Shown piece by piece: positions 1 through 64,000 of a stretch of DNA of 64,000 nucleotides. Under the pieces are notes generated by a model. The model saw only the letters and a list, made by a program, of their open reading frames with translations, was not told the origin of the DNA and did not search any database. Both the position numbers and the translations under genes were made by a program. The stretch comes from Arthrobacter koreensis (GTDB lineage: Bacteria; Actinomycetota; Actinomycetes; Actinomycetales; Micrococcaceae), in contig NZ_WACG01000003.1 of the NCBI RefSeq assembly GCF_009193255.1, positions 62,001 through 126,000 on the forward strand, read 5' to 3'. Every line of letters begins with the position of its first letter. The first letter of the stretch is position 1.

Positions 1-689
1 GGGAAGGTCACCGTGACGGTCTGGTCCTGGCGCATCTTGTAGACGTCGTCGTCCATGCGCAGCTCGTGGTTGGACAGCGGCGTCTCGTCCTTCCAGCAGT
101 ACGGGAGCACCCGGAAGCCGCTGTAGGTCAGGCCCTTTTCATGCAGGGTCTTGAACGCCCAGATCACCGACTCCATGTACTCGACGTTGAGCGTCTTGTA
201 GTCGTTCTCGAAATCCACCCAGCGTGCCTGGCGGGTGACGTAGTCCTGCCACTCGCCGGCGTACTTCATGACTGAGGCGCGGCAGGCATCGTTGAACTTG
301 TCGATGCCCATCTTCTCGATCTGCACCTTGTCGCTCATGCCCAGCTGCTTCATGGCCTCGAGCTCGGCGGGCAGGCCGTGGGTATCCCAGCCGAAGCGGC
401 GCTCCACGCGGTGTCCGCGCTGGGTCTGGTAGCGGGCCACCAGGTCCTTGACGTAGCCGGTGAGCAGGTGGCCGTAGTGGGGCAGGCCGTTGGCGAAGGG
501 CGGACCGTCGTAGAAGACGAATTCGTTGGAGCCGTCCTGCCCGGCGGGCCGTGCGTCAATCGAGGCCTGGAAGGTCCCGTCCTGGTCCCAGTACTTCAGG
601 ACCCGTTCTTCGATTTCGGGGAACCTGGGTGAGGACGCGGCAGCTTCGGAAGCATCACCGGTGGTGGCCTTGGGGTAGATCTGTGGCAT
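1..689 (-). CDS. ileS: isoleucyl-tRNA synthetase, N-terminal part (cut by window edge)
   Basis: Class I aminoacyl-tRNA synthetase that charges tRNA-Ile in the cytoplasm. The minus-strand reading frame is open to the window edge, so only about 229 N-terminal residues are visible. They include the class I signature as HYGH near residues 71-74, after the conserved PPFANGLP stretch, and the downstream WDTHGLPAE and [14 protein letters not shown]-type segments typical of IleS. I chose the ATG at 689 because an AGGA lies 8 bases upstream; an in-frame ATG at 698 is the alternative. The Ile-specific T-box leader just upstream supports IleS over the related Val and Leu enzymes. The editing and KMSKS regions lie outside the window. 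Confidence 0.95.
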
Positions 690-734
690 ATTCGTCATCC
701 TGATAGCGGCAAGTGAATCTGGCTGTAAAAACAG

Positions 735-945
735 GATGCAAGGGCGAACTCTGCCCGGCGCGAACGCCGGAGATAAGCCGCGGTACCACCTCGCTTGCCG
801 CCGTCGTACTCCCCTGTACCGGGTGCGCGACGGCTGCCGCTCATTGACTGCTGTGACGGGCTTACCCGTCCGGTTCTACTGGGCGCCTGGATCGGCGCTG
901 TTCTTCCGGAAGCTCACCGGTGATGGCCGGGTCAAAGCTGCTTGG
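735..945 (-). promoter_or_regulatory. T-box riboswitch of ileS, short stem I, probably translational
   Basis: Read on the minus strand, positions 792-778 carry the hallmark T-box sequence (GAGGTGGTACCGCGG), which binds the uncharged tRNA acceptor end. Further upstream, at 924-922, an ATC isoleucine codon lies inside a GCCATCACCGG hairpin context, matching the specifier loop of the ultrashort stem I ileS T-boxes known from actinobacteria. After the T-box comes a strong CCGGCG-TTCG-CGCCGG hairpin but no run of T, and the ileS ribosome binding site follows. I therefore infer control of translation initiation rather than transcription termination. Uncharged tRNA-Ile should turn ileS on. Confidence 0.9.
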
Positions 946-960
946 GCCAGTTTAGGCCAC

Positions 961-988
961 GGCCGGGGCGTCTGTCGAAGCCCCGGCC
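961..988 (-). terminator. GC-rich hairpin downstream of the SDR gene
   Basis: Perfect 9-bp inverted repeat (GGCCGGGGC at 961-969, GCCCCGGCC at 980-988) just after the SDR stop codon and upstream of the T-box. No T-run follows, so it is a terminator candidate of the GC-hairpin kind common in actinobacteria. Confidence 0.5.
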
Positions 989-997
989 GGCCACAGC

Positions 998-1741
998 TTA
1001 GCGGCGGATGACTTTGTGCTGTGCGGCCTGGGCCACCGGGCGGATGACCACCTGGTCCAGGTTGACGTGGTGGGGCGCGTTCAAGGCGTAGGCCATCACG
1101 TCCGCGACGTCGTCAGCGGTGAGCGGCTTCTCGACGCCGGCGTAGATTTTCTCCGCCGCAGCTGCGTCGCCGAGACGGTTCAGGGAGAACTCCTCGGTCT
1201 TGACCATGCCGGGCAGGATCTCGATGACGCGCACGTTGTGTTCGGCTTCCTCCAGCCGCAGTGCCTGTGTCATCGCTTCCTCGCCTGCCTTGGCGGCACA
1301 ATAGCCGGCTCCGCCCTCATAGGCTGCGAGCGCGGCGGTGGAGGTCAGCATCAGTATGGACCCCTCACCGTTCTCGCGCAGGGCAGGCAGGAAGGCCTGC
1401 GTGACGTTCAGTGCGCCCAGGACGTTGACGTTGTACATCCGAACCCAGTCCTGCGGATCGCCGGTTGCCACCGGGTCCATTCCAAAGGCGCCGCCGGCGT
1501 TATTCACGATGGCGTCCACTCCCCCATCAGCGAGCACTTGGCGGGCCAGGGACTCCACGGAGCTGCGGTCGGTGACGTCGCAGGCGATGGTCCGCGCACC
1601 GGTTTCCTCTGCGAGGTCCTTCAGCCGGTCTTCCCTGCGGGCGACGGCGATGACGTCCCAGCCCGTCTTCCGCAGGGCACGGACTGCTGCCGCACCGATT
1701 CCCGAGCTTGCTCCGGTCACTACCACGCGCTTGTTTGTCAT
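998..1741 (-). CDS. SDR family NAD(P)-dependent oxidoreductase
   Basis: Classical short-chain dehydrogenase of 247 residues. The Rossmann cofactor motif TGASSGIG is at residues 9-16, an NNAG motif follows near residue 80, and the catalytic YCAAK (YxxxK) lies near residue 150. An arginine pair (ARRE) after the second beta strand suggests a preference for NADP(H). It most resembles the YdfG/serine-3-dehydrogenase-like branch, but the substrate cannot be read from sequence. The gene stands alone between the ileS T-box and the repeat island. A TAGGGT element ends 7 bases before the ATG, so the transcript may be leaderless. Confidence 0.88.
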   Translation of the reverse strand: MTNKRVVVTGASSGIGAAAVRALRKTGWDVIAVARREDRLKDLAEETGARTIACDVTDRSSVESLARQVLADGGVDAIVNNAGGAFGMDPVATGDPQDWVRMYNVNVLGALNVTQAFLPALRENGEGSILMLTSTAALAAYEGGAGYCAAKAGEEAMTQALRLEEAEHNVRVIEILPGMVKTEEFSLNRLGDAAAAEKIYAGVEKPLTADDVADVMAYALNAPHHVNLDQVVIRPVAQAAQHKVIRR

Positions 1742-1748
1742 GACCGCT

Positions 1749-1754
1749 ACCCTA
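1749..1754 (-). promoter_or_regulatory. candidate -10 element for a leaderless SDR transcript
   Basis: TAGGGT on the minus strand, 7 bases before the SDR start codon and with no Shine-Dalgarno between. This is the spacing seen for leaderless actinobacterial mRNAs. Confidence 0.4.
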
Positions 1755-1829
1755 GCGAACCGCCTCAGGGTTGGCCCCGGTGCGCGTCGTGCTGTGTCGC
1801 CGGGGGGTGCCGTCGGCGTGTGCTGGGCT

Positions 1830-2130
1830 GATTCCCAGCCGTCGTTGCTGGTATGGCCGCCGGGACCTCGTGCCGGCGCACGTGCCGGCGCAGTTTCCCA
1901 GCCCTCGTTACTGGCGGGGCCGCCGGGACGCGTGACGGCCCAGTTTCCCAGCCCTCGTTACTGGCGTGGCCGCCGGGACGCGTGACGGCCCAGTTTCCCA
2001 GCCCTCGTTACTCCTGTGGCTGCCGGGACCTCGTGACGGCCCAGTTTCCCAGCCCTCGTTACTGGCGTGGCCGCCGGGACGCGTGACGGCGCAGTTTCCC
2101 AGCCCTCGTTGTTGGTTTGGCAGATGAGAC
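1830..2130. repeat. tandem array of a 50-nt unit (five clear copies plus a degenerate first copy)
   Basis: Copies start at 1891, 1941, 1991, 2042 and 2092. Each begins CAGTTTCCCAGCCCTCGTTAC and continues with a conserved GGCGTGGCCGCCGGGACGCGTGACGG tail part, so the whole 50-nt unit repeats. A diverged copy (ATTCCCAGCCGTCGTTGC) starts at 1831 with a 60-nt spacing. The fifth copy breaks off near 2110. Both halves of the unit are conserved, so these are not CRISPR repeats with spacers. The region from 1742 to 2576 has no convincing gene. Confidence 0.92.
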
Positions 2131-2136
2131 CCCAAG

Positions 2137-2330
2137 GGTCACTATCCGTCACAGACTCTGGGAAGGCGGGACAGCCCCAGGACGGCTTCTGCCCCCGAGT
2201 GGGAGCGTCGAGTTCACCGCCCGAGGGGACATTTGCGATGAAGGTCTGTCCTCTCGGAGACACTCCCCCGCGGCAGCAAGTCCTTTCCAGCGGCCGCGGT
2301 GTTTCACATCTGGGGATCCTCGTGCCCGTG
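2137..2330. other. non-coding spacer inside the repeat island
   Basis: No convincing gene. It contains one diverged repeat core in inverted orientation near 2151-2165 (ACAGACTCTGGGAA), resembling the right-hand array at 3611-3735, and an imperfect GAGGGGACA/TGTCCTCTC dyad near 2221-2257. Confidence 0.5.
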
Positions 2331-2560
2331 CAGTTTCCCAGCCGTCGTTACGTGTGTGGCTGATGAGACCTCGTGCCCGTGCAGTTTCCCAGCCGTCGTT
2401 ACGTGTGTGGCTGCCAGGGTCCGGTTCGAGCATGGCTTCCCAGGCTCCGTGGCAGAAGTGACCCGCGGGACGCCGTCCTGCACGGATTCCCAGGCTCCGC
2501 TACTGGCGAGACAGCTGAGACCCCATCAGCGCCGCACGCAACGACGGCTGGGATTCCCAA
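2331..2560. repeat. second repeat array, related to the 50-nt unit, plus an inverted copy at its end
   Basis: Two near-identical 51-nt copies start at 2331 and 2382 (CAGTTTCCCAGCCGTCGTTAC then GTGTGTGGCTG). Two more diverged cores follow with TTCCCA at 2437 and 2487, so the core recurs every 50-51 nt (2335, 2386, 2437, 2487) even where the sequence has drifted. At 2537-2552 the core appears in reverse orientation (GCAACGACGGCTGGGA), directly before the stop codon of the DUF559 gene. This inverted copy matches 16 bases of the outermost left copy at 1832-1848. Confidence 0.85.
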
Positions 2561-2576
2561 CATTCTCGGCGGTGCT

Positions 2577-3428
2577 TTAGGTACGGGCCAGAGCGGCCCG
2601 GACCAGACGGATGAACTCCTCCGGGCGGCGCAGGATCATCTCCGCGGTGATGCGCAGCGTTACGAGCCCACGGGCATTAGCCCGGTTCCATCTCGCCCGG
2701 TCATTCCGGTATTCAGCGCGGCCGCTGTGAAACTCGTAACCGTCCAGTTCGACGATGAGCCGGTCCCCAACCAGGAAATCGACCCTGCCCACACCTTCCA
2801 CCACCACTTCCCGCTGGATCTTAAACCCAGCAGCGCAGAGGTGATAGCGGGCGCAGACTTCCAGCGGAGATGCCGTCCTCCGGCCGAATCCCTCGAGAAG
2901 TGCACGGACCCGCCAGTCCTGTGGCCGGTTAAAGGCTCGGATCAGTGCGGCCTTCGAGACGGCGTTACGGGCGACGGCAGATTCGGCAATCACCAGTGCC
3001 TGCAGCGGAGGAAGGCACCGAAAGGCGTCCATGACGACGTCCGCCGGCAAACACACCAGCCTCGCCGCCGACCTTCTACCCCGATGGAGACAGATTCCGG
3101 GCATGTTTACAACCTTGTCGGCTCTCAGATGGAGGACCTCCGGCGACTCCAGGACCCACCAGCCCTGGACTTGAGCAGCTGAGACACATGTGAGGGAGGT
3201 CCCGAGTGAAGCCGCCGCAACCAGCTCCGGAGGAGCATCTTGAAGCCTGTAGTACCCGCGCCCGGCGCGCTGGAGGACGCCGCTGCGCTGCGCAGCCGTC
3301 GCCCTGGCACGGCCGAACCCGTTGGCTGCGAGCGCCCCGACGCTGATCACTCCATAGTGTGCCCGGCACACTGCTTCTATCGGGTGCACTGTTCTTAGCG
3401 CCTGTACGGCTTTCGGAGGCTCCACCAT
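2577..3428 (-). CDS. DUF559 nuclease-like protein with an N-terminal AbiEi-type winged-helix-like domain
   Basis: Protein of up to 283 residues. The N-terminal third (HYGVISVGALAANGF ... LQRAGRGYYRL) looks like the HTH domain shared with AbiEi-type antitoxins. The C-terminal part has the DUF559/Vsr-like restriction-endonuclease-fold pattern: SPLEVCARY, then VDFLVGDRLIVELDG, then a YRNDRARW segment. The acidic D and ExD residues fit a PD-(D/E)xK-type metal site. No good ribosome binding site precedes the ATG at 3428, so the true start could lie downstream. Families like this are multicopy in actinobacteria and functionally uncharacterised. Repeat arrays of one family flank the gene on both sides, mainly in opposite orientations. 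Whether the product cuts DNA is inference. Confidence 0.8.
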   Translation of the reverse strand: MVEPPKAVQALRTVHPIEAVCRAHYGVISVGALAANGFGRARATAAQRSGVLQRAGRGYYRLQDAPPELVAAASLGTSLTCVSAAQVQGWWVLESPEVLHLRADKVVNMPGICLHRGRRSAARLVCLPADVVMDAFRCLPPLQALVIAESAVARNAVSKAALIRAFNRPQDWRVRALLEGFGRRTASPLEVCARYHLCAAGFKIQREVVVEGVGRVDFLVGDRLIVELDGYEFHSGRAEYRNDRARWNRANARGLVTLRITAEMILRRPEEFIRLVRAALART

Positions 3429-3590
3429 CCAAGCTTGGACCGGGCATGCGCAACGAGTGCGGCCTGGGGCCGAACCTGTGGACGCGGTGGGGATTCACTC
3501 CCTGGGTCCGGAGCCGTGGAGGAAGACACGGCGCCGGTGGACAACTCCCGGCTCGCGGCTTCCCACCCGCCGTTGTCGCTGCATATCTGT
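3429..3590. other. non-coding upstream region of the DUF559 gene
   Basis: No gene seen. A diverged plus-orientation repeat core (TTCCCACCCGCCGTTGTCGCTG) lies near 3560-3581, facing the inverted array that begins a few tens of bases later. Confidence 0.5.
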
Positions 3591-3593
3591 GTG

Positions 3594-3760
3594 ACCCCAC
3601 CCGTCCCACGCGCAACAGAGACTGGGAACCACCGCACAGCCGACACCCCACCCGTCCCACCCGTAACAGAGACTGGGGACCAGCGGACAGCCGACACCCC
3701 ACCCGCGCCACCCGCAATACAGAGAATGGGAACTCCCGCACCGCCAGCGGCAGGAAGCCC
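3594..3760. repeat. right-hand repeat array, inverted relative to the left arrays
   Basis: Three copies with cores at 3618 (GAGACTGGGA), 3669 (GAGACTGGGG) and 3722 (GAGAATGGGA), spaced 51 and 53 nt. Each is preceded by CCCACCCGTCCCAC-like sequence, and a shared CAGCCGACACC runs between copies. On the minus strand the core reads TCCCAGTCTCTGTTAC, clearly related to TTCCCAGCCCTCGTTAC of the left arrays. The same family therefore borders the DUF559 gene on both sides. Confidence 0.8.
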
Positions 3761-3792
3761 ATCGAAGACAGGGACCCAGCGCGCAGCTCGCC

Positions 3793-3823
3793 CCAGGATT
3801 ACCCCCCCCAGGATTACCCCCTA
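3793..3823. repeat. short direct repeat of CCAGGATTACCCCC
   Basis: Two adjacent copies of a 14-nt sequence in the gap before the next gene. It shows no relation to the 50-nt family and may be simple slippage. Confidence 0.5.
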
Positions 3824-3873
3824 GGCAGACCCGCCGCCTCGGTCCCGGAAGAGGGCTGTGTAAAGCTAGTTCC

Positions 3874-4317
3874 ATGCCGCGCACCGACAGAATCCCTGCA
3901 TGGGTCCGCCGCACGGGCATCGAAGTGGCCGGCTGGACCCTCATTGTGCTGGGAGCTGCCGCACTCGTCCTGCCGGGACCGGGTCTGCTGATGCTGGTTG
4001 CCGGCCTGGCCATCTTGTCCCTGCGCTACCACTGGGCCAACCGCTGGTTGCACCCGGTCAAGGTGCAGGCCTACCGTGCTGCCGAGCAGGGCGTGCAGTC
4101 CTGGGCCCGTATTATCATCGCCCTGGCAAGTGCTTCCACCCTCATCGCTGCCGGAATCACCTGGGGACTGTGGCGCACGGTGCCGGACTGGTGGCCCCTG
4201 GAAGATCAGTGGTGGCTTCCGGGCGGCTGGACCACGGGCACGGCGCTCATCCTCTCCGGCTGCATTGCGATCGCCCTGGTGGGCTACAGCTATGTCAGGT
4301 TCAGGCCCAGCAAATAG
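3874..4317 (+). CDS. PGPGW-type putative transmembrane protein
   Basis: Membrane protein of 147 residues. The first hydrophobic stretch carries LPGPGLLMLVAGLAIL (about residues 33-48), the signature of the PGPGW/TIGR02611 family. Two further hydrophobic segments lie near residues 80-97 and 122-141, so three membrane helices are likely. The arginine-rich N-terminus suggests a cytoplasmic N-terminus. Function is unknown for the family. The stop codon lies inside the convergent DUF488 gene (overlap 4290-4317), so the two mRNAs overlap tail to tail. Confidence 0.8.
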   Translation: MPRTDRIPAWVRRTGIEVAGWTLIVLGAAALVLPGPGLLMLVAGLAILSLRYHWANRWLHPVKVQAYRAAEQGVQSWARIIIALASASTLIAAGITWGLWRTVPDWWPLEDQWWLPGGWTTGTALILSGCIAIALVGYSYVRFRPSK

Positions 4318-4667
4318 TCCCGCAGCACCACAGCCTCGTTCTCTTCCTCGTTCCGCGCAGCGAAGAGCAGGACAGTGTCCGGCCGGCCCACACACTGGGC
4401 TGCGAAGTCAGCCACGGCTCTGTTGCCCTCGAGCTCCTGGATATAGCGCTCCGTGAAGCCTTCCCAGCGCTCGGACCGATGGCCAAACCACTGGCGCAGC
4501 TCGTTATTCGGGGCGGCGTCCTTGAGCCACTCGTCAAGCTCCGCCCGGGCTTTGGAAACCCCGCGGGGCCAGAGCCTGTCCACAAGTACCCGGAAGCCGC
4601 CGTCGGGCTCTGCATAGATGCGCCGAACGCGCACCTGGGACGGATCCAGCCTGCCGATATCAGCCAT
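4290..4667 (-). CDS. DUF488 family protein (YeaO-like)
   Basis: Soluble protein of 125 residues. The VDRLWPRGVSK segment and the following ELDEWLKDAAPNNELRQWFGH region are characteristic of the DUF488/YeaO group, whose biochemical role is not established. A TAGCAT element ends 6 bases before the ATG with no Shine-Dalgarno, so a leaderless transcript is likely. Its 3' end overlaps that of the convergent PGPGW gene by 28 bases. Confidence 0.82.
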   Translation of the reverse strand: MADIGRLDPSQVRVRRIYAEPDGGFRVLVDRLWPRGVSKARAELDEWLKDAAPNNELRQWFGHRSERWEGFTERYIQELEGNRAVADFAAQCVGRPDTVLLFAARNEEENEAVVLRDYLLGLNLT

Positions 4668-4673
4668 ACACGG

Positions 4674-4679
4674 ATGCTA
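4674..4679 (-). promoter_or_regulatory. candidate -10 element for a leaderless DUF488 transcript
   Basis: TAGCAT on the minus strand with a 6-base spacer to the ATG at 4667, matching the usual spacing of leaderless promoters. Confidence 0.45.
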
Positions 4680-4778
4680 GGCGGTTGCGCACGCACCGGA
4701 AAGGTCCAGGCGGGGCCATGCGGCACGGCGCCGCGACACAGATGACGGCGGCACCGGCGCCCGTGGGAGAATGGCCCC

Positions 4779-7394
4779 ATGGCTGACAATATCCCGGGCA
4801 CAGACACGCCCGCTGCGACCGTTTCCGTTCCTGACAAACCCGCCCTCGAAGGGCTGGAAGAGACCCTGAGCCGCCGCTGGCGCGAAGAAGGCACCTACGC
4901 CTTCAACCCGGACACGGTCCGGGAAGAGGTCTACTCGATCGACACTCCCCCGCCGACCGCATCGGGTTCCCTGCACGTGGGCCACATGTTCTCCTACACC
5001 CAGACCGACGTCCTGGCCCGCTACCAGCGCATGAAGGGGAAGAACGTTTTCTACCCCATGGGCTGGGATGACAACGGCCTGCCCACTGAACGCCGGGTGC
5101 AGAACTACTACGGCGTGCGTTGCGATCCCACCAAGCCGTATGACCCGGACTACCGTCCCCCGGCAACGGCCCCGAAGAACCAGCGCGACTTCGACGTCAT
5201 CTCCCGCCGCAACTTCATCGAGCTCTGCGAAGAGCTGGCTGTTGAGGACGAAAAGGTCTTCGAGAACCTCTTTTCCACCCTTGGCCTGTCCGTCGACTGG
5301 ACCCGCACCTACCGCACCATTGACGACCACTCCCGCGCCGCCAGCCAGCGCGCGTTCCTGGAGAACCTGAAGGCCGGCGACGCCTACATGGCCGAAGCCC
5401 CCACCCTGTGGGACGTCACCTTCCGCACCGCCGTGGCCCAGGCCGAACTCGAAGACCGCGAACAGCCTGGCGCGTACCACCGCGTCAGCTTCCACGCGCC
5501 CGACGGCGAGAAGATCTTCATCGAGACCACCCGCCCGGAGCTCCTGCCGGCCTGTGTGGCACTCGTGGCACACCCCGACGACGAGCGCTACCAGCGCCTG
5601 TTTGGCACCACGGTGACGTCCCCGCTGTTCGACGTCGAGGTCGAGGTCAAGGCGCACCCGCTGGCTAAGCCGGACAAGGGCTCGGGCATCGCCATGATCT
5701 GCACCTTCGGCGACCTCACCGACGTCACCTGGTGGCGCGAGCTGAACCTGCCCACCCGCGCCGTGATCGGCCGTGACGGCCGCATCCTCACGGAAACGCC
5801 CGAGTGGATCAAGACCCCCGCCGCGCAGGAGAACTACGCCGCAGTCGCCGGCAAGACCGTCTTCAGCGCCAAGGAGGCCGTCGTGGAACTCCTCCGCGCG
5901 AGCGGCGATCTGGACGGCGAACCCAAGAAGATCACCCACCCGGTGAACTTCTTCGAAAAGGGCGACAAGCCGCTTGAAGTTGTCACCAGCCGCCAGTGGT
6001 ACATCCGCAACGGCGGCCGCGATGCCGACCGCCGCGAACGGCTCATATCCCGCGGCAAGGAAATCGACTTCCACCCCGCGTTCATGCGCTCCCGCTACGA
6101 GAACTGGATCGAAGGCCTCAATGGGGACTGGCTGGTTTCCCGTCAGCGCTTCTTCGGCGTGCCGGTTCCCGTCTGGTACCCGCTGGATGCCTCCGGCAAC
6201 CCGGACTATGACAACCCGATCCTGCCGTCGTTCGAGTCCCTGCCGGCTGATCCGGCAGCCGACCCGGCACCGGGGTACGAAGAGTCCCAGCGCAACCAGC
6301 CAGGCGGCTTCATTGGCGACGCCGATGTGCTGGATACCTGGGCAACCTCCTCCCTCACCCCGCAGATCGTGGGCGGGTGGGGTGTGGATGAGGACCTCTT
6401 CGCCAAGGTCTTCCCGTTTGACCTGCGCCCCCAGGGACACGACATCATCCGGACCTGGCTGTTCTCCTCCGTGGTGCGCGCCGATGCCCTGCAGCACGCT
6501 GCCCCGTGGAAGCATGCGGCAATCTCCGGCTGGATCCTGGATCCCGACCGCAAGAAGATGTCAAAGTCCAAGGGCAACGTGGTGGTACCCACCGATGTGC
6601 TCAACGAGTACGGGTCCGACGCCGTCCGGTACTGGGCTGCCTCGGCCCGCCTGGGCGCCGACACGGCCTACGAGATCGCCCAGATGAAGATCGGCCGCCG
6701 CCTGGCCATCAAGCTGCTCAACGCCTCCAAGTTCGTCCTGAACCTCGGCGCCACCGAAGCCAACGTGGTTGATGCTGACACCTCGGCGATCACCAATCCG
6801 CTGGACCAGTCGCTGCTCGTGCAGCTGGTGGACGTGGTCAACAACGCCACCAAGGCGTTCGAGAGCTACGACTACGCACGGGCGCTGCAGATCACCGAGT
6901 CCTTCTTCTGGTCCTTCACGGATGACTACGTTGAGCTGATCAAGGACCGCGCCTACGGTGCTGCCGGCGGCGCTGAGCAGGCCTCGGTGCTGGCCACCCT
7001 GGCCACCACCCTGGACTCGCTGCTCCGCCTGTTCGCCCCGTTCCTGCCCTTCGCCATCGAAGAGGTCTGGAGCTGGTGGCGCGCCGGATCCGTCCACCGC
7101 GCGTCCTGGCCCACCGTCGACGGCCTGGCCGCCGGCGTCTCCGGTGCCGACGCAGCAATTCTCGGAACCGTTGCCCAGGCTCTGGGCGGCATCCGCAAGG
7201 CCAAGTCCGAGGCCAAGGTCAAGCAGCGCACCGAGGTTCTCAACGCGGCCGTCACCGCCCCCGCGGCCCAGGTGGAACGCCTGCGTGCAGGCCTGCCGGA
7301 TCTGCTGGCAGCGGGCAACGTGCGGAACCTTGAGCTGGTGTCCGGCGACGGCGAGCTGTCCGTCAGCGGCGTCGAGCTGGCTCCCGCGGAGTAA
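4779..7394 (+). CDS. valS: valyl-tRNA synthetase
   Basis: Class I synthetase of 871 residues that attaches valine to tRNA-Val. HVGH is at residues 66-69 and KMSKS at 593-597. The MGWDDNGLPTERR block near residue 94 and the central editing domain (FIETTRPELLPACVALVAHPDDERY) are present. The anticodon-binding domain is recognisable (ESFFWSFTDDYVELIKDRAYG), and a shortened C-terminal arm ends the protein. At 871 residues it is shorter than the roughly 950-residue E. coli enzyme. A strong bidirectional terminator follows. ileS and valS lie within 5 kb of each other, but only ileS shows a T-box. Confidence 0.96.
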   Translation: MADNIPGTDTPAATVSVPDKPALEGLEETLSRRWREEGTYAFNPDTVREEVYSIDTPPPTASGSLHVGHMFSYTQTDVLARYQRMKGKNVFYPMGWDDNGLPTERRVQNYYGVRCDPTKPYDPDYRPPATAPKNQRDFDVISRRNFIELCEELAVEDEKVFENLFSTLGLSVDWTRTYRTIDDHSRAASQRAFLENLKAGDAYMAEAPTLWDVTFRTAVAQAELEDREQPGAYHRVSFHAPDGEKIFIETTRPELLPACVALVAHPDDERYQRLFGTTVTSPLFDVEVEVKAHPLAKPDKGSGIAMICTFGDLTDVTWWRELNLPTRAVIGRDGRILTETPEWIKTPAAQENYAAVAGKTVFSAKEAVVELLRASGDLDGEPKKITHPVNFFEKGDKPLEVVTSRQWYIRNGGRDADRRERLISRGKEIDFHPAFMRSRYENWIEGLNGDWLVSRQRFFGVPVPVWYPLDASGNPDYDNPILPSFESLPADPAADPAPGYEESQRNQPGGFIGDADVLDTWATSSLTPQIVGGWGVDEDLFAKVFPFDLRPQGHDIIRTWLFSSVVRADALQHAAPWKHAAISGWILDPDRKKMSKSKGNVVVPTDVLNEYGSDAVRYWAASARLGADTAYEIAQMKIGRRLAIKLLNASKFVLNLGATEANVVDADTSAITNPLDQSLLVQLVDVVNNATKAFESYDYARALQITESFFWSFTDDYVELIKDRAYGAAGGAEQASVLATLATTLDSLLRLFAPFLPFAIEEVWSWWRAGSVHRASWPTVDGLAAGVSGADAAILGTVAQALGGIRKAKSEAKVKQRTEVLNAAVTAPAAQVERLRAGLPDLLAAGNVRNLELVSGDGELSVSGVELAPAE

Positions 7395-7408
7395 GCAGCA
7401 CAAGGCAC

Positions 7409-7448
7409 AAAAGTGCCCGGCCGGATTCGATCCGGCCGGGCACTTTTT
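7409..7448. terminator. bidirectional terminator between valS and the DsbA-family gene
   Basis: Hairpin AAAGTGCCCGGCCGGA, loop TTCGA, then the complementary arm, followed by a T-run on the plus strand and by T-rich sequence on the minus strand. It can serve both convergent genes. Confidence 0.9.
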
Positions 7449-7458
7449 TGTTCTGCGT

Positions 7459-8070
7459 TTAGTCGAACTGCGGGTCCTCTGTGCGGCTGCGCTTGATCTC
7501 GAAGAAGTGCGGGTTCGAGGCCAGCGCGAGAGCCCCGTCGAACATTTTCCCGGCTTCCTCGCCGCGCGGGATCCGGGTCAGCACCGGACCGAAGAAGGCC
7601 GTGCCGTTGAAAGCGACCACCGGGGTTCCGACGTCGTCGCCCACCTTGTCGATCGCTTCCTGGTGCGAGGCACGCAGCTGGGTGTCGAACTTATCCGTGG
7701 CGGCGACGTCGGCCAGGTCGGCCGGCAGGCCTGCCTCGGCGAGGGACTCCACGATGACTGCGTCATAGTCCTTCATCCCCTGGACGTGGATGCGGGTGCC
7801 CATGGCGTCGTAGAGCTTCTTGATGTTCTCCGGGCCATGCAGTTCTGCTGCCGCGATGATGACGCGGACCGGACCCCAGGCCTTGTCGATCCGTGCACGG
7901 TAATCCTCGGCTAGGTCACGGCCTTCGTTGAGCACGGAAAGGGACATGACGTGCCATTCGGTGCGGACGTCTCGAACCTGCTCGACTTCGCCCATCCAGC
8001 GTGAGGTCACCCAGGCGAACGGGCAGGTGGGATCGAACCAGAAATCGGCAACAGCAGTATTTTCGGGCAC
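7459..8070 (-). CDS. DsbA-family protein, mycothiol-dependent nitroreductase Rv2466c-like
   Basis: Thioredoxin-fold protein of 203 residues. The active-site region reads [16 protein letters not shown]. It aligns with Rv2466c of M. tuberculosis, which has CPWC; here the second cysteine is alanine (CPFA), leaving a single redox cysteine. The cis-Pro region [10 protein letters not shown] follows near residue 150. I chose the GTG start because GAGGAG precedes it; an ATG 14 codons upstream lacks this. From family knowledge it probably works with mycothiol on oxidised or electrophilic substrates. The neighbouring clp genes match the mycobacterial region that includes Rv2466c. Confidence 0.85.
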
Positions 8071-8135
8071 AGGCTTACTCCTCGTTAAGAATCGGTGCGG
8101 ACCGGAAATCATGTCCCACTTGCGCCAGCGCGCAA

Positions 8136-9428
8136 TCAGGCTGACTTATTCCGGCGCTTCGCAATGACGTCGTGGGAAATGAGCGTCGGTTCGGCCTTCT
8201 CCGTGACCGCCTCAGGGGTGATCACCACACGGGCAATGTCCTCGCGGCTGGGGAGATCGAACATCACCGGCAGCAGGACTTCCTCCAGGATGGCGCGCAG
8301 TCCGCGTGCGCCGGTTCCGCGGCCCAGGGCCTGGTCCGCAATGGCGTCCAGTGCCTCCGGTTCAAAGACCAGCTCCACGCCGTCGAGCTGGAACATCTTC
8401 TGGAACTGCTTGACCAGCGCATTCTTCGGCTCGGTGAGGATCTGGATCAGCGCCTTGCGGTCCAGGTTGGACACGGTGGTGATGACGGGGAGGCGGCCGA
8501 TGAATTCGGGGATCAGGCCAAACTTCAGCAGGTCTTCGGGCATGACGTCCGCGTAGGAGTCCGTGTCCTTGCTGGTCTCGTTCAGCGGGGCACCGAAGCC
8601 GATGCCCTTGCGGCCCGAGCGGGACCCGATGATTTCCTCGAGGCCGGCAAAGGCACCGGCCACGATGAAGAGGACATTCGTGGTGTCGATCTGAATGAAT
8701 TCCTGGTGCGGGTGCTTCCGTCCGCCCTGCGGCGGTACGGAGGCCACGGTGCCTTCAAGGATCTTCAGCAGGGCCTGCTGGACACCCTCACCCGAGACAT
8801 CACGGGTGATGGAGGGGTTTTCACTCTTACGGGAAATCTTGTCGATCTCGTCGATGTAGATGATTCCCTGCTCGGCCTTCTTGACGTCATAGTCAGCAGC
8901 CTGGATGAGCTTGAGAAGGATGTTTTCAACGTCCTCGCCCACATAGCCTGCCTCGGTCAGGGCCGTCGCGTCCGCAACGGCGAACGGGACGTTCAGCCTG
9001 CGGGCCAGGGTCTGTGCGAGGTAGGTCTTGCCGCAGCCTGTGGGACCGATCAGCAGGATGTTGGACTTGCCAATCTCCACGTCCTCGGTGCCGACGGCGT
9101 CGCTGAGGTTGGCCGTGGAACGGCTGGCGTGGCCGGACTGGATGCGCTTGTAGTGGTTGTACACGGCGACGGCGAGGGAACGCTTTGCGGGTTCCTGGCC
9201 GATCACGTACTCCTGCAGGGAGTCGAAGATCTCCCGTGGCTTCGGCAGGACAAAGGAGTCACCTTCAGCAGTCTCCGAAAGCTCTTCCTCGATGATCTCG
9301 TTGCAGAGTTCGATGCACTCGTCGCAGATGTAAACGCCGGGACCGGCGATCAGCTTGCGCACCTGTTTCTGGCTCTTTCCGCAGAAAGAGCACTTAAGCA
9401 GATCTGTGCTCTCACCAATGCGAGCCAT
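8136..9428 (-). CDS. clpX: ATP-dependent Clp protease ATP-binding subunit ClpX
   Basis: AAA+ unfoldase of 430 residues that feeds substrates to ClpP. The N-terminal zinc-binding domain has cysteines 13, 16, 35 and 38. Walker A GPTGCGKT is at 128-135, the GYVG pore loop at 161-164, and Walker B (IIYIDEID) at 189-196. The C-terminal small AAA domain follows ([20 protein letters not shown]). It lies downstream of clpP1 and clpP2 in the same direction, after a 235-base gap that holds a hairpin, so it may have its own promoter. Confidence 0.97.
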
Positions 9429-9615
9429 AATTCAGTCCCCTTTAGATGGTCCTCGTCAGGCGGGCGCCGTGCCGAAGAAAAAACGTGCCGGAAGGAAAAC
9501 CATGCCAGTCAACCATGATCCACTCTAGGACACTTGGGTGAGGTAATCAGCAATTTCGGGCCCGTGGTGCGGCTTTTTACTTGCCGCCTGCACGCGCCCT
9601 GCCGCCCCAGACAGC

Positions 9616-9653
9616 ACAGCCGTCCCCGTCCATGTCTGGGCGGGGACGGCTGT
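9616..9653 (-). terminator. hairpin between clpP2 and clpX
   Basis: Inverted repeat ACAGCCGTCCCCG / CGGGGACGGCTGT (arms 9616-9628 and 9641-9653) immediately after the clpP2 stop. There is no T-run, so it may terminate partially or act as an mRNA 3'-end stabiliser. Confidence 0.55.
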
Positions 9654-9663
9654 CATGATCCTG

Positions 9664-10335
9664 CTAGCCCTTGTTGATTGCCGGTGTCTTGATCTTGCGG
9701 GAGTCGAGGACCTGGTCAATCAGCCCGTATTCCAGGGCGGACGCTGCGGTGAGAATCTTGTCCCGCTCGATGTCCCGGTTGACTTCCTCCGACGTCTTGT
9801 TCGAGTGCAGTGCCAGGGTGTCCTCGAGCCAGGTACGCATGCGCATCACCTCGGCGGCCTGGATTTCGAGGTCCGAGGCCTGTCCGCGCTCTCCGCCGCC
9901 GAGTGCCGGCTGGTGGATCAGCACACGCGCGTTCGGCAGGGCAAGACGCTTGCCGGGGGTTCCGGCTGCAAGCAGGACGGCTGCCGCGCTTGCGGCCTGG
10001 CCCAGGCAGACGGTCTGAATCTCGGGACGGATGTACTGCATCGTGTCGTAGATGGCAGTCATAGCCGTGAAGGAGCCACCGGGCGAATTGATGTACAGCG
10101 TGATGTCGCGGTCCGGATCGGTGGACTCCAGGACCAGCAGCTGGGCCATGATGTCATCCGCTGAGGCGTCGTCCACCTGCACGCCGAGGAAGATGATGCG
10201 GTCCTCGAAGAGCTTGGTGTACGGGTCCTGGCGCTTGAAGCCGTAGGGCGTGCGCTCCTCGAACTGCGGCAGTACGTAGCGGCTGGACGGCATCTGCGGT
10301 GCCATGCTGCCCGGGGTTCCAAAATTGTGGTTCAT
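9664..10335 (-). CDS. clpP2: ATP-dependent Clp protease proteolytic subunit ClpP2
   Basis: Serine protease subunit of 223 residues. The catalytic triad is Ser116 (GQAASAAA), His141 ([10 protein letters not shown]) and Asp192. The proline- and methionine-rich N-terminus before [13 protein letters not shown] is typical of actinobacterial ClpP2. The ATG at 10335 has AGGAG eight bases upstream; longer frame extensions are not needed. It forms a mixed two-ring protease with ClpP1 and is co-directional with clpP1, 47 bases downstream, so both are probably one operon. Confidence 0.95.
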
Positions 10336-10382
10336 TGCTTTACTCCTGAAGTCTGTGGTGCGCTGGCCGGCTGGGAGCTGGA

Positions 10383-11024
10383 CTAGTCCTGCTCGCCGTC
10401 CTGGTCCTGGTTGGTTCCGCCGCCGCCGGTGACGCCGCCGGCATGAGCGGAGATCTTGTCGAAGAAGCCGTAAGCCAGGCCCTCTTCTGCGGTGAACCAC
10501 TTGTCGCGGTCATTGTCCTTCAGGATCTGCTCAACGGTCTGTCCGGTCTGCTCGGCAGTGAGCTCGGCCATGACCTGCTTCATGTGCAGGATCAGTTCTG
10601 CCTGGATCCGGATGTCCGAGGCGGTGCCGCCGATGCCGCCCGACGGCTGGTGCATCAGGATGCGGGCGTGCGGGGTTGCGTAACGCTTGCCCTTGGTGCC
10701 GGAGGAGAGCAGGAACTGGCCCATGGAAGCAGCCAGTCCCGTGGCGACGGTGACGACGTCGTTCGGGATGAACTGCATGGTGTCGTAGATCGCCATGCCG
10801 GCAGTGACGGACCCGCCGGGAGAGTTGATGTAGAGGAAGATGTCCTTCTCCGGGTCCTCGGCTGAGAGGAGGAGAAGCTGGGAGCAGATCGCGTTGGCGT
10901 TGTCGTCCCGGACTTCCGAGCCGAGCCAGATGATCCGTTCCTTCAGCAGCCGGTTGTAGATGTAGTCATCCCGGCTGGCCGGGTCCACAGTAGCCATAGT
11001 GGGTGTGCTGGGTGCATTTGCCAT
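10383..11024 (-). CDS. clpP1: ATP-dependent Clp protease proteolytic subunit ClpP1
   Basis: Proteolytic subunit of 213 residues. The triad is Ser100 (GLAASMGQ), His125 (ILMHQPSGG) and Asp174 ([11 protein letters not shown]). A glycine-rich acidic tail ends the protein ([18 protein letters not shown]). I took the ATG at 11024 because the conserved ClpP core begins about 20 residues later, and the frame upstream is arginine/proline-rich and unlike ClpP. A ClgR-like box sits about 140 bases upstream. It is first in the clpP1-clpP2 pair, needed for a functional actinobacterial ClpP complex. Confidence 0.95.
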
Positions 11025-11155
11025 ACTGAGTGACCTCTCGCTCTGGCGGAGAGGGTCTGGTTTTGGTGCCCTTGATGCACCGCCCCAGCTCCCGCCGTTT
11101 ATCTCTTCTTGGACACTAACCGTTCCCGCCGGTCTTTTGCTCCCGTTACGCGCGC

Positions 11156-11174
11156 TGTTCGCTGACGGCGCACG
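11156..11174. promoter_or_regulatory. ClgR-like operator upstream of clpP1
   Basis: The sequence TTCGCTGACGGCGCAC contains CGC-N5-GCG at 11160-11170 and matches the core CGCYNANRGCG that I recall for ClgR, the activator of clp genes in Corynebacterium and Streptomyces. Its place, about 135-150 bases before clpP1, suits an activator site. The match is by eye from memory. Confidence 0.55.
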
Positions 11175-11231
11175 TTGCCGGGGCGGGGCGCGGGGCGGGC
11201 TGAATGCGCCGCTGGCTGGTGCCTTTAACGG

Positions 11232-11265
11232 GATGGAGCACCGCAGCATGCTGCGGTGCTCCATC
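11232..11265. terminator. perfect 34-bp palindrome between tig and clpP1
   Basis: A perfect palindrome with no spacer (centre GCATGC), starting GATGGAGCACCGCAGCA. It lies between the tig stop and the clpP1 promoter. As RNA it would fold into a long hairpin and may end tig transcription, though no T-run follows. As DNA it could be a protein-binding site. Confidence 0.6.
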
Positions 11266-11301
11266 TCGCTGCGCCCGGAAAACGTCCCGGGCAGCCAGCG
11301 G

Positions 11302-12648
11302 CTATGCCTTTTCTTCGCTGGCCTCTTCCGTGGCTTCAGCGGCTGCTTCTTCGCCTTCCGGACGCACGAAGGCGGTCAGGTCGACGTCGGCACCGGTGGT
11401 GTCGGTGACCTTCGCCAGTTCCAGGACCTTGGCAAGGGCCTTGCGGCGGCGGACTTCGCCAACCATCATCGGGACCTGGCCGCCCTGATCGATGAGCTGG
11501 GCGAACTGGTTCGGATCCATGCCGTACTGGCCGGCCATGGAAACGATGTAGTCGATGAGCTCGTTCTGGTTGACGCCGACTTCTTCCTTGTCAGCAACGG
11601 CGTCGAGGATGATCTCGTTCTTGAACGCCTGCTCGGTGTTCTCGCGGATCTCGGCGCGGTGTTCTTCGGTGTCGTGGTCTTCACCGGCCGCATGTGCCGA
11701 CTCGGAGTTGAAGTGCTGGTCCAGCTGCTCTTCGATGACGGACTCCGGAACCGGAACCTCGATCATTTCGAGGAGCTTCTCGAGGACCTTGTCGCGGGCT
11801 TCAACGCCCTGCTCCATGACCTTGGCTTCGGCAGCGCGCTTGGCCAGGTCTTCGCGCAGTTCAGCGATGGTGTCGAATTCGCTGGCCAGCTGCGCGAAGT
11901 CATCATTGGCCTCGGGAAGCTCGCGCTCCTTGACGGCCTTGACGGTGACGGTGACCTCGGCGTCGGCGCCTGCGTGCTCGCCGCCTGCAAGCTTCGTGGT
12001 GAAGGTGGCGGATTCGTCGGTGGAGAGGCCGGTGACGGCTTCGTCCATTCCTTCGAGCATGGTTCCGGCGCCTACCTGGTAGGACAGATCCGAAGCGGAG
12101 TCGACCTCTTCGCTGTCGACCTTGGCAACCAGGTCCATGGTGAGGAAGTCATTTTCAGCCGCCGGACGGTCGACGCTCTTGAGGGTGCCGAAGCGGCCGC
12201 GCAGCTCTTCGAGGGCCTTTTCAATGTCCGCGTCGCTGGCTTCGGCGGGCTCAACGGTGACCTCGATGCCGGCGTAGTCCGGAAGCTCGATTTCGGGACG
12301 GATGTCCAGCTCTACGTTGAAGACCAGCTGGCCCTCGTCGGAGGTGGGGTCCGGAACTTCGCTGATCTCGACCTCAGGGCGGCTCAGCGGACGGATGCCC
12401 GTCTCCTGGACTGCTGCCTGGTAGAAACCGTTCAGGCCGTCGTTGATGGCGGTTTCGAGGACGTAGCCGCGGCCAACGCGCTGATCGATGAGCTTGTTGG
12501 GGACCTTGCCCTTGCGGAAGCCGGGGACCTGCACCTGGGTGGCGATGGTCTTGTAGGCCTCGTCGATGCTCGGCTTCAATTCCTCAAGCGGAACTTCTAC
12601 GTTGAGCTTTACCCGCGTGGGTGTGAGGTTTTCTACAGCGCTCTTCAC
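11302..12648 (-). CDS. tig: trigger factor (ribosome-associated chaperone, peptidyl-prolyl isomerase)
   Basis: Protein of 448 residues that binds nascent chains at the ribosome exit. The N-terminal ribosome-binding domain holds [17 protein letters not shown], the signature loop. A FKBP-like PPIase domain follows (about 150-245, including [16 protein letters not shown]), and then the helical C-terminal arms, ending in a glutamate/alanine-rich tail. I chose GTG at 12648 (VKSAVENL), preceded by CAGGAGAA, over an upstream ATG. It lies next to clpP1/clpP2, as in mycobacteria. Confidence 0.95.
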
Positions 12649-12703
12649 AGCGTTAGTTCTCCTGAGGGTTCTGGGGTTGGTCTGCACCGTCGTTTATACA
12701 GAG

Positions 12704-12777
12704 TCGGGGTGACAGGATTTGAACCTGCGACTTCCTGCTCCCAAAGCAGGCGCTCTTCCAAGCTGAGCTACACCCCG
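12704..12777 (-). tRNA. tRNA-Pro (anticodon TGG)
   Basis: 74-nt cloverleaf on the minus strand. The acceptor stem is CGGGGTG/CACCCCG with discriminator A, and the anticodon loop is TTTGGGA in a perfect CCTGC/GCAGG stem. The T-arm reads GGTTTGAATCC. CCA is not encoded. Confidence 0.97.
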
Positions 12778-12927
12778 TCAGTGCACCTGACAGCCTACCG
12801 GCATTGACTTCCACATGCACAATTCCGAGGCGCCGAGACCCTCCGCTGACCCGTCAGGAAGGAGGGAAGCCGCCGATTATTCATCCTCCGAATTACCGTG
12901 CTAAGGTAAATCCTGCCTTACGGCGCC

Positions 12928-13001
12928 GGGGATGTAGCTCAATGGTAGAGCCTCAGTCTTCCAAACTGATTACGCGGGTTCGATTCCCGTCATCCCCTCC
13001 A
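12928..13001 (+). tRNA. tRNA-Gly (anticodon TCC)
   Basis: The acceptor stem is GGGGATG/CATCCCC with discriminator T and encoded CCA (12999-13001). The anticodon loop is CTTCCAA in a TCAGT/ACTGA stem, and the T-loop is GGTTCGATTCC. It is divergent from tRNA-Pro. Confidence 0.97.
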
Positions 13002-13094
13002 CGGAATTATTCCGCACAGGCTCCCGTTCCACCACCGAGACCAATGGTTACCGGAGGTGGACCGGGGGCCTTTTTCGTGCCCGCCGAGGCCTGG

Positions 13095-13985
13095 TTAACC
13101 GGCCTGGCAAAAAGGGCACCAGTAGAGTTTGCGCGCCGCCATCTCCGTCAGGGCAATGTCCGTGCCGCAGATCCGGCACGGCAGGCCCTGGCGCTTGTAC
13201 ACGTAATGGGCCTCCGAGACCGGAACCGGCTCAGCCTGGTCACTCCGGTCCCCGGGAAGGGTCGTCACAATGCGGCCCTGCGCAACGCCGTCGGCCATGA
13301 CATCGACGATGTCGTTCCAGAGTGCGTGCGCCTGTTCCGGCTGCACGGACCTTCCCGTCGTCCACGGAGAGATGCGCTGCCGGAAAAGCACCTCGGCCCG
13401 GTAGACGTTGCCCACCCCCGCCAGGACTTCCTGGTTCATCAGCAGCGCAGCTATGGGCGACCCTCGGCTGGCTAGACGACGGGCGAAGTCCTCGGCACCG
13501 TCCTTGGCCTGCTGCAGCGGATCAGGACCCAGCCGTTGCAGCACCACGTGCCGTTCCGCGTCCGTTATGACTTCGCACGCCGTCGGCCCGCGCAGGTCCG
13601 CCCAGCCATGGGGCGAGACCAGGCGCACCCGGACGGCCCCCTTGGGCGGTGGCGGACCGGTGTAGGTGCCCAAGCCGCCGTCGTCCGGGGCTTCCTGCTC
13701 CCCCACCCGGCGCGGGGCACCAATGCTTGAGGCGCCGCGGAAAGACTCATCCCCGCCGAAATCGAAGGCACCGTACAGCCCCAGATGGATCCGCAGGAAC
13801 AGGTCGTTGTCGAACTCGAGGAAGAGCTGCTTGCCGTGCGCCTGCGCTCCGGTCAGGACATGACCGTCCAGCCGCGCGGCGCCGGCCGCGAAACGGCCCT
13901 GGGGGCTGGAAACCTGCAGCGCCTGCCCGGCGAACACCGAAGTGAACTGCCGGGCAAGGCGGTGGATCGAATGCCCTTCAGGCAT
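13095..13985 (-). CDS. Fpg/Nei-family DNA glycosylase
   Basis: Base-excision repair glycosylase/AP lyase of 296 residues. It begins MPEGHS, the catalytic Pro-Glu N-terminus of the Nei-type branch (Pro2 acts as nucleophile after Met removal). A helix-two-turn-helix segment (LLMNQEVLAGVGNVYRAEVLFR) lies near residue 175. A C-terminal zinc finger with two CxxC pairs (CRICG ... CPFC) closes the protein. The start codon overlaps the rpiB stop, so the two are translationally coupled. Position next to rpiB matches Rv2464c/Rv2465c, supporting a Nei1-like function. Confidence 0.9.
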   Translation of the reverse strand: MPEGHSIHRLARQFTSVFAGQALQVSSPQGRFAAGAARLDGHVLTGAQAHGKQLFLEFDNDLFLRIHLGLYGAFDFGGDESFRGASSIGAPRRVGEQEAPDDGGLGTYTGPPPPKGAVRVRLVSPHGWADLRGPTACEVITDAERHVVLQRLGPDPLQQAKDGAEDFARRLASRGSPIAALLMNQEVLAGVGNVYRAEVLFRQRISPWTTGRSVQPEQAHALWNDIVDVMADGVAQGRIVTTLPGDRSDQAEPVPVSEAHYVYKRQGLPCRICGTDIALTEMAARKLYWCPFCQAG

Positions 13986-14461
13986 TAGTGCGCTGCGATG
14001 GTGCCGTTGGCTTCAAATTCGGCGATCTGCGCGATCCGGCGAACGTGACGCTCGGCTCGGCTGAAGGGTTCGGCAAGGAACGCCTCGATGATTTCAGTTG
14101 CCTCAGGCAGTGAATGCTGCCGTCCGCCGACAGCGACGACGTTCGCGTCATTGTGCTGGCGTGCCAGACGGGCGGTGTCCAGATTCCAGGCCAGGGCGGC
14201 ACGGATGCCGTGGACCTTGTTCGCGGCGATCTGCTCGCCGTTGCCGGAGCCGCCCAGGACAATGCCCAAGGCTTCGATCCCGGCCTCCTGGTCGGCCACC
14301 ACGGCCTTTGCGGCGTCGATGCAGAAGCCGGGGTAGTCGTCCTCGGCGTCGTACTCCTTGGGCCCGTGGTCTACGACGTCGTAGCCCGCGGCTGCAAGGT
14401 GTTCCTGGAGGTGGGCGCTGAGTTCAAGTCCGGCGTGGTCGGTGGCGATGTGGACGCGCAT
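13985..14461 (-). CDS. rpiB: ribose-5-phosphate isomerase B
   Basis: Pentose-phosphate isomerase of 158 residues interconverting ribose-5-phosphate and ribulose-5-phosphate. It contains the DHAG phosphate-binding start (residues 8-11), GGSGNGEQIAANK near residue 70-80, and NDANVVAVGGR. The E. coli enzyme uses a cysteine base at the GTG/SGIG loop. Here the loop is GSGNGEQ as in M. tuberculosis RpiB, where a glutamate acts as base (established for that enzyme), so this is the glutamate type. Its stop overlaps the ATG of the glycosylase gene by one base. Confidence 0.93.
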   Translation of the reverse strand: MRVHIATDHAGLELSAHLQEHLAAAGYDVVDHGPKEYDAEDDYPGFCIDAAKAVVADQEAGIEALGIVLGGSGNGEQIAANKVHGIRAALAWNLDTARLARQHNDANVVAVGGRQHSLPEATEIIEAFLAEPFSRAERHVRRIAQIAEFEANGTIAAH

Positions 14462-14687
14462 GATTTCCGTTCATAGATATAGGTTTGTTTCAACTGCCGG
14501 CTTTAGCTTAACTTTTTTGGCACTCCAGCCCCCAAACGTGTAACGCTAACCGCACGTCTGCCGATACCAGAGAGTGCAAGTGGTTTCGCTGGGAACGAGT
14601 CTCGTCCGTCGGCAGGTCCGGCATTGGAGGTTCCCGGCGGAACCACGTCCACTGCCCCGCGCCGTTTAGCTATGCAAGGATTCACCA

Positions 14688-16835
14688 TTGAAAACCGGAA
14701 AACTCGCCCTTCTGGCAACGCTGACCGGGGCCCTGGTCTTTGGCGGACTGACGCCTGCAGGGGCGGTAGACAGGGAACCCGTCCCTCTGCCGTCCATGTC
14801 AGAACAGTCTCCAGAAACGGCGCTCGTTAGCCCCGAAGAAGGGGGATCGCCATCGGACATGGCTACGGTTGCGCCTTCCCCCGCAATCACCGACCCGGAG
14901 CCGGAAACCAGCGAATCGGCGCTGCCTCCAAGCGCCCCTGTTTCTCCCAGCCCGGAAGACCCTGACGGTTCCGACGATGATGCAGACGATGGCTACGAAT
15001 ACGTTCCAGTGGGCGAAGGGCATGTAGTTCCAGGGCCCGATACTCCTCTCATAACCGAACCTGATGGCAGCGTACGTTCCGCCGTCGAGACCGAGCACGA
15101 AGACGTGGACCCGATGCTGGCCAGAGGCGGTGCAGCCAGCATGCTTGGAGCGCAGTCTCGGGCAGGCAACATCCGGGTCACCCTCGTACGGGCAACGATT
15201 CCCGGCTATGGCACCCCGGTCGACCTGTCTGCTGCCCGGAACGCAGTCGCATCCTCCAGCGCCTACTGGCAGACGATGTCCAACGGCCGTTTGTCGATGT
15301 CAGTGGCCAGCGAAAAGGTGCACTACTCCTCGTCCGTAAGCGCCAGCGATGACTACTCAACCATGATGAACAAGCTTGCACGTGAGCTGAAATGGGTAGA
15401 CAACCCGTACACGGCTCTGGTCGTCTTTGTACCGACCGCTGACCTGCGTTCGGGAGGATTCGGTGGGATTCTCGGCGGGGGCTGGACTGTGGGCGGCACA
15501 TCGGGTCGGATCTTGATGCCTAAGCCTTCGAACTTCACGGACAACGTGGTGACCCACGAGTTTGGTCACCTTCTGGGTCTCCTACATGCCAATAGTCTCC
15601 AGTGCTCCAACGGACGTTCCGACGTCGCCGGCGGTTCGAACGGCCGATGGGTTGATGGAGCCTGTTCAAGTCGAGAGTACGGCGATACAACCGACCTCAT
15701 GGGTTCGGCGCAGTATTACCATCCAGTGATTAATTCTTACTTCTGGGAGGCTGGAGGATTCGGTCGCGGTAACGAAATCCGAAAGGTAGGGGCAGTCCGC
15801 TCGCCCCAGACTTATACGCTGACCCCCTGGGGCGGCACAGCGTCCAACCGTGCCGTCAAGTTCAACGACCCGATTTCCGGAGACGCCTACTATCTGGAGC
15901 TCCGTCAACCGGTTGGTTACGACGCGCACCTTTCCTGGGGCAGCGCAGGCAACCGCGGGGTAAAAATCGTCAAAGCCGACGCGGCGAACTCCTGGGCGGT
16001 AAATTCCCTAGTCATTCCGCCCTCCACCAAACCCTTCCAGGGCTATTACAACAACAACCATGCGTGGCAGCAGGGCCAGACTTTCACGACCCACACCGGC
16101 ACAGCAGTTAGGATCAATTCGGTCTCGGGATCGTCCGCTTCGGTGACAATCACCCCTGGACGTATTCCCGCTTCTTTGTATTTCGATTCGGGGGCCGCGT
16201 CATATTTCGGCAGCCCAGACGACGAATTCCTCAGCTGCGACTGGAACGGTGACGGTATTGCCGAGCCCGTCACCTTCAGCCGAGGCATCTGGCAGATGAG
16301 CTCCGGCCTCACCAACAACTCAGTGGCTCTGCGTTTCCATTTCGGTGATCCGGGCGATCAGCCCATCTGCGGAGACTGGGACGGGGACGGAATCGACACG
16401 GTTGGTGTCTACCGCAACGGTGTTGCGTACTTGAAGAACTCCAATAGCAGCGGCATGGGCGACGGCGTCGTCGTCTTCGGTGCCAAAGGCGATAGGGCAA
16501 TTGTCGGAGACTGGAACGGCGACCGGTACGACACCCTTGGCGTTGCCCGCGGAGAGGGTGCCGCGAAGCGCTTCTACCTCACAAACAGCAATATCCGGGC
16601 AACCACAGACGGCGCATTCCTCTTCGGCAACGCGACGGACATTCCAGTGGCCGGCGACTGGAACGGTGACGGGTTCAGCACAGTCGGCGTCAAACGGGGC
16701 AACGCCTGGTTCCTGACTGACAGTAATATCCGCCCCCTGGCGACTCAGTCCTTCCGGTACGGAAATCCTCAGGATGCTCCGATGACCGGTGAGTGGCTGA
16801 GCGGACGGGCCACCGGCGTGGGAGTTGCGCGGTAG
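14688..16835 (+). CDS. secreted metzincin-type zinc metalloprotease with five C-terminal repeats
   Basis: Exported protein of 715 residues. A signal peptide ends near residue 26 (LTPAGA). A Pro/Ser/Glu-rich acidic linker runs to about residue 110. The protease domain has HEFGHLLGLLH at 290-300 (zinc ligands His290, His294, His300, catalytic Glu291) and a later DLMGS Met-turn, as in M11/gametolysin-like metzincins. After a beta-rich domain, five repeats start at about 518, 563, 608, 657 and 702, each with D-W-N/D-G-D-G then VGV (FG-GAP/VCBS-like, probably calcium-binding); the last is degenerate. The start is TTG at 14688, with AGGA upstream. It interrupts the otherwise conserved rpiB-pepN neighbourhood, suggesting an accessory acquisition. 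Substrate unknown. Confidence 0.82.
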   Translation: MKTGKLALLATLTGALVFGGLTPAGAVDREPVPLPSMSEQSPETALVSPEEGGSPSDMATVAPSPAITDPEPETSESALPPSAPVSPSPEDPDGSDDDADDGYEYVPVGEGHVVPGPDTPLITEPDGSVRSAVETEHEDVDPMLARGGAASMLGAQSRAGNIRVTLVRATIPGYGTPVDLSAARNAVASSSAYWQTMSNGRLSMSVASEKVHYSSSVSASDDYSTMMNKLARELKWVDNPYTALVVFVPTADLRSGGFGGILGGGWTVGGTSGRILMPKPSNFTDNVVTHEFGHLLGLLHANSLQCSNGRSDVAGGSNGRWVDGACSSREYGDTTDLMGSAQYYHPVINSYFWEAGGFGRGNEIRKVGAVRSPQTYTLTPWGGTASNRAVKFNDPISGDAYYLELRQPVGYDAHLSWGSAGNRGVKIVKADAANSWAVNSLVIPPSTKPFQGYYNNNHAWQQGQTFTTHTGTAVRINSVSGSSASVTITPGRIPASLYFDSGAASYFGSPDDEFLSCDWNGDGIAEPVTFSRGIWQMSSGLTNNSVALRFHFGDPGDQPICGDWDGDGIDTVGVYRNGVAYLKNSNSSGMGDGVVVFGAKGDRAIVGDWNGDRYDTLGVARGEGAAKRFYLTNSNIRATTDGAFLFGNATDIPVAGDWNGDGFSTVGVKRGNAWFLTDSNIRPLATQSFRYGNPQDAPMTGEWLSGRATGVGVAR

Positions 16836-16899
16836 CGGTTGCCTTCCCCACTTGGCAGAACGGCCCCAAGTGAGAGATTGTTGCAATTGTTACTTTTGA

Positions 16900-16930
16900 C
16901 GCCGGTGCCCTGGACACAAGGGCACCGGCG
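16900..16930 (+). terminator. hairpin after the metalloprotease gene
   Basis: Perfect 11-bp arms (CGCCGGTGCCC at 16900-16910, GGGCACCGGCG at 16920-16930) with a 9-nt loop, 64 bases after the stop and just before pepN. It is followed by a pyrimidine-rich stretch rather than a clean T-run. Confidence 0.65.
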
Positions 16931-16958
16931 CTCTATCTCTCCTTCGAAAGGCTCTTCC

Positions 16959-19520
16959 TTGCCAGGTATGAATCTCACCCGCGCTGAAGCGCGTGAACGG
17001 GCGGAACTGATCAGTGTCGACTCCTACGACATCAATCTGGACCTGACCCGCGGCGACGAAGTCTTCGGCAGCACCACCGTAGTGCGCTTTGCCGCAACGC
17101 CGGGAGCCTCCACCTTCATCGACGCCGTCACCGCCAAAGTGCACCGCGTCACCCTCAACGGCGTCGGCCTGGACCCGGAGGAAGTCTCCGACGGCGTCCG
17201 CATCCAGCTGCCGAACCTGGCCGCCAGCAACGAACTCGTCGTGGAAGCCGATGCGCTTTACATGAACACCGGCGAAGGCCTGCACCGCTTCGTGGATCCG
17301 GTGGACAACGAGGTTTACCTCTACTCCCAGTTCGAGGTTCCGGATTCCCGCCGGATGTTCGCCGTATTCGAGCAGCCGGACCTGAAGGCCGCCTTCCGCT
17401 TTACGGTCACGGCGCCAGAGCACTGGGACGTCATCTCCAACTCCCCCACGCCCGAGCCCATCCGTGCCAGCGCGGAGGATGCAGAGACGCCCGCGGCGAC
17501 CTGGTCCTTCGAACCCACACCGCGGATCTCTTCCTACATCACGGCCCTGATTGCAGGTCCGTACCAGTCCGTCCGTTCCGAGCTCACCAGCTCAGACGGC
17601 CGCACCATTCCGCTGGGCGTCTTTGCCCGCAAGTCCCTCATGGAGTACCTCGACGCCGAGAACATCTTTGAACTCACCCGCCAGGGCTTCGAGTTCTATG
17701 AGGCCCAGTTCGGCACGCCGTACCCGTTCGAGAAGTACGACCAGCTCTTCGTGCCCGAGTTCAATGCCGGCGCCATGGAGAACGCCGGCGCCGTGACGTT
17801 CCTGGAGAGCTATGTTTTCCGTGGCCGTGTCCCGGATGCAACCGTAGAGCGCCGCGCCATCACCGTCCTGCACGAGCTGGCCCACATGTGGTTCGGAGAC
17901 CTTGTCACCATGCGCTGGTGGAACGACCTCTGGCTGAACGAATCCTTCGCCGAGTTCATGTCTGCCCTTGCAGCCGCCGAAGCCACCGAGTTCAAGCAGG
18001 CCTGGACCACGTTCGCATCCATGGAGAAGGCCTGGGCCTACCGCCAGGACCAGCTCCCCACCACACACCCGATCGTCGCTGAGATCCGCGACCTGGAAGA
18101 CGTCCAGGTCAATTTCGACGGCATCACCTATGCAAAGGGCGCTTCGGTCCTCAAGCAGCTGGTGGCCTGGGTGGGCCAGGACAAGTTCATGCAGGGCGTG
18201 CGCGAATACTTCGGGAAGCATTCCTGGGGCAACACCGAACTCACCGACCTGCTTTCCGAACTCGAAGCTGCCAGCGGCCGCGACCTGGGCGAGTGGTCAG
18301 CCCAGTGGCTGGAGACTGCCGGAGTCAACACGCTTCGTCCCGTCATTGAAACGAACGACGACGGCGTCATCACCTCGTTCGCTGTCGCCCAGTCTGCGGT
18401 GGCCGAGTACCCGACGCTGCGCCCGCACCGCCTGGCCATTGGTTTCTACACCACGGCAGATGACGGACGGCTGCGCCGTGCCCACCGGGTGGAGCTGGAC
18501 GTCGACGGAGAACTTACCCAGGTTCCCGAGCTGGCAGGCCAGCAGCGCCCGGACCTGATCCTGCTGAATGACGACGACCTGGCCTACGCCAAGATCCGCC
18601 TCGACGACGCTTCCTGGCACCTGGCCACCCGGCGCCTGCGTGACATCGCCGAGTCACTGCCGCGCACCCTCGTGTGGGCGTCGGCGTGGGACGCTACCCG
18701 TGACGGCGAAATCCCTGCACGGAACTATGTTGAACTGGTGCTGCAGAACATTGCCTCAGAATCGGATTCGTCGGTAGTGCAGGTCCTGCTGCGCCAGCTG
18801 GCTACGACGCTGGCTTTCTACGTGGCACCCCAGGACCGCGAACCGATGACGGCCGCTGCTGCTGACAGCCTCTGGGACCTTGCCCGGGCAGCTGCACCTG
18901 GCTCAGACTCCCAGCTCCAGTTCGTCAAGGCCTTCGCCGCCCACGCCCAGACCCCGGACCAGCTAGACGCGGTCGCGGCCCTGCTCTCCGGTGACCTGGT
19001 CCTGGAGGACCTGGAAGTCGGCTCCGACCTGCGCTGGGAACTGCTGACCGCGCTGGTGGCCGGTGGCCGGATGGGCGAGGCTGAGATCGCAGCCGAACTG
19101 GAACGCGACGCAACGGCCACCGGCCAGCTCGCCGCTGCCGGCGCCCGGGCAGCGCTGCCCTCAGCCGAAGCCAAGGCCGCGGCCTGGGACGCGATTGTGG
19201 TCCGATCGGACCTGCCCAACGCTGCACAGCGGGCAGCCATCGGCGGTTTCAGCCGAGTCCACGACACCGCCCTGCTGGAGCCGTACTCCCAGCGCTACTT
19301 CGACTCCCTGCGTGAGGTCTGGGCTTCGCGGACCCACGAAATCGCCCAGCAGATAGTTGTGGGGCTCTACCCGGCACGGCTCACTACCCAGGAAACCGTC
19401 GACCGCACCGACGCCTTCCTGGACTCGCTCGGGGATGAGGCACCTGCGCTGCGCCGGCTGCTGCTGGAAAACCGCGACGGCGTCGTCCGGGCGCTCAAGG
19501 CCCAGGCGGCTGACCGCTAG
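16959..19520 (+). CDS. pepN: aminopeptidase N (M1 family)
   Basis: Cytoplasmic zinc aminopeptidase of about 853 residues that removes N-terminal residues from peptides. The exopeptidase motif GAMEN is at 271-275, the zinc site HELAH at 305-309, and the third ligand Glu328 is in NESFAEF. The rest is the helical ERAP1-like C-terminal domain. I took TTG at 16959, which has GAAAGG seven bases upstream; ATG at 16968 is the alternative. The frame is open further upstream, but that part lies in the terminator hairpin. It would act downstream of the Clp proteases in peptide recycling. Confidence 0.93.
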   Translation: MPGMNLTRAEARERAELISVDSYDINLDLTRGDEVFGSTTVVRFAATPGASTFIDAVTAKVHRVTLNGVGLDPEEVSDGVRIQLPNLAASNELVVEADALYMNTGEGLHRFVDPVDNEVYLYSQFEVPDSRRMFAVFEQPDLKAAFRFTVTAPEHWDVISNSPTPEPIRASAEDAETPAATWSFEPTPRISSYITALIAGPYQSVRSELTSSDGRTIPLGVFARKSLMEYLDAENIFELTRQGFEFYEAQFGTPYPFEKYDQLFVPEFNAGAMENAGAVTFLESYVFRGRVPDATVERRAITVLHELAHMWFGDLVTMRWWNDLWLNESFAEFMSALAAAEATEFKQAWTTFASMEKAWAYRQDQLPTTHPIVAEIRDLEDVQVNFDGITYAKGASVLKQLVAWVGQDKFMQGVREYFGKHSWGNTELTDLLSELEAASGRDLGEWSAQWLETAGVNTLRPVIETNDDGVITSFAVAQSAVAEYPTLRPHRLAIGFYTTADDGRLRRAHRVELDVDGELTQVPELAGQQRPDLILLNDDDLAYAKIRLDDASWHLATRRLRDIAESLPRTLVWASAWDATRDGEIPARNYVELVLQNIASESDSSVVQVLLRQLATTLAFYVAPQDREPMTAAAADSLWDLARAAAPGSDSQLQFVKAFAAHAQTPDQLDAVAALLSGDLVLEDLEVGSDLRWELLTALVAGGRMGEAEIAAELERDATATGQLAAAGARAALPSAEAKAAAWDAIVVRSDLPNAAQRAAIGGFSRVHDTALLEPYSQRYFDSLREVWASRTHEIAQQIVVGLYPARLTTQETVDRTDAFLDSLGDEAPALRRLLLENRDGVVRALKAQAADR

Positions 19521-19593
19521 CAGACTGGTCCTCCAGCCCGCCGTATTCGTGCCGGATTCCGGTCCCAGCTCATGGGATGGGGATCCGGCACGG

Positions 19594-19599
19594 TAGCTT
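19594..19599 (+). promoter_or_regulatory. candidate -10 element for a leaderless osmC transcript
   Basis: TAGCTT followed by a 6-base spacer and the GTG start of the OsmC gene, with no Shine-Dalgarno between. Confidence 0.45.
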
Positions 19600-19605
19600 A
19601 AAGCT

Positions 19606-20073
19606 GTGAACCTCTCTGAACACCGTTACGGCGTCAGCCTCGAATGGACCGGGAACCGCGGCACAGGCACGCAGACCTACCGGGGCTACGGCCGGGACCA
19701 TGTGCTCCGCGCCCCGGGCCTGCCGGACCTGCCCGGCACTGCGGACCCCACGTTCCACGGCGACCGGGACCGCTGGAATCCGGAGCAGCTGCTGCTCTCC
19801 GCACTCGCCCAGTGCCACATGCTTTCCTACCTCCACGTGGCCGTGAAAAACGGCATCAGCGTCATCTCCTACCAGGACGACGCAGAGGGAACGCTGCGGC
19901 TGAACCGGGATGGAAGCGGCGAATTCACCTCCGTGCTGCTGCGTCCCGAAGTCCACATCTCAGAGGGTTCCCCGGAACTGGCCACTTCCCTGCATGAGGA
20001 AGCTCACCGCCTGTGTTTTATTGCCCGCAGCGTCAACTTTCCGGTGGAGCACGAGGCCCGGACGATCGGCTGA
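19606..20073 (+). CDS. OsmC-family peroxide-reducing protein
   Basis: Protein of 155 residues of the OsmC/Ohr fold. The motif NPEQLLLSALAQCHMLSYL carries the first redox cysteine (Cys70), and HRLCFIA carries the second (Cys137), the pair used by thiol-dependent organic hydroperoxide reductases. The R(x)GRDHVLRAPG region supplies the conserved arginine environment. The GTG start sits 6 bases after a TAGCTT element. It is co-directional with pepN upstream and mscS downstream, but spacing suggests its own promoter. I assign OsmC family rather than Ohr specifically. Confidence 0.85.
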   Translation: MNLSEHRYGVSLEWTGNRGTGTQTYRGYGRDHVLRAPGLPDLPGTADPTFHGDRDRWNPEQLLLSALAQCHMLSYLHVAVKNGISVISYQDDAEGTLRLNRDGSGEFTSVLLRPEVHISEGSPELATSLHEEAHRLCFIARSVNFPVEHEARTIG

Positions 20074-20160
20074 CCAGGCTGCCGGAGAACGTTCCGCGAG
20101 CGGTTCGGCAGTAGGCTAGGTAAGGACCCCTCCCCCTATACCTAAGGACACCCAGCACCT

Positions 20161-20823
20161 GTGCAGCTAACGGCAACGACTGACACTCCGGGCATTGAAG
20201 TGAGCGAGTTCGATTTCAGCGGACTCCTGGAAGGCGGGATCATCGTCCTCGCCGCCTTGATTCTCTGGCTGGTGGCCCGCTTCCTCATTGCAAAGGTAGT
20301 AGCCCGCGCCCAAAAAGGCTCCACCCTCCTGCAGTCCCAGCGACTGCGCTGGGCCCAGCCGGTGATGCGCAACCTGGACAATAAGCGGCGGGCACAGCGC
20401 GCGGACACCATCGGCGCCCTGCTGCGCAGCTCCGTGAGCGTAGCCATTTGGACCGTGGCGGTCATCATGGTACTGGGCGCCATTGGTATCAACGTTGCGC
20501 CGCTGATCGCCAGTGTAGGCATTGTGGGCATCGCCCTGGGCTTCGGTGCCCGGGAAGTCATCCGCGATGCCCTGGCCGGTTTCTTCATCAGCATTGAAGA
20601 CCAGTACGGGATTGGCGACGTCATAGAGGTGGGAACCATAACCGGCACCGTCCAGTCCGTAGGCATTCGCATCACCCGCCTGGTCGATGAACGCGGTGTT
20701 GTCTGGTACATCCGCAACGGAGAGCTCGCCATGGTCGGCAACCGTTCCCAGGGCACCTACGTCCCGCCGCGCGAACCCGCCGCAGCAACCTCGCTGGCCG
20801 CACAGGAAGAAGACAGCAAATGA
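20161..20823 (+). CDS. small-conductance mechanosensitive channel (MscS family)
   Basis: Membrane protein of 220 residues. Helices lie at about 22-45 and 91-125, the second pair including the pore-lining, Gly/Ala-rich helix ([28 protein letters not shown]). The beta domain motif [22 protein letters not shown] is diagnostic of MscS. It is shorter than E. coli MscS (286 residues), lacking most of the cytoplasmic alpha/beta vestibule, as in many actinobacterial members. It would release solutes on hypo-osmotic shock. Its stop overlaps the ATG of the globin gene (ATGA), so the two are translationally coupled. Confidence 0.88.
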
Positions 20824-21266
20824 CCGAGCCGTCCCGTCCCGGGCCGTCACTGCCGCTGTCGGCAGCCGCCTCCGGTACCGGTTTCAGCACCCCCGCCTAC
20901 AACTTTTACGAGGCTGTGGGCGGCCATGACACGTTCGTGAAGCTCGTTGATGTGTTCTACGACGGCGTCGCTGAGGACCCGCTGATGCGGCCAATGTATC
21001 CGGAAGAAGACCTGGGGCCGGCCAAGGAGCGGCTCCTGCTGTTCCTTGAGCAGTACTGGGGCGGACCCAAGACCTATGGGGAACTGCGGGGCCACCCGCG
21101 CCTGCGGATGCGACACATGCCGTTTGAGGTCACCCCGGCAGCGAGGGACGCATGGCTGCGCCACATGCGCGACGCCGTCGACTCCCTCTCACTCGCACCG
21201 CTGCATGAGGCAACGCTCTGGGACTACCTTGAGCGCGCCGCGCACTCGATGGTCAACTCGGCTTAG
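20820..21266 (+). CDS. glbO: group II truncated hemoglobin (GlbO type)
   Basis: Heme protein of 148 residues on the 2-over-2 globin fold. The proximal histidine is His99 in [10 protein letters not shown], followed by a tryptophan at position G8 ([10 protein letters not shown]), the mark of group [39 protein letters not shown] is the usual B-to-E region. Group II members bind oxygen tightly and are linked to peroxide or NO chemistry. The gene overlaps mscS by four bases. The neighbourhood with pepN repeats that of M. tuberculosis glbO. Confidence 0.92.
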
Positions 21267-21925
21267 AACAGGACCGACGGCGGACGCACCAGCACGTGTC
21301 CCGTGCTGGTGCTCAGCCGCTGCCACCGCCCGTTGCTGAAAAGCGTGGCCGTCCCCGTGCTCGGCAGGAACCCGAGAGTCAGGGCCGCGAACGCAGCCCC
21401 CGCGGGAAGCTGGGCGTGAAGTCCGGCGACCGGCTCACTCCAGATCGGCACCCGGACGTTGCTGATCATCGCAGCGCCGGGGTTCTCCGGAATGCGTGCC
21501 GCTACCTCTTTGATGCCGCGGTGCGCCGCCTGCTCAAGCAGTGTCACGTCTACGTCCTCCCCCCGCTCCCATCCTGCACGGGGTGCACTGATTCCGGCCC
21601 AGTTTTCGGAGACGGTCACGGGCGGCACCGGCAGCTCAGTGCCGCCGTCGTCCAGCCTGGCCAGCCGGTCCGCCACAGCGGACAGCTGCACCGTCGTATC
21701 CAGCGCAGCGGGTACCGCCAGCGGCATCGCCCGCATACCGATCACCGTGGGCATCGGCTCGCCCAGCACCCGGGGACGCAGGACACAGACATACGCAGCC
21801 AGGACCCCGCCGACCGCCTGCAGCCGGACAGCGCCGTCGTCAGCGCTGCGGGCACGGGAGACAAAGTTGCGCAGGTCCGCAGTTACCTGGGGATCGGCGA
21901 GAATGAGGCTGGGTGTTTCGGTCAT
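21263..21925 (-). CDS. conserved hypothetical protein
   Basis: Protein of 220 residues without a family I can name, so no function is assigned. It starts [36 protein letters not shown]. No signal peptide or membrane helix is obvious, and the protein is rich in Val, Ala and Pro. The start overlaps the stop of the upstream thioesterase gene (ATGA), so they form a two-gene operon. The 3' end overlaps the convergent glbO by four bases. Position beside glbO suggests the hypothetical gene found at the same place in mycobacteria. Confidence 0.75.
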
Positions 21926-22407
21926 CCGGCAACCCCCGCTGCTGCACGCCGGAACGGCACGTCGCCGCCGGACCATCCTGCGAGGATCTCCCGCTGCCGT
22001 TCAGTAAGCGGTACCGGGCGGCCGCTCTCGCGTTCGACCATCACCATGGCCGCTTCTGCCACGGCGTACACGGTTCCGCTGTCATCATCGGTCAGCCGGA
22101 AGCCGTAGGAGAAGCTGGACCGGCCCAGGGCGCTCACCCAGATCTCGATCCACACCGGATCCGGACGGTAGAGCAGCGGCGTGAAGTACTCGATCTCCTG
22201 CCGCGCCACCAGCGTGCTGCCTGCCTCACGGGTCACGGAACGGAAGGTTTCGGGTTCTTCGCCGGCGCTTCCGGAACCAGGCAGCGGGACCAGGGACAGG
22301 CGGACCCGTGCCTCTTCCAGGAACTGGACGTAGCGGACGTTGTTGACGTGGCCGTTTGAATCCTCGTCGCCGAAGCGCAGCTGGATGGGAAAGCGGTTGA
22401 CAGGCAT
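21922..22407 (-). CDS. hotdog-fold acyl-CoA thioesterase (4-HBT type)
   Basis: Thioesterase of 161 residues. The signature RFGDEDSNGHVNNVRYVQFLEEARV (residues 11-35) carries the catalytic acidic residue and the GHVNN helix of the 4-hydroxybenzoyl-CoA thioesterase family. EIEYFTPLLYRPDPVWIEI is the central beta strand pair. I chose ATG at 22407, since conserved sequence begins there; an upstream frame extension is unconvincing. Acyl substrate unknown. It overlaps the following hypothetical gene by four bases. Confidence 0.88.
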   Translation of the reverse strand: MPVNRFPIQLRFGDEDSNGHVNNVRYVQFLEEARVRLSLVPLPGSGSAGEEPETFRSVTREAGSTLVARQEIEYFTPLLYRPDPVWIEIWVSALGRSSFSYGFRLTDDDSGTVYAVAEAAMVMVERESGRPVPLTERQREILAGWSGGDVPFRRAAAGVAG

Positions 22408-22609
22408 ACACCCCATCTTCGCAGGAGAACCGTTCCTGACGCGAAAGCCCGCCCACCGGTGCCCGGCGGATGTGACGTTCCTCTGGCACGGCCCGCGCCG
22501 GGGCTGAAATGTTGGGGCTAGCCTGCGGGTACGTCTAATCTCGAAATTGGTTCGCAGCCCAACTGCAAACCGTGCTTGATGCATCCCGCCCGCTAGGAGA
22601 CAGACCCAC

Positions 22610-23503
22610 ATGGCACCGAACTTTGACCCCACTGCAGCACTGATCGATCTACTTGATCTCAGCGACGCCGGAGGGGCTAAGACTGACGAGGACATCTTCG
22701 TCGGCGGCTCCCAGCACGAACCGCGCAAGAGGGTCTTCGGCGGCCAGGTCCTGGGCCAGTCCCTGGTCGCAGCCGCCCGCACTGTTTCCGCCGACCGGTT
22801 GATGCACTCCATGCACGGTTACTTCCTGCGCCCGGGGGACACTGAGGTCCCCATCACCTTCGGAGTCGAACGGCTGCGAGACGGCCGTTCGTTCTCGGCA
22901 CGGCGGACGCACGCGTACCAAAACGGCGTGCCGATCCTTTCCCTGATTGCCTCATTCCAGATTCCGGATTCCGGCCTGGACCACCAGGAGCCCATGCCGG
23001 AAGGCATCCCTGATCCCGAGTCGCTGCCGACCACGGCAGAACTGCTTTCCGGGTTCGACCACCCGGTGGCCAAGGCATGGTCCTACTACCGGCCCATGGA
23101 CATCCGCCACGTTTCCCAGCCGGTTTATTTCCAGGCGGACCCTGAGCGGACTGCACGCAACGCGGTTTGGATGAAGACCTTCGGTCCCATGCCTGATGAC
23201 CAGAACCTCCACCGGGCGGCGCTGGCCTACGCCACCGACTACACCATCCTGGAACCGGTCCTGCGCCGGCACGGGATTTCCTGGGCCACACGGGGAATGT
23301 CCGTCGCCAGCCTGGACCACGCCATGTGGTGGCACCGGCCGCTGCGCGTGGACGAGTGGCTGCTCTACGTCCAGGAGTCCCCCAGCGCCTCCGGCGCCCG
23401 CGGCCTGTCCACGGGACGCATCTTCAACCGGAACGGTGAGCTTGTTGCCACCATTGCCCAGGAAGGGATGCTGCGCCTGCCGGATCTGACCGCAGCCGGC
23501 TAG
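22610..23503 (+). CDS. tesB: acyl-CoA thioesterase II
   Basis: Double-hotdog thioesterase of 297 residues that hydrolyses medium- and long-chain acyl-CoA. The N-terminal hotdog contains RVFGGQVLGQSLVAAARTV and HSMHGYFLRPGDTEVPITFGVERLRDGRSFSARR. The C-terminal hotdog contains the Asp-bearing SLDHAMWWHRPLRVDEWLLY. It is divergent from the small thioesterase gene at 22407 with a 200-base shared upstream region. A bidirectional terminator follows. Confidence 0.93.
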   Translation: MAPNFDPTAALIDLLDLSDAGGAKTDEDIFVGGSQHEPRKRVFGGQVLGQSLVAAARTVSADRLMHSMHGYFLRPGDTEVPITFGVERLRDGRSFSARRTHAYQNGVPILSLIASFQIPDSGLDHQEPMPEGIPDPESLPTTAELLSGFDHPVAKAWSYYRPMDIRHVSQPVYFQADPERTARNAVWMKTFGPMPDDQNLHRAALAYATDYTILEPVLRRHGISWATRGMSVASLDHAMWWHRPLRVDEWLLYVQESPSASGARGLSTGRIFNRNGELVATIAQEGMLRLPDLTAAG

Positions 23504-23522
23504 CCCGCCCGTCCCCGCACAC

Positions 23523-23558
23523 GAAAAAGCGCCCTGCCGAATGGCAGGGCGCTTTCTC
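23523..23558. terminator. bidirectional terminator between tesB and ettA
   Basis: AAAAAGCGCCCTGCC, GAAT loop, then the complementary arm followed by TTTCTC. The A-run on one side and T-run on the other suit both convergent genes. Confidence 0.9.
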
Positions 23559-23585
23559 GTGTGACCAGCGGCCGGGAACCCCGGA

Positions 23586-25268
23586 CTAGTCGCGGGTCAG
23601 GCGGCGGTGCGTGACCCGGTGCGGCTTCGCCGCATCAGGTCCCAGGCGTTCAACCTTATTCTGCTCGTAGGCCTCGAAGTTGCCTTCGAACCAGTACCAG
23701 TTCGAGGGGTTCTCGTCAGTGCCTTCCCACGCGAGGATGTGCGTGGCGACCCGGTCCAGGAACCAGCGGTCGTGCGAGACCACAACGGCGCAGCCGGGGA
23801 ATTCAAGCAGCGCGTTCTCCAGGCTGGACAGGGTCTCAACATCAAGGTCGTTAGTAGGCTCATCGAGCAGCAGAAGGTTTCCGCCCTGCTTAAGGGTCAT
23901 GGCGAGGTTCAGGCGGTTGCGCTCACCACCGGAGAGCACCCCGGCTTTCTTCTGCTGATCCGGACCCTTGAATCCGAAGGCGGACACGTAGGCGCGGGAC
24001 GGCATTTCAACCTGCCCAACCTGGATGAAATCATGTCCGTCGGAGACGACTTCCCACAGGGTCTTGTTCGGGTCAATTCCGCCGCGGGACTGGTCAACGT
24101 AGGAAATCTTGACCGACTCGCCGATCTTCAGCTCGCCGCCGTCCAGCGGTTCGAGCCCGACGATGGTCTTGAACAGCGTGGACTTGCCGACGCCGTTCGG
24201 GCCGATCACGCCAACGATGCCGTTGCGGGGAAGGGAGAAGGACAGCCCGTCGATGAGCTTGCGGTCGCCGAAGCCCTTCTCAAGGTCCTTCGCCTCAAGG
24301 ACCAGGGAACCGAGCCGCGGGCCCGGCGGGATCTGGATTTCCTCGAAGTCCAGTTTCCGGGTGCGTTCTGCCTCGGCTGCCATTTCCTCGTAGCGGGCAA
24401 GACGTGCCTTGGACTTGGTCTGGCGGCCTTTGGCATTTGACCGGACCCAGTCGAGTTCATCGGCGAGGCGCTTGGCCAGTTTCTGGTCCTTCTTGCCCTG
24501 TACCTCCAGGCGGGCACGCTTCTTCTCGAGGTAGGTCGAGTAGTTGCCTTCGTAGGGGTACAGGTGCCCGCGGTCCACTTCGGCAATCCACTCGGCTACG
24601 TGGTCGAGGAAGTAACGGTCGTGGGTAACGGCCAGTACTGCGCCGTGGTACGAGGACAGGTGCTGTTCCAGCCAGAGGACACTTTCGGCGTCAAGGTGGT
24701 TGGTGGGCTCATCGAGCAGCAGCAGGTCCGGCTTCTGCAGCAGGAGCTTGCAGAGCGCAACCCGGCGGCGCTCACCGCCGGAGAGTACGGTTACGTCGGC
24801 GTCCGGCGGCGGGCAGCGCAGTGCATCCATCGCCTGCTCCAGCTGGGAGTCGATGTCCCATGCGTCGGCTGCGTCGATCGCTTCCTGCAGCTTGCCCATT
24901 TCTTCGAGCAGCGCATCGAAATCCGCATCCGGCTGGGCCATCTCTTCGGAGATCTCGTTGAAACGCTGGATCTTCGCGTAGATCTCCCCGACGCCTTCCT
25001 GGACGTTGCCCAGGACAGTTTTCTCTTCGTTCAGGGGCGGCTCCTGTAGGAGGATGCCGACGGTGTATCCGGGGCTTAGTCTGGCTTCGCCGTTGGACGG
25101 GGTGTCCAGGCCTGCCATGATCTTCAGGATGGTGGACTTACCGGCACCGTTTGGCCCCACCACGCCGATCTTGGCGCCGGGGTAGAAGGACATACTTACG
25201 TCGTCGAGGATAACCTTGTCACCAACGGCCTTTCGGGCCTTGGTCATTGTGTAGATAAATTCCGCCAT
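23586..25268 (-). CDS. ettA: ABC-F protein EttA (energy-dependent translational throttle)
   Basis: ABC-F ATPase of 560 residues with two nucleotide-binding domains and no membrane part. The first Walker A GPNGAGKST is at about 39-47 and the second reads GPNGVGKST. Signatures are LSGGERRRVAL and LSGGERNRLNLAM. The interdomain linker carries the charged arm (KKRARLEVQGKKDQKLAKRLADELDWVRSNAKGRQTKSKARLARYEEM) that matches EttA rather than antibiotic-resistance ABC-F proteins. It acts at the ribosomal E site in response to the ADP/ATP ratio. ssb and a small lipoprotein gene lie upstream, same direction. Confidence 0.94.
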   Translation of the reverse strand: MAEFIYTMTKARKAVGDKVILDDVSMSFYPGAKIGVVGPNGAGKSTILKIMAGLDTPSNGEARLSPGYTVGILLQEPPLNEEKTVLGNVQEGVGEIYAKIQRFNEISEEMAQPDADFDALLEEMGKLQEAIDAADAWDIDSQLEQAMDALRCPPPDADVTVLSGGERRRVALCKLLLQKPDLLLLDEPTNHLDAESVLWLEQHLSSYHGAVLAVTHDRYFLDHVAEWIAEVDRGHLYPYEGNYSTYLEKKRARLEVQGKKDQKLAKRLADELDWVRSNAKGRQTKSKARLARYEEMAAEAERTRKLDFEEIQIPPGPRLGSLVLEAKDLEKGFGDRKLIDGLSFSLPRNGIVGVIGPNGVGKSTLFKTIVGLEPLDGGELKIGESVKISYVDQSRGGIDPNKTLWEVVSDGHDFIQVGQVEMPSRAYVSAFGFKGPDQQKKAGVLSGGERNRLNLAMTLKQGGNLLLLDEPTNDLDVETLSSLENALLEFPGCAVVVSHDRWFLDRVATHILAWEGTDENPSNWYWFEGNFEAYEQNKVERLGPDAAKPHRVTHRRLTRD

Positions 25269-25370
25269 GCTCTCAGGCTAGTGCGTAGACGCCATTATGT
25301 GCCATTTTCGGCAGTACCGGCGAGCAACCGGGTTTACCCGCTCCGGGTCCGGACCGGAATTAGCAGTCTC

Positions 25371-25838
25371 CTAGCGGTCGTCACCCAGCAGACATTGGCC
25401 ATTGGTGAGTGCGGGCGCGGTGCTCATGGCGAGTTTCCCGTCTCGGATTTCTCCGATCAGGCATTCCGTTCCGTCCGGTGCCGCGGAGACGATGGCGTCC
25501 ACGGCCAAACCAGTTGGGGTGCCGTCCTGCGACACCTCTACTTCTTCGGTGCTGAATCCCGCGCTGACCCAGGCAGCGCGCACGGCTTCACGGGACGGTT
25601 CGGGACTCTCCGCGACCAGTTTGGCGAGGGCCGTCTGGGCGGTTTGGGACCGGCCCTCCGGAGATGGCCCATGTGCTGCCGTCTCCGTATTTGCGGAGGT
25701 ATCTGCGGAGGTATCCGCCGGCAGGGCAGGGCTGCTGTCCGCACCGGTACAGCCGGTCAGGACCGCCACCAGCAGTGCCGCCGCAGCCAGCCCTGCCCGC
25801 CGGCACGGTTGTACGTTGAATCCCTCCGCTGCCATCAT
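25371..25838 (-). CDS. small lipoprotein, function unknown
   Basis: Exported protein of 155 residues. After a charged start and hydrophobic stretch, the lipobox LTGC puts the lipidated cysteine at residue 30. A Ser/Thr/Asp-rich linker follows, and then a small domain (about 80-150) with SREAVRAAWVSAGFSTEEVEVSQ and a Cys pair (GTECLIGE ... NGQCLLGDDR) that could form a disulfide. It resembles short actinobacterial lipoproteins found near ssb/ettA, but I cannot name a function. Located between ettA and ssb, all on the minus strand. Confidence 0.72.
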   Translation of the reverse strand: MMAAEGFNVQPCRRAGLAAAALLVAVLTGCTGADSSPALPADTSADTSANTETAAHGPSPEGRSQTAQTALAKLVAESPEPSREAVRAAWVSAGFSTEEVEVSQDGTPTGLAVDAIVSAAPDGTECLIGEIRDGKLAMSTAPALTNGQCLLGDDR

Positions 25839-25861
25839 GCTGACATTGTGCCATGCAGAGG

Positions 25862-26428
25862 TCAGTATGCCGCGGGCTCCGGTTCGGCCGTCCGGGCGTC
25901 GTCGAAGTCCTCTCCGAGGCCCGCCATGCCGCTTCCTGCGAATTCTGCCTCTGCACCGAGCAGCTCGCCAGTCGAAGGGTCAACATCGGCCTCGAATGAG
26001 CCGTCGCTCCCTTCACGCGGTTCTGCAAGCGCGGATCCGTCGCCTGCGCTGCGCAGCGGTGCCCTTTCCGCACTGTTGCGACGGAAGTTGGCAGTTCCCC
26101 ACATGAGGTCGTGTCCGACTGAATCGGCATCGATGTCTACTGTTGTTCCGCTGCGTCCGGCGTCTGTGGCCCACTGCCGCACCCGGAGCCTCCCCGTGAC
26201 GATTACCCGGTCCCCCTTGTGGATACTCACACCGGCATTTGTGGCCAGCTGCCGGAACATGGACACCGAATACCAGTTGGTGTGGCCGTCCTGCCACAGT
26301 CCTGTTTCCCGGTCGAAGCGGCGTTCTGTGGTGCACATCCGAAAGCCGGCAATCGCCAGCCCGCTGTCTGCCGTAGTGGTGCGGACCTCCGTTGCCACGA
26401 AACCCCGGAGGGTGATGTTGTCCGTCAT
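25862..26428 (-). CDS. ssb: single-stranded DNA-binding protein
   Basis: OB-fold protein of 188 residues. The core includes MTDNITLRGFVATEVR, the NWYSVSMFRQLATNAGVSIHKGDRVIVTGRLRVRQW block typical of bacterial SSB, and a long acidic C-terminal region. The tail ends TAEPEPAAY rather than the usual DDDIPF-type acidic tip used to recruit partner proteins. It may therefore be a secondary SSB-like paralogue rather than the essential replication SSB. ATG at 26428 has an AGAGCGATG context and conserved sequence directly after it. Confidence 0.85.
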   Translation of the reverse strand: MTDNITLRGFVATEVRTTTADSGLAIAGFRMCTTERRFDRETGLWQDGHTNWYSVSMFRQLATNAGVSIHKGDRVIVTGRLRVRQWATDAGRSGTTVDIDADSVGHDLMWGTANFRRNSAERAPLRSAGDGSALAEPREGSDGSFEADVDPSTGELLGAEAEFAGSGMAGLGEDFDDARTAEPEPAAY

Positions 26429-26643
26429 CGCTCTGCCCTTCTGCTGCCGTTCGGTGCCGGCGGTTGGCCGGTTTCCCCAGTCTGGCCGCACCGAGCGGGA
26501 CCAGGATTGGCTTCAACTCCAACGGTGGACAGGAGGGACGCGGTGCCTGACCGGGTACGTCTGTGGAGGAGAAGACGCGAGTCGGAGGCGGACCCCGGCA
26601 CGCAAAAGCCTCCAGGCACACCGGTCCTGGAGGCTTCAGCGAT

Positions 26644-26719
26644 TGGTGCCCCCGGCGCGACTCGAACGCGCAACCTACGGATTAGAAGGCCGTTGCTCTA
26701 TCCATTGAGCTACGGAGGC
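26644..26719 (-). tRNA. tRNA-Arg (anticodon TCT)
   Basis: The acceptor stem is GCCTCCG/CGGGGGC with discriminator A and encoded CCA (26646-26644). The anticodon loop is CTTCTAA; the innermost pair of that stem (31-39) is a C-T mismatch. The T-loop is GTTCGAGTC. Confidence 0.93.
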
Positions 26720-26930
26720 AGACCAATAGATGATACTACGCACCGCCCGGCGACCCCCGCACCGGCATACCGGTTGCGGCCTGCGTGAACTGTCAGCCAG
26801 GGGCGGGGAAAAGTTTCCGGAAAAAAATCCATACATCTGCATCCAAACCACGGGGCCCGGAAGTAAAGGAGGTGTAGGCCACAAAGAGCCAGGGGCACAG
26901 CACCCGGCACCGAACCCAAGAGGAGAAGCC

Positions 26931-27761
26931 ATGCGCAAGACCACCACACTTTTCGCAGCAGCAGGACTCGCCGCCGCAGCAGGACTGGCCGCCGCACCCG
27001 CAGCCTCGGCAGCGGATGAGGCCCAGCTCTCCGTCTTCCATGCAGTCCCGGATACGACTGTGGACGTGTACGTCAATGGTGAACTGACTCTCGACGACTT
27101 CACACCCGGCAGCATGGCAGGGCCGCTCTCGCTTCCCGCGGGCAGCTATGAACTGGCCATCACCGCTCCGGATGCCGCTGATGCGTCTGCACCGATCATC
27201 GGCCCGGTAACGGCAGACCTGACCGCCGGCGGGAACTTCACGGCAGTAGCCAACCTCACTGCGGACGGAACCCCGACTGCCAACCTCTACACGAACGACA
27301 CCTCCACCCTCGAGGCAGGAAAAGCGGGCCTGACTGTCCGCCATGTAGCGGCTGCCCCGGCGGTTGATGTGTTGGCAAACGGCTCGCCGGTCATCAGCAA
27401 CCTCGCCAACCCCGACGAGAAGACCCTCTCCGTAGATCCCGGAACGATTTCCGCTTCTGTCGCTGCAGCAGGAACCACCGAACCGGTAATCGGCCCCGCA
27501 GACCTGACGCTGCCCGAAGGCGTTCACACGATCGTCTATGCCTGGGGCTCACTGGACGCCGGTAACCTTGCCCTGGCAACCCAGACCATCGAAGGCATGG
27601 AAACCGCTCCGAACGCAGTTCCGGGCGCCCTGCCCGCTGCCCAGGACAACAACGGCGGCATCATGCTCGCGGCCGCCGGCGGCCTGACCCTGATGGTCCT
27701 GGCCGGCACCGCGGTTGCTGCCCGCCGCCGGAGCGCTGTAAGCGCAACCTCCGCGGAGTAG
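26931..27761 (+). CDS. DUF4397 exported surface protein with C-terminal membrane anchor
   Basis: Protein of 276 residues. A signal peptide ends near residue 27 (AAPAASA). Two DUF4397-like beta domains follow, the first with LSVFHAVPDTTVDVYVNGE and the second with VRHVAAAPAVDVLANGSPV. A C-terminal hydrophobic helix (GGIMLAAAGGLTLMVLAGTAVAA) followed by RRR anchors it to the membrane. No canonical LPxTG precedes the helix (the region reads VPGALPAAQDNNGG), so sortase linkage is uncertain. AGGAG is eight bases before the ATG. It heads the sortase/sigma module, and in similar loci the surface gene belongs to the sigma factor regulon (inference). Confidence 0.85.
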   Translation: MRKTTTLFAAAGLAAAAGLAAAPAASAADEAQLSVFHAVPDTTVDVYVNGELTLDDFTPGSMAGPLSLPAGSYELAITAPDAADASAPIIGPVTADLTAGGNFTAVANLTADGTPTANLYTNDTSTLEAGKAGLTVRHVAAAPAVDVLANGSPVISNLANPDEKTLSVDPGTISASVAAAGTTEPVIGPADLTLPEGVHTIVYAWGSLDAGNLALATQTIEGMETAPNAVPGALPAAQDNNGGIMLAAAGGLTLMVLAGTAVAARRRSAVSATSAE

Positions 27762-27792
27762 TCTCCGCGGGGCGTGTACTGCCGCCCTTACG

Positions 27793-27832
27793 AAGGTGCA
27801 GTGCGGCCGGCGGTCCGGCCGCACTGCACCTT
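27793..27832 (+). terminator. hairpin between the DUF4397 and sortase genes
   Basis: Sixteen-base arms AAGGTGCAGTGCGGCC and its complement around an 8-nt loop. No T-run follows. It may reduce read-through so that the surface protein is made in excess over the sortase. Confidence 0.65.
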
Positions 27833-27912
27833 CCGGCTTCCCGCTTTCCTCCCCGGCACCGGCCAGGCACCGGTCAGGCACCGGGGAACCGCAACACTCG
27901 AAAGGCTCCAAC

Positions 27913-28584
27913 ATGCACCAACCCGGACGCTCCCGCGGATACCTCGCTGCATGGCTGGCAGCCGGAGCACTGGCCCTGGGTTCCTGCGCTTCCGTTCCTG
28001 CCGCCAACGAGCCGGCCGAAACCGCCACCAGCGCAGGGCCGGCACAGCAGCAGTCCCCCGGCCCCGGCGCGGCCGTCGCTCCCGAGAGCTCTTCCGGAAT
28101 CCCCATCCGCCAGGCCACGCCCGCGCCGGCCGAAACCATCCCGGCACCGGTCAGGGTCCAGGTAGAGGGCACCGGAATCGACCTCGAGGTCGTACCGGTG
28201 GGCGTCGAGGACAACGGGGCCATGACGATCCCCAACAACCACGTCCAGGCCGGATGGTACAAATACGGCCCGGCACCGGGTTCCGACGCCGGGTCCTCCG
28301 TCCTGGCGGCCCATGTTGACTCCCGGACGGAGGTCCTGCCCATCGCCGGACTCAAGGACATCACCCCGGGGACACGGGTCACGGTGACGCGTGAAGACGG
28401 CTCACAGGTCGTCTACCAGACCCAGCAGGTCGAGAACATAGCCAAGCGGTCCCTCGACGGACACCGCCTCTTCGACCGGACAGGAGACCATCTGCTCAAG
28501 CTGGTTACCTGCGGGGGAAAGTGGCTCGACACGGAGAATGACTATGAGGATAACGTTGTGCTCACGGCGACACCGGTATCATAG
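27913..28584 (+). CDS. class F sortase, lipoprotein-like N-terminus
   Basis: Sortase-fold protein of 223 residues. Cys25 follows LALGS, a plausible lipobox, so it may be lipid-anchored rather than held by a helix. A Pro/Ala/Glu-rich linker precedes the catalytic domain. His134 (SVLAAHVDSR) and Cys200 (LVTCGG) are the expected catalytic pair. At the place where class F enzymes usually have Arg before DNVV, this one has Glu (DYEDNVV, Glu212), and no other arginine follows the cysteine. Activity is therefore in question. It sits between its likely surface substrate and the sigma factor gene. Confidence 0.85.
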   Translation: MHQPGRSRGYLAAWLAAGALALGSCASVPAANEPAETATSAGPAQQQSPGPGAAVAPESSSGIPIRQATPAPAETIPAPVRVQVEGTGIDLEVVPVGVEDNGAMTIPNNHVQAGWYKYGPAPGSDAGSSVLAAHVDSRTEVLPIAGLKDITPGTRVTVTREDGSQVVYQTQQVENIAKRSLDGHRLFDRTGDHLLKLVTCGGKWLDTENDYEDNVVLTATPVS

Positions 28585-28652
28585 GGAAAATCGGCACGCG
28601 CACCCTCAGGATCGCGGCCCCTACAAAGGCTTACGGCAGGAGAACCGCCCCG

Positions 28653-29222
28653 ATGTCATCCGGTGTCCCCGAGCTCGACGACGGCCTGGACCGGGCCTTC
28701 GCCGCAGGTGAGGAGGCAGCACTTGCCGAGGCTTACCGCCGCTTTGCGCCGCTGGTCCGGACCATGTCCCTCCGCCGCCTTATAGATACTGACGCGGCAG
28801 ACGACGCCGTCCAGGAAGTTTTCATCCGAGCCTGGAGGTATCGGGAGACCTACTCCCCCGAGCGCTCCACCCTTGCGGCTTGGCTCATCGGTATTGCGCG
28901 AAACGTATCAGCGACCATGACATCCTCAAGGCTGCGCGAGGAAGATGTATTGGAGGGTGCGGCAGCAGCCGGTGAGCGTGCCGGGAGCGGCGGCCCTGAT
29001 CCGGAGGGCGTCGCCGATAAAGTCGTCCTGGATGCCGAACTCACCCGCCTGGGCGAACCCCAGCACTCGATTTTGAGGCTCGCCTTCCACGAGGACCTGA
29101 CACACCAGCAGATCTCGGAGCAGCTCAGCCTGCCGCTGGGAACTGTCAAAAGCCACATACGGCGGGGACTCATGCAACTGCGGCAGCGATTGGAGGTAAG
29201 CGATGCAGCACCTGCACGATGA
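28653..29222 (+). CDS. ECF-type RNA polymerase sigma factor
   Basis: Sigma-70 family protein of 189 residues with only regions 2 and 4. Region 2 (about 25-90) contains DAVQEVFIRAWRYRETYSPERSTLAAWLIGIARN. Region 4 (about 135-180) is a helix-turn-helix with LTHQQISEQLSLPLGTVKSHIRRGLMQLRQRL. It overlaps the anti-sigma gene by 20 bases, the normal arrangement for ECF pairs. Gene order (surface protein, sortase, sigma, anti-sigma) is close to SigK/RskA-type modules. It probably activates its own operon once the anti-sigma factor is removed (inference). Confidence 0.9.
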   Translation: MSSGVPELDDGLDRAFAAGEEAALAEAYRRFAPLVRTMSLRRLIDTDAADDAVQEVFIRAWRYRETYSPERSTLAAWLIGIARNVSATMTSSRLREEDVLEGAAAAGERAGSGGPDPEGVADKVVLDAELTRLGEPQHSILRLAFHEDLTHQQISEQLSLPLGTVKSHIRRGLMQLRQRLEVSDAAPAR

Positions 29223-29967
29223 TGCATTGGCCCTCCTGGCACTCGGTGAGGAGCCTACGGCCGAAGAAACCGCACACCTGGCCCACTGTGAACAGTGTGC
29301 AGGAGAGATCAGCGCCTACGGCCGCGTGGTCAAGGCAGGGCGAAGCCCGGTTGAGGCCGGGTCCGTCCCGCCGCCTGCCGTCTGGGCAGGCATCCACGCA
29401 GCTCTTGGACTGGACCCCTCGCTTCGGAGAGACCCGCTGGAAGACCAGCAGGCGGACCGCACCCCCCGTCAGGACACTGACAGCTCATCCCGCCCGGCAG
29501 AAACGGCACCTCCGGTCTCACTGGCCGACGAACGGCGCAAACGCCGCGGTACAAAGTGGTTCGCTGCGGCAGCTGCCGCCGTCGTGGTAACCGGAGCGGC
29601 CACCTGGGGCATCGTCCGCGGGTTCGAGCCGCAGCCGGAGGTCCTTGCCTCGGTTTCGCTGGAACCGCTGCCCTCGTACAGCGACGAGGGAACCGCAACC
29701 GTGGATCTGCTGCCTGACGGCGAACGCGAACTGGTCATCACGTCGAGCAGCAGTGATGCTGACGGCTACCGTGAAGTCTGGCTGATTTCCCCCGACATCA
29801 CCTCCATGGTCAGCCTCGGGGAGATGGAAGGGACCGAAGCCCGCCTCAAGATTCCGGATGGTCTTGACCTCAGTGCGTATCCGATCGTGGATATCTCCGA
29901 CGAGCCCCACGACGGGAATCCGGAGCACTCGGGTAAGTCCATCCTGCGGGGCCAGCTGGAGCTTTGA
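29203..29967 (+). CDS. RskA-like transmembrane anti-sigma factor
   Basis: Membrane protein of 254 residues. The cytoplasmic N-terminal zinc-binding anti-sigma domain has the H-x3-C-x2-C motif (His25, Cys29, Cys32, in HLAHCEQC). One membrane helix lies at about 118-139, and the outer domain (RskA type, with TVDLLPDGERELVITSSSSDADGYREVWLISPD) follows. It should hold the adjacent ECF sigma factor inactive until cleaved. The start overlaps the sigma gene by 20 bases, and the stop overlaps the TTG start of the M50 protease gene. Confidence 0.88.
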   Translation: MQHLHDDALALLALGEEPTAEETAHLAHCEQCAGEISAYGRVVKAGRSPVEAGSVPPPAVWAGIHAALGLDPSLRRDPLEDQQADRTPRQDTDSSSRPAETAPPVSLADERRKRRGTKWFAAAAAAVVVTGAATWGIVRGFEPQPEVLASVSLEPLPSYSDEGTATVDLLPDGERELVITSSSSDADGYREVWLISPDITSMVSLGEMEGTEARLKIPDGLDLSAYPIVDISDEPHDGNPEHSGKSILRGQLEL

Positions 29968-30704
29968 GCTGGGCCGCTGACTTCTGGAACAAACTCACCG
30001 ACGGATTCACCCGAGCGGAGGGCCTGGACACCCAACCCTGGCTCCTGCTGCCGGTTGCTGCTGCTGCGGTCATCCTGTCCATTCCGGCGCAGACCTGGCG
30101 CTGGTTTGGACTCTTCGTCACATTCGTCCACGAACTGGGGCATGCCTTCGCAGCCCTGACTGCCGGGCATCGCATCACCGGCATCGAATTGAGGTTCGAT
30201 CATTCGGGACAGATGCGCAGCCTCGGGCGAACCCGCTTCGGCGCCGTCTGGGCGGGCTTCTGGGGTTATCCCGTTCCAGCGCTCACCGGCCTTGCCCTTC
30301 TCTGGGCAGCCACCACCGGCTGGGCTTCGGCCGTGCTGTCCGCCGGTGTCCTGGTGCTGGTGGCGGCCCTGGTCTTCATCCGCAATCTGCAGGGAGCGGC
30401 CATCGCGCTGGGCTGTGCCGCCGTCGCTGTCCTGCTGCTGTGGTTTGTGCCGCCGAGCGGGACAGCCTACGTCACGGCTGCGCTCGGAATAGCGCTCCTC
30501 GTCGGAGCGGTGCGCGACTGGCTGAACCTGCTCAGTGTCCACACCCGGCGACGGAGTGCGCTGCAGTCCTCGGACGCTTGGATCCTCGCCCAGCGTTCGA
30601 GCGTTCCGTCCGCCGTGTGGCTTGTGCTGTTCGCTGCCGTAATCGCGGCCTGCGCCTCAGCGGCAGTATGGCTGCTGATTCCCGGCATGCTCCCGGTGAA
30701 CTGA
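29964..30704 (+). CDS. M50-type (M50B-like) membrane metalloprotease
   Basis: Polytopic membrane protein of 246 residues. HELGH at 56-60 lies inside a hydrophobic helix, the zinc site of M50 site-2-type proteases, followed by further helices (about 100-120, 128-147, 150-170, 215-240). A classic second-ligand motif (NPDG-like) is not seen, which fits the M50B-like branch. The TTG start overlaps the anti-sigma stop (TTTGA), with GGAG upstream, so the two are translationally coupled. That placement suggests a role in intramembrane cleavage of the anti-sigma factor, though the family is uncharacterised and this is inference. Confidence 0.78.
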   Translation: MSWAADFWNKLTDGFTRAEGLDTQPWLLLPVAAAAVILSIPAQTWRWFGLFVTFVHELGHAFAALTAGHRITGIELRFDHSGQMRSLGRTRFGAVWAGFWGYPVPALTGLALLWAATTGWASAVLSAGVLVLVAALVFIRNLQGAAIALGCAAVAVLLLWFVPPSGTAYVTAALGIALLVGAVRDWLNLLSVHTRRRSALQSSDAWILAQRSSVPSAVWLVLFAAVIAACASAAVWLLIPGMLPVN

Positions 30705-30739
30705 GCGCCGGCAGCTGGAGCGCGGCGTTCGGCAGGGAA

Positions 30740-31213
30740 CTACAGTGCGTCCGCAGGCCGGTCTTCCGATGGCTCCGACGGCTGCGGACCGTTGGTGTCA
30801 GGGGCGTCCGGGAAGGAGACCCTCAGTTCAAGGCGGTGCTGTCCGTCCTCGGTCTGGGAGAAAACCGCCTTGCCGGAAATGCCGGCCAGGCCCGCCGTCC
30901 CGGATCCGGGAATGATGTGGCCGGAAGAGGCCGTTGCTTCGCCCTCGGCCAGTCCCCAGTGCTGGATCACCATGGTGCCCTCGCGTCCCTCGACGCTGCC
31001 GGCAAACACCTCACTCCCCACGTACCCGGCCCCGGTGGCGTTCCCCGCCAGCAGGAGGTCGGAAACGCTGGTGCCGGAGATTGGCCCTTCAAAGATCTTC
31101 ACCGCACGAACGGTGGAGAGTTCGCTGTTGGTTCCCTCCACCACGTAGGGAGTCGGTTCCCAGGAGGAAACGTCAAAATCGGCAGTGATCGAATGTTCTG
31201 TTCGGTCGGACAT
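30740..31213 (-). CDS. DUF3224 family protein
   Basis: Protein of 157 residues. The strand pattern (ADFDVSSWEPTPY, ISGTSVSDLLLAGN, GTMVIQHWGLAEGEATASSGHIIPGSGTAGLAGISGKAVF) matches DUF3224, a calycin-like beta-barrel family of unknown role. No signal peptide. The C-terminal 20 residues are Pro/Glu/Ser-rich. It is single, convergent with the M50 gene and divergent from the glycosyltransferase gene. Confidence 0.8.
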   Translation of the reverse strand: MSDRTEHSITADFDVSSWEPTPYVVEGTNSELSTVRAVKIFEGPISGTSVSDLLLAGNATGAGYVGSEVFAGSVEGREGTMVIQHWGLAEGEATASSGHIIPGSGTAGLAGISGKAVFSQTEDGQHRLELRVSFPDAPDTNGPQPSEPSEDRPADAL

Positions 31214-31334
31214 GCCTACAGTATTCCGTGTTCGGCTGCCGATTGCATGCCGCCCACGCGCCGCAGGTACCCTTATCGCTGGGGTGCGGCAGCCTGCGCG
31301 CCTCGGAATCCCCTGCTAAGGAGTACCACCGAGC

Positions 31335-32594
31335 ATGTCGTCCATCCCCGTTGCCGGCCAGCCCAGCTACACGCGTTCCGGAGTCCTGTGGCTGACCTTC
31401 GCGGGTGTGCACCTGCTCTTTTTCGGCCTCCTTTCGCCATTGATCTTCACCGGCGAAGTGCTCAGCGATATCCAGTTCTACCGCCAGTGGGCTTTCGAAG
31501 GACTGCAGGACGGGCAATGGCAGGGAATCAGCACGGACTGGGTCTACCCCATCGGAGCGCTGGCCCCCATGCTGCTCGCGGCCGTCTTCGGGTACGGCCC
31601 CTACCAGTTCGCCTGGTTCCTCATCTTTACCGGACTCAATGCTGCCGCATTCGCCGTCCTCACCGCCGGGCGCACCCGGGTGCGCTGCATCGCTGCGTAC
31701 TGGTGGCTGGGCATTACCGCACTGCTGGGGCCGGTAGCCATCGGGCGCATTGACGGCCTCACCGCTCCCCTGGTGATCATGGGCCTGCTGTGGCTTGCCA
31801 CCCGCCCGGTCATCGCGTCCCTTCTGTTGTCTGCCGCCACCTGGATCAAGGTCTGGCCGGCTGCCGTGATCCTGGCCGTCCTGGCCGTATCGAAGCAGCG
31901 CCTGACGCTCCTGGCCACCGGCGCCGCCTTCTCTGCCGCAGTGGCGGCCGTCGTCGCCGCTGCCGGCGGGCTGCCGCACCTGTTGAGCTTCATGGGCGCC
32001 CAGGGCGACCGTGGAATGCAGCTGGAGGCACCCTTCACCACCCCCGGCCTCTGGCAGGCCATCCTGGGGCGGTCAGATGCCCACATCTACGAAGACACGG
32101 TCATCAATACCCGCGAAGTGCGGGGCGCCCTTGGAGAACCCGTTGCTGCGCTGATGACTCCGCTCCTCGCCCTGGCCGCCGTCGCCGTCGTGCTCCTGCT
32201 TGTCTGGGCGGTGAAGCGCGGAGCCGACGCGGGCGCGCTGCTGGCAGCCGGTTCGCTGGCCCTCGTCAGCGCGTTCATCGTCTTCAACAAGGTTGGCTCG
32301 CCCCAGTTCATGCTGTGGCTGGGCGCGGTAGTTGCCGTGGGCGTAGCCTGGGAAGGGCGCGCCTGGTGGCTGCCCGCTTCAATGATGATCGCCGTGGCAG
32401 CGCTGACCACGCTGGTCTACCCCGTGTTCTACGAGGCGCTGTACAACGACCTCAACGTTGCTGTGGCCGTCCTGCTGACGCTGCGGAACCTGCTCCTGAT
32501 GGCCCTGCTGGCGTGGTCGCTCGGCAAGATCACTGCCCTGGCCCGTGCCGGGAAGATCAGCGAATCCGAAGTTCGCCCGGAACCGGCTCCGTAA
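31335..32594 (+). CDS. polytopic membrane glycosyltransferase, GT87-like (DUF2029)
   Basis: Membrane protein of 419 residues with about 10-11 hydrophobic helices. The early segment GEVLSDIQFYRQWAFEGLQDGQWQGISTDWVYPIGAL carries the acidic residue and aromatic context expected in the first loop of polyprenyl-phosphate-mannose-dependent (GT-C) transferases. AATWIKVWP is the conserved helix of the GT87 group. It probably adds mannose to envelope glycolipids or polymers. Its 3' end overlaps that of the convergent MptB-like gene by 38 bases. Confidence 0.75.
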   Translation: MSSIPVAGQPSYTRSGVLWLTFAGVHLLFFGLLSPLIFTGEVLSDIQFYRQWAFEGLQDGQWQGISTDWVYPIGALAPMLLAAVFGYGPYQFAWFLIFTGLNAAAFAVLTAGRTRVRCIAAYWWLGITALLGPVAIGRIDGLTAPLVIMGLLWLATRPVIASLLLSAATWIKVWPAAVILAVLAVSKQRLTLLATGAAFSAAVAAVVAAAGGLPHLLSFMGAQGDRGMQLEAPFTTPGLWQAILGRSDAHIYEDTVINTREVRGALGEPVAALMTPLLALAAVAVVLLLVWAVKRGADAGALLAAGSLALVSAFIVFNKVGSPQFMLWLGAVVAVGVAWEGRAWWLPASMMIAVAALTTLVYPVFYEALYNDLNVAVAVLLTLRNLLLMALLAWSLGKITALARAGKISESEVRPEPAP

Positions 32595-34095
32595 GCTTCT
32601 TCCGGAACAGGACCTTCGTCTTCGGGTCCAGGAAGATCAGGTAGAGCGCAAAGGCGACGGCTGTCACAGCGGCAATCTGCCGAGCTGCGCTCAGGCTGAA
32701 CTCGAAGTAGGGCCAGATGTCCAGCTGGTCGCTGATCGCGTAGACCATAAAGAAGGACACGAACAGGTACAGCGTCTTGACCTGCCAGTCATTGCGGATG
32801 CCGGTGACGGCAAACAGCGGAATCAGCCACACCACGTACCAGGACTGGATCATGGGGGCGAGCATGACAATCGCCGCGAATGCGAGGGCCAGGCGGCGGA
32901 CCAGCCTGGAGTAGTCGCCCACGAACATCAGCCAGACGGCGACGGCGAGGGAAGCCAGGCGCCCGATGGTATGCACGACGTCGGCGAAGGACCAGCCGGG
33001 CAGCCCCAGCGAGTTACCCAGTGTGGCCACGACCAGGCCGACGAAGCCGACGGGCGCGTACCAGATCCAGACACTGCCGGGGGTGCTGAGCGCACCCACC
33101 CAGCCGAAGCCCAGCCCGTTCACGACGCCGAGAATGGCCAGCAGCCCCAGGGACAGCCCTGCGGTCATGAACCAGTACAGGAACTTCCGCGGCCACGAGG
33201 CTCCCTTGCCTGCCCACATCAGGCCGATGAACGGGAGGAAGATCAGGGTGATGGGCTTAATCCCCACGGACAGCGTGATGAGCACCGTCCCCAGGACGCC
33301 GCGCTTGTTTGCAGCGTAGTAGAGGCCGGCAAGGGCCAGGCCAATCATGAGCGCGTCGTTGTGGATGCTCGCAATGAAGTTGGTAAGGAAGAGCGGATTC
33401 GCTGCCGTGAGCCACAGCGCCCGGTTCGGGTTGATGCCGTGCAGCTCGGCGAGCTTGGGCACGTAGTAGATGCACATGGCCACGCCAATGAGGGCGATCA
33501 GCCGGAAAAGGAGGATGGAGAACTCGGTCTGTCCGCCGGTAATCCGCACCACGATCTCTTCGAGCCACAGGAAGATCGGCCCGTAGGGCGTGGGGCTCTG
33601 TGCCCAGAGGTCGTCCGCCCCCAGCTGGAGGTAGTTGGAGATCTGGGAATAGCCGTCTTTATAGGGGTTCAGGCCGCTAACCATGACCAAGCCCTGGGCA
33701 ATGTAGGCAAAGACGTCGCGGCTAAAGAGCGGCAGCGTGAGGCACATCGGTCCGCCCCAGGCCAGGATGGCCTTGAGCACGTAAGGGCGTGACTGCGGCC
33801 CCCAATCTCCAATCCGCTGCCCGAAGCGCAGCCAGGAGCGCACCAGCAGCATGCCGCCCAGAGCCAGCAGGAGCACGGAAATCACCGCACCGGCGGGCTC
33901 GAAGCGAAGCCACATAATGAACTCGATACGGCGCAGCTCATAAGAGGATAGAGAGAGCCAGCCGACCCCGAAGGAGCCGGCAAGCATCATCACTGAGCCG
34001 ATAAACCCATGGATGATCGCGACGTTGGGATGGTCGGTTTTCGTGCTCTCCGTTTCGGGAGACGAAGGCTCGGTCGCAGGGACCTGGGCGGTCAT
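32557..34095 (-). CDS. polyprenol-phosphomannose-dependent alpha-1,6-mannosyltransferase, MptB-like
   Basis: GT-C type membrane protein of 512 residues with about 12-13 helices. Conserved features include FAYIAQGLVMVSGLNPYKDGYSQ (residues near 130) and the PTPYGPIFLWLEEIVVRITGG loop, both characteristic of MptB/MptA-like enzymes that extend the alpha-1,6-mannan core of lipoglycans at the outer leaflet. I chose ATG at 34095 over an upstream in-frame TTG. It is convergent with the GT87-like gene, making this a small envelope-glycan locus. Confidence 0.82.
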   Translation of the reverse strand: MTAQVPATEPSSPETESTKTDHPNVAIIHGFIGSVMMLAGSFGVGWLSLSSYELRRIEFIMWLRFEPAGAVISVLLLALGGMLLVRSWLRFGQRIGDWGPQSRPYVLKAILAWGGPMCLTLPLFSRDVFAYIAQGLVMVSGLNPYKDGYSQISNYLQLGADDLWAQSPTPYGPIFLWLEEIVVRITGGQTEFSILLFRLIALIGVAMCIYYVPKLAELHGINPNRALWLTAANPLFLTNFIASIHNDALMIGLALAGLYYAANKRGVLGTVLITLSVGIKPITLIFLPFIGLMWAGKGASWPRKFLYWFMTAGLSLGLLAILGVVNGLGFGWVGALSTPGSVWIWYAPVGFVGLVVATLGNSLGLPGWSFADVVHTIGRLASLAVAVWLMFVGDYSRLVRRLALAFAAIVMLAPMIQSWYVVWLIPLFAVTGIRNDWQVKTLYLFVSFFMVYAISDQLDIWPYFEFSLSAARQIAAVTAVAFALYLIFLDPKTKVLFRKKLTEPVPGELRIR

Positions 34096-34373
34096 CGTGG
34101 GTCGTTCCAATCTCTGGTTCGTACGGCGGGTCCCAGCGAACGGGCACCAGGTTCGAAAGCAAACGCCTCCTCGGGCGGACGCAGGCGCCAGCCGCGGCGA
34201 AACCTTCCGGGCCCGGATTCCCTGTGCGGGGGCGGGTCAGGGCGGCTTCGTCAGGCCAAATATTAGCATCGCGACATGTGCATGCCCTCTGACGCGGCGC
34301 GCTGCGCGGCCAGTGGGGCGCGGCTCACATAGACTGTCTGGGTTGGATCGGACGAGGCAAGGCGGGACGGGCT

Positions 34374-34934
34374 GTGGGGCGCCACCGGGCAGAACCAGAA
34401 GTGAGGCGGCGCGGTCAGCGCGCCGCAAACCGGCCGGGCAGCGCACGCCGCAGCCCCGAGCTCCTCGGCTGGGGGCTGTTCATCTCCGCAACCACCCTGG
34501 CATCGCTGCTGTGGGCCCGCATCCCTGTGCCTGTCGCCGTCGGCACCTCGGCGTTTGTCCTCGCTGCCTTCGGCACGGCCTGGTACGCCTCACGGGTCCC
34601 GGCACTTCCGGAACGTGTCGGCGCGGCTGCTGCGCCGAGGCCTCAATCTACGGCGCCCGCCGCGGACCGCCGGCGAAGCATAGGTGCGCCGGGCGCACCG
34701 GAGCATCCACTGGCCCCCGCCGTTCCCCTGGCTCCGGGCGCGGCCCGGGGATTCCTGAGTGCCCCAGTCCCCGGCGGGACCGGCTCGCAGGCCAGCCGCT
34801 GGACCCGCACCTTCGGCCCACCGGAAACAGGGTCCCTGCCCCTGCAGCCTTACGTACCCGTTGCCGGGAAGCCGGTCCAGACTGCGGATTCCGATCGCCA
34901 CGACCGTCGGCAGCGAAGCCACTCGAGCCTTTAG
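34374..34934 (+). CDS. hypothetical membrane protein (short)
   Basis: Reading frame of 186 residues starting at GTG (MGRHRAEPEVRRR). A basic N-terminus is followed by two hydrophobic segments at about residues 30-47 and 51-69, then a long Pro/Ala/Arg-rich tail with no recognised domain. MGRHR-type starts are common among actinobacterial membrane proteins. No strong ribosome binding site is visible. Evidence is limited to codon-like composition and the paired helices. It ends 37 bases before orn. Confidence 0.5.
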   Translation: MGRHRAEPEVRRRGQRAANRPGSARRSPELLGWGLFISATTLASLLWARIPVPVAVGTSAFVLAAFGTAWYASRVPALPERVGAAAAPRPQSTAPAADRRRSIGAPGAPEHPLAPAVPLAPGAARGFLSAPVPGGTGSQASRWTRTFGPPETGSLPLQPYVPVAGKPVQTADSDRHDRRQRSHSSL

Positions 34935-34971
34935 CCAGCAGCGGTCCGGCGCCGCGGGGTACATTTATCCC

Positions 34972-35589
34972 GTGCCAATAACAAATGAACGCATTGTCTG
35001 GATCGACTGTGAAATGACCGGGCTGGACATCAGCGCCGACGCCTTGATCGAGGTTGCTGTGCTGGTGACGGACTCCGAGCTGAATATCCTCGGCGACGGC
35101 GTCGACGTCGTCATCAAGCCGGAAGACTCCGCCCTGGAACAGATGGGCGACTTCGTCCGCCAGATGCACACCACTTCCAAGCTCCTGGATGAACTGCCCG
35201 GCGGCATGACCCTGGCGGAGGCCGAGGCCGAAGTCATTGAGTACATCACCAAGTGGGTACCCGAACCGAAGAAGGCCCAGCTGGCGGGCAACTCGGTGGG
35301 AACAGACCGGATGTTCCTGGCACGCGACATGCCGGAGGTCATCGACTACCTGCACTACCGCATCATCGATGTCTCCACCATCAAGGAACTTGCACGGCGC
35401 TGGTACCCGCGTGCCTACTTCCAGTCTCCTGCCAAGAACGGAGGCCACCGCGCCCTGGGGGATATCCAGGACTCCATTAACGAGCTGCGGTACTACCGTG
35501 AAGCGATCTTCGTTCCGGCGCCGGGACCGGACTCGGCTGCGTCGAAAAAGATCGCAGCCCAGGTCACCGAATCGGCTGCCGAAAGTTAG
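34972..35589 (+). CDS. orn: oligoribonuclease
   Basis: DEDD-family 3'-5' exoribonuclease of 205 residues that degrades di- to pentanucleotides to mononucleotides, including pGpG. Asp12 and Glu14 lie in WIDCEMTGLD. The later VGTDRMFLARDMPEVIDYLHYRIIDVSTIKEL and GGHRALGDIQDSINELRYYR (catalytic His and Asp) complete the active site. The GTG at 34972 starts at the conserved sequence. A longer frame runs upstream through the hypothetical gene but is not supported. tRNA-His follows. Confidence 0.95.
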   Translation: MPITNERIVWIDCEMTGLDISADALIEVAVLVTDSELNILGDGVDVVIKPEDSALEQMGDFVRQMHTTSKLLDELPGGMTLAEAEAEVIEYITKWVPEPKKAQLAGNSVGTDRMFLARDMPEVIDYLHYRIIDVSTIKELARRWYPRAYFQSPAKNGGHRALGDIQDSINELRYYREAIFVPAPGPDSAASKKIAAQVTESAAES

Positions 35590-35731
35590 CTGCATCACTT
35601 TTGGGCCGCTGCGGCGCACTTGTGTCAAAAGCACCCAAAAAACCGTGTAAGCTTGTATCCGCTGCCTCAGATAAATGAGTTTGCAAAGACCACTCGCCTG
35701 GACTTTGGAAATGAATAATCTGAGTGCACAT

Positions 35732-35805
35732 GGTGGGTATAGCTCAGTTGGCAGAGCGCCTGGTTGTGGTCCAGGAGGTCGCGGGTTCAACCCCCGTTAC
35801 TCACC
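35732..35805 (+). tRNA. tRNA-His (anticodon GTG)
   Basis: Acceptor stem GTGGGTA/TACTCAC preceded by the extra G-1 (35732) opposite C73 (35805), the hallmark of tRNA-His. The anticodon loop is TTGTGGT in a CCTGG/CCAGG stem. T-loop GGTTCAACCC. Confidence 0.97.
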
Positions 35806-35831
35806 CGGAAGAGGCTGGTTTCCAGCTTCAC

Positions 35832-35865
35832 AAAGACCGCCTCGGATTTTTCCGGGGCGGTCTTT
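35832..35865 (+). terminator. terminator after tRNA-His
   Basis: AAAGACCGCC ... GGCGGTCTTTT hairpin ending in a T-run, 27 bases after the tRNA. Confidence 0.85.
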
Positions 35866-35925
35866 TACGTATCCCCCCAGCTGACTCGACGCGCACGGGC
35901 AGGACAGAACTTAGGAGGCGCCGCG

Positions 35926-37113
35926 TTGGAACGCACGCTTTTCGATGAGGACCACGGGCTTTTCCGTGAACTCGCCCGCGAATTCAACCAGCGGGAAGTG
36001 GCTCCGGGGTATTCCGGCTGGGAAACAGACCACCGGATGCCGCGGCGGCTGTGGAAGTCCGCCGGCGAGCAGGGCCTGCTGGGCCTTGCCGTGCCGGAGG
36101 AGTTCGGTGGAGCAGGCATGCCTGACTACCGTTACCGCGTGGTCATGGATGAGGAGTTCGCGCGCGCCAACCACCTCGCCGTCGGGCTGGCCTTCCACCT
36201 GCACGACGACATGGTGCTCCCCCATCTCCTGGCTTACGGTTCGGAGGACCTCAAGGAGCGCTGGCTCCCCCAAATGGTCAGCGGAGACATCGTGACGTCC
36301 GTGGCGTGGACTGAGCCCGGCGCGGGAAGCGATCTCCGGGGCATCCGCACCAAAGCCGTCCGCAACGCAGACGGCGACTGGCTCCTCAACGGCCAGAAAA
36401 CCTTCATCGGCAACGGAATCACCGGTGACGCGGCCCTCGTCCTGGCACGGACCGACGGCGGTACCGGCCGCGGAGGGGCACGCTCCTTCAGCATGTTCAT
36501 GGTGGAGAAGACCTCCGGCTATTCAACCGGCCGCCAGCTCGACAAGATGGGCCTCAAAGCCTCGGACACTGCCGAACTGTTTTTCGATGACGTTGTAATC
36601 CCCGCCGGCAACCTGGTGGGCGAGGAGGGGCGCGGACTTGAATATGCCGCCGGACAGCTCCCCCAGGGCCGGTTGGCCATCGCCGTCGCGTCCTCCGCCG
36701 TGGCGCGGAGCGTCTACGACGCCACCGCCTTGTACACGGCGGAGCGGGGGGCCTTCGGCGCCAGGATCAGTGACTTCCAGAACACGCGCTTTGAACTGGC
36801 GGACATCCTGACCGAAGTGGAAGTCACCGAAGCGTATGTGGACTCGGCCGTGCGGGCATTCAACCACGGCACCCTGGATGCAGTCTCGGCAGCCAAGGCC
36901 AAGCTCTGGGCATCTGAACGGGCCAAATCCGTGACCGACCGCTGCCTCCAGCTGCACGGCGGCTACGGTTACATCATGGAATACCCGGTGGCGCAGGCCT
37001 TCCTGGCTGCCCGTTTACTCACGATCTTCGGCGGAACCTCCGAAATCATGCGTGAAGTTATTGGCCGCAGCATCACTCCCCCTTTGCCCCAGCACGGAAA
37101 GCAGAACCCATGA
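35926..37113 (+). CDS. acyl-CoA dehydrogenase
   Basis: FAD enzyme of 395 residues. Recognisable parts are the N-terminal helical domain, the flavin/substrate-binding motif [23 protein letters not shown] (near residue 125), [10 protein letters not shown], and the C-terminal [44 protein letters not shown] took TTG at 35926 because AGGAGG lies 7 bases upstream. The ORF upstream overlaps tRNA-His. The stop overlaps the start of def by four bases, so the two are coupled. It probably takes part in fatty-acid or branched-chain acyl-CoA oxidation. Confidence 0.92.
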
Positions 37114-37682
37114 CCGTCCGCCCTATCACCATCTACGGGGAACCCGTCCTCCACCGCCGGGCAGCGGAGGTGACGGAGTTTGACGATGCACTGCGCACGC
37201 TCGTTGCCGACATGTACGAAACGATGGACGTCGCCAACGGCGTGGGCCTCGCTGCACCCCAGGTGGGTGTGGGCCTGCGGATCTTCACCTTTGACTACCC
37301 TAACGACGACGACGCTCCGGACCGCGGCGTCGTGGTCAATCCGGTGCTGACAACGTCCAAGGTGCCCGGCTCCGCGCCGGACCCTGACGACGACACCGAA
37401 GGCTGCCTGTCCGTGCCGGGTGAGAACTTTCCGCTGACCCGTGCGGACTGGGCCAGGGTCACCGGCTTCGATGAGACGGGATCGCCCGTTCAGTTCGAGG
37501 CCACCGGATGGTTTGCGCGCGTCCTGCAGCATGAATATGACCATTTGGACGGCAAGCTCTACGTTGACCGGCTGAACGAACGCTGGGGACGCAAGGCCCG
37601 CAAGGTCCTGAAGAACAACGGCTGGAACGTCCCGGGACTCACCTGGATGCCAGGCGTCGATCCGGATCCGTTCGGCCACTAG
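37110..37682 (+). CDS. def: peptide deformylase
   Basis: Metalloenzyme of 190 residues that removes the formyl group from nascent N-terminal Met. All three motifs are present: [10 protein letters not shown] (about 46-55), EGCLSVPG with the metal-binding Cys, and QHEYDHLDG with two His ligands. The insert [11 protein letters not shown] before motif 2 is acidic. The start overlaps the acyl-CoA dehydrogenase stop (ATGA), an unusual partner for def. No fmt is nearby. A strong bidirectional terminator follows. Confidence 0.95.
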
Positions 37683-37701
37683 TTACGCCGCCGACATACA
37701 G

Positions 37702-37756
37702 CCTGCACAGCAAAACGCCCCGCCGGCAGAACCGGCGGGGCGTTTTGCTGTGCAGG
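37702..37756. terminator. long bidirectional terminator between def and the GAPDH gene
   Basis: Perfect 25-bp arms beginning CCTGCACAGCAAAACGCCCC with CAGAA loop; the inner A- and T-runs serve both directions. Confidence 0.92.
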
Positions 37757-37763
37757 AACTCCG

Positions 37764-39230
37764 CTACACGCTAGCGACGAGTTCTTCGGCCCGCGGGAAC
37801 GCCGGCGGGTTCACGTGCGCCATCTCTTCGAGCACGCGGATCACCTGGCAGCTGTAGCCGTACTCGTTGTCATACCAGACGTAGAGGATGGCGTTCTTGC
37901 CGTTGGAGATCGTGGCCAGCCCATCCACGATCCCGGCGCGCTTGGAGCCTACGAAGTCGGTCGAAACAACCTCAGGGGAATCGATGTAGTCGATCTGCTT
38001 GTGCAGCTCCGAGTTCAGCGAGGTCTCCCGGAGGAAGGTGTTCAGTTCTTCCTTGGTGGTCCCGGTTTCGAGGTTCACGTTCAGGATGGCCATGGATACG
38101 TCCGGGGTGGGGACACGGATGGCGTTGCCGCTGAGCTTGCCGGCGAGTTCCGGAAGGGCCTTGGCCACGGCCTTGGCGGCACCGGTCTCCGTGATGACCA
38201 TGTTCAGCGCGGCAGAGCGTCCGCGGCGGTCGCCCTTGTGGAAGTTGTCGATGAGGTTCTGGTCATTGGTGAAGGAGTGGACTGTCTCCACATGGCCGTT
38301 GACGATCCCGAACTTGTCGTTGAGCACCTTCAGCACGGGAGTGATGGCGTTGGTGGTGCAGGACGCTGCGGAGAGGATCTTGTCTTCGTCGGTAATGGAC
38401 TGGTGGTTGATGCCGTGGACAATGTTCTTCAGGTCGCCCTTGCCCGGTGCGGTCAGGAGTACCCGGGAAACGCCCTTGGCGCTCAGGTGCTGGGCCAGTC
38501 CGTCCGCGTCGCGCCAGCGGCCGGTGTTGTCCACCACGATCGCGTCCTTGATGCCGTACTCCGTGTAGTCGACCGCAGCCGGGTCGTTGGAATAGATGAC
38601 CTGGATCAGGGTTCCGTTGGCGAGGATGGTGTTCGTTTCCTCATCGACGGTGATGGTGCCGGGGAAGGCGCCGTGCACCGAGTCGCGGCGCAGCAGGCTG
38701 GCGCGCTTGACCAGGTCATTTTCGGCACCCTTGCGCACCACGATCGCCCGGAGGCGCAGCCCATGCCCGCCGCCTTCGTGGTCGATCAGGATCCGCGCCA
38801 GCAGGCGGCCGATCCGGCCAAAGCCATAAAGGACTACATCGGTGCTGGTCCGCTCGTCCGCGCCATGCTTGCCGGCAACCTCCGAGAGTTCGTCCCGCAG
38901 GAAGTCCACGAGCGGCGCACCGTTGCCTTCGCGCTGGTACTTGGCGTTCATCCGGGCCAGGTCCACTGACGCCGCTCCGAGCTCAAGTTCGGTGAGGGCC
39001 TTCAGGATCGGCAGGGTTTCGGAAACCGGCAGCTCGACGTCGTCAATCTGGCGGGCGAACCGGTGCGCCTTCAGAATGTCGATGACTGAGCGGTTGACCA
39101 GCGGACGGCCGTGAACCGAGGTAACAACGCTGTTCTCCCGGTAGAGCCGGCCAATGAGCGGGATCATGGCTTCTGCCATAGCCTCCCTGTCCATCCACGC
39201 ATCCAGGCAGGTATCGGACTTCTGGCTCAC
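37764..39230 (-). CDS. glyceraldehyde-3-phosphate dehydrogenase, long form
   Basis: Protein of 488 residues, about 150 longer at the N-terminus than classical GAPDH. The extension (MSQKSDTCLDAWMDREAMAEAMIPLIGRLYRENSV) is helical. The Rossmann start VVLYGFGRIGRLLARI follows at about residue 131, and the catalytic Cys is in SAASCTTNAITP. The conserved WYDNEYGYSCQV closes the catalytic domain. Such long GAPDHs occur in actinobacteria alongside the normal glycolytic enzyme; a gluconeogenic or alternative role is inferred. The dyad at 39360-39373 lies about 130 bases upstream. Confidence 0.9.
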   Translation of the reverse strand: MSQKSDTCLDAWMDREAMAEAMIPLIGRLYRENSVVTSVHGRPLVNRSVIDILKAHRFARQIDDVELPVSETLPILKALTELELGAASVDLARMNAKYQREGNGAPLVDFLRDELSEVAGKHGADERTSTDVVLYGFGRIGRLLARILIDHEGGGHGLRLRAIVVRKGAENDLVKRASLLRRDSVHGAFPGTITVDEETNTILANGTLIQVIYSNDPAAVDYTEYGIKDAIVVDNTGRWRDADGLAQHLSAKGVSRVLLTAPGKGDLKNIVHGINHQSITDEDKILSAASCTTNAITPVLKVLNDKFGIVNGHVETVHSFTNDQNLIDNFHKGDRRGRSAALNMVITETGAAKAVAKALPELAGKLSGNAIRVPTPDVSMAILNVNLETGTTKEELNTFLRETSLNSELHKQIDYIDSPEVVSTDFVGSKRAGIVDGLATISNGKNAILYVWYDNEYGYSCQVIRVLEEMAHVNPPAFPRAEELVASV

Positions 39231-39359
39231 AGATCTTCACATCCTTTGTCTCAGCCGGCACTGCTTTGTGACCGGTTGGTAAGTCCTCCGGCGCCGGTGC
39301 CGGAGCAAGCCCGCTTGGGCCGTGTCTTGATGCTCCGCGGCGCTGGACACGGCCGCGAA

Positions 39360-39373
39360 ACACTTACAAGTGT
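39360..39373. promoter_or_regulatory. inverted repeat upstream of the long-form GAPDH gene
   Basis: ACACTT-AC-AAGTGT, perfect 6-bp arms, about 130 bases before the GAPDH start. On the minus strand it overlaps a TACACT -10-like element, so a bound regulator could block that promoter. The regulator is unknown. Confidence 0.4.
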
Positions 39374-39417
39374 ATTAGGCCACAGACCAACCTCAGGACG
39401 GGGATGGGAGATGTTCA

Positions 39418-40749
39418 TCACAGCGTGGACTGCTCCTGGGCCGGCCTCCCGGGCTGCGCTGCGTCTGCAGGAGCCGGTTCGAGGTCCTCGAGGTGCCGGA
39501 CGCCCCTCAGCGGTCCTCGCGAGGCAATAAACGGCGCCAGCACCGCGATGAGGATCCCGACGACGATACCGCCGCGCACTCCGATGGTGGTGGCAAGCAC
39601 CCCGGCCAGGAGCGAAGCCACCGCCAGCATCCCCCAGCTCACCATCCTGGTGGCGGATCCCAGGCGCCCCATCATGTCCGGGGGACAAACCCGCTGCCGG
39701 AAACTTGTTGAAACCACAATGTTCATGGAGATGGCCAGCCCCGTCAGGAACATGCCGAAGAAGCCGGGCAGCATCCCCCAGCCGGGAGTCATCAGCAGCA
39801 GTGCGGCATATCCGGCTGCTGCCGGGAACATCGAGTACCGCCACACCACTCCCGAACCGAAGCGGTCGGCGAGCCGCTTCACGGTGAGTCCGCCCAGGGT
39901 GCCGCCCACCGCCGTCGCCGCCATCAGGAATCCGAGCCATGTTCCGTTCTCCCCCAGTGTGCGCACCACCAGCAGGACGATCAGGGACACAACAATGTTT
40001 CCCCCGAGGTTCCACAGCGCCGCCACGAGCAGCAGCACCCGCAGCGGAGTGGTACTGAGCGAGTAGCTCAAGCCGGATTTCATCTCCCGCCAGATGTGGC
40101 GCTTCTCGGAAGCGTCCGGGACGGCCTCTTCCACCTTGAGTCCAAGGATGGCAATGAAAGAGGCAACAGATGCGCCCAGCTGCACGAGGAGGGAATTCGA
40201 CGCCCCCACGGCCTGGGTCATCCAGCCTCCCAGCCCGCGTCCGACGGCGTCGGCGGACGCACCCGAGCCGGTCATCAGCCCGTTGCCCTCAATAAGCTCA
40301 TCCTTCGTGACCGCCCGCGGAATCAGGGCTGCTTCGGCGAGCGTGAAGTACACGGCCGCAAGTCCCGCCAGGAACGAAACGATGAACAGCTGCGCCGTGG
40401 TGAGCACGCCCATCCAATAGGCGATGGGAAGCGTTGCGAGCAGGACAATGCGGGCCACGAGCGAGAGCAGGATGACGGGACGGCGCCGGCGGCGGTCCAC
40501 CACAACGCCAACCGGCAGGCCGAACAGGAGCCAGGGCAGGAACACCATCCCGGAGAGCGCCGCAACGGCGAAGTCGCTGGCCCCGAGTTCCACCGCCGCG
40601 ATGACGGGCAGGACCACAGCGGTCACCGAGCCGCCCAGGATACCCATGGTGGAGGAAACCCAGAGTGCCCGGAAATTGGCGTTGCGCACCACGAGGTGCC
40701 GGCCGGGCGCGGGATGCGTGATCATCGACACAGAATAGCCGAGGTTCAT
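39418..40749 (-). CDS. MFS transporter
   Basis: Membrane protein of up to 443 residues with about 12 helices. The GVVVDRRRRRPVIL loop between helices 2 and 3 is the MFS signature of the drug/enterobactin exporter-like branch (MFS_3 type), and the later KRLADRFGSGVVWRY loop repeats it in the second half. Export of a drug-like compound is plausible but the substrate is unknown. Start is uncertain: ATG at 40749 or ATG at 40725 (MITHPAPGRH), neither with a clear ribosome binding site. Confidence 0.85.
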   Translation of the reverse strand: MNLGYSVSMITHPAPGRHLVVRNANFRALWVSSTMGILGGSVTAVVLPVIAAVELGASDFAVAALSGMVFLPWLLFGLPVGVVVDRRRRRPVILLSLVARIVLLATLPIAYWMGVLTTAQLFIVSFLAGLAAVYFTLAEAALIPRAVTKDELIEGNGLMTGSGASADAVGRGLGGWMTQAVGASNSLLVQLGASVASFIAILGLKVEEAVPDASEKRHIWREMKSGLSYSLSTTPLRVLLLVAALWNLGGNIVVSLIVLLVVRTLGENGTWLGFLMAATAVGGTLGGLTVKRLADRFGSGVVWRYSMFPAAAGYAALLLMTPGWGMLPGFFGMFLTGLAISMNIVVSTSFRQRVCPPDMMGRLGSATRMVSWGMLAVASLLAGVLATTIGVRGGIVVGILIAVLAPFIASRGPLRGVRHLEDLEPAPADAAQPGRPAQEQSTL

Positions 40750-40854
40750 GCAGGTGCATGACGCGCCCTACCGGTAGAAATAAGTCAGCCGAAATTCCCC
40801 TGGAACGCCTCAAGCTGCTTGTACGCGCAACAAGGGGTGTACATAATGCGCGGT

Positions 40855-41252
40855 GGGCGGGACGGGCTGGCCGATAAGCCGGGTTTTGTACCTGCGTACC
40901 GTTACCGGCGGTGCAGGCGGCAATCATCCATCTCCGGAAACCGTTACCGGTTTCCTCCAGCGGCCTACCCGGATGCTCGGGCGGGCAGCCCTCAAACGCA
41001 CCCTGTATGGCCTTGCTCCGAGTGGGGTTTACCTAGCTGCCCCGGTCACCCGGGGCACTGGTGGTCTCTTACACCACCGTTTCACCCTTACCCGCGGATA
41101 AACGCGGGCGGTCTGTTTTCTGTGGCACTGGCCTGCGGGTTTCCCCGAGTGGGCGTTACCCACCACCCTGCCCTGCGGAGCCCGGACTTTCCTCGGCAGG
41201 TCCGGTCCAAAGACCGTCCTGACGCGATTGCCTGGCCAACCCGTCCCGCGGT
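40855..41252 (-). ncRNA. rnpB: RNase P RNA (type A)
   Basis: Minus-strand RNA of about 400 nt. P1 is formed by 41249-41234 and 40872-40857. The universally conserved 5' block GAGGAAAGTCCGGGCTCC-type sequence lies near 41200-41180, GGGTAAGGGTGAAACGGTGG follows in the P8/P9 region, and the 3' block with AGATGGATGATTGCC and CAGAACCCGGCTTA-like sequence (here ACAAAACCCGGCTTATCGG) is near the 3' end. It is the catalytic subunit that matures tRNA 5' ends. Ends are approximate. Confidence 0.93.
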
Positions 41253-41287
41253 CAATGCTACCTGCCGCAGGACCTTACGATTAATCA

Positions 41288-42058
41288 GTGCTGATCCTCC
41301 TGCCCCCTTCCGAAGGCAAGACCCGCCCGCCGGCGGGTCCGACCCTGAACACTGACTCCCTGCACTTTCCGGAGCTGGCCGCGGCCCGTAAGGAAGTCCT
41401 CGCCGCCCTCATGGAGGCCAGTGCCGCCCCGGACGCGCATGCAGTACTGGGCGTCGGCGCTTCCCTCGCTGAGGAAGTGCGCCGCAACACTGTCCTGGAG
41501 AGCGAACCCTGCGCACCGGCGCACCGAATCTACTCCGGAGTGCTCTACGACGCCCTGGGCTACACGACCCTCACCCCTGCCCAGCAGGACTCTGCCGAGA
41601 AAGCCGTCGTTGTCATTTCTGCGCTGTGGGGCGCCATCGGTTTTGGCGACGCCATCCCGGCTTACCGGCTCTCCATGGGCACGAGCCTTCCGGGCTGCGG
41701 ACGGCTGGCTGCCTTTTGGAAGGCCGCGCTGGCGGACCCGCTGGGGCGACATGCCGAAGGCCGGCTGGTAGTGGACTGCCGTTCCAGCACGTATGCCGCT
41801 GCGTGGCAGCCACCGCAGCAGGACACCGCAGCCGTTAACGTCTTCCAGATCCGGAATGGTGAACGCAAGGTGGTGTCCCACTTTGCCAAGCACACCCGTG
41901 GAGAACTGGCGCGGCACCTGCTCACCCGTTCAGGGACTGCCCCGTCGTCCGCTGAGGAACTCCGTGACGCCGCTGCGGAGAAGTGGGAGGCGGAACTGGT
42001 ACCGCCCGCGGGCCGCAAGCCCTACCAGCTCAACCTGATCCTTCCGGAAGACCACTAG
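41288..42058 (+). CDS. yaaA: YaaA family protein (peroxide stress, UPF0246)
   Basis: Protein of 256 residues. It begins MLILLPPSEGKTRPP, the defining start of the YaaA family, with later RIYSGVLYDALG, ALWGAIGFGDAIPAYRLSMG and VSHFAKHTRGELARHLL. E. coli YaaA lowers free iron under peroxide stress and binds DNA; carrying that role over is inference. Start GTG at 41288. It is divergent from rnpB, whose 5' end is about 35 bases away. The 3' end overlaps the convergent RNase H-VOC gene by four bases. Confidence 0.9.
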   Translation: MLILLPPSEGKTRPPAGPTLNTDSLHFPELAAARKEVLAALMEASAAPDAHAVLGVGASLAEEVRRNTVLESEPCAPAHRIYSGVLYDALGYTTLTPAQQDSAEKAVVVISALWGAIGFGDAIPAYRLSMGTSLPGCGRLAAFWKAALADPLGRHAEGRLVVDCRSSTYAAAWQPPQQDTAAVNVFQIRNGERKVVSHFAKHTRGELARHLLTRSGTAPSSAEELRDAAAEKWEAELVPPAGRKPYQLNLILPEDH

Positions 42059-43017
42059 GGCCGGTCGGCCACCAGTTCGACTTCGAACCCGTCCCCGTTT
42101 TCAAGGTAGGCAGCGTAGTGACCCGGTCCCCCGGCGTGCGGGTGCCGGTCCTGGAACATCAGTGTCCAGCCATGGCTGGCAGCACGGCGGACCAGCAGAT
42201 CAACTTCCGCGGCCGTTCCGGCACCGAAGGCCAGGTGGTTCAGGCCCGGACGGCGGCGCTCGTGTTCGCCGGGAACGACGTCGGGTCCCGCCTCGATGAC
42301 GATATGTCCTCCGGTTCCCGTCCAGCTGGCGCCGGTTTTCCAGGAGTCCGTACGCACGAATCCGAGTCGTTCAAGCAGCCAGCCGATGCTGGTTTCGGCT
42401 CGGGGAAAGTCCCGCACCCAGATCTCCACGTGGTGCAGGCGTCCGGTCGGTACGGGCTCCGGCGCTGCCAGCGCCGACGACGCGTCGTCCGCACCGGTTC
42501 CAGTTCCGGAACCGGTGTCCGCGGCGCCGGGAAGCTGCCGCCCCTTCCACGGGACACCGGCGATCCCTGCGTCCATGGCTTCGTTTGACAGCCGGTCCGC
42601 GTCCTTATTAATTTCCCGCGGTATCCACTGGTACTTCACACGGCGCGGGTCGACGACGGAGCGGGCTTTGCGGGCCAGTCGCTGCATGTCTTCGTGCTTG
42701 ATCTTCCAGCGGCCGCTCATCTGCTCAACCACCAGCTTGGAGTCCATCTTGGCCAGGATCCAGGCGTCCGGGTCGATCTCATGTGCCAGTTCGAGGGCAG
42801 CGATTAATCCTGAATACTCGGCAACGTTGTTAGACGCAATGCCCAGGTACTCTGCTTTTTCCACCAGGATCTGGTTCGTTTCGGGATCACGCACCAGGGC
42901 ACCGTAGCCGGCATGGCCGGGATTCCCGCGGGAGCCGCCGTCGGCCTCTACGATAAGGGTCCGCCGGGCACCCGCCGGTGCGGACACTGGCGTGTCCGAA
43001 GGGTCAAACAGGGTCAC
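42055..43017 (-). CDS. RNase HI-like domain fused to a VOC (glyoxalase-like) domain
   Basis: Two-domain protein of 320 residues. Residues 20-155 are an RNase HI fold with the DEDD set visible: EADGGSRGNPG, NNVAEYSGLI, KMDSKLVVEQM and NKDADRLSNEAMD. A low-complexity Gly/Thr/Asp/Ala linker (about 165-190) joins a C-terminal VOC domain: LHHVEIWVRDFPRAETSIGWLLERLGF ... GLNHLAFGAGTAAEVD ... YAAYLENGDGFEVELV. In many actinobacteria the same type of RNase H is fused to an acid phosphatase instead. The link to glyoxalase chemistry is unexplained. It lies 3 bases after the zinc-ribbon-like gene, same strand. Confidence 0.88.
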   Translation of the reverse strand: MTLFDPSDTPVSAPAGARRTLIVEADGGSRGNPGHAGYGALVRDPETNQILVEKAEYLGIASNNVAEYSGLIAALELAHEIDPDAWILAKMDSKLVVEQMSGRWKIKHEDMQRLARKARSVVDPRRVKYQWIPREINKDADRLSNEAMDAGIAGVPWKGRQLPGAADTGSGTGTGADDASSALAAPEPVPTGRLHHVEIWVRDFPRAETSIGWLLERLGFVRTDSWKTGASWTGTGGHIVIEAGPDVVPGEHERRRPGLNHLAFGAGTAAEVDLLVRRAASHGWTLMFQDRHPHAGGPGHYAAYLENGDGFEVELVADRP

Positions 43018-43020
43018 CGC

Positions 43021-43761
43021 TTAGCTGCCCCACTCCGATGAACGGACCAGAATGCACCCGGAGTCCGGGCAGAAGACGATGTCGTCTTCGGCTGCCCTGC
43101 GGATATCCGCAAGGTCGCCGGGGCTCAGCTGCATGCCGGAGCCTTCGGAGGTGCCGTGGAACAGCCGGGCTGCGCCGATTCCGTGGCGGGCCAGGGTCCG
43201 TTCGTAGACGGCGAGCAGATCCGGGGCGAAGCGCCCCGCCAGCTCGGTGCGCTGGCGCTGGGTTTCTGCACGCTCGGCTTCGATTTCCGCCAGCTCGGCG
43301 TCGCGCTTTGCTTCCAGGTCCGCAAGCTCAGCCTCGGCGGACACGGCCTCGGCGCGCCGCTCCGCTTCGGTCCCCCGGACAGCTTCGAGCCGCTCCATGA
43401 CTTCGAGTTCGGTGTCTTCCAGGTCCGACCGGCGGCGGCTGAGCGACTCGATCTCACTCTGCAGGGCGGTCAGTTCCTTTGAACCGCCGGATCCGCTGTC
43501 CAGGTGCTTCTGGTCCCGCTCCAGGCGGGCGGTTACGGAGGCAACGTCCGCTTCGGCGCGGGCAAGCTCACGCTCAATATCGGCGCTCTGGGTCGCGGCT
43601 GTACCGAGAGCGGAACGCGCGGCGGCGGCCTTGGCGGCAAGGGCCTTGAGGTCGGGGTTTTCGCGGACGCTGCGGGCCCGCGAATCCAGCTGCCTCATCT
43701 TGGAATCCAACGCCTGCAGGTCGAGCAGCCGAAGCTGTTCGGCCGGTGATGCTTTTGCCAC
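43021..43761 (-). CDS. coiled-coil protein of the C4 zinc-ribbon (DUF164/CdsZ-like) family, zinc site degenerate
   Basis: Protein of 246 residues. About 170 residues form a long charged coiled coil (SADIERELARAEADVASVTARLERDQKHL ... LEDTELEVMERLEAVRGTEAERRAE). The C-terminal part should hold two CxxC pairs. Here the first pair is absent (LFHGTSEGSGMQLSPGDL) and only CPDSGC remains, so zinc binding is doubtful. Start GTG at 43761 has GGAGG six bases upstream. It is between the NIF3-like gene and the RNase H fusion, an arrangement common in actinobacteria. Confidence 0.82.
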   Translation of the reverse strand: MAKASPAEQLRLLDLQALDSKMRQLDSRARSVRENPDLKALAAKAAAARSALGTAATQSADIERELARAEADVASVTARLERDQKHLDSGSGGSKELTALQSEIESLSRRRSDLEDTELEVMERLEAVRGTEAERRAEAVSAEAELADLEAKRDAELAEIEAERAETQRQRTELAGRFAPDLLAVYERTLARHGIGAARLFHGTSEGSGMQLSPGDLADIRRAAEDDIVFCPDSGCILVRSSEWGS

Positions 43762-43835
43762 CAAATACCTCCACATATTCCGCTTGCCTGACTGGTGCGG
43801 CTTTCCTAGCCTATGCCACTGGCAGGCGTGATTGC

Positions 43836-44756
43836 CTAGCCAGGAGTGAGGATAAAGTCCCACGGGTCGGTGTTGCGCGTACTGACCCGGGTCTCCACAC
43901 TGAACCCCTGGTCCGCAAGCACATTCTCCAGGGCACCCGCAGCGGGGGTCAGCCACAGCCACTCGCTGCCAAAGTGGGAGACATCAATCAGGTAGGGCCG
44001 GCCGTTGACCGCAGCTTCACGGGCTTCCGAGGCAGGATGATGGCGCAGGTCCGCGGTCACGTAAACGTCTGCCTGTTGTTCCCGGACAGCGCCGAAGAGG
44101 CTGTCCCCCGCCCCGCCGCACACAGCGACGCGCCGCACGAGCCCCTGCGGGTCTCCGGCCACGCGCACCCCGCCGGCAACGGCCGGCATGATGCTGAAGA
44201 CCAGCTCGGCAAATTCGGCCAGGGTGGCGACCTCCGGAAGGTTGCCCACCCTGCCGATGCCTTCTTCCGGAAGGCCGTTGGCTGCAGGGGCCAGCGGAAC
44301 GGTGTCCTGCAGGCCGAACGCGTCGGCGAGGACGTCGGAGACACCCCCGACGGCGCTGTCACCGTTGGTATGGGCTGTCACCAGGGCGCAGCCGCCTTCG
44401 ATCAGCCGGTGCACGGCATCTCCCTTGAAACCCGTGCCGGCTACCGAATGCACGGGCTTGAGCAGCAGGGGGTGGTGCGTAATGAGCAGGTCTGCCCCCC
44501 ACTCCAGGGCTTCATCGATAACCTCGTGCGTGGGGTCCACCGCAAACAGGATCCGTTCCACGCTGCGCTCGGGGCGGCCGGCAACGATGCCTACAGCATC
44601 CCAGTCCTCTGCGAGGGACTCGGGCCAGAGTTCCTCGACAGCCAGGAGCACGTCGCCGAGCCGGGCCTGCGCCGCCTCCTGTCCGGATTCACTGCCGCCT
44701 GCCCCGGCCGGTTCTTCGGCGCTGTCCCGGGCGTCTGGATTGCTTGGGGTTTCCAT
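43836..44756 (-). CDS. NIF3/YbgI-like dinuclear metal-centre protein
   Basis: Protein of 306 residues of the DUF34/NIF3 family. Metal-binding motifs LLITHHPLLLK (about residue 90) and ALVTAHTNGDSAVGG are in the first half; DVYVTADLRHHPASEA and VSHFGSEW are in the second half. An acidic/Gly/Ser-rich N-terminal tail of about 30 residues precedes the fold. Members form hexamers with two metals; a role such as GTP cyclohydrolase-related or metal-insertion function is proposed for some but not settled. It is divergent from msrA. Confidence 0.9.
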   Translation of the reverse strand: METPSNPDARDSAEEPAGAGGSESGQEAAQARLGDVLLAVEELWPESLAEDWDAVGIVAGRPERSVERILFAVDPTHEVIDEALEWGADLLITHHPLLLKPVHSVAGTGFKGDAVHRLIEGGCALVTAHTNGDSAVGGVSDVLADAFGLQDTVPLAPAANGLPEEGIGRVGNLPEVATLAEFAELVFSIMPAVAGGVRVAGDPQGLVRRVAVCGGAGDSLFGAVREQQADVYVTADLRHHPASEAREAAVNGRPYLIDVSHFGSEWLWLTPAAGALENVLADQGFSVETRVSTRNTDPWDFILTPG

Positions 44757-44879
44757 AGCAATAGTTCTACCGCACCGGCACCGCTGCCGGGTAAGGGAAC
44801 ACGGTGCTCCCGCGGGGGCGCCGCGGCGGAGGATTGCGGGCAGGGAATCTTTGCAGCGCGCGGAGGCTTATACATTGGC

Positions 44880-45404
44880 ATGAAGACCTATGTTCTCGGC
44901 GGAGGCTGCTTTTGGTGCCTCGACGCCATCTACCAGAAGACCCGCGGCGTGAGCAGCGTCGTTTCCGGCTACACCGGCGGGTTTACAGCGCACCCGGACT
45001 ATGAGAGCGTCTGCTCCGGCATCACCGGCCACGCCGAGGTTGTGGAAGTGACCTTTGACGAGGACGTTGTTCCCGCGGAGGTCATCCTGGACATGTTCTT
45101 CATCTCCCACGACCCGACCACCCTGAACCGCCAGGGCTACGACGTCGGCACGCAGTACCGTTCCTCGATGTTCTACCGGACCGAAGAGGAACGCGAAGAG
45201 ATGGAGAAGGCGCGGGACCGTGCCCAGGCACTGTGGAGCGACCCGATCGTGACCGAGATTACCCGGCTGCCCGTGTTCCACCGCGCGGAGGAGTACCACC
45301 AGGATTTCTATGCGAAGCACCCGGAGCAGGGCTATTGCCAGGTGATCATTAATCCCAAGCTTGCCAAGGCCCGGAAATATTACGCCGAATGGCTTGACAA
45401 CTGA
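44880..45404 (+). CDS. msrA: peptide-methionine (S)-S-oxide reductase
   Basis: Repair enzyme of 174 residues that reduces methionine-S-sulfoxide. GCFWC is at 9-13, with catalytic Cys10 and a nearby Cys13. The YDVGTQYRSSMFY block and EEYHQDFYAKHPEQGYCQVIINPKLAK tail are diagnostic, the latter with a further Cys near residue 160. GGAGG lies 13 bases before the ATG; an in-frame ATT upstream cannot be excluded. A very long open frame extends upstream across the NIF3 gene but is a shadow. cysK follows in the same direction. Confidence 0.94.
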   Translation: MKTYVLGGGCFWCLDAIYQKTRGVSSVVSGYTGGFTAHPDYESVCSGITGHAEVVEVTFDEDVVPAEVILDMFFISHDPTTLNRQGYDVGTQYRSSMFYRTEEEREEMEKARDRAQALWSDPIVTEITRLPVFHRAEEYHQDFYAKHPEQGYCQVIINPKLAKARKYYAEWLDN

Positions 45405-45417
45405 CCCTATGAATGCG

Positions 45418-45450
45418 TGCGGATACGCTTGAGGAAGAAAGCGTTCCGCA
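45418..45450 (+). promoter_or_regulatory. hairpin in the msrA-cysK gap
   Basis: TGCGGATACGCTT and AAGCGTTCCGCA pair with one bulged base around a GAGGAAG loop, 39 bases before cysK. A perfect TTGACA hexamer lies just upstream at 45394-45399 without a good -10. It may be an msrA terminator or a cysK leader structure. Confidence 0.45.
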
Positions 45451-45488
45451 TCCGGTTCACAGGCTCCGACGAACAGAGGACACACACC

Positions 45489-46424
45489 ATGGCACGAATT
45501 TACGACGACGTCACCCAGCTGGTCGGCGGCACCCCGCTGGTCCGCCTGAACCGCCTCACCGAGGGCCTGCCCGGCGACGTCGCAGTCAAGCTCGAGTTCT
45601 ACAACCCCGCCAACTCGGTCAAGGACCGCATTGGCGTGGCAATCGTCGATGCTGCCGAGAAGGCCGGCGCGCTGCGGCCGGGCGGCACGATCGTCGAAGG
45701 CACCTCGGGTAACACGGGGATCGCCCTTGCCATGGTGGGCGCTGCCCGCGGCTACAAGGTCATCCTGACCATGCCGGAAACCATGTCCACCGAGCGCCGG
45801 GTCATGCTGCGCGCCTTCGGTGCGGAGATTGTCCTGACCCCCGGAGCGGACGGCATGCGCGGTGCCGTGGAAAAGGCCAAGGAAATCGTGGCCACCACGG
45901 ACAACGCCATCTGGGCACAGCAGTTCGCCAACGCAGCAAACGCGCAGATCCACCGCACCACCACGGCCGAGGAGATCTGGGCCGATACCGACGGCAAGGT
46001 GGACATCTTCGTGGCCGGCGTGGGCACCGGCGGCACCGTGACCGGTGTTGGCCAGGTCCTCAAGGAGCGCAAGCCGGGCGTGCAGATCGTGGCGGTCGAG
46101 CCGAAGGACTCCGCCATCCTTAACGGAGGCTCCCCCGGACCGCACAAGATCCAGGGCATCGGCGCCAACTTCATCCCTGAGATCCTGGACACTGAGATCT
46201 ACGATGAGGTCTTTGATGCCTCCATCGAGGACTCTGTTGCCACTGCGCGTGCGCTGGGCACCAAGGAGGGAATCCTGGGAGGCATTTCCTCCGGTGCCAT
46301 TGTCTGGGCGGCCCTTGAGCTCGCCAAGCGCCCGGAAAACGCCGGTAAGCTGATCGTGGCCGTTGTCTGTGACTTCGGAGAACGCTACATCTCCACCGTT
46401 CTCTACGACGACATCCGCGGCTAG
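45489..46424 (+). CDS. cysK: cysteine synthase A (O-acetylserine sulfhydrylase)
   Basis: PLP enzyme of 311 residues that makes cysteine from O-acetylserine and sulfide. Lys45 in [11 protein letters not shown] forms the internal aldimine. The asparagine loop TSGNTG is at 72-77, the PLP phosphate loop GTGGTVTG near 176, and GGISSGA near 265. ATG at 45489 follows AGAGGA. cysE follows after 46 bases, so both steps from serine to cysteine are encoded together. CysE and CysK normally form the cysteine synthase complex. Confidence 0.96.
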
Positions 46425-46470
46425 CCAGCCCCGCCTGCGACGGCGGGTACCCCAAAGCAGAAAGTCACCC

Positions 46471-47055
46471 GTGAGTTTCCTGTCCCGCCTTCGCGAAGAC
46501 CTCACCGCCGCCGCGTCCCATGACCCGGCGGCGCGCGGTTCCCTCGAGAACCTCATTGTCTACTCCGGACTGCACGCCATCTGGATCCACCGCCTGACCC
46601 ACCGGATGTGGGCCAACCCGGCACTGCGTTTCCCGGCACGCGCACTCTCGCAGTTCGCGCGTTTCGCCACGGGCATCGAGATCCATCCGGGCGCCACCAT
46701 CGGCCGGCGCTTCTTCATCGACCACGGCATGGGAGTGGTCATCGGGGAGACAGCGGAAATCGGCGACGACGTCATGCTCTACCACGGGGTGACCCTCGGC
46801 GGACGGTCCCTGGCCAGGGTGAAGCGGCACCCCACCCTGTGCAACGGCGTTGTCGTCGGCGCCGGCGCGAAGATCCTGGGGCCGGTAACCATCGGCGCCA
46901 ACAGCGCGGTGGGTGCCAACGCCGTCGTGGTCAAGGACGCGCCTGCGGACTCGATCATCACCGGTATTCCCGCGACGTGGCGGCACCGTGACGCCAAGAT
47001 GAACCAGCCTGCCGTTGACCCGGCGGAGTACGTGGATCCGGCGATCTACATCTAG
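46471..47055 (+). CDS. cysE: serine O-acetyltransferase
   Basis: Left-handed beta-helix acetyltransferase of 194 residues. Hexapeptide repeats run from [44 protein letters not shown] to [17 protein letters not shown]. The catalytic His is in IDHGMG and again in MLYHGV. It is a short form lacking most of the E. coli N-terminal domain. The C-terminus ends ...VDPAIYI, and a C-terminal Ile is what CysK recognises. Start GTG at 46471. Acts upstream of CysK. Confidence 0.94.
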
Positions 47056-47066
47056 CTACAAAAGCG

Positions 47067-47104
47067 AAAAGTCCGGCTGCCCCCTTTGGGGCAGCCGGAC
47101 TTTT
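47067..47104. terminator. bidirectional terminator between cysE and gnd
   Basis: AAAAGTCCGGCTGCCCC, loop CTTT, then the complementary arm ending TTTT. Suits both convergent genes. Confidence 0.92.
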
Positions 47105-47117
47105 GCGTGCCGGAGGA

Positions 47118-48560
47118 CTAGTGGGTGTCCACGGCTTCGATTTCGGAATGATCCCCGCTCCACAGCGTGTGGAAGGTACCTTCGGCATCCACGCGGCTGT
47201 AGGTGTGCGCGCCAAACAGGTCGCGCAGGCCCTGGGTCAGGGCGGCAGGCAGGCGCTTGCGGCGCAGGCCGTCGTAGTAGGCCAGGGAGGACGAGAAGAC
47301 CGGAACCGGGATGCCCAGCTGAACAGCCACGGACACCACCCGGCGCCAGGCCGGAAGAGCCTGGGCGATGGACTCGGCGAACGCCGGGGCGAGCAGGAGG
47401 TTGGCCGGAGCCTTGCCGTCCGCATATGCCTTCATGATGTCATCGAGCAGCTCCGCGCGGATGATGCAGCCGGCACGCCAGAGCGAGGCGATCTCATCCA
47501 GCTTCAGGTCCCACCCGTAGGTCTTCGCCGCCCCGGTAAGCATGTCCAGGCCCTGGGCGTAGCTGACCAGCTTGGAGGCGTACAGCGCCTGCCGCACGTC
47601 TTCCACGAAGGTCTCGGGAAGCTCGACGGCGGCTTCCTCGCCGGCAAGGACTCCCTGTGCTTCCTCGCGCTGTCCGCGCTGCGATGACAGTGCGCGGGCG
47701 AACACGGATTCCGCGATGGCAGAGACCGGGGAACCCAGGTCCAGGCCGGAGACAACCGTCCAGCGGCCCGTGCCCTTCTGGCCCGCGGAATCCACGACGA
47801 CGTCAACGAACGGCTTGCCGGTCTTCGCGTCGGTGTGGGCGAGGACTTCGGCCGTGATTTCGATCAGGAAGGAGCTGAGCTGGCCCTTGTTCCATTCAGT
47901 GAAGATTTCTGCCTGCTCGGCGGGCTCGATGCCCGCAGCCGAGCGCAGCAGGTCGTAGGCTTCGCCGATGACCTGCATGTCCGCATATTCGATGCCGTTG
48001 TGGACCATCTTCACGAAGTGCCCGGCACCGTCTGTACCCACCCAGGTGCAGCACGGCTCGCCGTTGTATTTCGCTGAAATCTTCTCCAGCATCGGACCCA
48101 GCGAGTCGTAGGACTCCCGGGACCCGCCGGGCATGATGGACGGGCCCAGCAGCGCACCCTCTTCGCCGCCGGACACGCCGACGCCCACGAAGTGGAGGTC
48201 CTTCTCAGCGAGGGCTGCCTCTCGGCGCCGGGTGTCCTCGTAGTGGGAGTTGCCGGCGTCGATCACGATGTCGCCCGGTTCCAGCAGCGGAACCAGCTGG
48301 TCGATGACGGAGTCCACCGGGCCTCCGGCCTTGACCATGATCAGGACGCGGCGCGGCTTCTCCAGGGAGTCCACCAGTTCCTGCAGCGACTCCGTGCGGA
48401 TGAAGTCGCCTTCGTCTCCGTGCGCCTCAAGGAGGGCGTCGGTCTTTTCGATCGAGCGGTTGTGCAGGGCAACTGTGTAGCCGTTCCGGGCCAGGTTGCG
48501 GGCGAGGTTGGCCCCCATCACGGCCAGGCCGGTCACACCGATTTGTGCGCTCAAGTTCAC
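47118..48560 (-). CDS. gnd: 6-phosphogluconate dehydrogenase (decarboxylating)
   Basis: Oxidative pentose-phosphate enzyme of 480 residues, long (GndA) type. The Rossmann start IGVTGLAVMGANLARNLARNGYTVALHNRS is at residues 7-36, with NRS supporting NADP. Catalytic Lys is in GHFVKMVHNGIEY, and the substrate motif VGVSGGEEGALLGPSIMPGG is at about 128-147. SAGQKGTGRWTV follows in the helical domain. It produces NADPH and ribulose-5-phosphate, which RpiB can then use. Confidence 0.96.
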   Translation of the reverse strand: MNLSAQIGVTGLAVMGANLARNLARNGYTVALHNRSIEKTDALLEAHGDEGDFIRTESLQELVDSLEKPRRVLIMVKAGGPVDSVIDQLVPLLEPGDIVIDAGNSHYEDTRRREAALAEKDLHFVGVGVSGGEEGALLGPSIMPGGSRESYDSLGPMLEKISAKYNGEPCCTWVGTDGAGHFVKMVHNGIEYADMQVIGEAYDLLRSAAGIEPAEQAEIFTEWNKGQLSSFLIEITAEVLAHTDAKTGKPFVDVVVDSAGQKGTGRWTVVSGLDLGSPVSAIAESVFARALSSQRGQREEAQGVLAGEEAAVELPETFVEDVRQALYASKLVSYAQGLDMLTGAAKTYGWDLKLDEIASLWRAGCIIRAELLDDIMKAYADGKAPANLLLAPAFAESIAQALPAWRRVVSVAVQLGIPVPVFSSSLAYYDGLRRKRLPAALTQGLRDLFGAHTYSRVDAEGTFHTLWSGDHSEIEAVDTH

Positions 48561-48726
48561 TCCAAGGATTCTTCAGGTGCCGCTGACTGCAGCACGGACT
48601 CGGCGCGGAAATACGCCGTCTTCAGCCTCCAGCCTATTCTTCCGGCGGACCTGCCGCCACATGGCTCGTCGCGGACGTCCGGAAGCCGGAGCTGCCGGGC
48701 GTTCCCGGCACGCCCGGCCGTTGCCC

Positions 48727-50163
48727 CTACACGCCTTCGACGGCGCTGATCCGGCCGGAACGGACTGCCTCCGCGAAGGACTGGTAGTCGGCGTCATTCT
48801 GGTCCGCGTACCGCCGGCAGAATTCGGATGCGGCCTTGTCGAACTTCGTGCCGCGGCCAAGATAGGCCGCCAGGGCCACCGGATCCCCCGTCCGTGCATG
48901 CGCCCGCGCCAGGGTCCAGCCGCACAAGTGCGCGTAGAACTCCATGCCGGCCGGCCGCATTGCTTCCACCTCTGCGCTCCCCTTCATGTCCCGCAGCTGC
49001 CGCCAGTACATGTACCTGTTGGCCTGCACTCCCCTGGTCCAGCCCAGGAAGGGGTCACTCGCCGCCTGCATGCTGCGCTGGCCCTGGACAACCCGTTCGC
49101 CCGGCTGCCGGTACTCACTGGCGGGCAGGTGGTCCTCCAGCACGGACCGCGTTGCCTCCTTGACCTGCAGGAACAACGGGTCCCCGGAGTCACGTCCCTG
49201 CAGCAGGACGATGAATGAACGGGTTCCAACGCTGCCCACGCCCACCACCTTGCGCGCAGCGTCCACTATTTCGAATCTCTCCAGCAGGTGCCGCCGATCG
49301 TCCTGGAGCGTCTGCCGGCATGACGTGAACTGGTCGTTGACGGCACGCCGGAGCTCCGACGCCGACATACCGAACGACGCATGTGCCTCCCGGGCCGGAA
49401 TCACGATGGGCGGCCGGCTGGCTATCCGGTACTTGCCGTCTACCAGCTCCGCCAGCTTGGACAGTGCCTGCAGGCTGTCCCTCGAGCGCGCCTTGAGGAC
49501 GGTTTTCTCCGCGGCCAGCCCGGCCCGCCGGGCAGCTTTCTTCCGGTCCCGTCCCTTACCGGTTCCGGCTGCGAGGCGGATGGCCCGGAGTACGTCTTCT
49601 TCCTCCAACCGCGCATACCAGATCTGGAGGACGCCCATTGAGGCGAACCGGAGCATCGCTTCGCGGTAGGAGCGGACGGCGGCCTCCGTCACCTTCTGTG
49701 CCTTCTCCGGGCTGAAGAGGTTGTTCCTGGCTGCGACCGTGAAGCTCGCTCCCATCCGCAGCACGTCGTATTCGAACGGCCCCGGCAGGGTCTCGTCGAA
49801 ATCGTTGAGGTCGAAGAGCATGCGCCGCTCGGGTGAAGCGAACAGGCCGAAATTGGATAGGTGGGCGTCCCCGCAGAGCTGGACATTCAGTCCGCTCCTC
49901 GGGATGTCCCGAAGGTCGGCTGCCATGATCTTGGCCGCACCGCGGTAGAACGCAAGCGGCGAGGCGAGCATGCGTCCGTGCCGCACGGGAACCAGGTCCG
50001 GCTCCCGAGTGAGGTTCTGCTCCTCCAGGAGCGCCACCGGATCCGGCCTGCGGGCGGCGGGTTCCCAGGCGGCGTGCAGGGACCGGGGCGTCTTCTCCCG
50101 GCGGGACCTGCCCCTCTCAGTGCGCGTCGACACGCTCGAATGGCTGATCCTGGTTCGAACCAT
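48727..50163 (-). CDS. DUF2252 domain-containing protein
   Basis: Protein of 478 residues. The core has LCGDAHLSNFGLFASPERRMLFDLNDFDETLPGPFEYDVLRM (about residues 95-137), where GDAHLSNFG followed by FDLNDFDE resembles the catalytic loop and metal-binding loop of kinase-like phosphotransferases. The C-terminal half (FYAHLCGWTLARAHARTGDPVALAAYLG) is typical of DUF2252. Function unproven. ATG at 50163 has GGGAGG nine bases upstream. It is divergent from the antiporter gene with a 258-base shared upstream region. Confidence 0.88.
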   Translation of the reverse strand: MVRTRISHSSVSTRTERGRSRREKTPRSLHAAWEPAARRPDPVALLEEQNLTREPDLVPVRHGRMLASPLAFYRGAAKIMAADLRDIPRSGLNVQLCGDAHLSNFGLFASPERRMLFDLNDFDETLPGPFEYDVLRMGASFTVAARNNLFSPEKAQKVTEAAVRSYREAMLRFASMGVLQIWYARLEEEDVLRAIRLAAGTGKGRDRKKAARRAGLAAEKTVLKARSRDSLQALSKLAELVDGKYRIASRPPIVIPAREAHASFGMSASELRRAVNDQFTSCRQTLQDDRRHLLERFEIVDAARKVVGVGSVGTRSFIVLLQGRDSGDPLFLQVKEATRSVLEDHLPASEYRQPGERVVQGQRSMQAASDPFLGWTRGVQANRYMYWRQLRDMKGSAEVEAMRPAGMEFYAHLCGWTLARAHARTGDPVALAAYLGRGTKFDKAASEFCRRYADQNDADYQSFAEAVRSGRISAVEGV

Positions 50164-50421
50164 GGCCGGCGACCTCCCGCCGCTTCGTGCTGTCCCGGGT
50201 ATCAGCCCGGGCTCTGCCGCACCGCGGACTGCACCCACAGGATAGCGGGCTGCACCCGGCGGCGGGAGGCCCCCCGCCGCAATCCATGCGGCAGGAAGAA
50301 CCTGCAGCGCTGCCTGCCGGGCCGGCGAACCCTGTACTGGAAGGGCGGGTTCTCGTACGTTGGTGCAAGGACGCTCACCGTGCCCGGCCCGCGGAATAAC
50401 CGCCGGCACTGGAGGAACAGC

Positions 50422-51636
50422 ATGATTGCCTTACTGCTCGGCTCCGCAGCCCTGATCCTGCTGAGTGCCTTCTCCGGTCCGCTGGGCCGCCGCGGTATCA
50501 CCTCAGCCATGGCATTCGTCCTGGCGGGGTTCCTCCTGGCGCTGGCGTTCGGTGACAGGCTGGGGATTTCACTTGAGACAACCTCGGTGCTGCGGGTGGC
50601 CGAGCTGGCCCTGGTGTTCCTCCTGTTCAACGACGCGGCCCGGCTGGACCTGGGTGGGCTCCGCCGCAGCCCCGGCTGGCCGGTTCGCCTGCTCGGCGTG
50701 GGGCTGCCGCTGACGCTGCTGCTTGGATTCGCGGCCGGGGCCGCCCTCTTTCCGGATCTCTCCCCCGCAAGCGTTTTTCTTCTCTCGGCAATGCTCTGTG
50801 CCACTGACGCCGCGCTCGGCCACCGGGTAGTGGAGGATCCCTCAGTGCCGGTTCCGGTGCGCCGCGCCCTGAACGTTGAAAGCGGACTGAACGACGGCGT
50901 CGCGGTTCCGTTCTTCCTGGTGTCCCTGGACCTCACCATGTCAGCGCTCGACGCCGGTGTGCCCTCCGCTATCGCGGCCGCCCTCGCGCAGCAGGTTGGC
51001 TGGGGCCTGGCTGCGGGAGTTCTTATCGGCTGCACCGGCGGGTACCTGCAGCGGCTGGCTGCCCGGCGGGGCTGGTTTGAAACCCGCTGGCGCCAGCCGT
51101 GCACGCTGGCAGTTGCCCTGGCAGCCTACGCCGCCGCCGTCACCCTGGGGGGAAGCGCGTTCCTGGCGGCCTTCGTGGCGGGCCTGGCCTTCCGGCTCGC
51201 CCATGGTGCCGACGACAGTGACGCCACGCGCTTCACGGAAGAGACCGGAGGCATCCTCGCCGCCGCAACCTGGATGATCTTTGGCGCCGTGGCTGTACCT
51301 GCCGCCTTGTCCCATCTCACCTGGCAAATGGCCGTCTACGCGCTGCTGAGCCTGACAGCCGTGCGGATGCTGGCGGTGGGAGCCGCTATGGCCGGCAGCG
51401 GCGCACCGTGGCAGACACGCGCGTTCCTGGGCTGGTTCGGCCCCCGGGGACTGGCCTCGGTGGTGTTCGCCATCCTCGCCTTCGAGCGCGGCACTCCGGC
51501 TGCAGAAACCCTGCTGGCTATTGTCGCCGCAACCGTTGGGCTGAGTGTCTTCGCCCACGGACTCTCAGCGAAGCCGCTGGTGGCCGTGTACCACCGCTGG
51601 TCGGAGCCTGGACCACGCGGACGGCAGGCGCACTAG
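50422..51636 (+). CDS. cation/proton antiporter (CPA1-type)
   Basis: Polytopic membrane protein of 404 residues with about 12 helices. The sequence LCATDAALGHRVVEDPSVPVPVRRALNVESGLNDGVAVPFF contains the paired ion-binding region of CPA antiporters (ATDA and the ND-type Asn-Asp in NVESGLNDG). FLGWFGPRGLASVVFAILA carries the conserved C-terminal Arg. It probably exchanges Na+ or K+ for H+. ATG at 50422 follows GGAGG with 6-base spacing. Confidence 0.88.
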   Translation: MIALLLGSAALILLSAFSGPLGRRGITSAMAFVLAGFLLALAFGDRLGISLETTSVLRVAELALVFLLFNDAARLDLGGLRRSPGWPVRLLGVGLPLTLLLGFAAGAALFPDLSPASVFLLSAMLCATDAALGHRVVEDPSVPVPVRRALNVESGLNDGVAVPFFLVSLDLTMSALDAGVPSAIAAALAQQVGWGLAAGVLIGCTGGYLQRLAARRGWFETRWRQPCTLAVALAAYAAAVTLGGSAFLAAFVAGLAFRLAHGADDSDATRFTEETGGILAAATWMIFGAVAVPAALSHLTWQMAVYALLSLTAVRMLAVGAAMAGSGAPWQTRAFLGWFGPRGLASVVFAILAFERGTPAAETLLAIVAATVGLSVFAHGLSAKPLVAVYHRWSEPGPRGRQAH

Positions 51637-51637
51637 G

Positions 51638-52513
51638 CTATCCGTAGGCCCCAAGCTCCCAGCCGTTAACAATTGCGGCCGCTCCCTCAAGCAGTGAGAT
51701 GCCCTCGTCCAGCGAATCCGTTCCTGCCGTGAGCACAACAATGCTGTACTCGGCGCTGCCTCCTACCACGAAGCCCGAGCTGCCGACGTTCCAGGCCAGG
51801 AGATCATCCTGCAGCCAGCCGTTCTTCAGTCCAACCTCCGCCACGGGGTTCAGGATCCCGGCGCTGATTCCCCAGGCCTGCTCCGGAACTACGTTTTCCA
51901 GCAGGACGGCCGCGTAATCCTGCAATCCGTCCCGGATCCAGTCCACCCCAAGCGCCACCGCCGTGGCGATCCTCAGCTGGTCTTCGGCATTGGTCTCATT
52001 GGCACCCCAGACTTCACCTGCTTCCGTGCCGGTGACTCCCAGCAGCCCGTAGGTTTTCTGCAGCTCTTCCGCCCCGCCCAGCATGGCATAAAGCTCATCT
52101 GTCGCCGCGTTGTCACTCTGGCAGATCATGAGCTCGGCAAGCTGCTCTTCCTCTGCCGTGAGTTCCCTTTCTTCCTCTGTTGCCTGGCGAAGCAGCGTCA
52201 GAAGAATCGGAACCTTCACAAGGCTAGCTTCCAGGTACCGGCCCTCCGGGTGGTAGGACCAGGCACGGCCCGTTCCGTGTTCGTAGATGGCTACCGAAAA
52301 GTCGGCTCCGGCTTGTGCCGCGTAGCTGTCAAGTTCGGCCCGCAGCGCCAGCTCCGGTTCGGAACCGGCAGAAGGAGTCTCAGGGCTGCCGGGAACAGTA
52401 ACTGTGGTGGGTGCCGGCTCGCCGGTGCAGCCGGCCAGGGCAGCAGCACTGAGCACTGTGGCCAGCAGGAACGCAGCCGCAGTCTTGGGGAAGTTCGTGG
52501 GCAAGGTGCTCAT
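51638..52513 (-). CDS. beta-lactamase-like serine hydrolase, lipoprotein
   Basis: Exported protein of 291 residues. A lipobox LAGC puts the lipidated cysteine at 29. The penicillin-recognising fold shows SxxK as SLVK (Ser97, Lys100), SDN at 133-135, and a third motif KNGW in place of KTG. This set is found in class A-related hydrolases of unknown substrate, not in the clinical beta-lactamases. No omega-loop ExxLN is obvious. It may act on peptidoglycan or an ester. Start ATG at 52513 after GAAAGA. Confidence 0.83.
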   Translation of the reverse strand: MSTLPTNFPKTAAAFLLATVLSAAALAGCTGEPAPTTVTVPGSPETPSAGSEPELALRAELDSYAAQAGADFSVAIYEHGTGRAWSYHPEGRYLEASLVKVPILLTLLRQATEEERELTAEEEQLAELMICQSDNAATDELYAMLGGAEELQKTYGLLGVTGTEAGEVWGANETNAEDQLRIATAVALGVDWIRDGLQDYAAVLLENVVPEQAWGISAGILNPVAEVGLKNGWLQDDLLAWNVGSSGFVVGGSAEYSIVVLTAGTDSLDEGISLLEGAAAIVNGWELGAYG

Positions 52514-52660
52514 ATCTTTCACGTGCTCTGGTACGCGGTGCGTCAACCGCACCCGTTTAGTTTTACCGCCGGAGGCTTTGAACCGGGTGTGTGTACCCTC
52601 GTGATCCGCTTTGCATCCGGACACCCGCAGCCCCACCCCGCAGGCAGTCCCGGATACGAA

Positions 52661-52694
52661 AAAACCCGCCTGCGGTGTTCCGCAGGCGGGTTTT
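52661..52694 (-). terminator. terminator after tRNA-Val
   Basis: AAAACCCGCCTGCGG/CCGCAGGCGGGTTTT with a short TGTT loop; on the minus strand it ends in a T-run, just after tRNA-Val. Confidence 0.92.
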
Positions 52695-52699
52695 GCCGG

Positions 52700-52772
52700 T
52701 GGGTCCTACCGGGATCGAACCGATGACATCCACGGTGTAAACGTGGCGCTCTACCAGCTGAGCTAAAGACCC
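52700..52772 (-). tRNA. tRNA-Val (anticodon TAC)
   Basis: Acceptor GGGTCTT/AGGACCC with one G-T pair, discriminator A, no encoded CCA. Anticodon loop TTTACAC in CCACG/CGTGG stem; T-loop GGTTCGATCCC. Confidence 0.97.
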
Positions 52773-52857
52773 AACGTGACCCGTTATGCCAGCTGGGATA
52801 TTCCCGGCCAGCGCCGCATCACGAGGAATTACATTACCGGAAGATGCCCGCGATTAC

Positions 52858-53793
52858 CTAATCCCCCTGTCCGGGCCAAGGGACGGGATCCGGAAGGGCC
52901 CGCGCCAGGTACTGCAGTGCCGTACCGACGCCCATATCGATCTTGAGGTCCGCCAGCGCATCCCCCCGGGTATCACCCCGGTTGATGATCACTACCGGCT
53001 TACCTTCCTTGGCTGCATGCCGGACGAAGCGCAGCCCGCTCATGACGGTGAGCGAGGAACCGGCAACCAGCAGCGCACCGGCGTCGTCCACCGCCGCGTA
53101 GGCCAGCCGGACACGCTCCTTGGGCACGTTCTCGCCGAAGTACACGAAGTCCGGCTTGAGCATCCCCTCGCACACAGGGCAGTCAGCTATGGTGAAGCCT
53201 TCGGTGTCGGTGATCTCGGCGTCGGCGTCCGGGGCGATGTCCCCGTCCGCTGCCACCCGTTCCAGGAATCCCGGGTTGAGCTTCTCCAGCAGTCTGGCGA
53301 TCCCTTCACGCGTGTACACAGCGCCGCAGGAGAGGCACAGCACCCGGTCATAGCGTCCGTGCAGGTCAATGACCCGGACGCTGCCCGCATCACTGTGCAG
53401 CCGGTCCACGTTCTGCGTGATGACACCGGTGAGCAGGCCGCGTTCCTCCAAATGGACCACGGCCTCGTGGCCGGCATTGGGTACGGCGTGGCGAAGGTGG
53501 TGCCAGCCCACGTGGTTGCGTGCCCAGTACCGCTGGCGGAGCACGGGGTCTTCCACGAACTGCTGGTAGGTCATGGGGTTCCGCGGCGGTGCGTCCGGGC
53601 CGCGGTAGTCCGGAATCCCGGAATCAGTACTGAGTCCGGCCCCGGTGAGCAGTGCGATCCTGCGGCCGGCAAGCAGCTCAACGGCCTGGTCCAGCTGGGC
53701 GCGTTCGGCCGCGGTCGGATCTGCCGAGGCGTCCGGGGCTTCCCGCGTCACGAATCCGGTGAGCCCCGTTCCCGGCGGTACAGGCTGGGTCAT
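52858..53793 (-). CDS. Sir2-family NAD-dependent protein deacylase
   Basis: Sirtuin of 311 residues. NAD-binding motifs are LLTGAGLSTDSGIPDYRG (about 49-66) and TQNVDRLHSDAG, with catalytic His in LHGRYD. The zinc ribbon pairs are CLSC and CPVC. PDFVYFGENVP and VAGSSLTVMSGLRF are the later NAD contacts. It removes acyl groups from lysines using NAD. Start ATG at 53793 is one base after the stop of the peroxiredoxin gene, so the two are coupled. Confidence 0.93.
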   Translation of the reverse strand: MTQPVPPGTGLTGFVTREAPDASADPTAAERAQLDQAVELLAGRRIALLTGAGLSTDSGIPDYRGPDAPPRNPMTYQQFVEDPVLRQRYWARNHVGWHHLRHAVPNAGHEAVVHLEERGLLTGVITQNVDRLHSDAGSVRVIDLHGRYDRVLCLSCGAVYTREGIARLLEKLNPGFLERVAADGDIAPDADAEITDTEGFTIADCPVCEGMLKPDFVYFGENVPKERVRLAYAAVDDAGALLVAGSSLTVMSGLRFVRHAAKEGKPVVIINRGDTRGDALADLKIDMGVGTALQYLARALPDPVPWPGQGD

Positions 53794-53794
53794 G

Positions 53795-54283
53795 TCAGTT
53801 CCGATCTCTGGCCGGGAGCGCCGAAAGTGCCTGCAGGTAATCCGCGGCGCGGCGGGGTTCGTCCTGGCCGGAGCGGAGGATCTGTGCGATGCGCCCGTCC
53901 GAGTCCAGGATGAAGCTTGACCTGCCTGCCATGCCGCGGCTTTCCTCGAAGACTCCGAAAGCCCTGGCCGCGGCGCCGTGTGGCCAGAAGTCGGACAAAA
54001 GGTCGAATTCCCAGCCCTTCTCCGACGCCCAGGCGCGGAGCGAATACTTCGCATCGCAGGACACGGCCAGCAGCCTCGCACCGGCTGCGCTGAATTCGGG
54101 CTCCAGCCCTGCAAGCGCCTCAAGCTCGCCCGAGCAGACCCGGGAGAAAGCGAAGGGATAGAACACCAGGACGGCGGGAGCGCCCGCGAGGTCGGCTGAC
54201 CGGACGGTCTCGCCGTACTGGTTGGACAGCTCGAAGGCAGGTGCCGGATCCCCGATGCCGGGGATCCCGGCTGCAGGTATCAA
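53795..54283 (-). CDS. ahpE: peroxiredoxin, AhpE/Bcp type
   Basis: Thiol peroxidase of 162 residues. The peroxidatic Cys is in PFAFSRVCSGEL; the usual Thr three residues before the Cys (PxxxTxxC) is Ser here. It starts at PAPAFELSNQYGETV. A conserved Arg appears in ESRGMAGRSSFILDSDG. Only one clear catalytic cysteine is placed as in one-Cys AhpE, which recycles through mycothiol or mycoredoxin. A second Cys (LLAVSCDAKYSLRAW) could matter. Next to DUF3052 and aceE as in M. tuberculosis. Confidence 0.88.
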   Translation of the reverse strand: MIPAAGIPGIGDPAPAFELSNQYGETVRSADLAGAPAVLVFYPFAFSRVCSGELEALAGLEPEFSAAGARLLAVSCDAKYSLRAWASEKGWEFDLLSDFWPHGAAARAFGVFEESRGMAGRSSFILDSDGRIAQILRSGQDEPRRAADYLQALSALPARDRN

Positions 54284-54289
54284 AAGCGG

Positions 54290-54709
54290 CTACTTCTTCC
54301 GGCGGCTGACCAGGCGTGTGGCGGCCCAGTCACGGCTCACGCCCGGTGACGTGGTGACGTGCAGGCCGGCAGTCGGAGCCGCCTCTTCGATGTCGGCGGG
54401 AGGAACATAGCCTTCCCGCCCGGACTTGGGCGTCAGGACCCAGACCACTCCGCCGTCGTCGAGCGTGGTCAGGGAGTCAACCAGCGCGTCGACCAGGTCG
54501 CCGTCATCCGAACGCCACCACAGGATGACCCCGTCAACAACCTCGTGGTCATCCTCAGTGAGGAGCTCGCCGCCCGAGAGGTCTTCAAGGTCCTCACGGA
54601 GATCGAAGTCCACGTCTTCGTCGTAGCCGAATTCCTGAATCAGGTCGCCGTCTTTGAAACCCATTCTTTCCGCCACGTTTTTCTCTGTGACGGCATCGGC
54701 CTCGCTCAC
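54290..54709 (-). CDS. DUF3052 family protein
   Basis: Acidic protein of 139 residues. GFKDGDLIQEFGYDEDVDFDLREDLEDLSGGELL followed by VDGVILWWRSDDGDLVDALVDSLTTLDDGGVVWVLTPKSGREGYVPPADIEEAA is the DUF3052 core; the role is unknown. Start GTG at 54709, with AGGAGG upstream, fits better than the ATG eight codons earlier. It precedes ahpE by 6 bases, forming an operon with ahpE and the sirtuin. Confidence 0.85.
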   Translation of the reverse strand: MSEADAVTEKNVAERMGFKDGDLIQEFGYDEDVDFDLREDLEDLSGGELLTEDDHEVVDGVILWWRSDDGDLVDALVDSLTTLDDGGVVWVLTPKSGREGYVPPADIEEAAPTAGLHVTTSPGVSRDWAATRLVSRRKK

Positions 54710-55013
54710 TTCACTCCTCCTGGTTGACTGCATAAATACAAGGGAATCACATCTTGGCCAGAACTGCCCTTTTCCTGACTCAAGGGAACACCTTTAACCG
54801 GCAAGCTTCAAGGGTTCCGAGTCCGCCGGCAGGCCTTCCCGGGTGAAGGCTACGCAAGCCGGGACCGCCGGTCTACAGTGGCAGGAAGGACACGCACGGC
54901 GGTACGCGCGGCGCGTATGTCCCCCGGCATCCGGCCGCGGGCGGAGTGATCCGGCAGGCACAGGACCCCCGCAGCGGCAGGTTCCAGGCACCATCTGTGC
55001 ATAGGAGAGTTTC
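54710..55013. other. divergent promoter region between DUF3052 and aceE
   Basis: About 300 bases without a gene. A TACAGT near 54873 could be the aceE -10, but no clear -35 matches it. AGGAGAG precedes the aceE GTG. No riboswitch or strong dyad seen. Confidence 0.4.
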
Positions 55014-57752
55014 GTGGCCGCAGAAGACAGAACGGACATCCTCAGCGGGCTCACCGGCCAGCTGCCCGACACCGATCCCGAAGAAACCGCCGAATGGATC
55101 GAATCCCTGGACAACCTGGTCAAGACGGAGGGAACCGAGAGGGCCCAGTTCATTCTGCGTTCGCTGCTGCAGCGCGCAGGGGCGCATTCAGTAGGCGTAC
55201 CCATGGTCACCACCACGGATTACGTCAACACCATTCCCGTGGACCAGGAGCCCGAGTTTCCCGGCGACGAGGAGGTTGAGCGCCGTTTCCGGGCCTGGAT
55301 GCGGTGGAACGCTGCGGTCATGGTGCACCGTGCGCAGCGCCCGGGAATCGGCGTCGGCGGCCACATATCAACTTTCGCCGGTGCCGCCACGCTGTACGAG
55401 GTGGGGATGAACCATTTCTTCCGCGGCAAGGATCATCCCGGACGCGGGGACCAGGTCTATTTCCAGGGCCACGCGGCGCCGGGAATGTACGCCAGGGCGT
55501 TCCTGGAGGGACGGCTGAGCGAGGAAGACCTGGACGGGTTCCGGCAGGAGAAGTCCCGGGAAGGCCACGGCCTGTCCTCCTACCCGCACCCGCGGAACAT
55601 GCCTGATTTCTGGGAGTTCCCCACCGTTTCGATGGGCATCGGCCCCATGAACGCGATCTTCCAGGCCCAGCTGAACCGCTACCTGCACAACCGCGGTATG
55701 AAGGACACCTCGGAACAGCATGTGTGGGCGTTCCTGGGCGACGGCGAAATGGACGAGCCGGAATCGCGCGGGCTGCTCCACGTTGCCGCGAATGACAAGC
55801 TGGACAACCTCACGTTCGTGGTTAACGCGAACCTGCAGCGGCTTGACGGTCCGGTGCGCGGCAACGGCAAGATCGTGCAGGAGCTGGAGGCCTTCTTCCG
55901 CGGCGCCGGCTGGAACGTCATCAAGGTGCTCTGGGGCCGGGAATGGGATCCGCTGCTCGCTGCCGATGACGACGGCGCGCTGGTGGAGATCATGAATTCA
56001 ACGCTCGACGGCGACTACCAGACCTACAAGGCCGAATCCGGCGGCTTCATCCGGGACCATTTCTTCGGCAAGAGCCCCCAGACCAAGGCGATGGTGTCAG
56101 GTCTTTCCGACGACGACATCTGGAACCTCAAGCGGGGCGGCCACGACTACCGCAAGGTGTACGCGGCCTATAAGGCAGCCCTGGAATTCAAGGGCAAGCC
56201 AACCGTTGTCCTGGCCCACACGGTTAAGGGCTACGGCCTCGGCCCGCACTTCGAGGCACGCAACGCCACCCATCAGATGAAGAAGCTCACCCTGGACGAT
56301 CTCAAGCTGTTCCGGGACTCGCTCCGGATTCCCATCACGGATGAACAGCTCGAAGCGGACCCGTACCGCCCGCCGTATTACAACCCGGGACCCCAGGCAC
56401 CCGAAATCCGCTACATGCTGGAGCGGAGGAAGGAGCTGGGCGGTTTCCTTCCCGAACGCCGCACGGACTTCAAGCCAATCCACCTGCCGGGGGAAAAGTC
56501 CTACGAGGTAGCCAACCGCGGTTCGGGCAAGCAGCTGGCAGCCACCACCATGGCCTTCGTCCGCCTGCTCAAGGACCTGATGCGGGACAAGGAATTCGGC
56601 ATGCGGATTGTGCCGATCATTCCTGACGAGGCCCGGACCTTCGGCATGGACTCGTTCTTCCCCACAGCGAAGATCTACAACCCGCAGGGCCAGAACTACC
56701 TCTCGGTGGACCGGGACCTCGTCCTGGCCTACAAGGAGTCCCCCCAGGGCCAGATTGTGCACGTGGGCATCAATGAAGCCGGTTCAATCGCTGCGTTCAC
56801 CGCTGCCGGCACGTCCTACGCGACGCAGGGCGTGCCGCTGATCCCGGTCTATATCTTCTACTCGATGTTCGGTTTCCAGCGCACCGGCGACTTCATCTGG
56901 GCGGCTGCGGACCAGCTGGCCCGCGGGTTCATGATCTCTGCCACAGCCGGACGGACCACCCTGACCGGTGAGGGCCTGCAGCACGCTGACGGGCACTCCC
57001 CGATCCTGGCGTCCACCAACCCTGCAGTGAAGACCTACGACCCGGCGTACGGCTACGAGATCGGCCACATCGTGAGGCACGGGCTGGAGGAAATGTACGG
57101 GCCGGATTCGAAGGACCCGAACCTGATCTACAACCTCATGGCCTACAACGAGCCCATCCTCCAGCCCAAGGCGCCGGAGGACCTGGACGTGGAAGGCGTC
57201 ATCAGGGGCATCTACCTCCTTTCCTCCGCGTCGATCGACGGCCCACGGGCGCAGCTGCTGGCCTCCGGCGTCGCGGTCCCCTGGGCGATGGAGGCGCAGC
57301 GGCTCCTGGCCGAGGACTGGAATGTCTCAGCGGACGTGTGGTCGGTGACCAGCTGGAATGAACTGCGCAGGGACGGCCTCGCGGCTGAGGAAGAAGCCTT
57401 CCTCCACCCCGATGCGGAGCCTCGGGTTCCGTTCGTGACCCGGCAGATGGCCGGAGCCACCGGACCCGTGGTGGCCTCCACGGACTACATGAAGGCAGTA
57501 CCGGACCAGATCCGCCAGTTCCTGCCCAACGAGTTCGCGTCCCTGGGCGCGGACGGATTCGGTTTTGCCGACACCCGGGCCGCGGCCCGGCGCTACTTCA
57601 AGATCGACAGCCACTCAATGGTGGTCCGGACCCTCGAGATGCTGGCCCGGCGCGGTGAGGTGGATTCGTCTGCTCCCCGGGAGGCCATCAGCCGGTACCA
57701 CCTGTTGGACGTCACGAAGGGCACCAGCGGCAATGCCGGCGGCGACGCCTAG
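55014..57752 (+). CDS. aceE: pyruvate dehydrogenase E1 component (homodimeric)
   Basis: Thiamine-diphosphate enzyme of 912 residues, the alpha2-type E1 that oxidatively decarboxylates pyruvate and passes acetyl to E2 (AceF). [23 protein letters not shown] is the pyrimidine-end region, and the ThDP motif [45 protein letters not shown] is near residues 240-285. [27 protein letters not shown] and [11 protein letters not shown] are in the C-terminal half. GTG start with AGGAGA upstream. It supplies acetyl-CoA next to the fatty-acid synthase genes. Confidence 0.96.
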
Positions 57753-57857
57753 GCGGGCAGCCGGATGCCGCACACGGCCATAGCCGGGCCCGAGGCTGCA
57801 GAGTTGTAGCCTTCACACAAAATGGAGGTTCGGCAGCCAAGGCCGTAAGCTTCGAGG

Positions 57858-59087
57858 ATGCCAGTGACCCGCACAACGCCACCAGCAGCGGCGGCACCGG
57901 AGAACGGTGCCGACCCGCTCATCCTGGAACGGCTCAAGGCCAACATCGGCAAGCTCTCTACGGCCACGCTGAAGCAGCTTGATGTGTCCCTGCCCTGGTA
58001 CCGGGGCCTTCGTCCGGACGAACGTTCTGCCCTGGGCATGGTGGCGCAGAAGGGCATCGCTTCCTTCGTTAACTGGTACGAACGCCCCGCCTCCCCGGCC
58101 TGGGTGCTCAGCGACGTTTTCGGAACCGCGCCCACAGAACTGACCCGCGCCATCAGCCTGCAGAAAGCCCTCGCCCTGATCCGCGTGGTTGTCCAGGTGG
58201 TGGAAGACCGCGTGCCGGAACTTGCCGCGGGATCCGTCCAGGGACCGCTGCGCGAAGCCGTCCTGCGCTACTCCCGCGAGGTTGCTTTCGCCGCTGCCGA
58301 TGTCTACGCCCGGGCCGCTGAAACCCGCGGAGCGTGGGACACCCGGCTTGAGGCGCTGGTGGTGGATGCGATCCTGCGCGGCGAGAGCTCGGACGCCCTC
58401 CGCTCCCGGATCGCCGCCGTCGGCTGGACTTCGACGGCAGGAGTCACGGTGATTGTGGGCAGCTCCCCTGCTGATCCCAGCCCGTCCTTCGTCAACGAAC
58501 TCCGCCGGGTGGCCGGACGGCTCGCCGAGGACACCCTGGTGGGCATCCAAGGCGACAGGCTCATCCTGGTGCTGGGCGGAATGAGTGAAAAGTCAGGTGC
58601 CCTGGCCCGCCTGGCGGATCTTTTCGGCACCGGCCCGGTAGTGTACGGGCCGCCGGCGGATTCCCTCGTGGACGCGGGCCCCTCGGCCCAGGCAGCCTTC
58701 GCCGGTCTCACTGCGGCGCGTGCCTGGCCGGCAGCTCCCCGCCCGGTGGCTGCAGATGATCTGTGGCCGGAACGGGTCATGTCCGGAGACGACTCGGCAC
58801 GCAAAGCCCTGGTGCGCAGTATCTACCGGCCACTGCTGGCCGCCTCCAACGGCCTGGCGGAGACGCTTTCCGCCTATCTGTCCCTAGGACATTCGCTGGA
58901 GGCTACGGCACGGGAACTGTTTGTCCACGCAAACACCGTCCGCTACCGGCTGCGGCGCGTCTGCGACATCACCGGGTGGGACCCGATGCTCCCCCGCGAA
59001 GCCTTCGTCCTCCAGACGGCCCTGGTGGTCGGCAGGCTCGCGCCTGCCGGCAAAGCAGTCCCCGAACGCCCTGCGACCCGTTCCTGA
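57858..59087 (+). CDS. PucR-type transcriptional regulator, probable fatty-acid synthesis regulator (FasR/MabR-like)
   Basis: Protein of 409 residues. The N-terminal region (about 25-170) is the RsbRD-like/PucR sensory part, with a GGDEF-like central fold. The C-terminal PucR helix-turn-helix (LSLGHSLEATARELFVHANTVRYRLRRVCDITGWDP) is near residues 340-375. The same type of gene lies before fabD in Streptomyces (FasR) and M. tuberculosis (Rv2242, MabR), where it controls the FAS II genes. That role here is inferred from position. The candidate operator at 59124-59140 lies just after it. Confidence 0.88.
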   Translation: MPVTRTTPPAAAAPENGADPLILERLKANIGKLSTATLKQLDVSLPWYRGLRPDERSALGMVAQKGIASFVNWYERPASPAWVLSDVFGTAPTELTRAISLQKALALIRVVVQVVEDRVPELAAGSVQGPLREAVLRYSREVAFAAADVYARAAETRGAWDTRLEALVVDAILRGESSDALRSRIAAVGWTSTAGVTVIVGSSPADPSPSFVNELRRVAGRLAEDTLVGIQGDRLILVLGGMSEKSGALARLADLFGTGPVVYGPPADSLVDAGPSAQAAFAGLTAARAWPAAPRPVAADDLWPERVMSGDDSARKALVRSIYRPLLAASNGLAETLSAYLSLGHSLEATARELFVHANTVRYRLRRVCDITGWDPMLPREAFVLQTALVVGRLAPAGKAVPERPATRS

Positions 59088-59123
59088 GACCTCCCTTGCC
59101 TGCCTTGCACCGCCGGGCCACCC

Positions 59124-59140
59124 TTGTAGACTTCCTACAA
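59124..59140. promoter_or_regulatory. inverted repeat in the fabD upstream region
   Basis: TTGTAG-ACTTC-CTACAA, perfect 6-bp arms, 68 bases before the fabD start in the 120-base gap after the PucR-type gene. Candidate operator for that regulator; not matched to a verified motif. Confidence 0.45.
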
Positions 59141-59207
59141 TGCGCCCGGGCGAGCTTGGTTCACCTAAACACCCGGTAAATACGTCCCTCTTTGGAAAGC
59201 TTGTTAC

Positions 59208-60164
59208 GTGCTAGCAATCGTCTGCCCCGGCCAGGGGTCACAAACGCCAGGCTTCCTTGCTCCGTGGCTGGAACTGCCCGGGGTACGGGAGCACCTCGAA
59301 GCGCTCTCCGACGCCGCGGGGCTAGACCTCGTAGCGCACGGCACCGTCTCCGACGAAGAGACCATCAAGGACACCGCCGTAGCGCAGCCGCTGATCGTGG
59401 CGGCTGGGCTTGTAGCCGCCCGCCAGCTTCTCGACACCGGCGCCCTCACCGCAGCAACCGTCGTCGCCGGCCATTCGGTGGGCGAGATCACCGCCGCCGC
59501 AGTCGCAGGTGCCCTTACCGAGGATGACGCCGTGACCTTCGTTCGGGAGCGCGCCAACGCGATGGCACGCGCTGCCGCTGCAGCGCCCACCGGCATGAGC
59601 GCGGTGCTTGGCGGCGACCCCGACGACGTCGCGCAGGTCCTTGCCGGCCTGGGCCTCACCGCGGCGAACGCCAACGGCGGCGGCCAGGTCGTGGCAGCGG
59701 GCACGCTGGAACAGCTGGCGGAGCTGACTGCCAATCCCCCCGCCAAGGCACGCGTCATTCCCCTGAAGGTCGCGGGAGCCTTCCACACTTTCCATATGGA
59801 ACCGGCGCTCAGCGTCCTGGAAGCGCTGCGGCCCTCCCTGTCCCCCGCAGAGCCCCTGCCCACGCTGCTCTCGAATTTCGACGGCGCCGCCGTGGTAAGC
59901 GGCGAGGCCAACCTGGACAGCCTGATCGCCCAGGTCTCCCGCCCGGTCCGGTGGGACGCCTGCATGGAGACCATGACAGGCATGGGAGTCACCGGCATAC
60001 TGGAACTTCCTCCTGCCGGCACGCTGACCGGACTCGCCAAGCGCGGCATGCGCGGTGTGCCCTCCCTGGCCCTGAAGTCCCCCGAAGACCTCGCCGCTGC
60101 CCGTGCCTTCGTGGCCGAGCACTCCGGCGCGGCAGCAGTTACAACCCAAGAAGGTAATGCGTGA
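59208..60164 (+). CDS. fabD: malonyl-CoA:ACP transacylase
   Basis: Transacylase of 318 residues loading malonate onto AcpP. Begins LAIVCPGQGSQTPGF; the nucleophile Ser90 is in GHSVGE, and the second His is in AGAFHTFHM. Start GTG at 59208. Its stop overlaps the GTG of fabH (GTGA), so translation is coupled. First gene of the fab cluster. Confidence 0.95.
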   Translation: MLAIVCPGQGSQTPGFLAPWLELPGVREHLEALSDAAGLDLVAHGTVSDEETIKDTAVAQPLIVAAGLVAARQLLDTGALTAATVVAGHSVGEITAAAVAGALTEDDAVTFVRERANAMARAAAAAPTGMSAVLGGDPDDVAQVLAGLGLTAANANGGGQVVAAGTLEQLAELTANPPAKARVIPLKVAGAFHTFHMEPALSVLEALRPSLSPAEPLPTLLSNFDGAAVVSGEANLDSLIAQVSRPVRWDACMETMTGMGVTGILELPPAGTLTGLAKRGMRGVPSLALKSPEDLAAARAFVAEHSGAAAVTTQEGNA

Positions 60165-61222
60165 GCACGCCCACCCTGAAGCAAGCCCCCGTCAACGAGT
60201 TCAGCCGGATCCACGGTCTGGGCGCGTTCCGCCCGGACGTGATCGTCAGCAACGAGGACGTGTGCCAGTGGATCGAGTCCTCCGACGAGTGGATCCGCCA
60301 GCGCACGGGCATCGTCACCCGCCACCGGGCTGACAAAGGCACCTCCGTGGTGGACATGGCGGAGCTGGCCGGGCGCGATGCACTGTCCCACGCCGGCATC
60401 GACGGTTCGGAACTCGACGCCGTCATCGTCTCCACCGTGACCCACCCCTTCGCCACGCCGTCGGCAGCTGCGCAGGTCGCCGACAGGCTCGGAGCGACTC
60501 CCGCCCCCGCCTACGACGTCTCAGCCGCCTGCGCAGGCTACTGCTACGGCATTGCCCAGGCAGATGCACTGGTCCGCTCGGGTGCCGCCAAGTACGTGCT
60601 GGTCGTCGGCGTCGAAAAGCTTTCCGATTTCATCGACAACACCGAGCGCACCATTTCGTTCCTTCTCGGCGACGGCGCAGGCGCCGTTGTTGTGGGACCC
60701 TCTGACACTCCCGGAATCGGTCCGTCGGTCTGGGGCTCGGACGGAAGCAAGTCCGGTGCGATTGGCATGACACATTCAATGCTCGAAATCCGCGAGCTTT
60801 CACTTGCGGCCGAAGCCGACGGCGAGCTGCCGGCTTCCGTGCTGGCCGAGCGGGAAACCAAGTTGTGGCCCACCCTGCGCCAGGACGGCCAGACCGTATT
60901 CCGCTGGGCTGTCTGGGAGATGGCCAAAGCCGCACAGCAGGCTCTCGACGCCGCCGGCGTGACGGCGGAGGATCTCTCGGCCTTCGTCCCGCACCAGGCC
61001 AACATGCGGATTATCGATGAGATGGCCAAGCAGCTGAAGCTGCCGGAGTCCGTGGTTATCGCCCGGGACATCGCCGACGCCGGCAACACCTCGGCCGCTT
61101 CGATTCCGCTGGCCACGCACCGGCTGCTTGCCGAGCATCCCGACCTCAGCGGAAAACTGTCGCTGCAGATCGGCTTCGGCGCCGGGCTGGTGTTTGGCGC
61201 ACAGGTAGTAGTCCTCCCCTAG
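60161..61222 (+). CDS. fabH: beta-ketoacyl-ACP synthase III
   Basis: Initiating condensing enzyme of 353 residues joining acyl-CoA to malonyl-ACP. The catalytic triad is Cys124 (VSAACAGYCYG), His in VPHQANMRI and Asn in AGNTSAASIPLA. DEWIRQRTGIVTRH is the conserved early motif. In actinobacteria with branched-chain lipids FabH prefers branched primers, which is family knowledge only. Starts inside fabD's stop; 79 bases separate it from acpP. Confidence 0.95.
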   Translation: MSTPTLKQAPVNEFSRIHGLGAFRPDVIVSNEDVCQWIESSDEWIRQRTGIVTRHRADKGTSVVDMAELAGRDALSHAGIDGSELDAVIVSTVTHPFATPSAAAQVADRLGATPAPAYDVSAACAGYCYGIAQADALVRSGAAKYVLVVGVEKLSDFIDNTERTISFLLGDGAGAVVVGPSDTPGIGPSVWGSDGSKSGAIGMTHSMLEIRELSLAAEADGELPASVLAERETKLWPTLRQDGQTVFRWAVWEMAKAAQQALDAAGVTAEDLSAFVPHQANMRIIDEMAKQLKLPESVVIARDIADAGNTSAASIPLATHRLLAEHPDLSGKLSLQIGFGAGLVFGAQVVVLP

Positions 61223-61301
61223 TTTGCAAGACCACACCGCCTGCGGCGGTTGGAAAACCCATACCGGTCCAGCACCGGTACCACCGAAAAAAGGAGCCCC
61301 C

Positions 61302-61547
61302 ATGGCTAGCAACGAAGAAATCCTGGCCGGTCTCGCCGAGATCGTGAACGAGGAAACCGGCCTGGCCCCCGAGGCCGTTGAGCTGGACAAGTCCTTCACG
61401 GATGACCTGGACATCGACTCCATCTCGATGATGACCATCGTGGTCAACGCCGAGGAGAAGTTCGGCGTTCGCATCCCCGACGAAGAGGTCAAGAACCTCA
61501 AGACCGTTGGCGACGCCGTCGACTTCATCTCCAACGCCCAGGCGTAG
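61302..61547 (+). CDS. acpP: acyl carrier protein
   Basis: Acidic carrier protein of 81 residues. The phosphopantetheine site is Ser40 in DLDIDSISMM. Helix II and III sequences (VVNAEEKFGVRIPDEEVKNLKTVGDAVDFI) are standard. AAAGGAG is six bases before the ATG. The hairpin immediately after the stop may keep acpP levels higher than fabF. Confidence 0.95.
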   Translation: MASNEEILAGLAEIVNEETGLAPEAVELDKSFTDDLDIDSISMMTIVVNAEEKFGVRIPDEEVKNLKTVGDAVDFISNAQA

Positions 61548-61553
61548 TTCGTG

Positions 61554-61581
61554 AAGGGCGGCCGCTGCGGCGGCCGCCCTT
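61554..61581 (+). terminator. GC hairpin between acpP and fabF
   Basis: Perfect AAGGGCGGCCGC/GCGGCCGCCCTT arms around a TGCG loop, then TTCC rather than a full T-run. Starts 7 bases after the acpP stop, so it may be a partial terminator or RNA-stabilising structure. Confidence 0.7.
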
Positions 61582-61645
61582 TCCAGTACTACCCGCTGCA
61601 CCAGCAACCAGGTGCGCCCCCCAAATTTTCCCAAGAGAGTGAATC

Positions 61646-62887
61646 ATGGCCCGCAAAGTAGTCATTACCGGCCTCGGCGCGACAACGCCGATCGGCGGAG
61701 ATGTCCCGACCATGTGGAAGAACGCCCTGGTGGGCGTCTCCGGTGCCCGCACCCTCGAAGACGACTGGGTCGAGAAGTACTCCCTGCCGGTCACCTTCGC
61801 CGCACGTGTTTCCACGCCTGCCACTGAGGTCCTCTCCCGGGTGGAAGCCAAGCGCATGGACCCGTCTACCCAGTTCGCCGTTGTTGCCTCCCGGGAAGCA
61901 TGGGCCGATTCCGGGCTGGATGACGCCGAGATTGACCACGACAGGCTGGCTGTTTCCTTCGCCACGGGGATCGGCGGTGTCTGGACCCTGCTCGACGCGT
62001 GGGACACTCTGCGCGAGAAGGGTCCGCGGCGGGTGCTGCCCATGACCGTTCCCATGCTGATGCCAAACGGCCCGGCCGCGGCGGTCAGCCTGGACCTGGG
62101 CGCCCGTGCGGGAGCGCACACGCCGGTTTCCGCCTGCGCCTCCGGTACCGAATCCCTGCACCAGGGCCTCGAACTGATCCGTTCCGGCAAGGCGGACGTC
62201 GTCGTCTGCGGCGGCGCCGAAGCTGCCATCCACCCCATGCCGCTGGCGTCCTTCGCCTCAATGCAGGCACTGTCCCGCCGCAACGACGATCCCGAGCGCG
62301 CATCACGCCCCTATGACAAGGACCGCGACGGCTTCGTCATGGGTGAAGGCGCAGGCGCCCTTGTCCTCGAGGCCGAGGAACACGCGCTGGCCCGCGGCGC
62401 ACGCATTTACGCCGAACTGGCCGGTACGGCAGTCACGGCGGATGCCTACCACATCACCGCCCCGGACCCCGAAGGACTCGGTGCCACCCGCGCACTGAAG
62501 GCAGCTATGTACGACGCACGGGCCCAGGCCGAAGACGTGGTGCACGTCAATGCCCATGCCACCTCCACGCCGGTTGGCGACAAGCCCGAGTACACCGCGC
62601 TGAAGTCCGCCCTTGGCGCCCACGTGGACAACGTGGCGGTCTCCGCCACCAAGTCCCAGACCGGCCACCTGCTGGGCGCGTCCGGCGCCGTCGAAGCGGT
62701 ACTGACGGCCATGGCGGTCTACACGCGGCAGGCACCGGCGACGATCAACCTGGACAACCAGGATCCCGAGATTCCGCTGGACGTGGTGACCACGGCCCGC
62801 GACCTGCCCTCGGGTGACATCGTGGCTCTGAACAACTCGTTCGGCTTCGGCGGACACAACGCCGTCGTAGCGCTGCGAAGCCACTAG
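61646..62887 (+). CDS. fabF: beta-ketoacyl-ACP synthase II
   Basis: Elongating condensing enzyme of 413 residues. Begins MARKVVITGLGATTPIGGD. Catalytic Cys164 (VSACASGTES), then His in NAHATSTPVGDKPEYTAL and His in KSQTGHLLGASGAVEAV. FGFGGHNA closes the active site. It is KasA/B-like in position. AGAGTGAATC precedes the ATG. Last gene of the fab cluster, followed by a strong terminator. Confidence 0.96.
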   Translation: MARKVVITGLGATTPIGGDVPTMWKNALVGVSGARTLEDDWVEKYSLPVTFAARVSTPATEVLSRVEAKRMDPSTQFAVVASREAWADSGLDDAEIDHDRLAVSFATGIGGVWTLLDAWDTLREKGPRRVLPMTVPMLMPNGPAAAVSLDLGARAGAHTPVSACASGTESLHQGLELIRSGKADVVVCGGAEAAIHPMPLASFASMQALSRRNDDPERASRPYDKDRDGFVMGEGAGALVLEAEEHALARGARIYAELAGTAVTADAYHITAPDPEGLGATRALKAAMYDARAQAEDVVHVNAHATSTPVGDKPEYTALKSALGAHVDNVAVSATKSQTGHLLGASGAVEAVLTAMAVYTRQAPATINLDNQDPEIPLDVVTTARDLPSGDIVALNNSFGFGGHNAVVALRSH

Positions 62888-62897
62888 TTCCGCAGCG

Positions 62898-62934
62898 AAA
62901 AGGCCGGGTCCCTGTCAGGGACCCGGCCTTTTTT
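62898..62934. terminator. bidirectional terminator between fabF and DUF3145
   Basis: AAAAGGCCGGGTCCCTG/CAGGGACCCGGCCTTTTTT with a short T loop and a T-run. Confidence 0.92.
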
Positions 62935-62970
62935 GCTGCGGAAGAATGTTGCGGAGCGCGCTCCGGAGGA

Positions 62971-63474
62971 TCAGCCCACCTGGTGGAGCCAGCGCACGGG
63001 CGCACCGTCTGCGGCGTGGCGGAAGGGCTCCAGTTCGTCGTCCCAGGCTTCGCCGAGTGCCAGCGAGAGCTCGTGGTACACGGCAGCCGGATCGCCGGCC
63101 CCGTTTTCGTAGGCATACCGGATACGGTCCTCAGAGACCATGATGTTGCCGTGGACATCCGTGGTGGCGTGGAAAATGCCGAGTTCAGGGGTGTGCGACC
63201 AGCGGCTTCCGTCGGCACCTGCGCTGGGCTCTTCGGTGACCTCGTAGCGGAGGTGGGCCCAACCGCGCAGCGCCGAGGCAAGCAGCGATCCGGTGCCCTG
63301 TGCCCCCGCCCATGCAAGCTCGGCCCGGACCATGCCCGGAGCCGCCGGCTGAGGGGTCCACTCGAAATCCGTCCGCTTTTCAACGACGGATTCGATGGCC
63401 CACTCGATATGAGGGCACAACGCAGAAGGGGCTGAGTGCACGAACAATACGCCGTGCGCCATCACAACAGTCAT
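62971..63474 (-). CDS. DUF3145 family protein
   Basis: Protein of 167 residues. VMAHGVLFVHSAPSALCPHIEWAIESVV starts the domain, and HATTDVHGNIMVSEDRIRYAYENG and LSLALGEAWDDELEPFRHAADG follow; these define DUF3145, confined to actinobacteria. Function unknown. ATG at 63474 has GGAGG six bases upstream. It lies downstream of fabF in Streptomyces as well, so a link to lipid synthesis is possible but unproven. Confidence 0.88.
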   Translation of the reverse strand: MTVVMAHGVLFVHSAPSALCPHIEWAIESVVEKRTDFEWTPQPAAPGMVRAELAWAGAQGTGSLLASALRGWAHLRYEVTEEPSAGADGSRWSHTPELGIFHATTDVHGNIMVSEDRIRYAYENGAGDPAAVYHELSLALGEAWDDELEPFRHAADGAPVRWLHQVG

Positions 63475-63681
63475 TCCATCCTCCGTAGCTGTAGGTGCGT
63501 CTTCCCCAACGACCTGCATGGACGGGATGGTTCCTGAAGTTCCAAGCCCTGAAGCTCTCGTTGCCTGCATACTTATGAGCTGCCAGCCGAGACCTAGCAT
63601 CATTGTGCCGCATGTTACGCAATTACGCCAATGAAACTACTTGGTTGTAAGTGCTTTCTTCCCGGAGGCGCTGGGGCACCC

Positions 63682-64000
63682 CTAGGCCCTGGGGTGCGCC
63701 TGCTGGTAACTCCTGCGAAGCCGGTCCACGGAGACGTGTGTGTACAGCTGGGTGGTGGCAAGGCTGCTGTGCCCCAGGAGCTCCTGCACGCTGCGAAGGT
63801 CCGCTCCCCCATCCAGGAGATGGGTGGCAGCGCTATGGCGAAGGGCATGCGGTCCGCTTGCCGATGTATCCCCCAGTGCCTCGAAGAGCGCGGCTGTGAC
63901 GCCCCGGACCTGCCGCTGGTCTATCCGTCCGCCGCGCTGGCCGAGGAACAGCGCAGGACCGCTGGATTCCCTGGCCAGTGCGGGCCGGCCGCGCCGCAGC
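63682..64000 (-). CDS. xerC: tyrosine recombinase XerC-like, C-terminal part (cut by window edge)
   Basis: Minus-strand frame open to the window edge; 106 C-terminal residues are visible. They carry [40 protein letters not shown], that is, the HxxR, second His and nucleophilic Tyr of the tyrosine recombinase active site, with the spacing of XerC/XerD. The protein ends ...[13 protein letters not shown]. XerC acts with XerD at dif sites to resolve chromosome dimers. The XerC rather than XerD assignment is a guess from the [18 protein letters not shown] wording. Confidence 0.85.

Follow-up and report, generated by a model that had tools for sequence, protein, structure and literature searches.

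The DUF559/MTES_1575 gene in the analysed window, a stretch of 64,000 nt from the genome of Arthrobacter koreensis, is flanked by palindromes that are also dispersed between genes elsewhere, and in related genomes each resident DUF559 gene has a palindrome sequence of its own. The best explanation, to which we assign a probability of roughly 0.6, is that a single-copy, vertically kept nuclease gene is accompanied by a private family of ~70-nt palindromes, and that the two work like a REPIN-RAYT pair with a different enzyme.

The gene was confirmed in the window and encodes a product of 283 aa (Table 1). The sequence-only reading had described arrays of a ~50-nt repeat on both sides of it, and these were recovered at their positions by core matches and by Tandem Repeats Finder (period 50, 4.6 copies, 91%; period 51, 2.9 copies, 83%). 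The core TTCCCAG.C.TCGTTAC lay in the + orientation left of the gene and mainly in the - orientation to its right; the - cores end at 2554, 3628, and 3679, and a lone + core of the right side was found at 3560. The period of 50–51 nt was real, but the 50-nt unit is a tandem half-site, and the unit that recurs elsewhere is a 68–70-nt imperfect palindrome, TTCCCA...TGGGAA. Convergent pairs were present in other clusters of the source genome, which indicated that the 50-nt array of the window consists of successive half-sites with one in the opposite orientation at its end. Three inverted pairs occurred in the window, one of them with a mutated end. The Rfam scan of window positions 1–6000 gave no match up to E 1. 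A perfect 15-bp tandem duplication, CCCCAGGATTACCCC, was observed at 3791–3820, at the edge of the right array.

Table 1. Features of the DUF559 locus, in window positions.
Feature	Position	Strand	Remarks
Short-chain dehydrogenase (SDR) gene	998..1741	-	Flanking, conserved neighbour
Left array, six tandem half-sites	1832..2112	+	Mostly period 50-51; cores 1832, 1895, 1945, 1995, 2046, 2096
69-nt palindromic element TTCCCA...TGGGAA	2096..2164		End of left array; strict pair pattern
Second left array, four half-sites	2335..2503	+	Cores 2335, 2386, 2437, 2487
68-nt convergent pair TTCCCA...TGGGAT	2487..2554		One end mutated; just past DUF559 gene 3' end
DUF559/MTES_1575 gene	2577..3428	-	AbiEi-like region ~residues 13-182; Vsr/EDxHD-like nuclease domain ~185-283
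69-nt palindromic element	3560..3628		5' side of DUF559 gene; strict pair pattern
Right array, three half-sites	3612..3732	-	Period 51-53; third half-site by eye and repeat search
PGPGW membrane protein gene	3874..4317	+	Flanking; adjoins DUF559 gene also in G004, G006, G014
DUF488 gene	4290..4667	-	Flanking; near locus in 12/20 other genomes

The product matched PF04480 (24.9 bits, cut-off 20.6), and its AbiEi_4 score (20 bits) was below the cut-off of 25. The MTES_1575 score of 26.6 bits was likewise below its cut-off of 38.2. PADLOC returned weak AbiEi matches, the only result bearing on the defence role raised by the sequence-only reading. For the C-terminal domain, the homing endonuclease I-Bth0305I ranked first among the structural matches, and XisH and TnsA stood further down the list; to this extent the fold fits the earlier guess of a homing-like element. 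E190, D217, H234, and D243 were invariant in 20 aligned proteins, and we read them as the EDxHD motif. Modelling of the whole product gave an AbiEi-type DNA-binding protein joined to a nuclease of the Vsr/EDxHD homing type. A PF04480 search of the source genome gave two weak matches and missed the window gene, and the window protein was therefore used as the query instead.

The core matched 68 places in the source genome with at most two mismatches, against five for the reversed pattern, and the pair TTCCCA-N56..58-TGGGAA had 25 strict copies, against none for its control. Both counts exceeded the controls, which indicated that the repeats did not arise by chance. Half-site positions left free in the pattern were still conserved (G13 100%, T14 95%, C17 88%, T21 and G22 90%), as computed on the 20 of the 25 strict pairs that lay within the ten fetched clusters. 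About ten core clusters were present genome-wide; one contains the DUF559 gene, and most copies are elsewhere. Almost all strict elements of the source and related genomes (32/33) were outside called genes and one overlapped a weak 82-codon frame, a rough verdict since the simple gene-calling script overlooked the DUF559 gene and made no call around one element, in L059. Thirteen of 20 source-genome elements were located between convergent called genes, one of these being the element that overlaps the weak frame. As single-strand DNA, several elements of relatives folded strongly and better than shuffles (z to -8.3), but the three copies of the window folded weakly (z -1.32, 0.25, and -1.98). 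Four of the ten clusters (L005:408-680, L011:3869-4112, L012:3772-4191, and L013:3594-3965) were ~0.3–0.5 kb from contig ends carrying 5S rRNA, identified by Rfam for L005 and L012 and by BLAST for L011 and L013. These arrays thus adjoin rRNA operons, and it was probably the operons that broke the assembly.

A relative of the DUF559 gene was found in 21 of 29 genomes of the genus, one per genome at E<=1e-8, the gene of G020 being split into two fragments. In all 20 other genomes, as fetched, it adjoined the dehydrogenase gene, and the tRNA synthetase gene known from the window locus, which we read as the valyl type, was close by. This one conserved locus across the genus indicated that the gene was vertically inherited. 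The idea that gene and repeats form one mobile unit was thus not upheld, since the gene is fixed at one locus in the genus and the palindromes lie scattered over other intergenic regions. In G004 (L047) and G011 (L062), the gene was inverted relative to its neighbours, as if it had flipped between the flanking repeats. Genomes G002 and G003, from two species, were 91% identical over the locus, and their comparison gave no clean empty site and no target duplication. In orthologous intergenic regions of the two, ~440 bp with a palindrome (L134, G003) corresponded to ~27 bp without one (L129, G002), a replacement of the whole region.

The ends of the palindromes followed the protein clades. Eight of the 20 aligned proteins (L025, L026, and L029–L034, from G017, G028, G019, G009, G016, G027, G021, and G010) formed one group with a FastTree bipartition of 0.995. 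The split gene of G020 was left out of the alignment; its locus was 99% identical to that of G019. Elements of this group begin with GTCCCAC or ATCCCAC. The strict pattern GTCCCAC...GTGGGAC matched in nine of the 29 genomes, exactly those of this DUF559 clade, and in none of the 20 others; the control for this pattern gave one or two matches in seven genomes. Eight of the nine genomes carried GTCCCAC-type copies away from the gene. The switch of ends with the protein clade is consistent with co-divergence of protein and palindrome, and it may represent a single event because the nine genomes form one clade.

Eighteen of the 21 genomes had strict elements, of one type or the other, no more than 1.5 kb from the gene, and the remaining three loci (L016, L025, and L031) had cores or pairs with altered ends. 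Copy number at the locus differed among close genomes: the loose pattern 5' of the gene in nine of them ranged from one copy (G017, G019, and G020) to seven (G010; eight by eye). Genome totals of strict elements were 0–32, and G016, G017, G019, and G020 had the gene with only one or two of them. The median over both patterns, tallied by hand, was one in gene-less and eight in gene-bearing genomes. Strict TTCCCA pairs in the eight gene-less genomes numbered six in G001, three in G008, 20 in G018, one each in G022 and G023, and none in G007, G013, and G024, counts that are upper bounds since some strict matches resemble conserved coding sequence on our reading, e.g., two of six in G001 among the matches listed. 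The clear exception was G018: it had 20 strict pairs, no orthologue of the DUF559 gene was detected in it at E<=1e-8, and the one small DUF559-type gene detected there, in L175, had neither palindrome type within the 6 kb fetched. Arrays scattered without any link to the gene had been named as the finding that would speak against a joint system. Copies were indeed scattered, up to the 20 pairs of gene-less G018, but the link to the gene held across lineages, and scattered copies together with a private resident gene are what a REPIN-RAYT-like system predicts.

Second DUF559-type genes were also noticed in the genus. The one in the source genome (C11, L183:1967-2926) belongs to a different subfamily, a gene similar to it occurred in G018 (L175:2169-3101), and weaker candidates were seen in other gene-less genomes. 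The loci retrieved around the candidate matches (L175–L184) contained neither palindrome type of the genus.

Gene-less alleles, which the sequence-only reading had suggested looking for, did exist. The SDR-PGPGW gap of G013 was 152 bp, without the gene and without a strict palindrome. The locus of G001 comprised 588 bp without the gene and retained several half-sites and one near-complete palindrome by eye, and elements can thus outlive the gene.

Beyond the genus, 248 genomes sampled across the order were searched, and 117 contained relatives at E<=1e-10. An initial flank test with longest-ORF bounds gave scores of at least 16 in 7/37 targets and 4/171 controls, and a comparison by rank showed no difference (p 0.53). 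This test was noisy, with several of the target ORFs overlong or on the wrong strand, and the bounds were replaced by match-based ones. The final test comprised 48 loci, 29 from the homology search and 19 paralogues, and 151 control ORFs from 20 of the neighbourhoods; targets were bounded by their tblastn matches and controls by ORFs. A twentieth paralogue locus, L158, gave no match in tblastn and was excluded from the flank and privacy tests. Thresholds for the 48 loci were set after an earlier match-based run, whose null pairs included near-identical genomes (outlier 276), and they were reused on the 20 later loci.

The left and right flanks shared a repeat scoring at least 16 at 24/48 DUF559 loci and at 4/151 other ORFs (p 6.6e-14, a value that overstates independence because genomes of one genus recur in the sets). 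Palindromes of 60–95 nt were found on either side at 30/48 loci and 13/151 controls, and on both sides at 13/48 and 1/151, respectively. Among the 20 later loci, which were obtained with a Cellulomonas protein as the query, 14 had the left-right match and 16 a palindrome on either side. Four later loci outside the order and within the same class (G556 and G566) all had a palindrome on at least one side, and one of them passed the left-right test; the single locus of another class (G343) was negative. Within the genus, 4 of 21 loci reached 16. The earlier picture, in which a nuclease-type gene is accompanied by inverted repeats of its own, therefore recurs (24/48 against 4/151, and 14/20 in the later set). 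The proposed co-occurrence of arrays and DUF559 genes holds across lineages but is missing at some loci, and 20 of the 48 lacked a left-right match of 16 as well as palindromes on both sides.

The repeats were private to each gene. In genomes with several DUF559 genes, the left flank matched its own right flank in 14/23 cases, against 3/58 pairs of different genes; in the later set, the own left-right match was found in 13/15 cases, against 1/44 with a paralogue. Eleven elements, chosen as clear palindromes or flank repeats, were searched jointly in their eleven genomes at E<=0.01. In nine genomes the element recurred, at 36 further places by hand count, and in eight of the nine it did so away from the gene; no further copies were detected at this threshold in G088 and G158. 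Only one of 108 off-diagonal cells contained a match; the cells of G165/G253, a same-genus pair with cross-matching elements, are not counted among them.

These observations could be explained as follows. The AbiEi-like part would bind both half-sites of an inverted pair, with the protein probably dimerizing to span the ~70-bp palindrome; nicking or cutting there would fall to the Vsr/EDxHD-like domain. Cutting followed by repair or replication might then copy and amplify the elements, giving the tandem arrays beside the gene and the dispersed copies. Elements beside the gene would also put it under the control of its own product. A broader proposal, which we put forward tentatively and would rate slightly below even odds, is that these systems represent a second, independently evolved REPIN-like system of actinobacteria, in which each AbiEi-EDxHD nuclease maintains and spreads the private ~70-bp palindromes that its dimer binds and cuts, and in which the populations of paralogues do not cross-react.

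Four other explanations were considered. The palindromes might be operators of an AbiEi-like autoregulator that perhaps also controls other genes; the nuclease domain would then have a different role, and the dispersed copies would be regulon sites rather than mobile elements. The promoters of AbiEi and Rv2827c contain inverted repeats to which the respective protein binds, according to an extract of PMC7319586, and both the window and the nine close genomes have a palindrome on the 5' side of the gene. However, palindromes are also found 3' of the gene in the window and in several relatives, the intervals between convergent genes (13/20 source-genome elements) and the four clusters beside 5S rRNA ends are poor places for operators, and the arrays and the copy-number variation are unlike operators, so we regard this explanation as unlikely. 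Homing or gene conversion, in which the nuclease would cut gene-less alleles and the palindromes would be recombination targets or ends, seems rather improbable: across the genus the gene is found at a single locus, and a plain homing gene needs neither dispersed palindromes nor palindromes that outlive it, as in G001. Passive palindromes, i.e., ordinary intergenic hairpins (terminators or structural repeats) accumulating by chance near DUF559 genes, are a very unlikely explanation. The dispersed elements are intergenic and often between convergent genes, and several fold as hairpins better than shuffles, but left-right identity, privacy to each paralogue within one genome, and copies almost only on the diagonal are unexpected of generic hairpins. 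An insertion sequence with the DUF559 gene as transposase, the palindromes as its ends, and solo palindromes as MITE-like remnants would account for a gene bracketed by matching repeats, but it is hardly credible given the fixed locus in the genus, the lack of near-identical copies (paralogues were 33% identical in the median and 68% at most, in 54 pairs from ten genomes), and the finding that 11/37 paralogues have their best match in their own genome.

The pairing of a resident nuclease gene with its own palindromes offers a testable substrate for DUF559/MTES_1575 proteins of the AbiEi-fused type. If the proposed mechanism holds, RAYTs are not the sole enzymes that keep populations of palindromic repeats, and a comparison of the two would reveal general features. 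The many nuclease-palindrome pairs without cross-reaction would form a natural panel for studies of DNA recognition.

No description of DUF559-linked palindromes was found in an open-access library, subscription papers and preprints being outside the scope of the search. The DUF559 protein resembles the AbiEi antitoxins of type IV AbiE systems in its AbiEi-like winged-helix and C-terminal domain and differs from them in its extra nuclease domain. An AbiE operon was considered and rejected for the window, where no toxin gene adjoins the DUF559 gene: DUF1814 (AbiEii) was not adjacent, and the next genes are SDR, PGPGW, and DUF488. The modelled catalytic-type fold and the conserved acidic and His residues are shared with EDxHD homing endonucleases and Vsr. 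Unlike I-Bth0305I and Vsr, the present system comprises a bacterial chromosomal gene, dispersed palindromes, and an AbiEi-like DNA-binding part, and the gene was not seen within an intron.

Extracts of two papers describe the REPIN-RAYT system as a single-copy gene bordered by palindromes, each gene having its own, with inverted doublets dispersed extragenically, and with a conserved gene position while the palindromes diverge (PMC3116915, PMC2817692). The RAYT transposase gene (PF01797) was detected in 0/29 genomes of the genus at E<=0.01 and in 6/14 control genomes. The enzyme here is unrelated, consisting of an AbiEi-like part and a Vsr/EDxHD-like nuclease domain rather than a Y1 HUH transposase, and its strict copy numbers of 0–32 contrast with the more than 100 REPs per genome given as usual in the extract of PMC2817692. 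The arrangement is otherwise alike: the DUF559 gene is flanked on both sides by palindromic repeats, in the window and group-wise rather than at every locus; inverted doublets are dispersed outside genes, as the 25 strict copies of the source genome; each gene copy has one private repeat class; and the position of the gene is conserved while its palindromes diverge.
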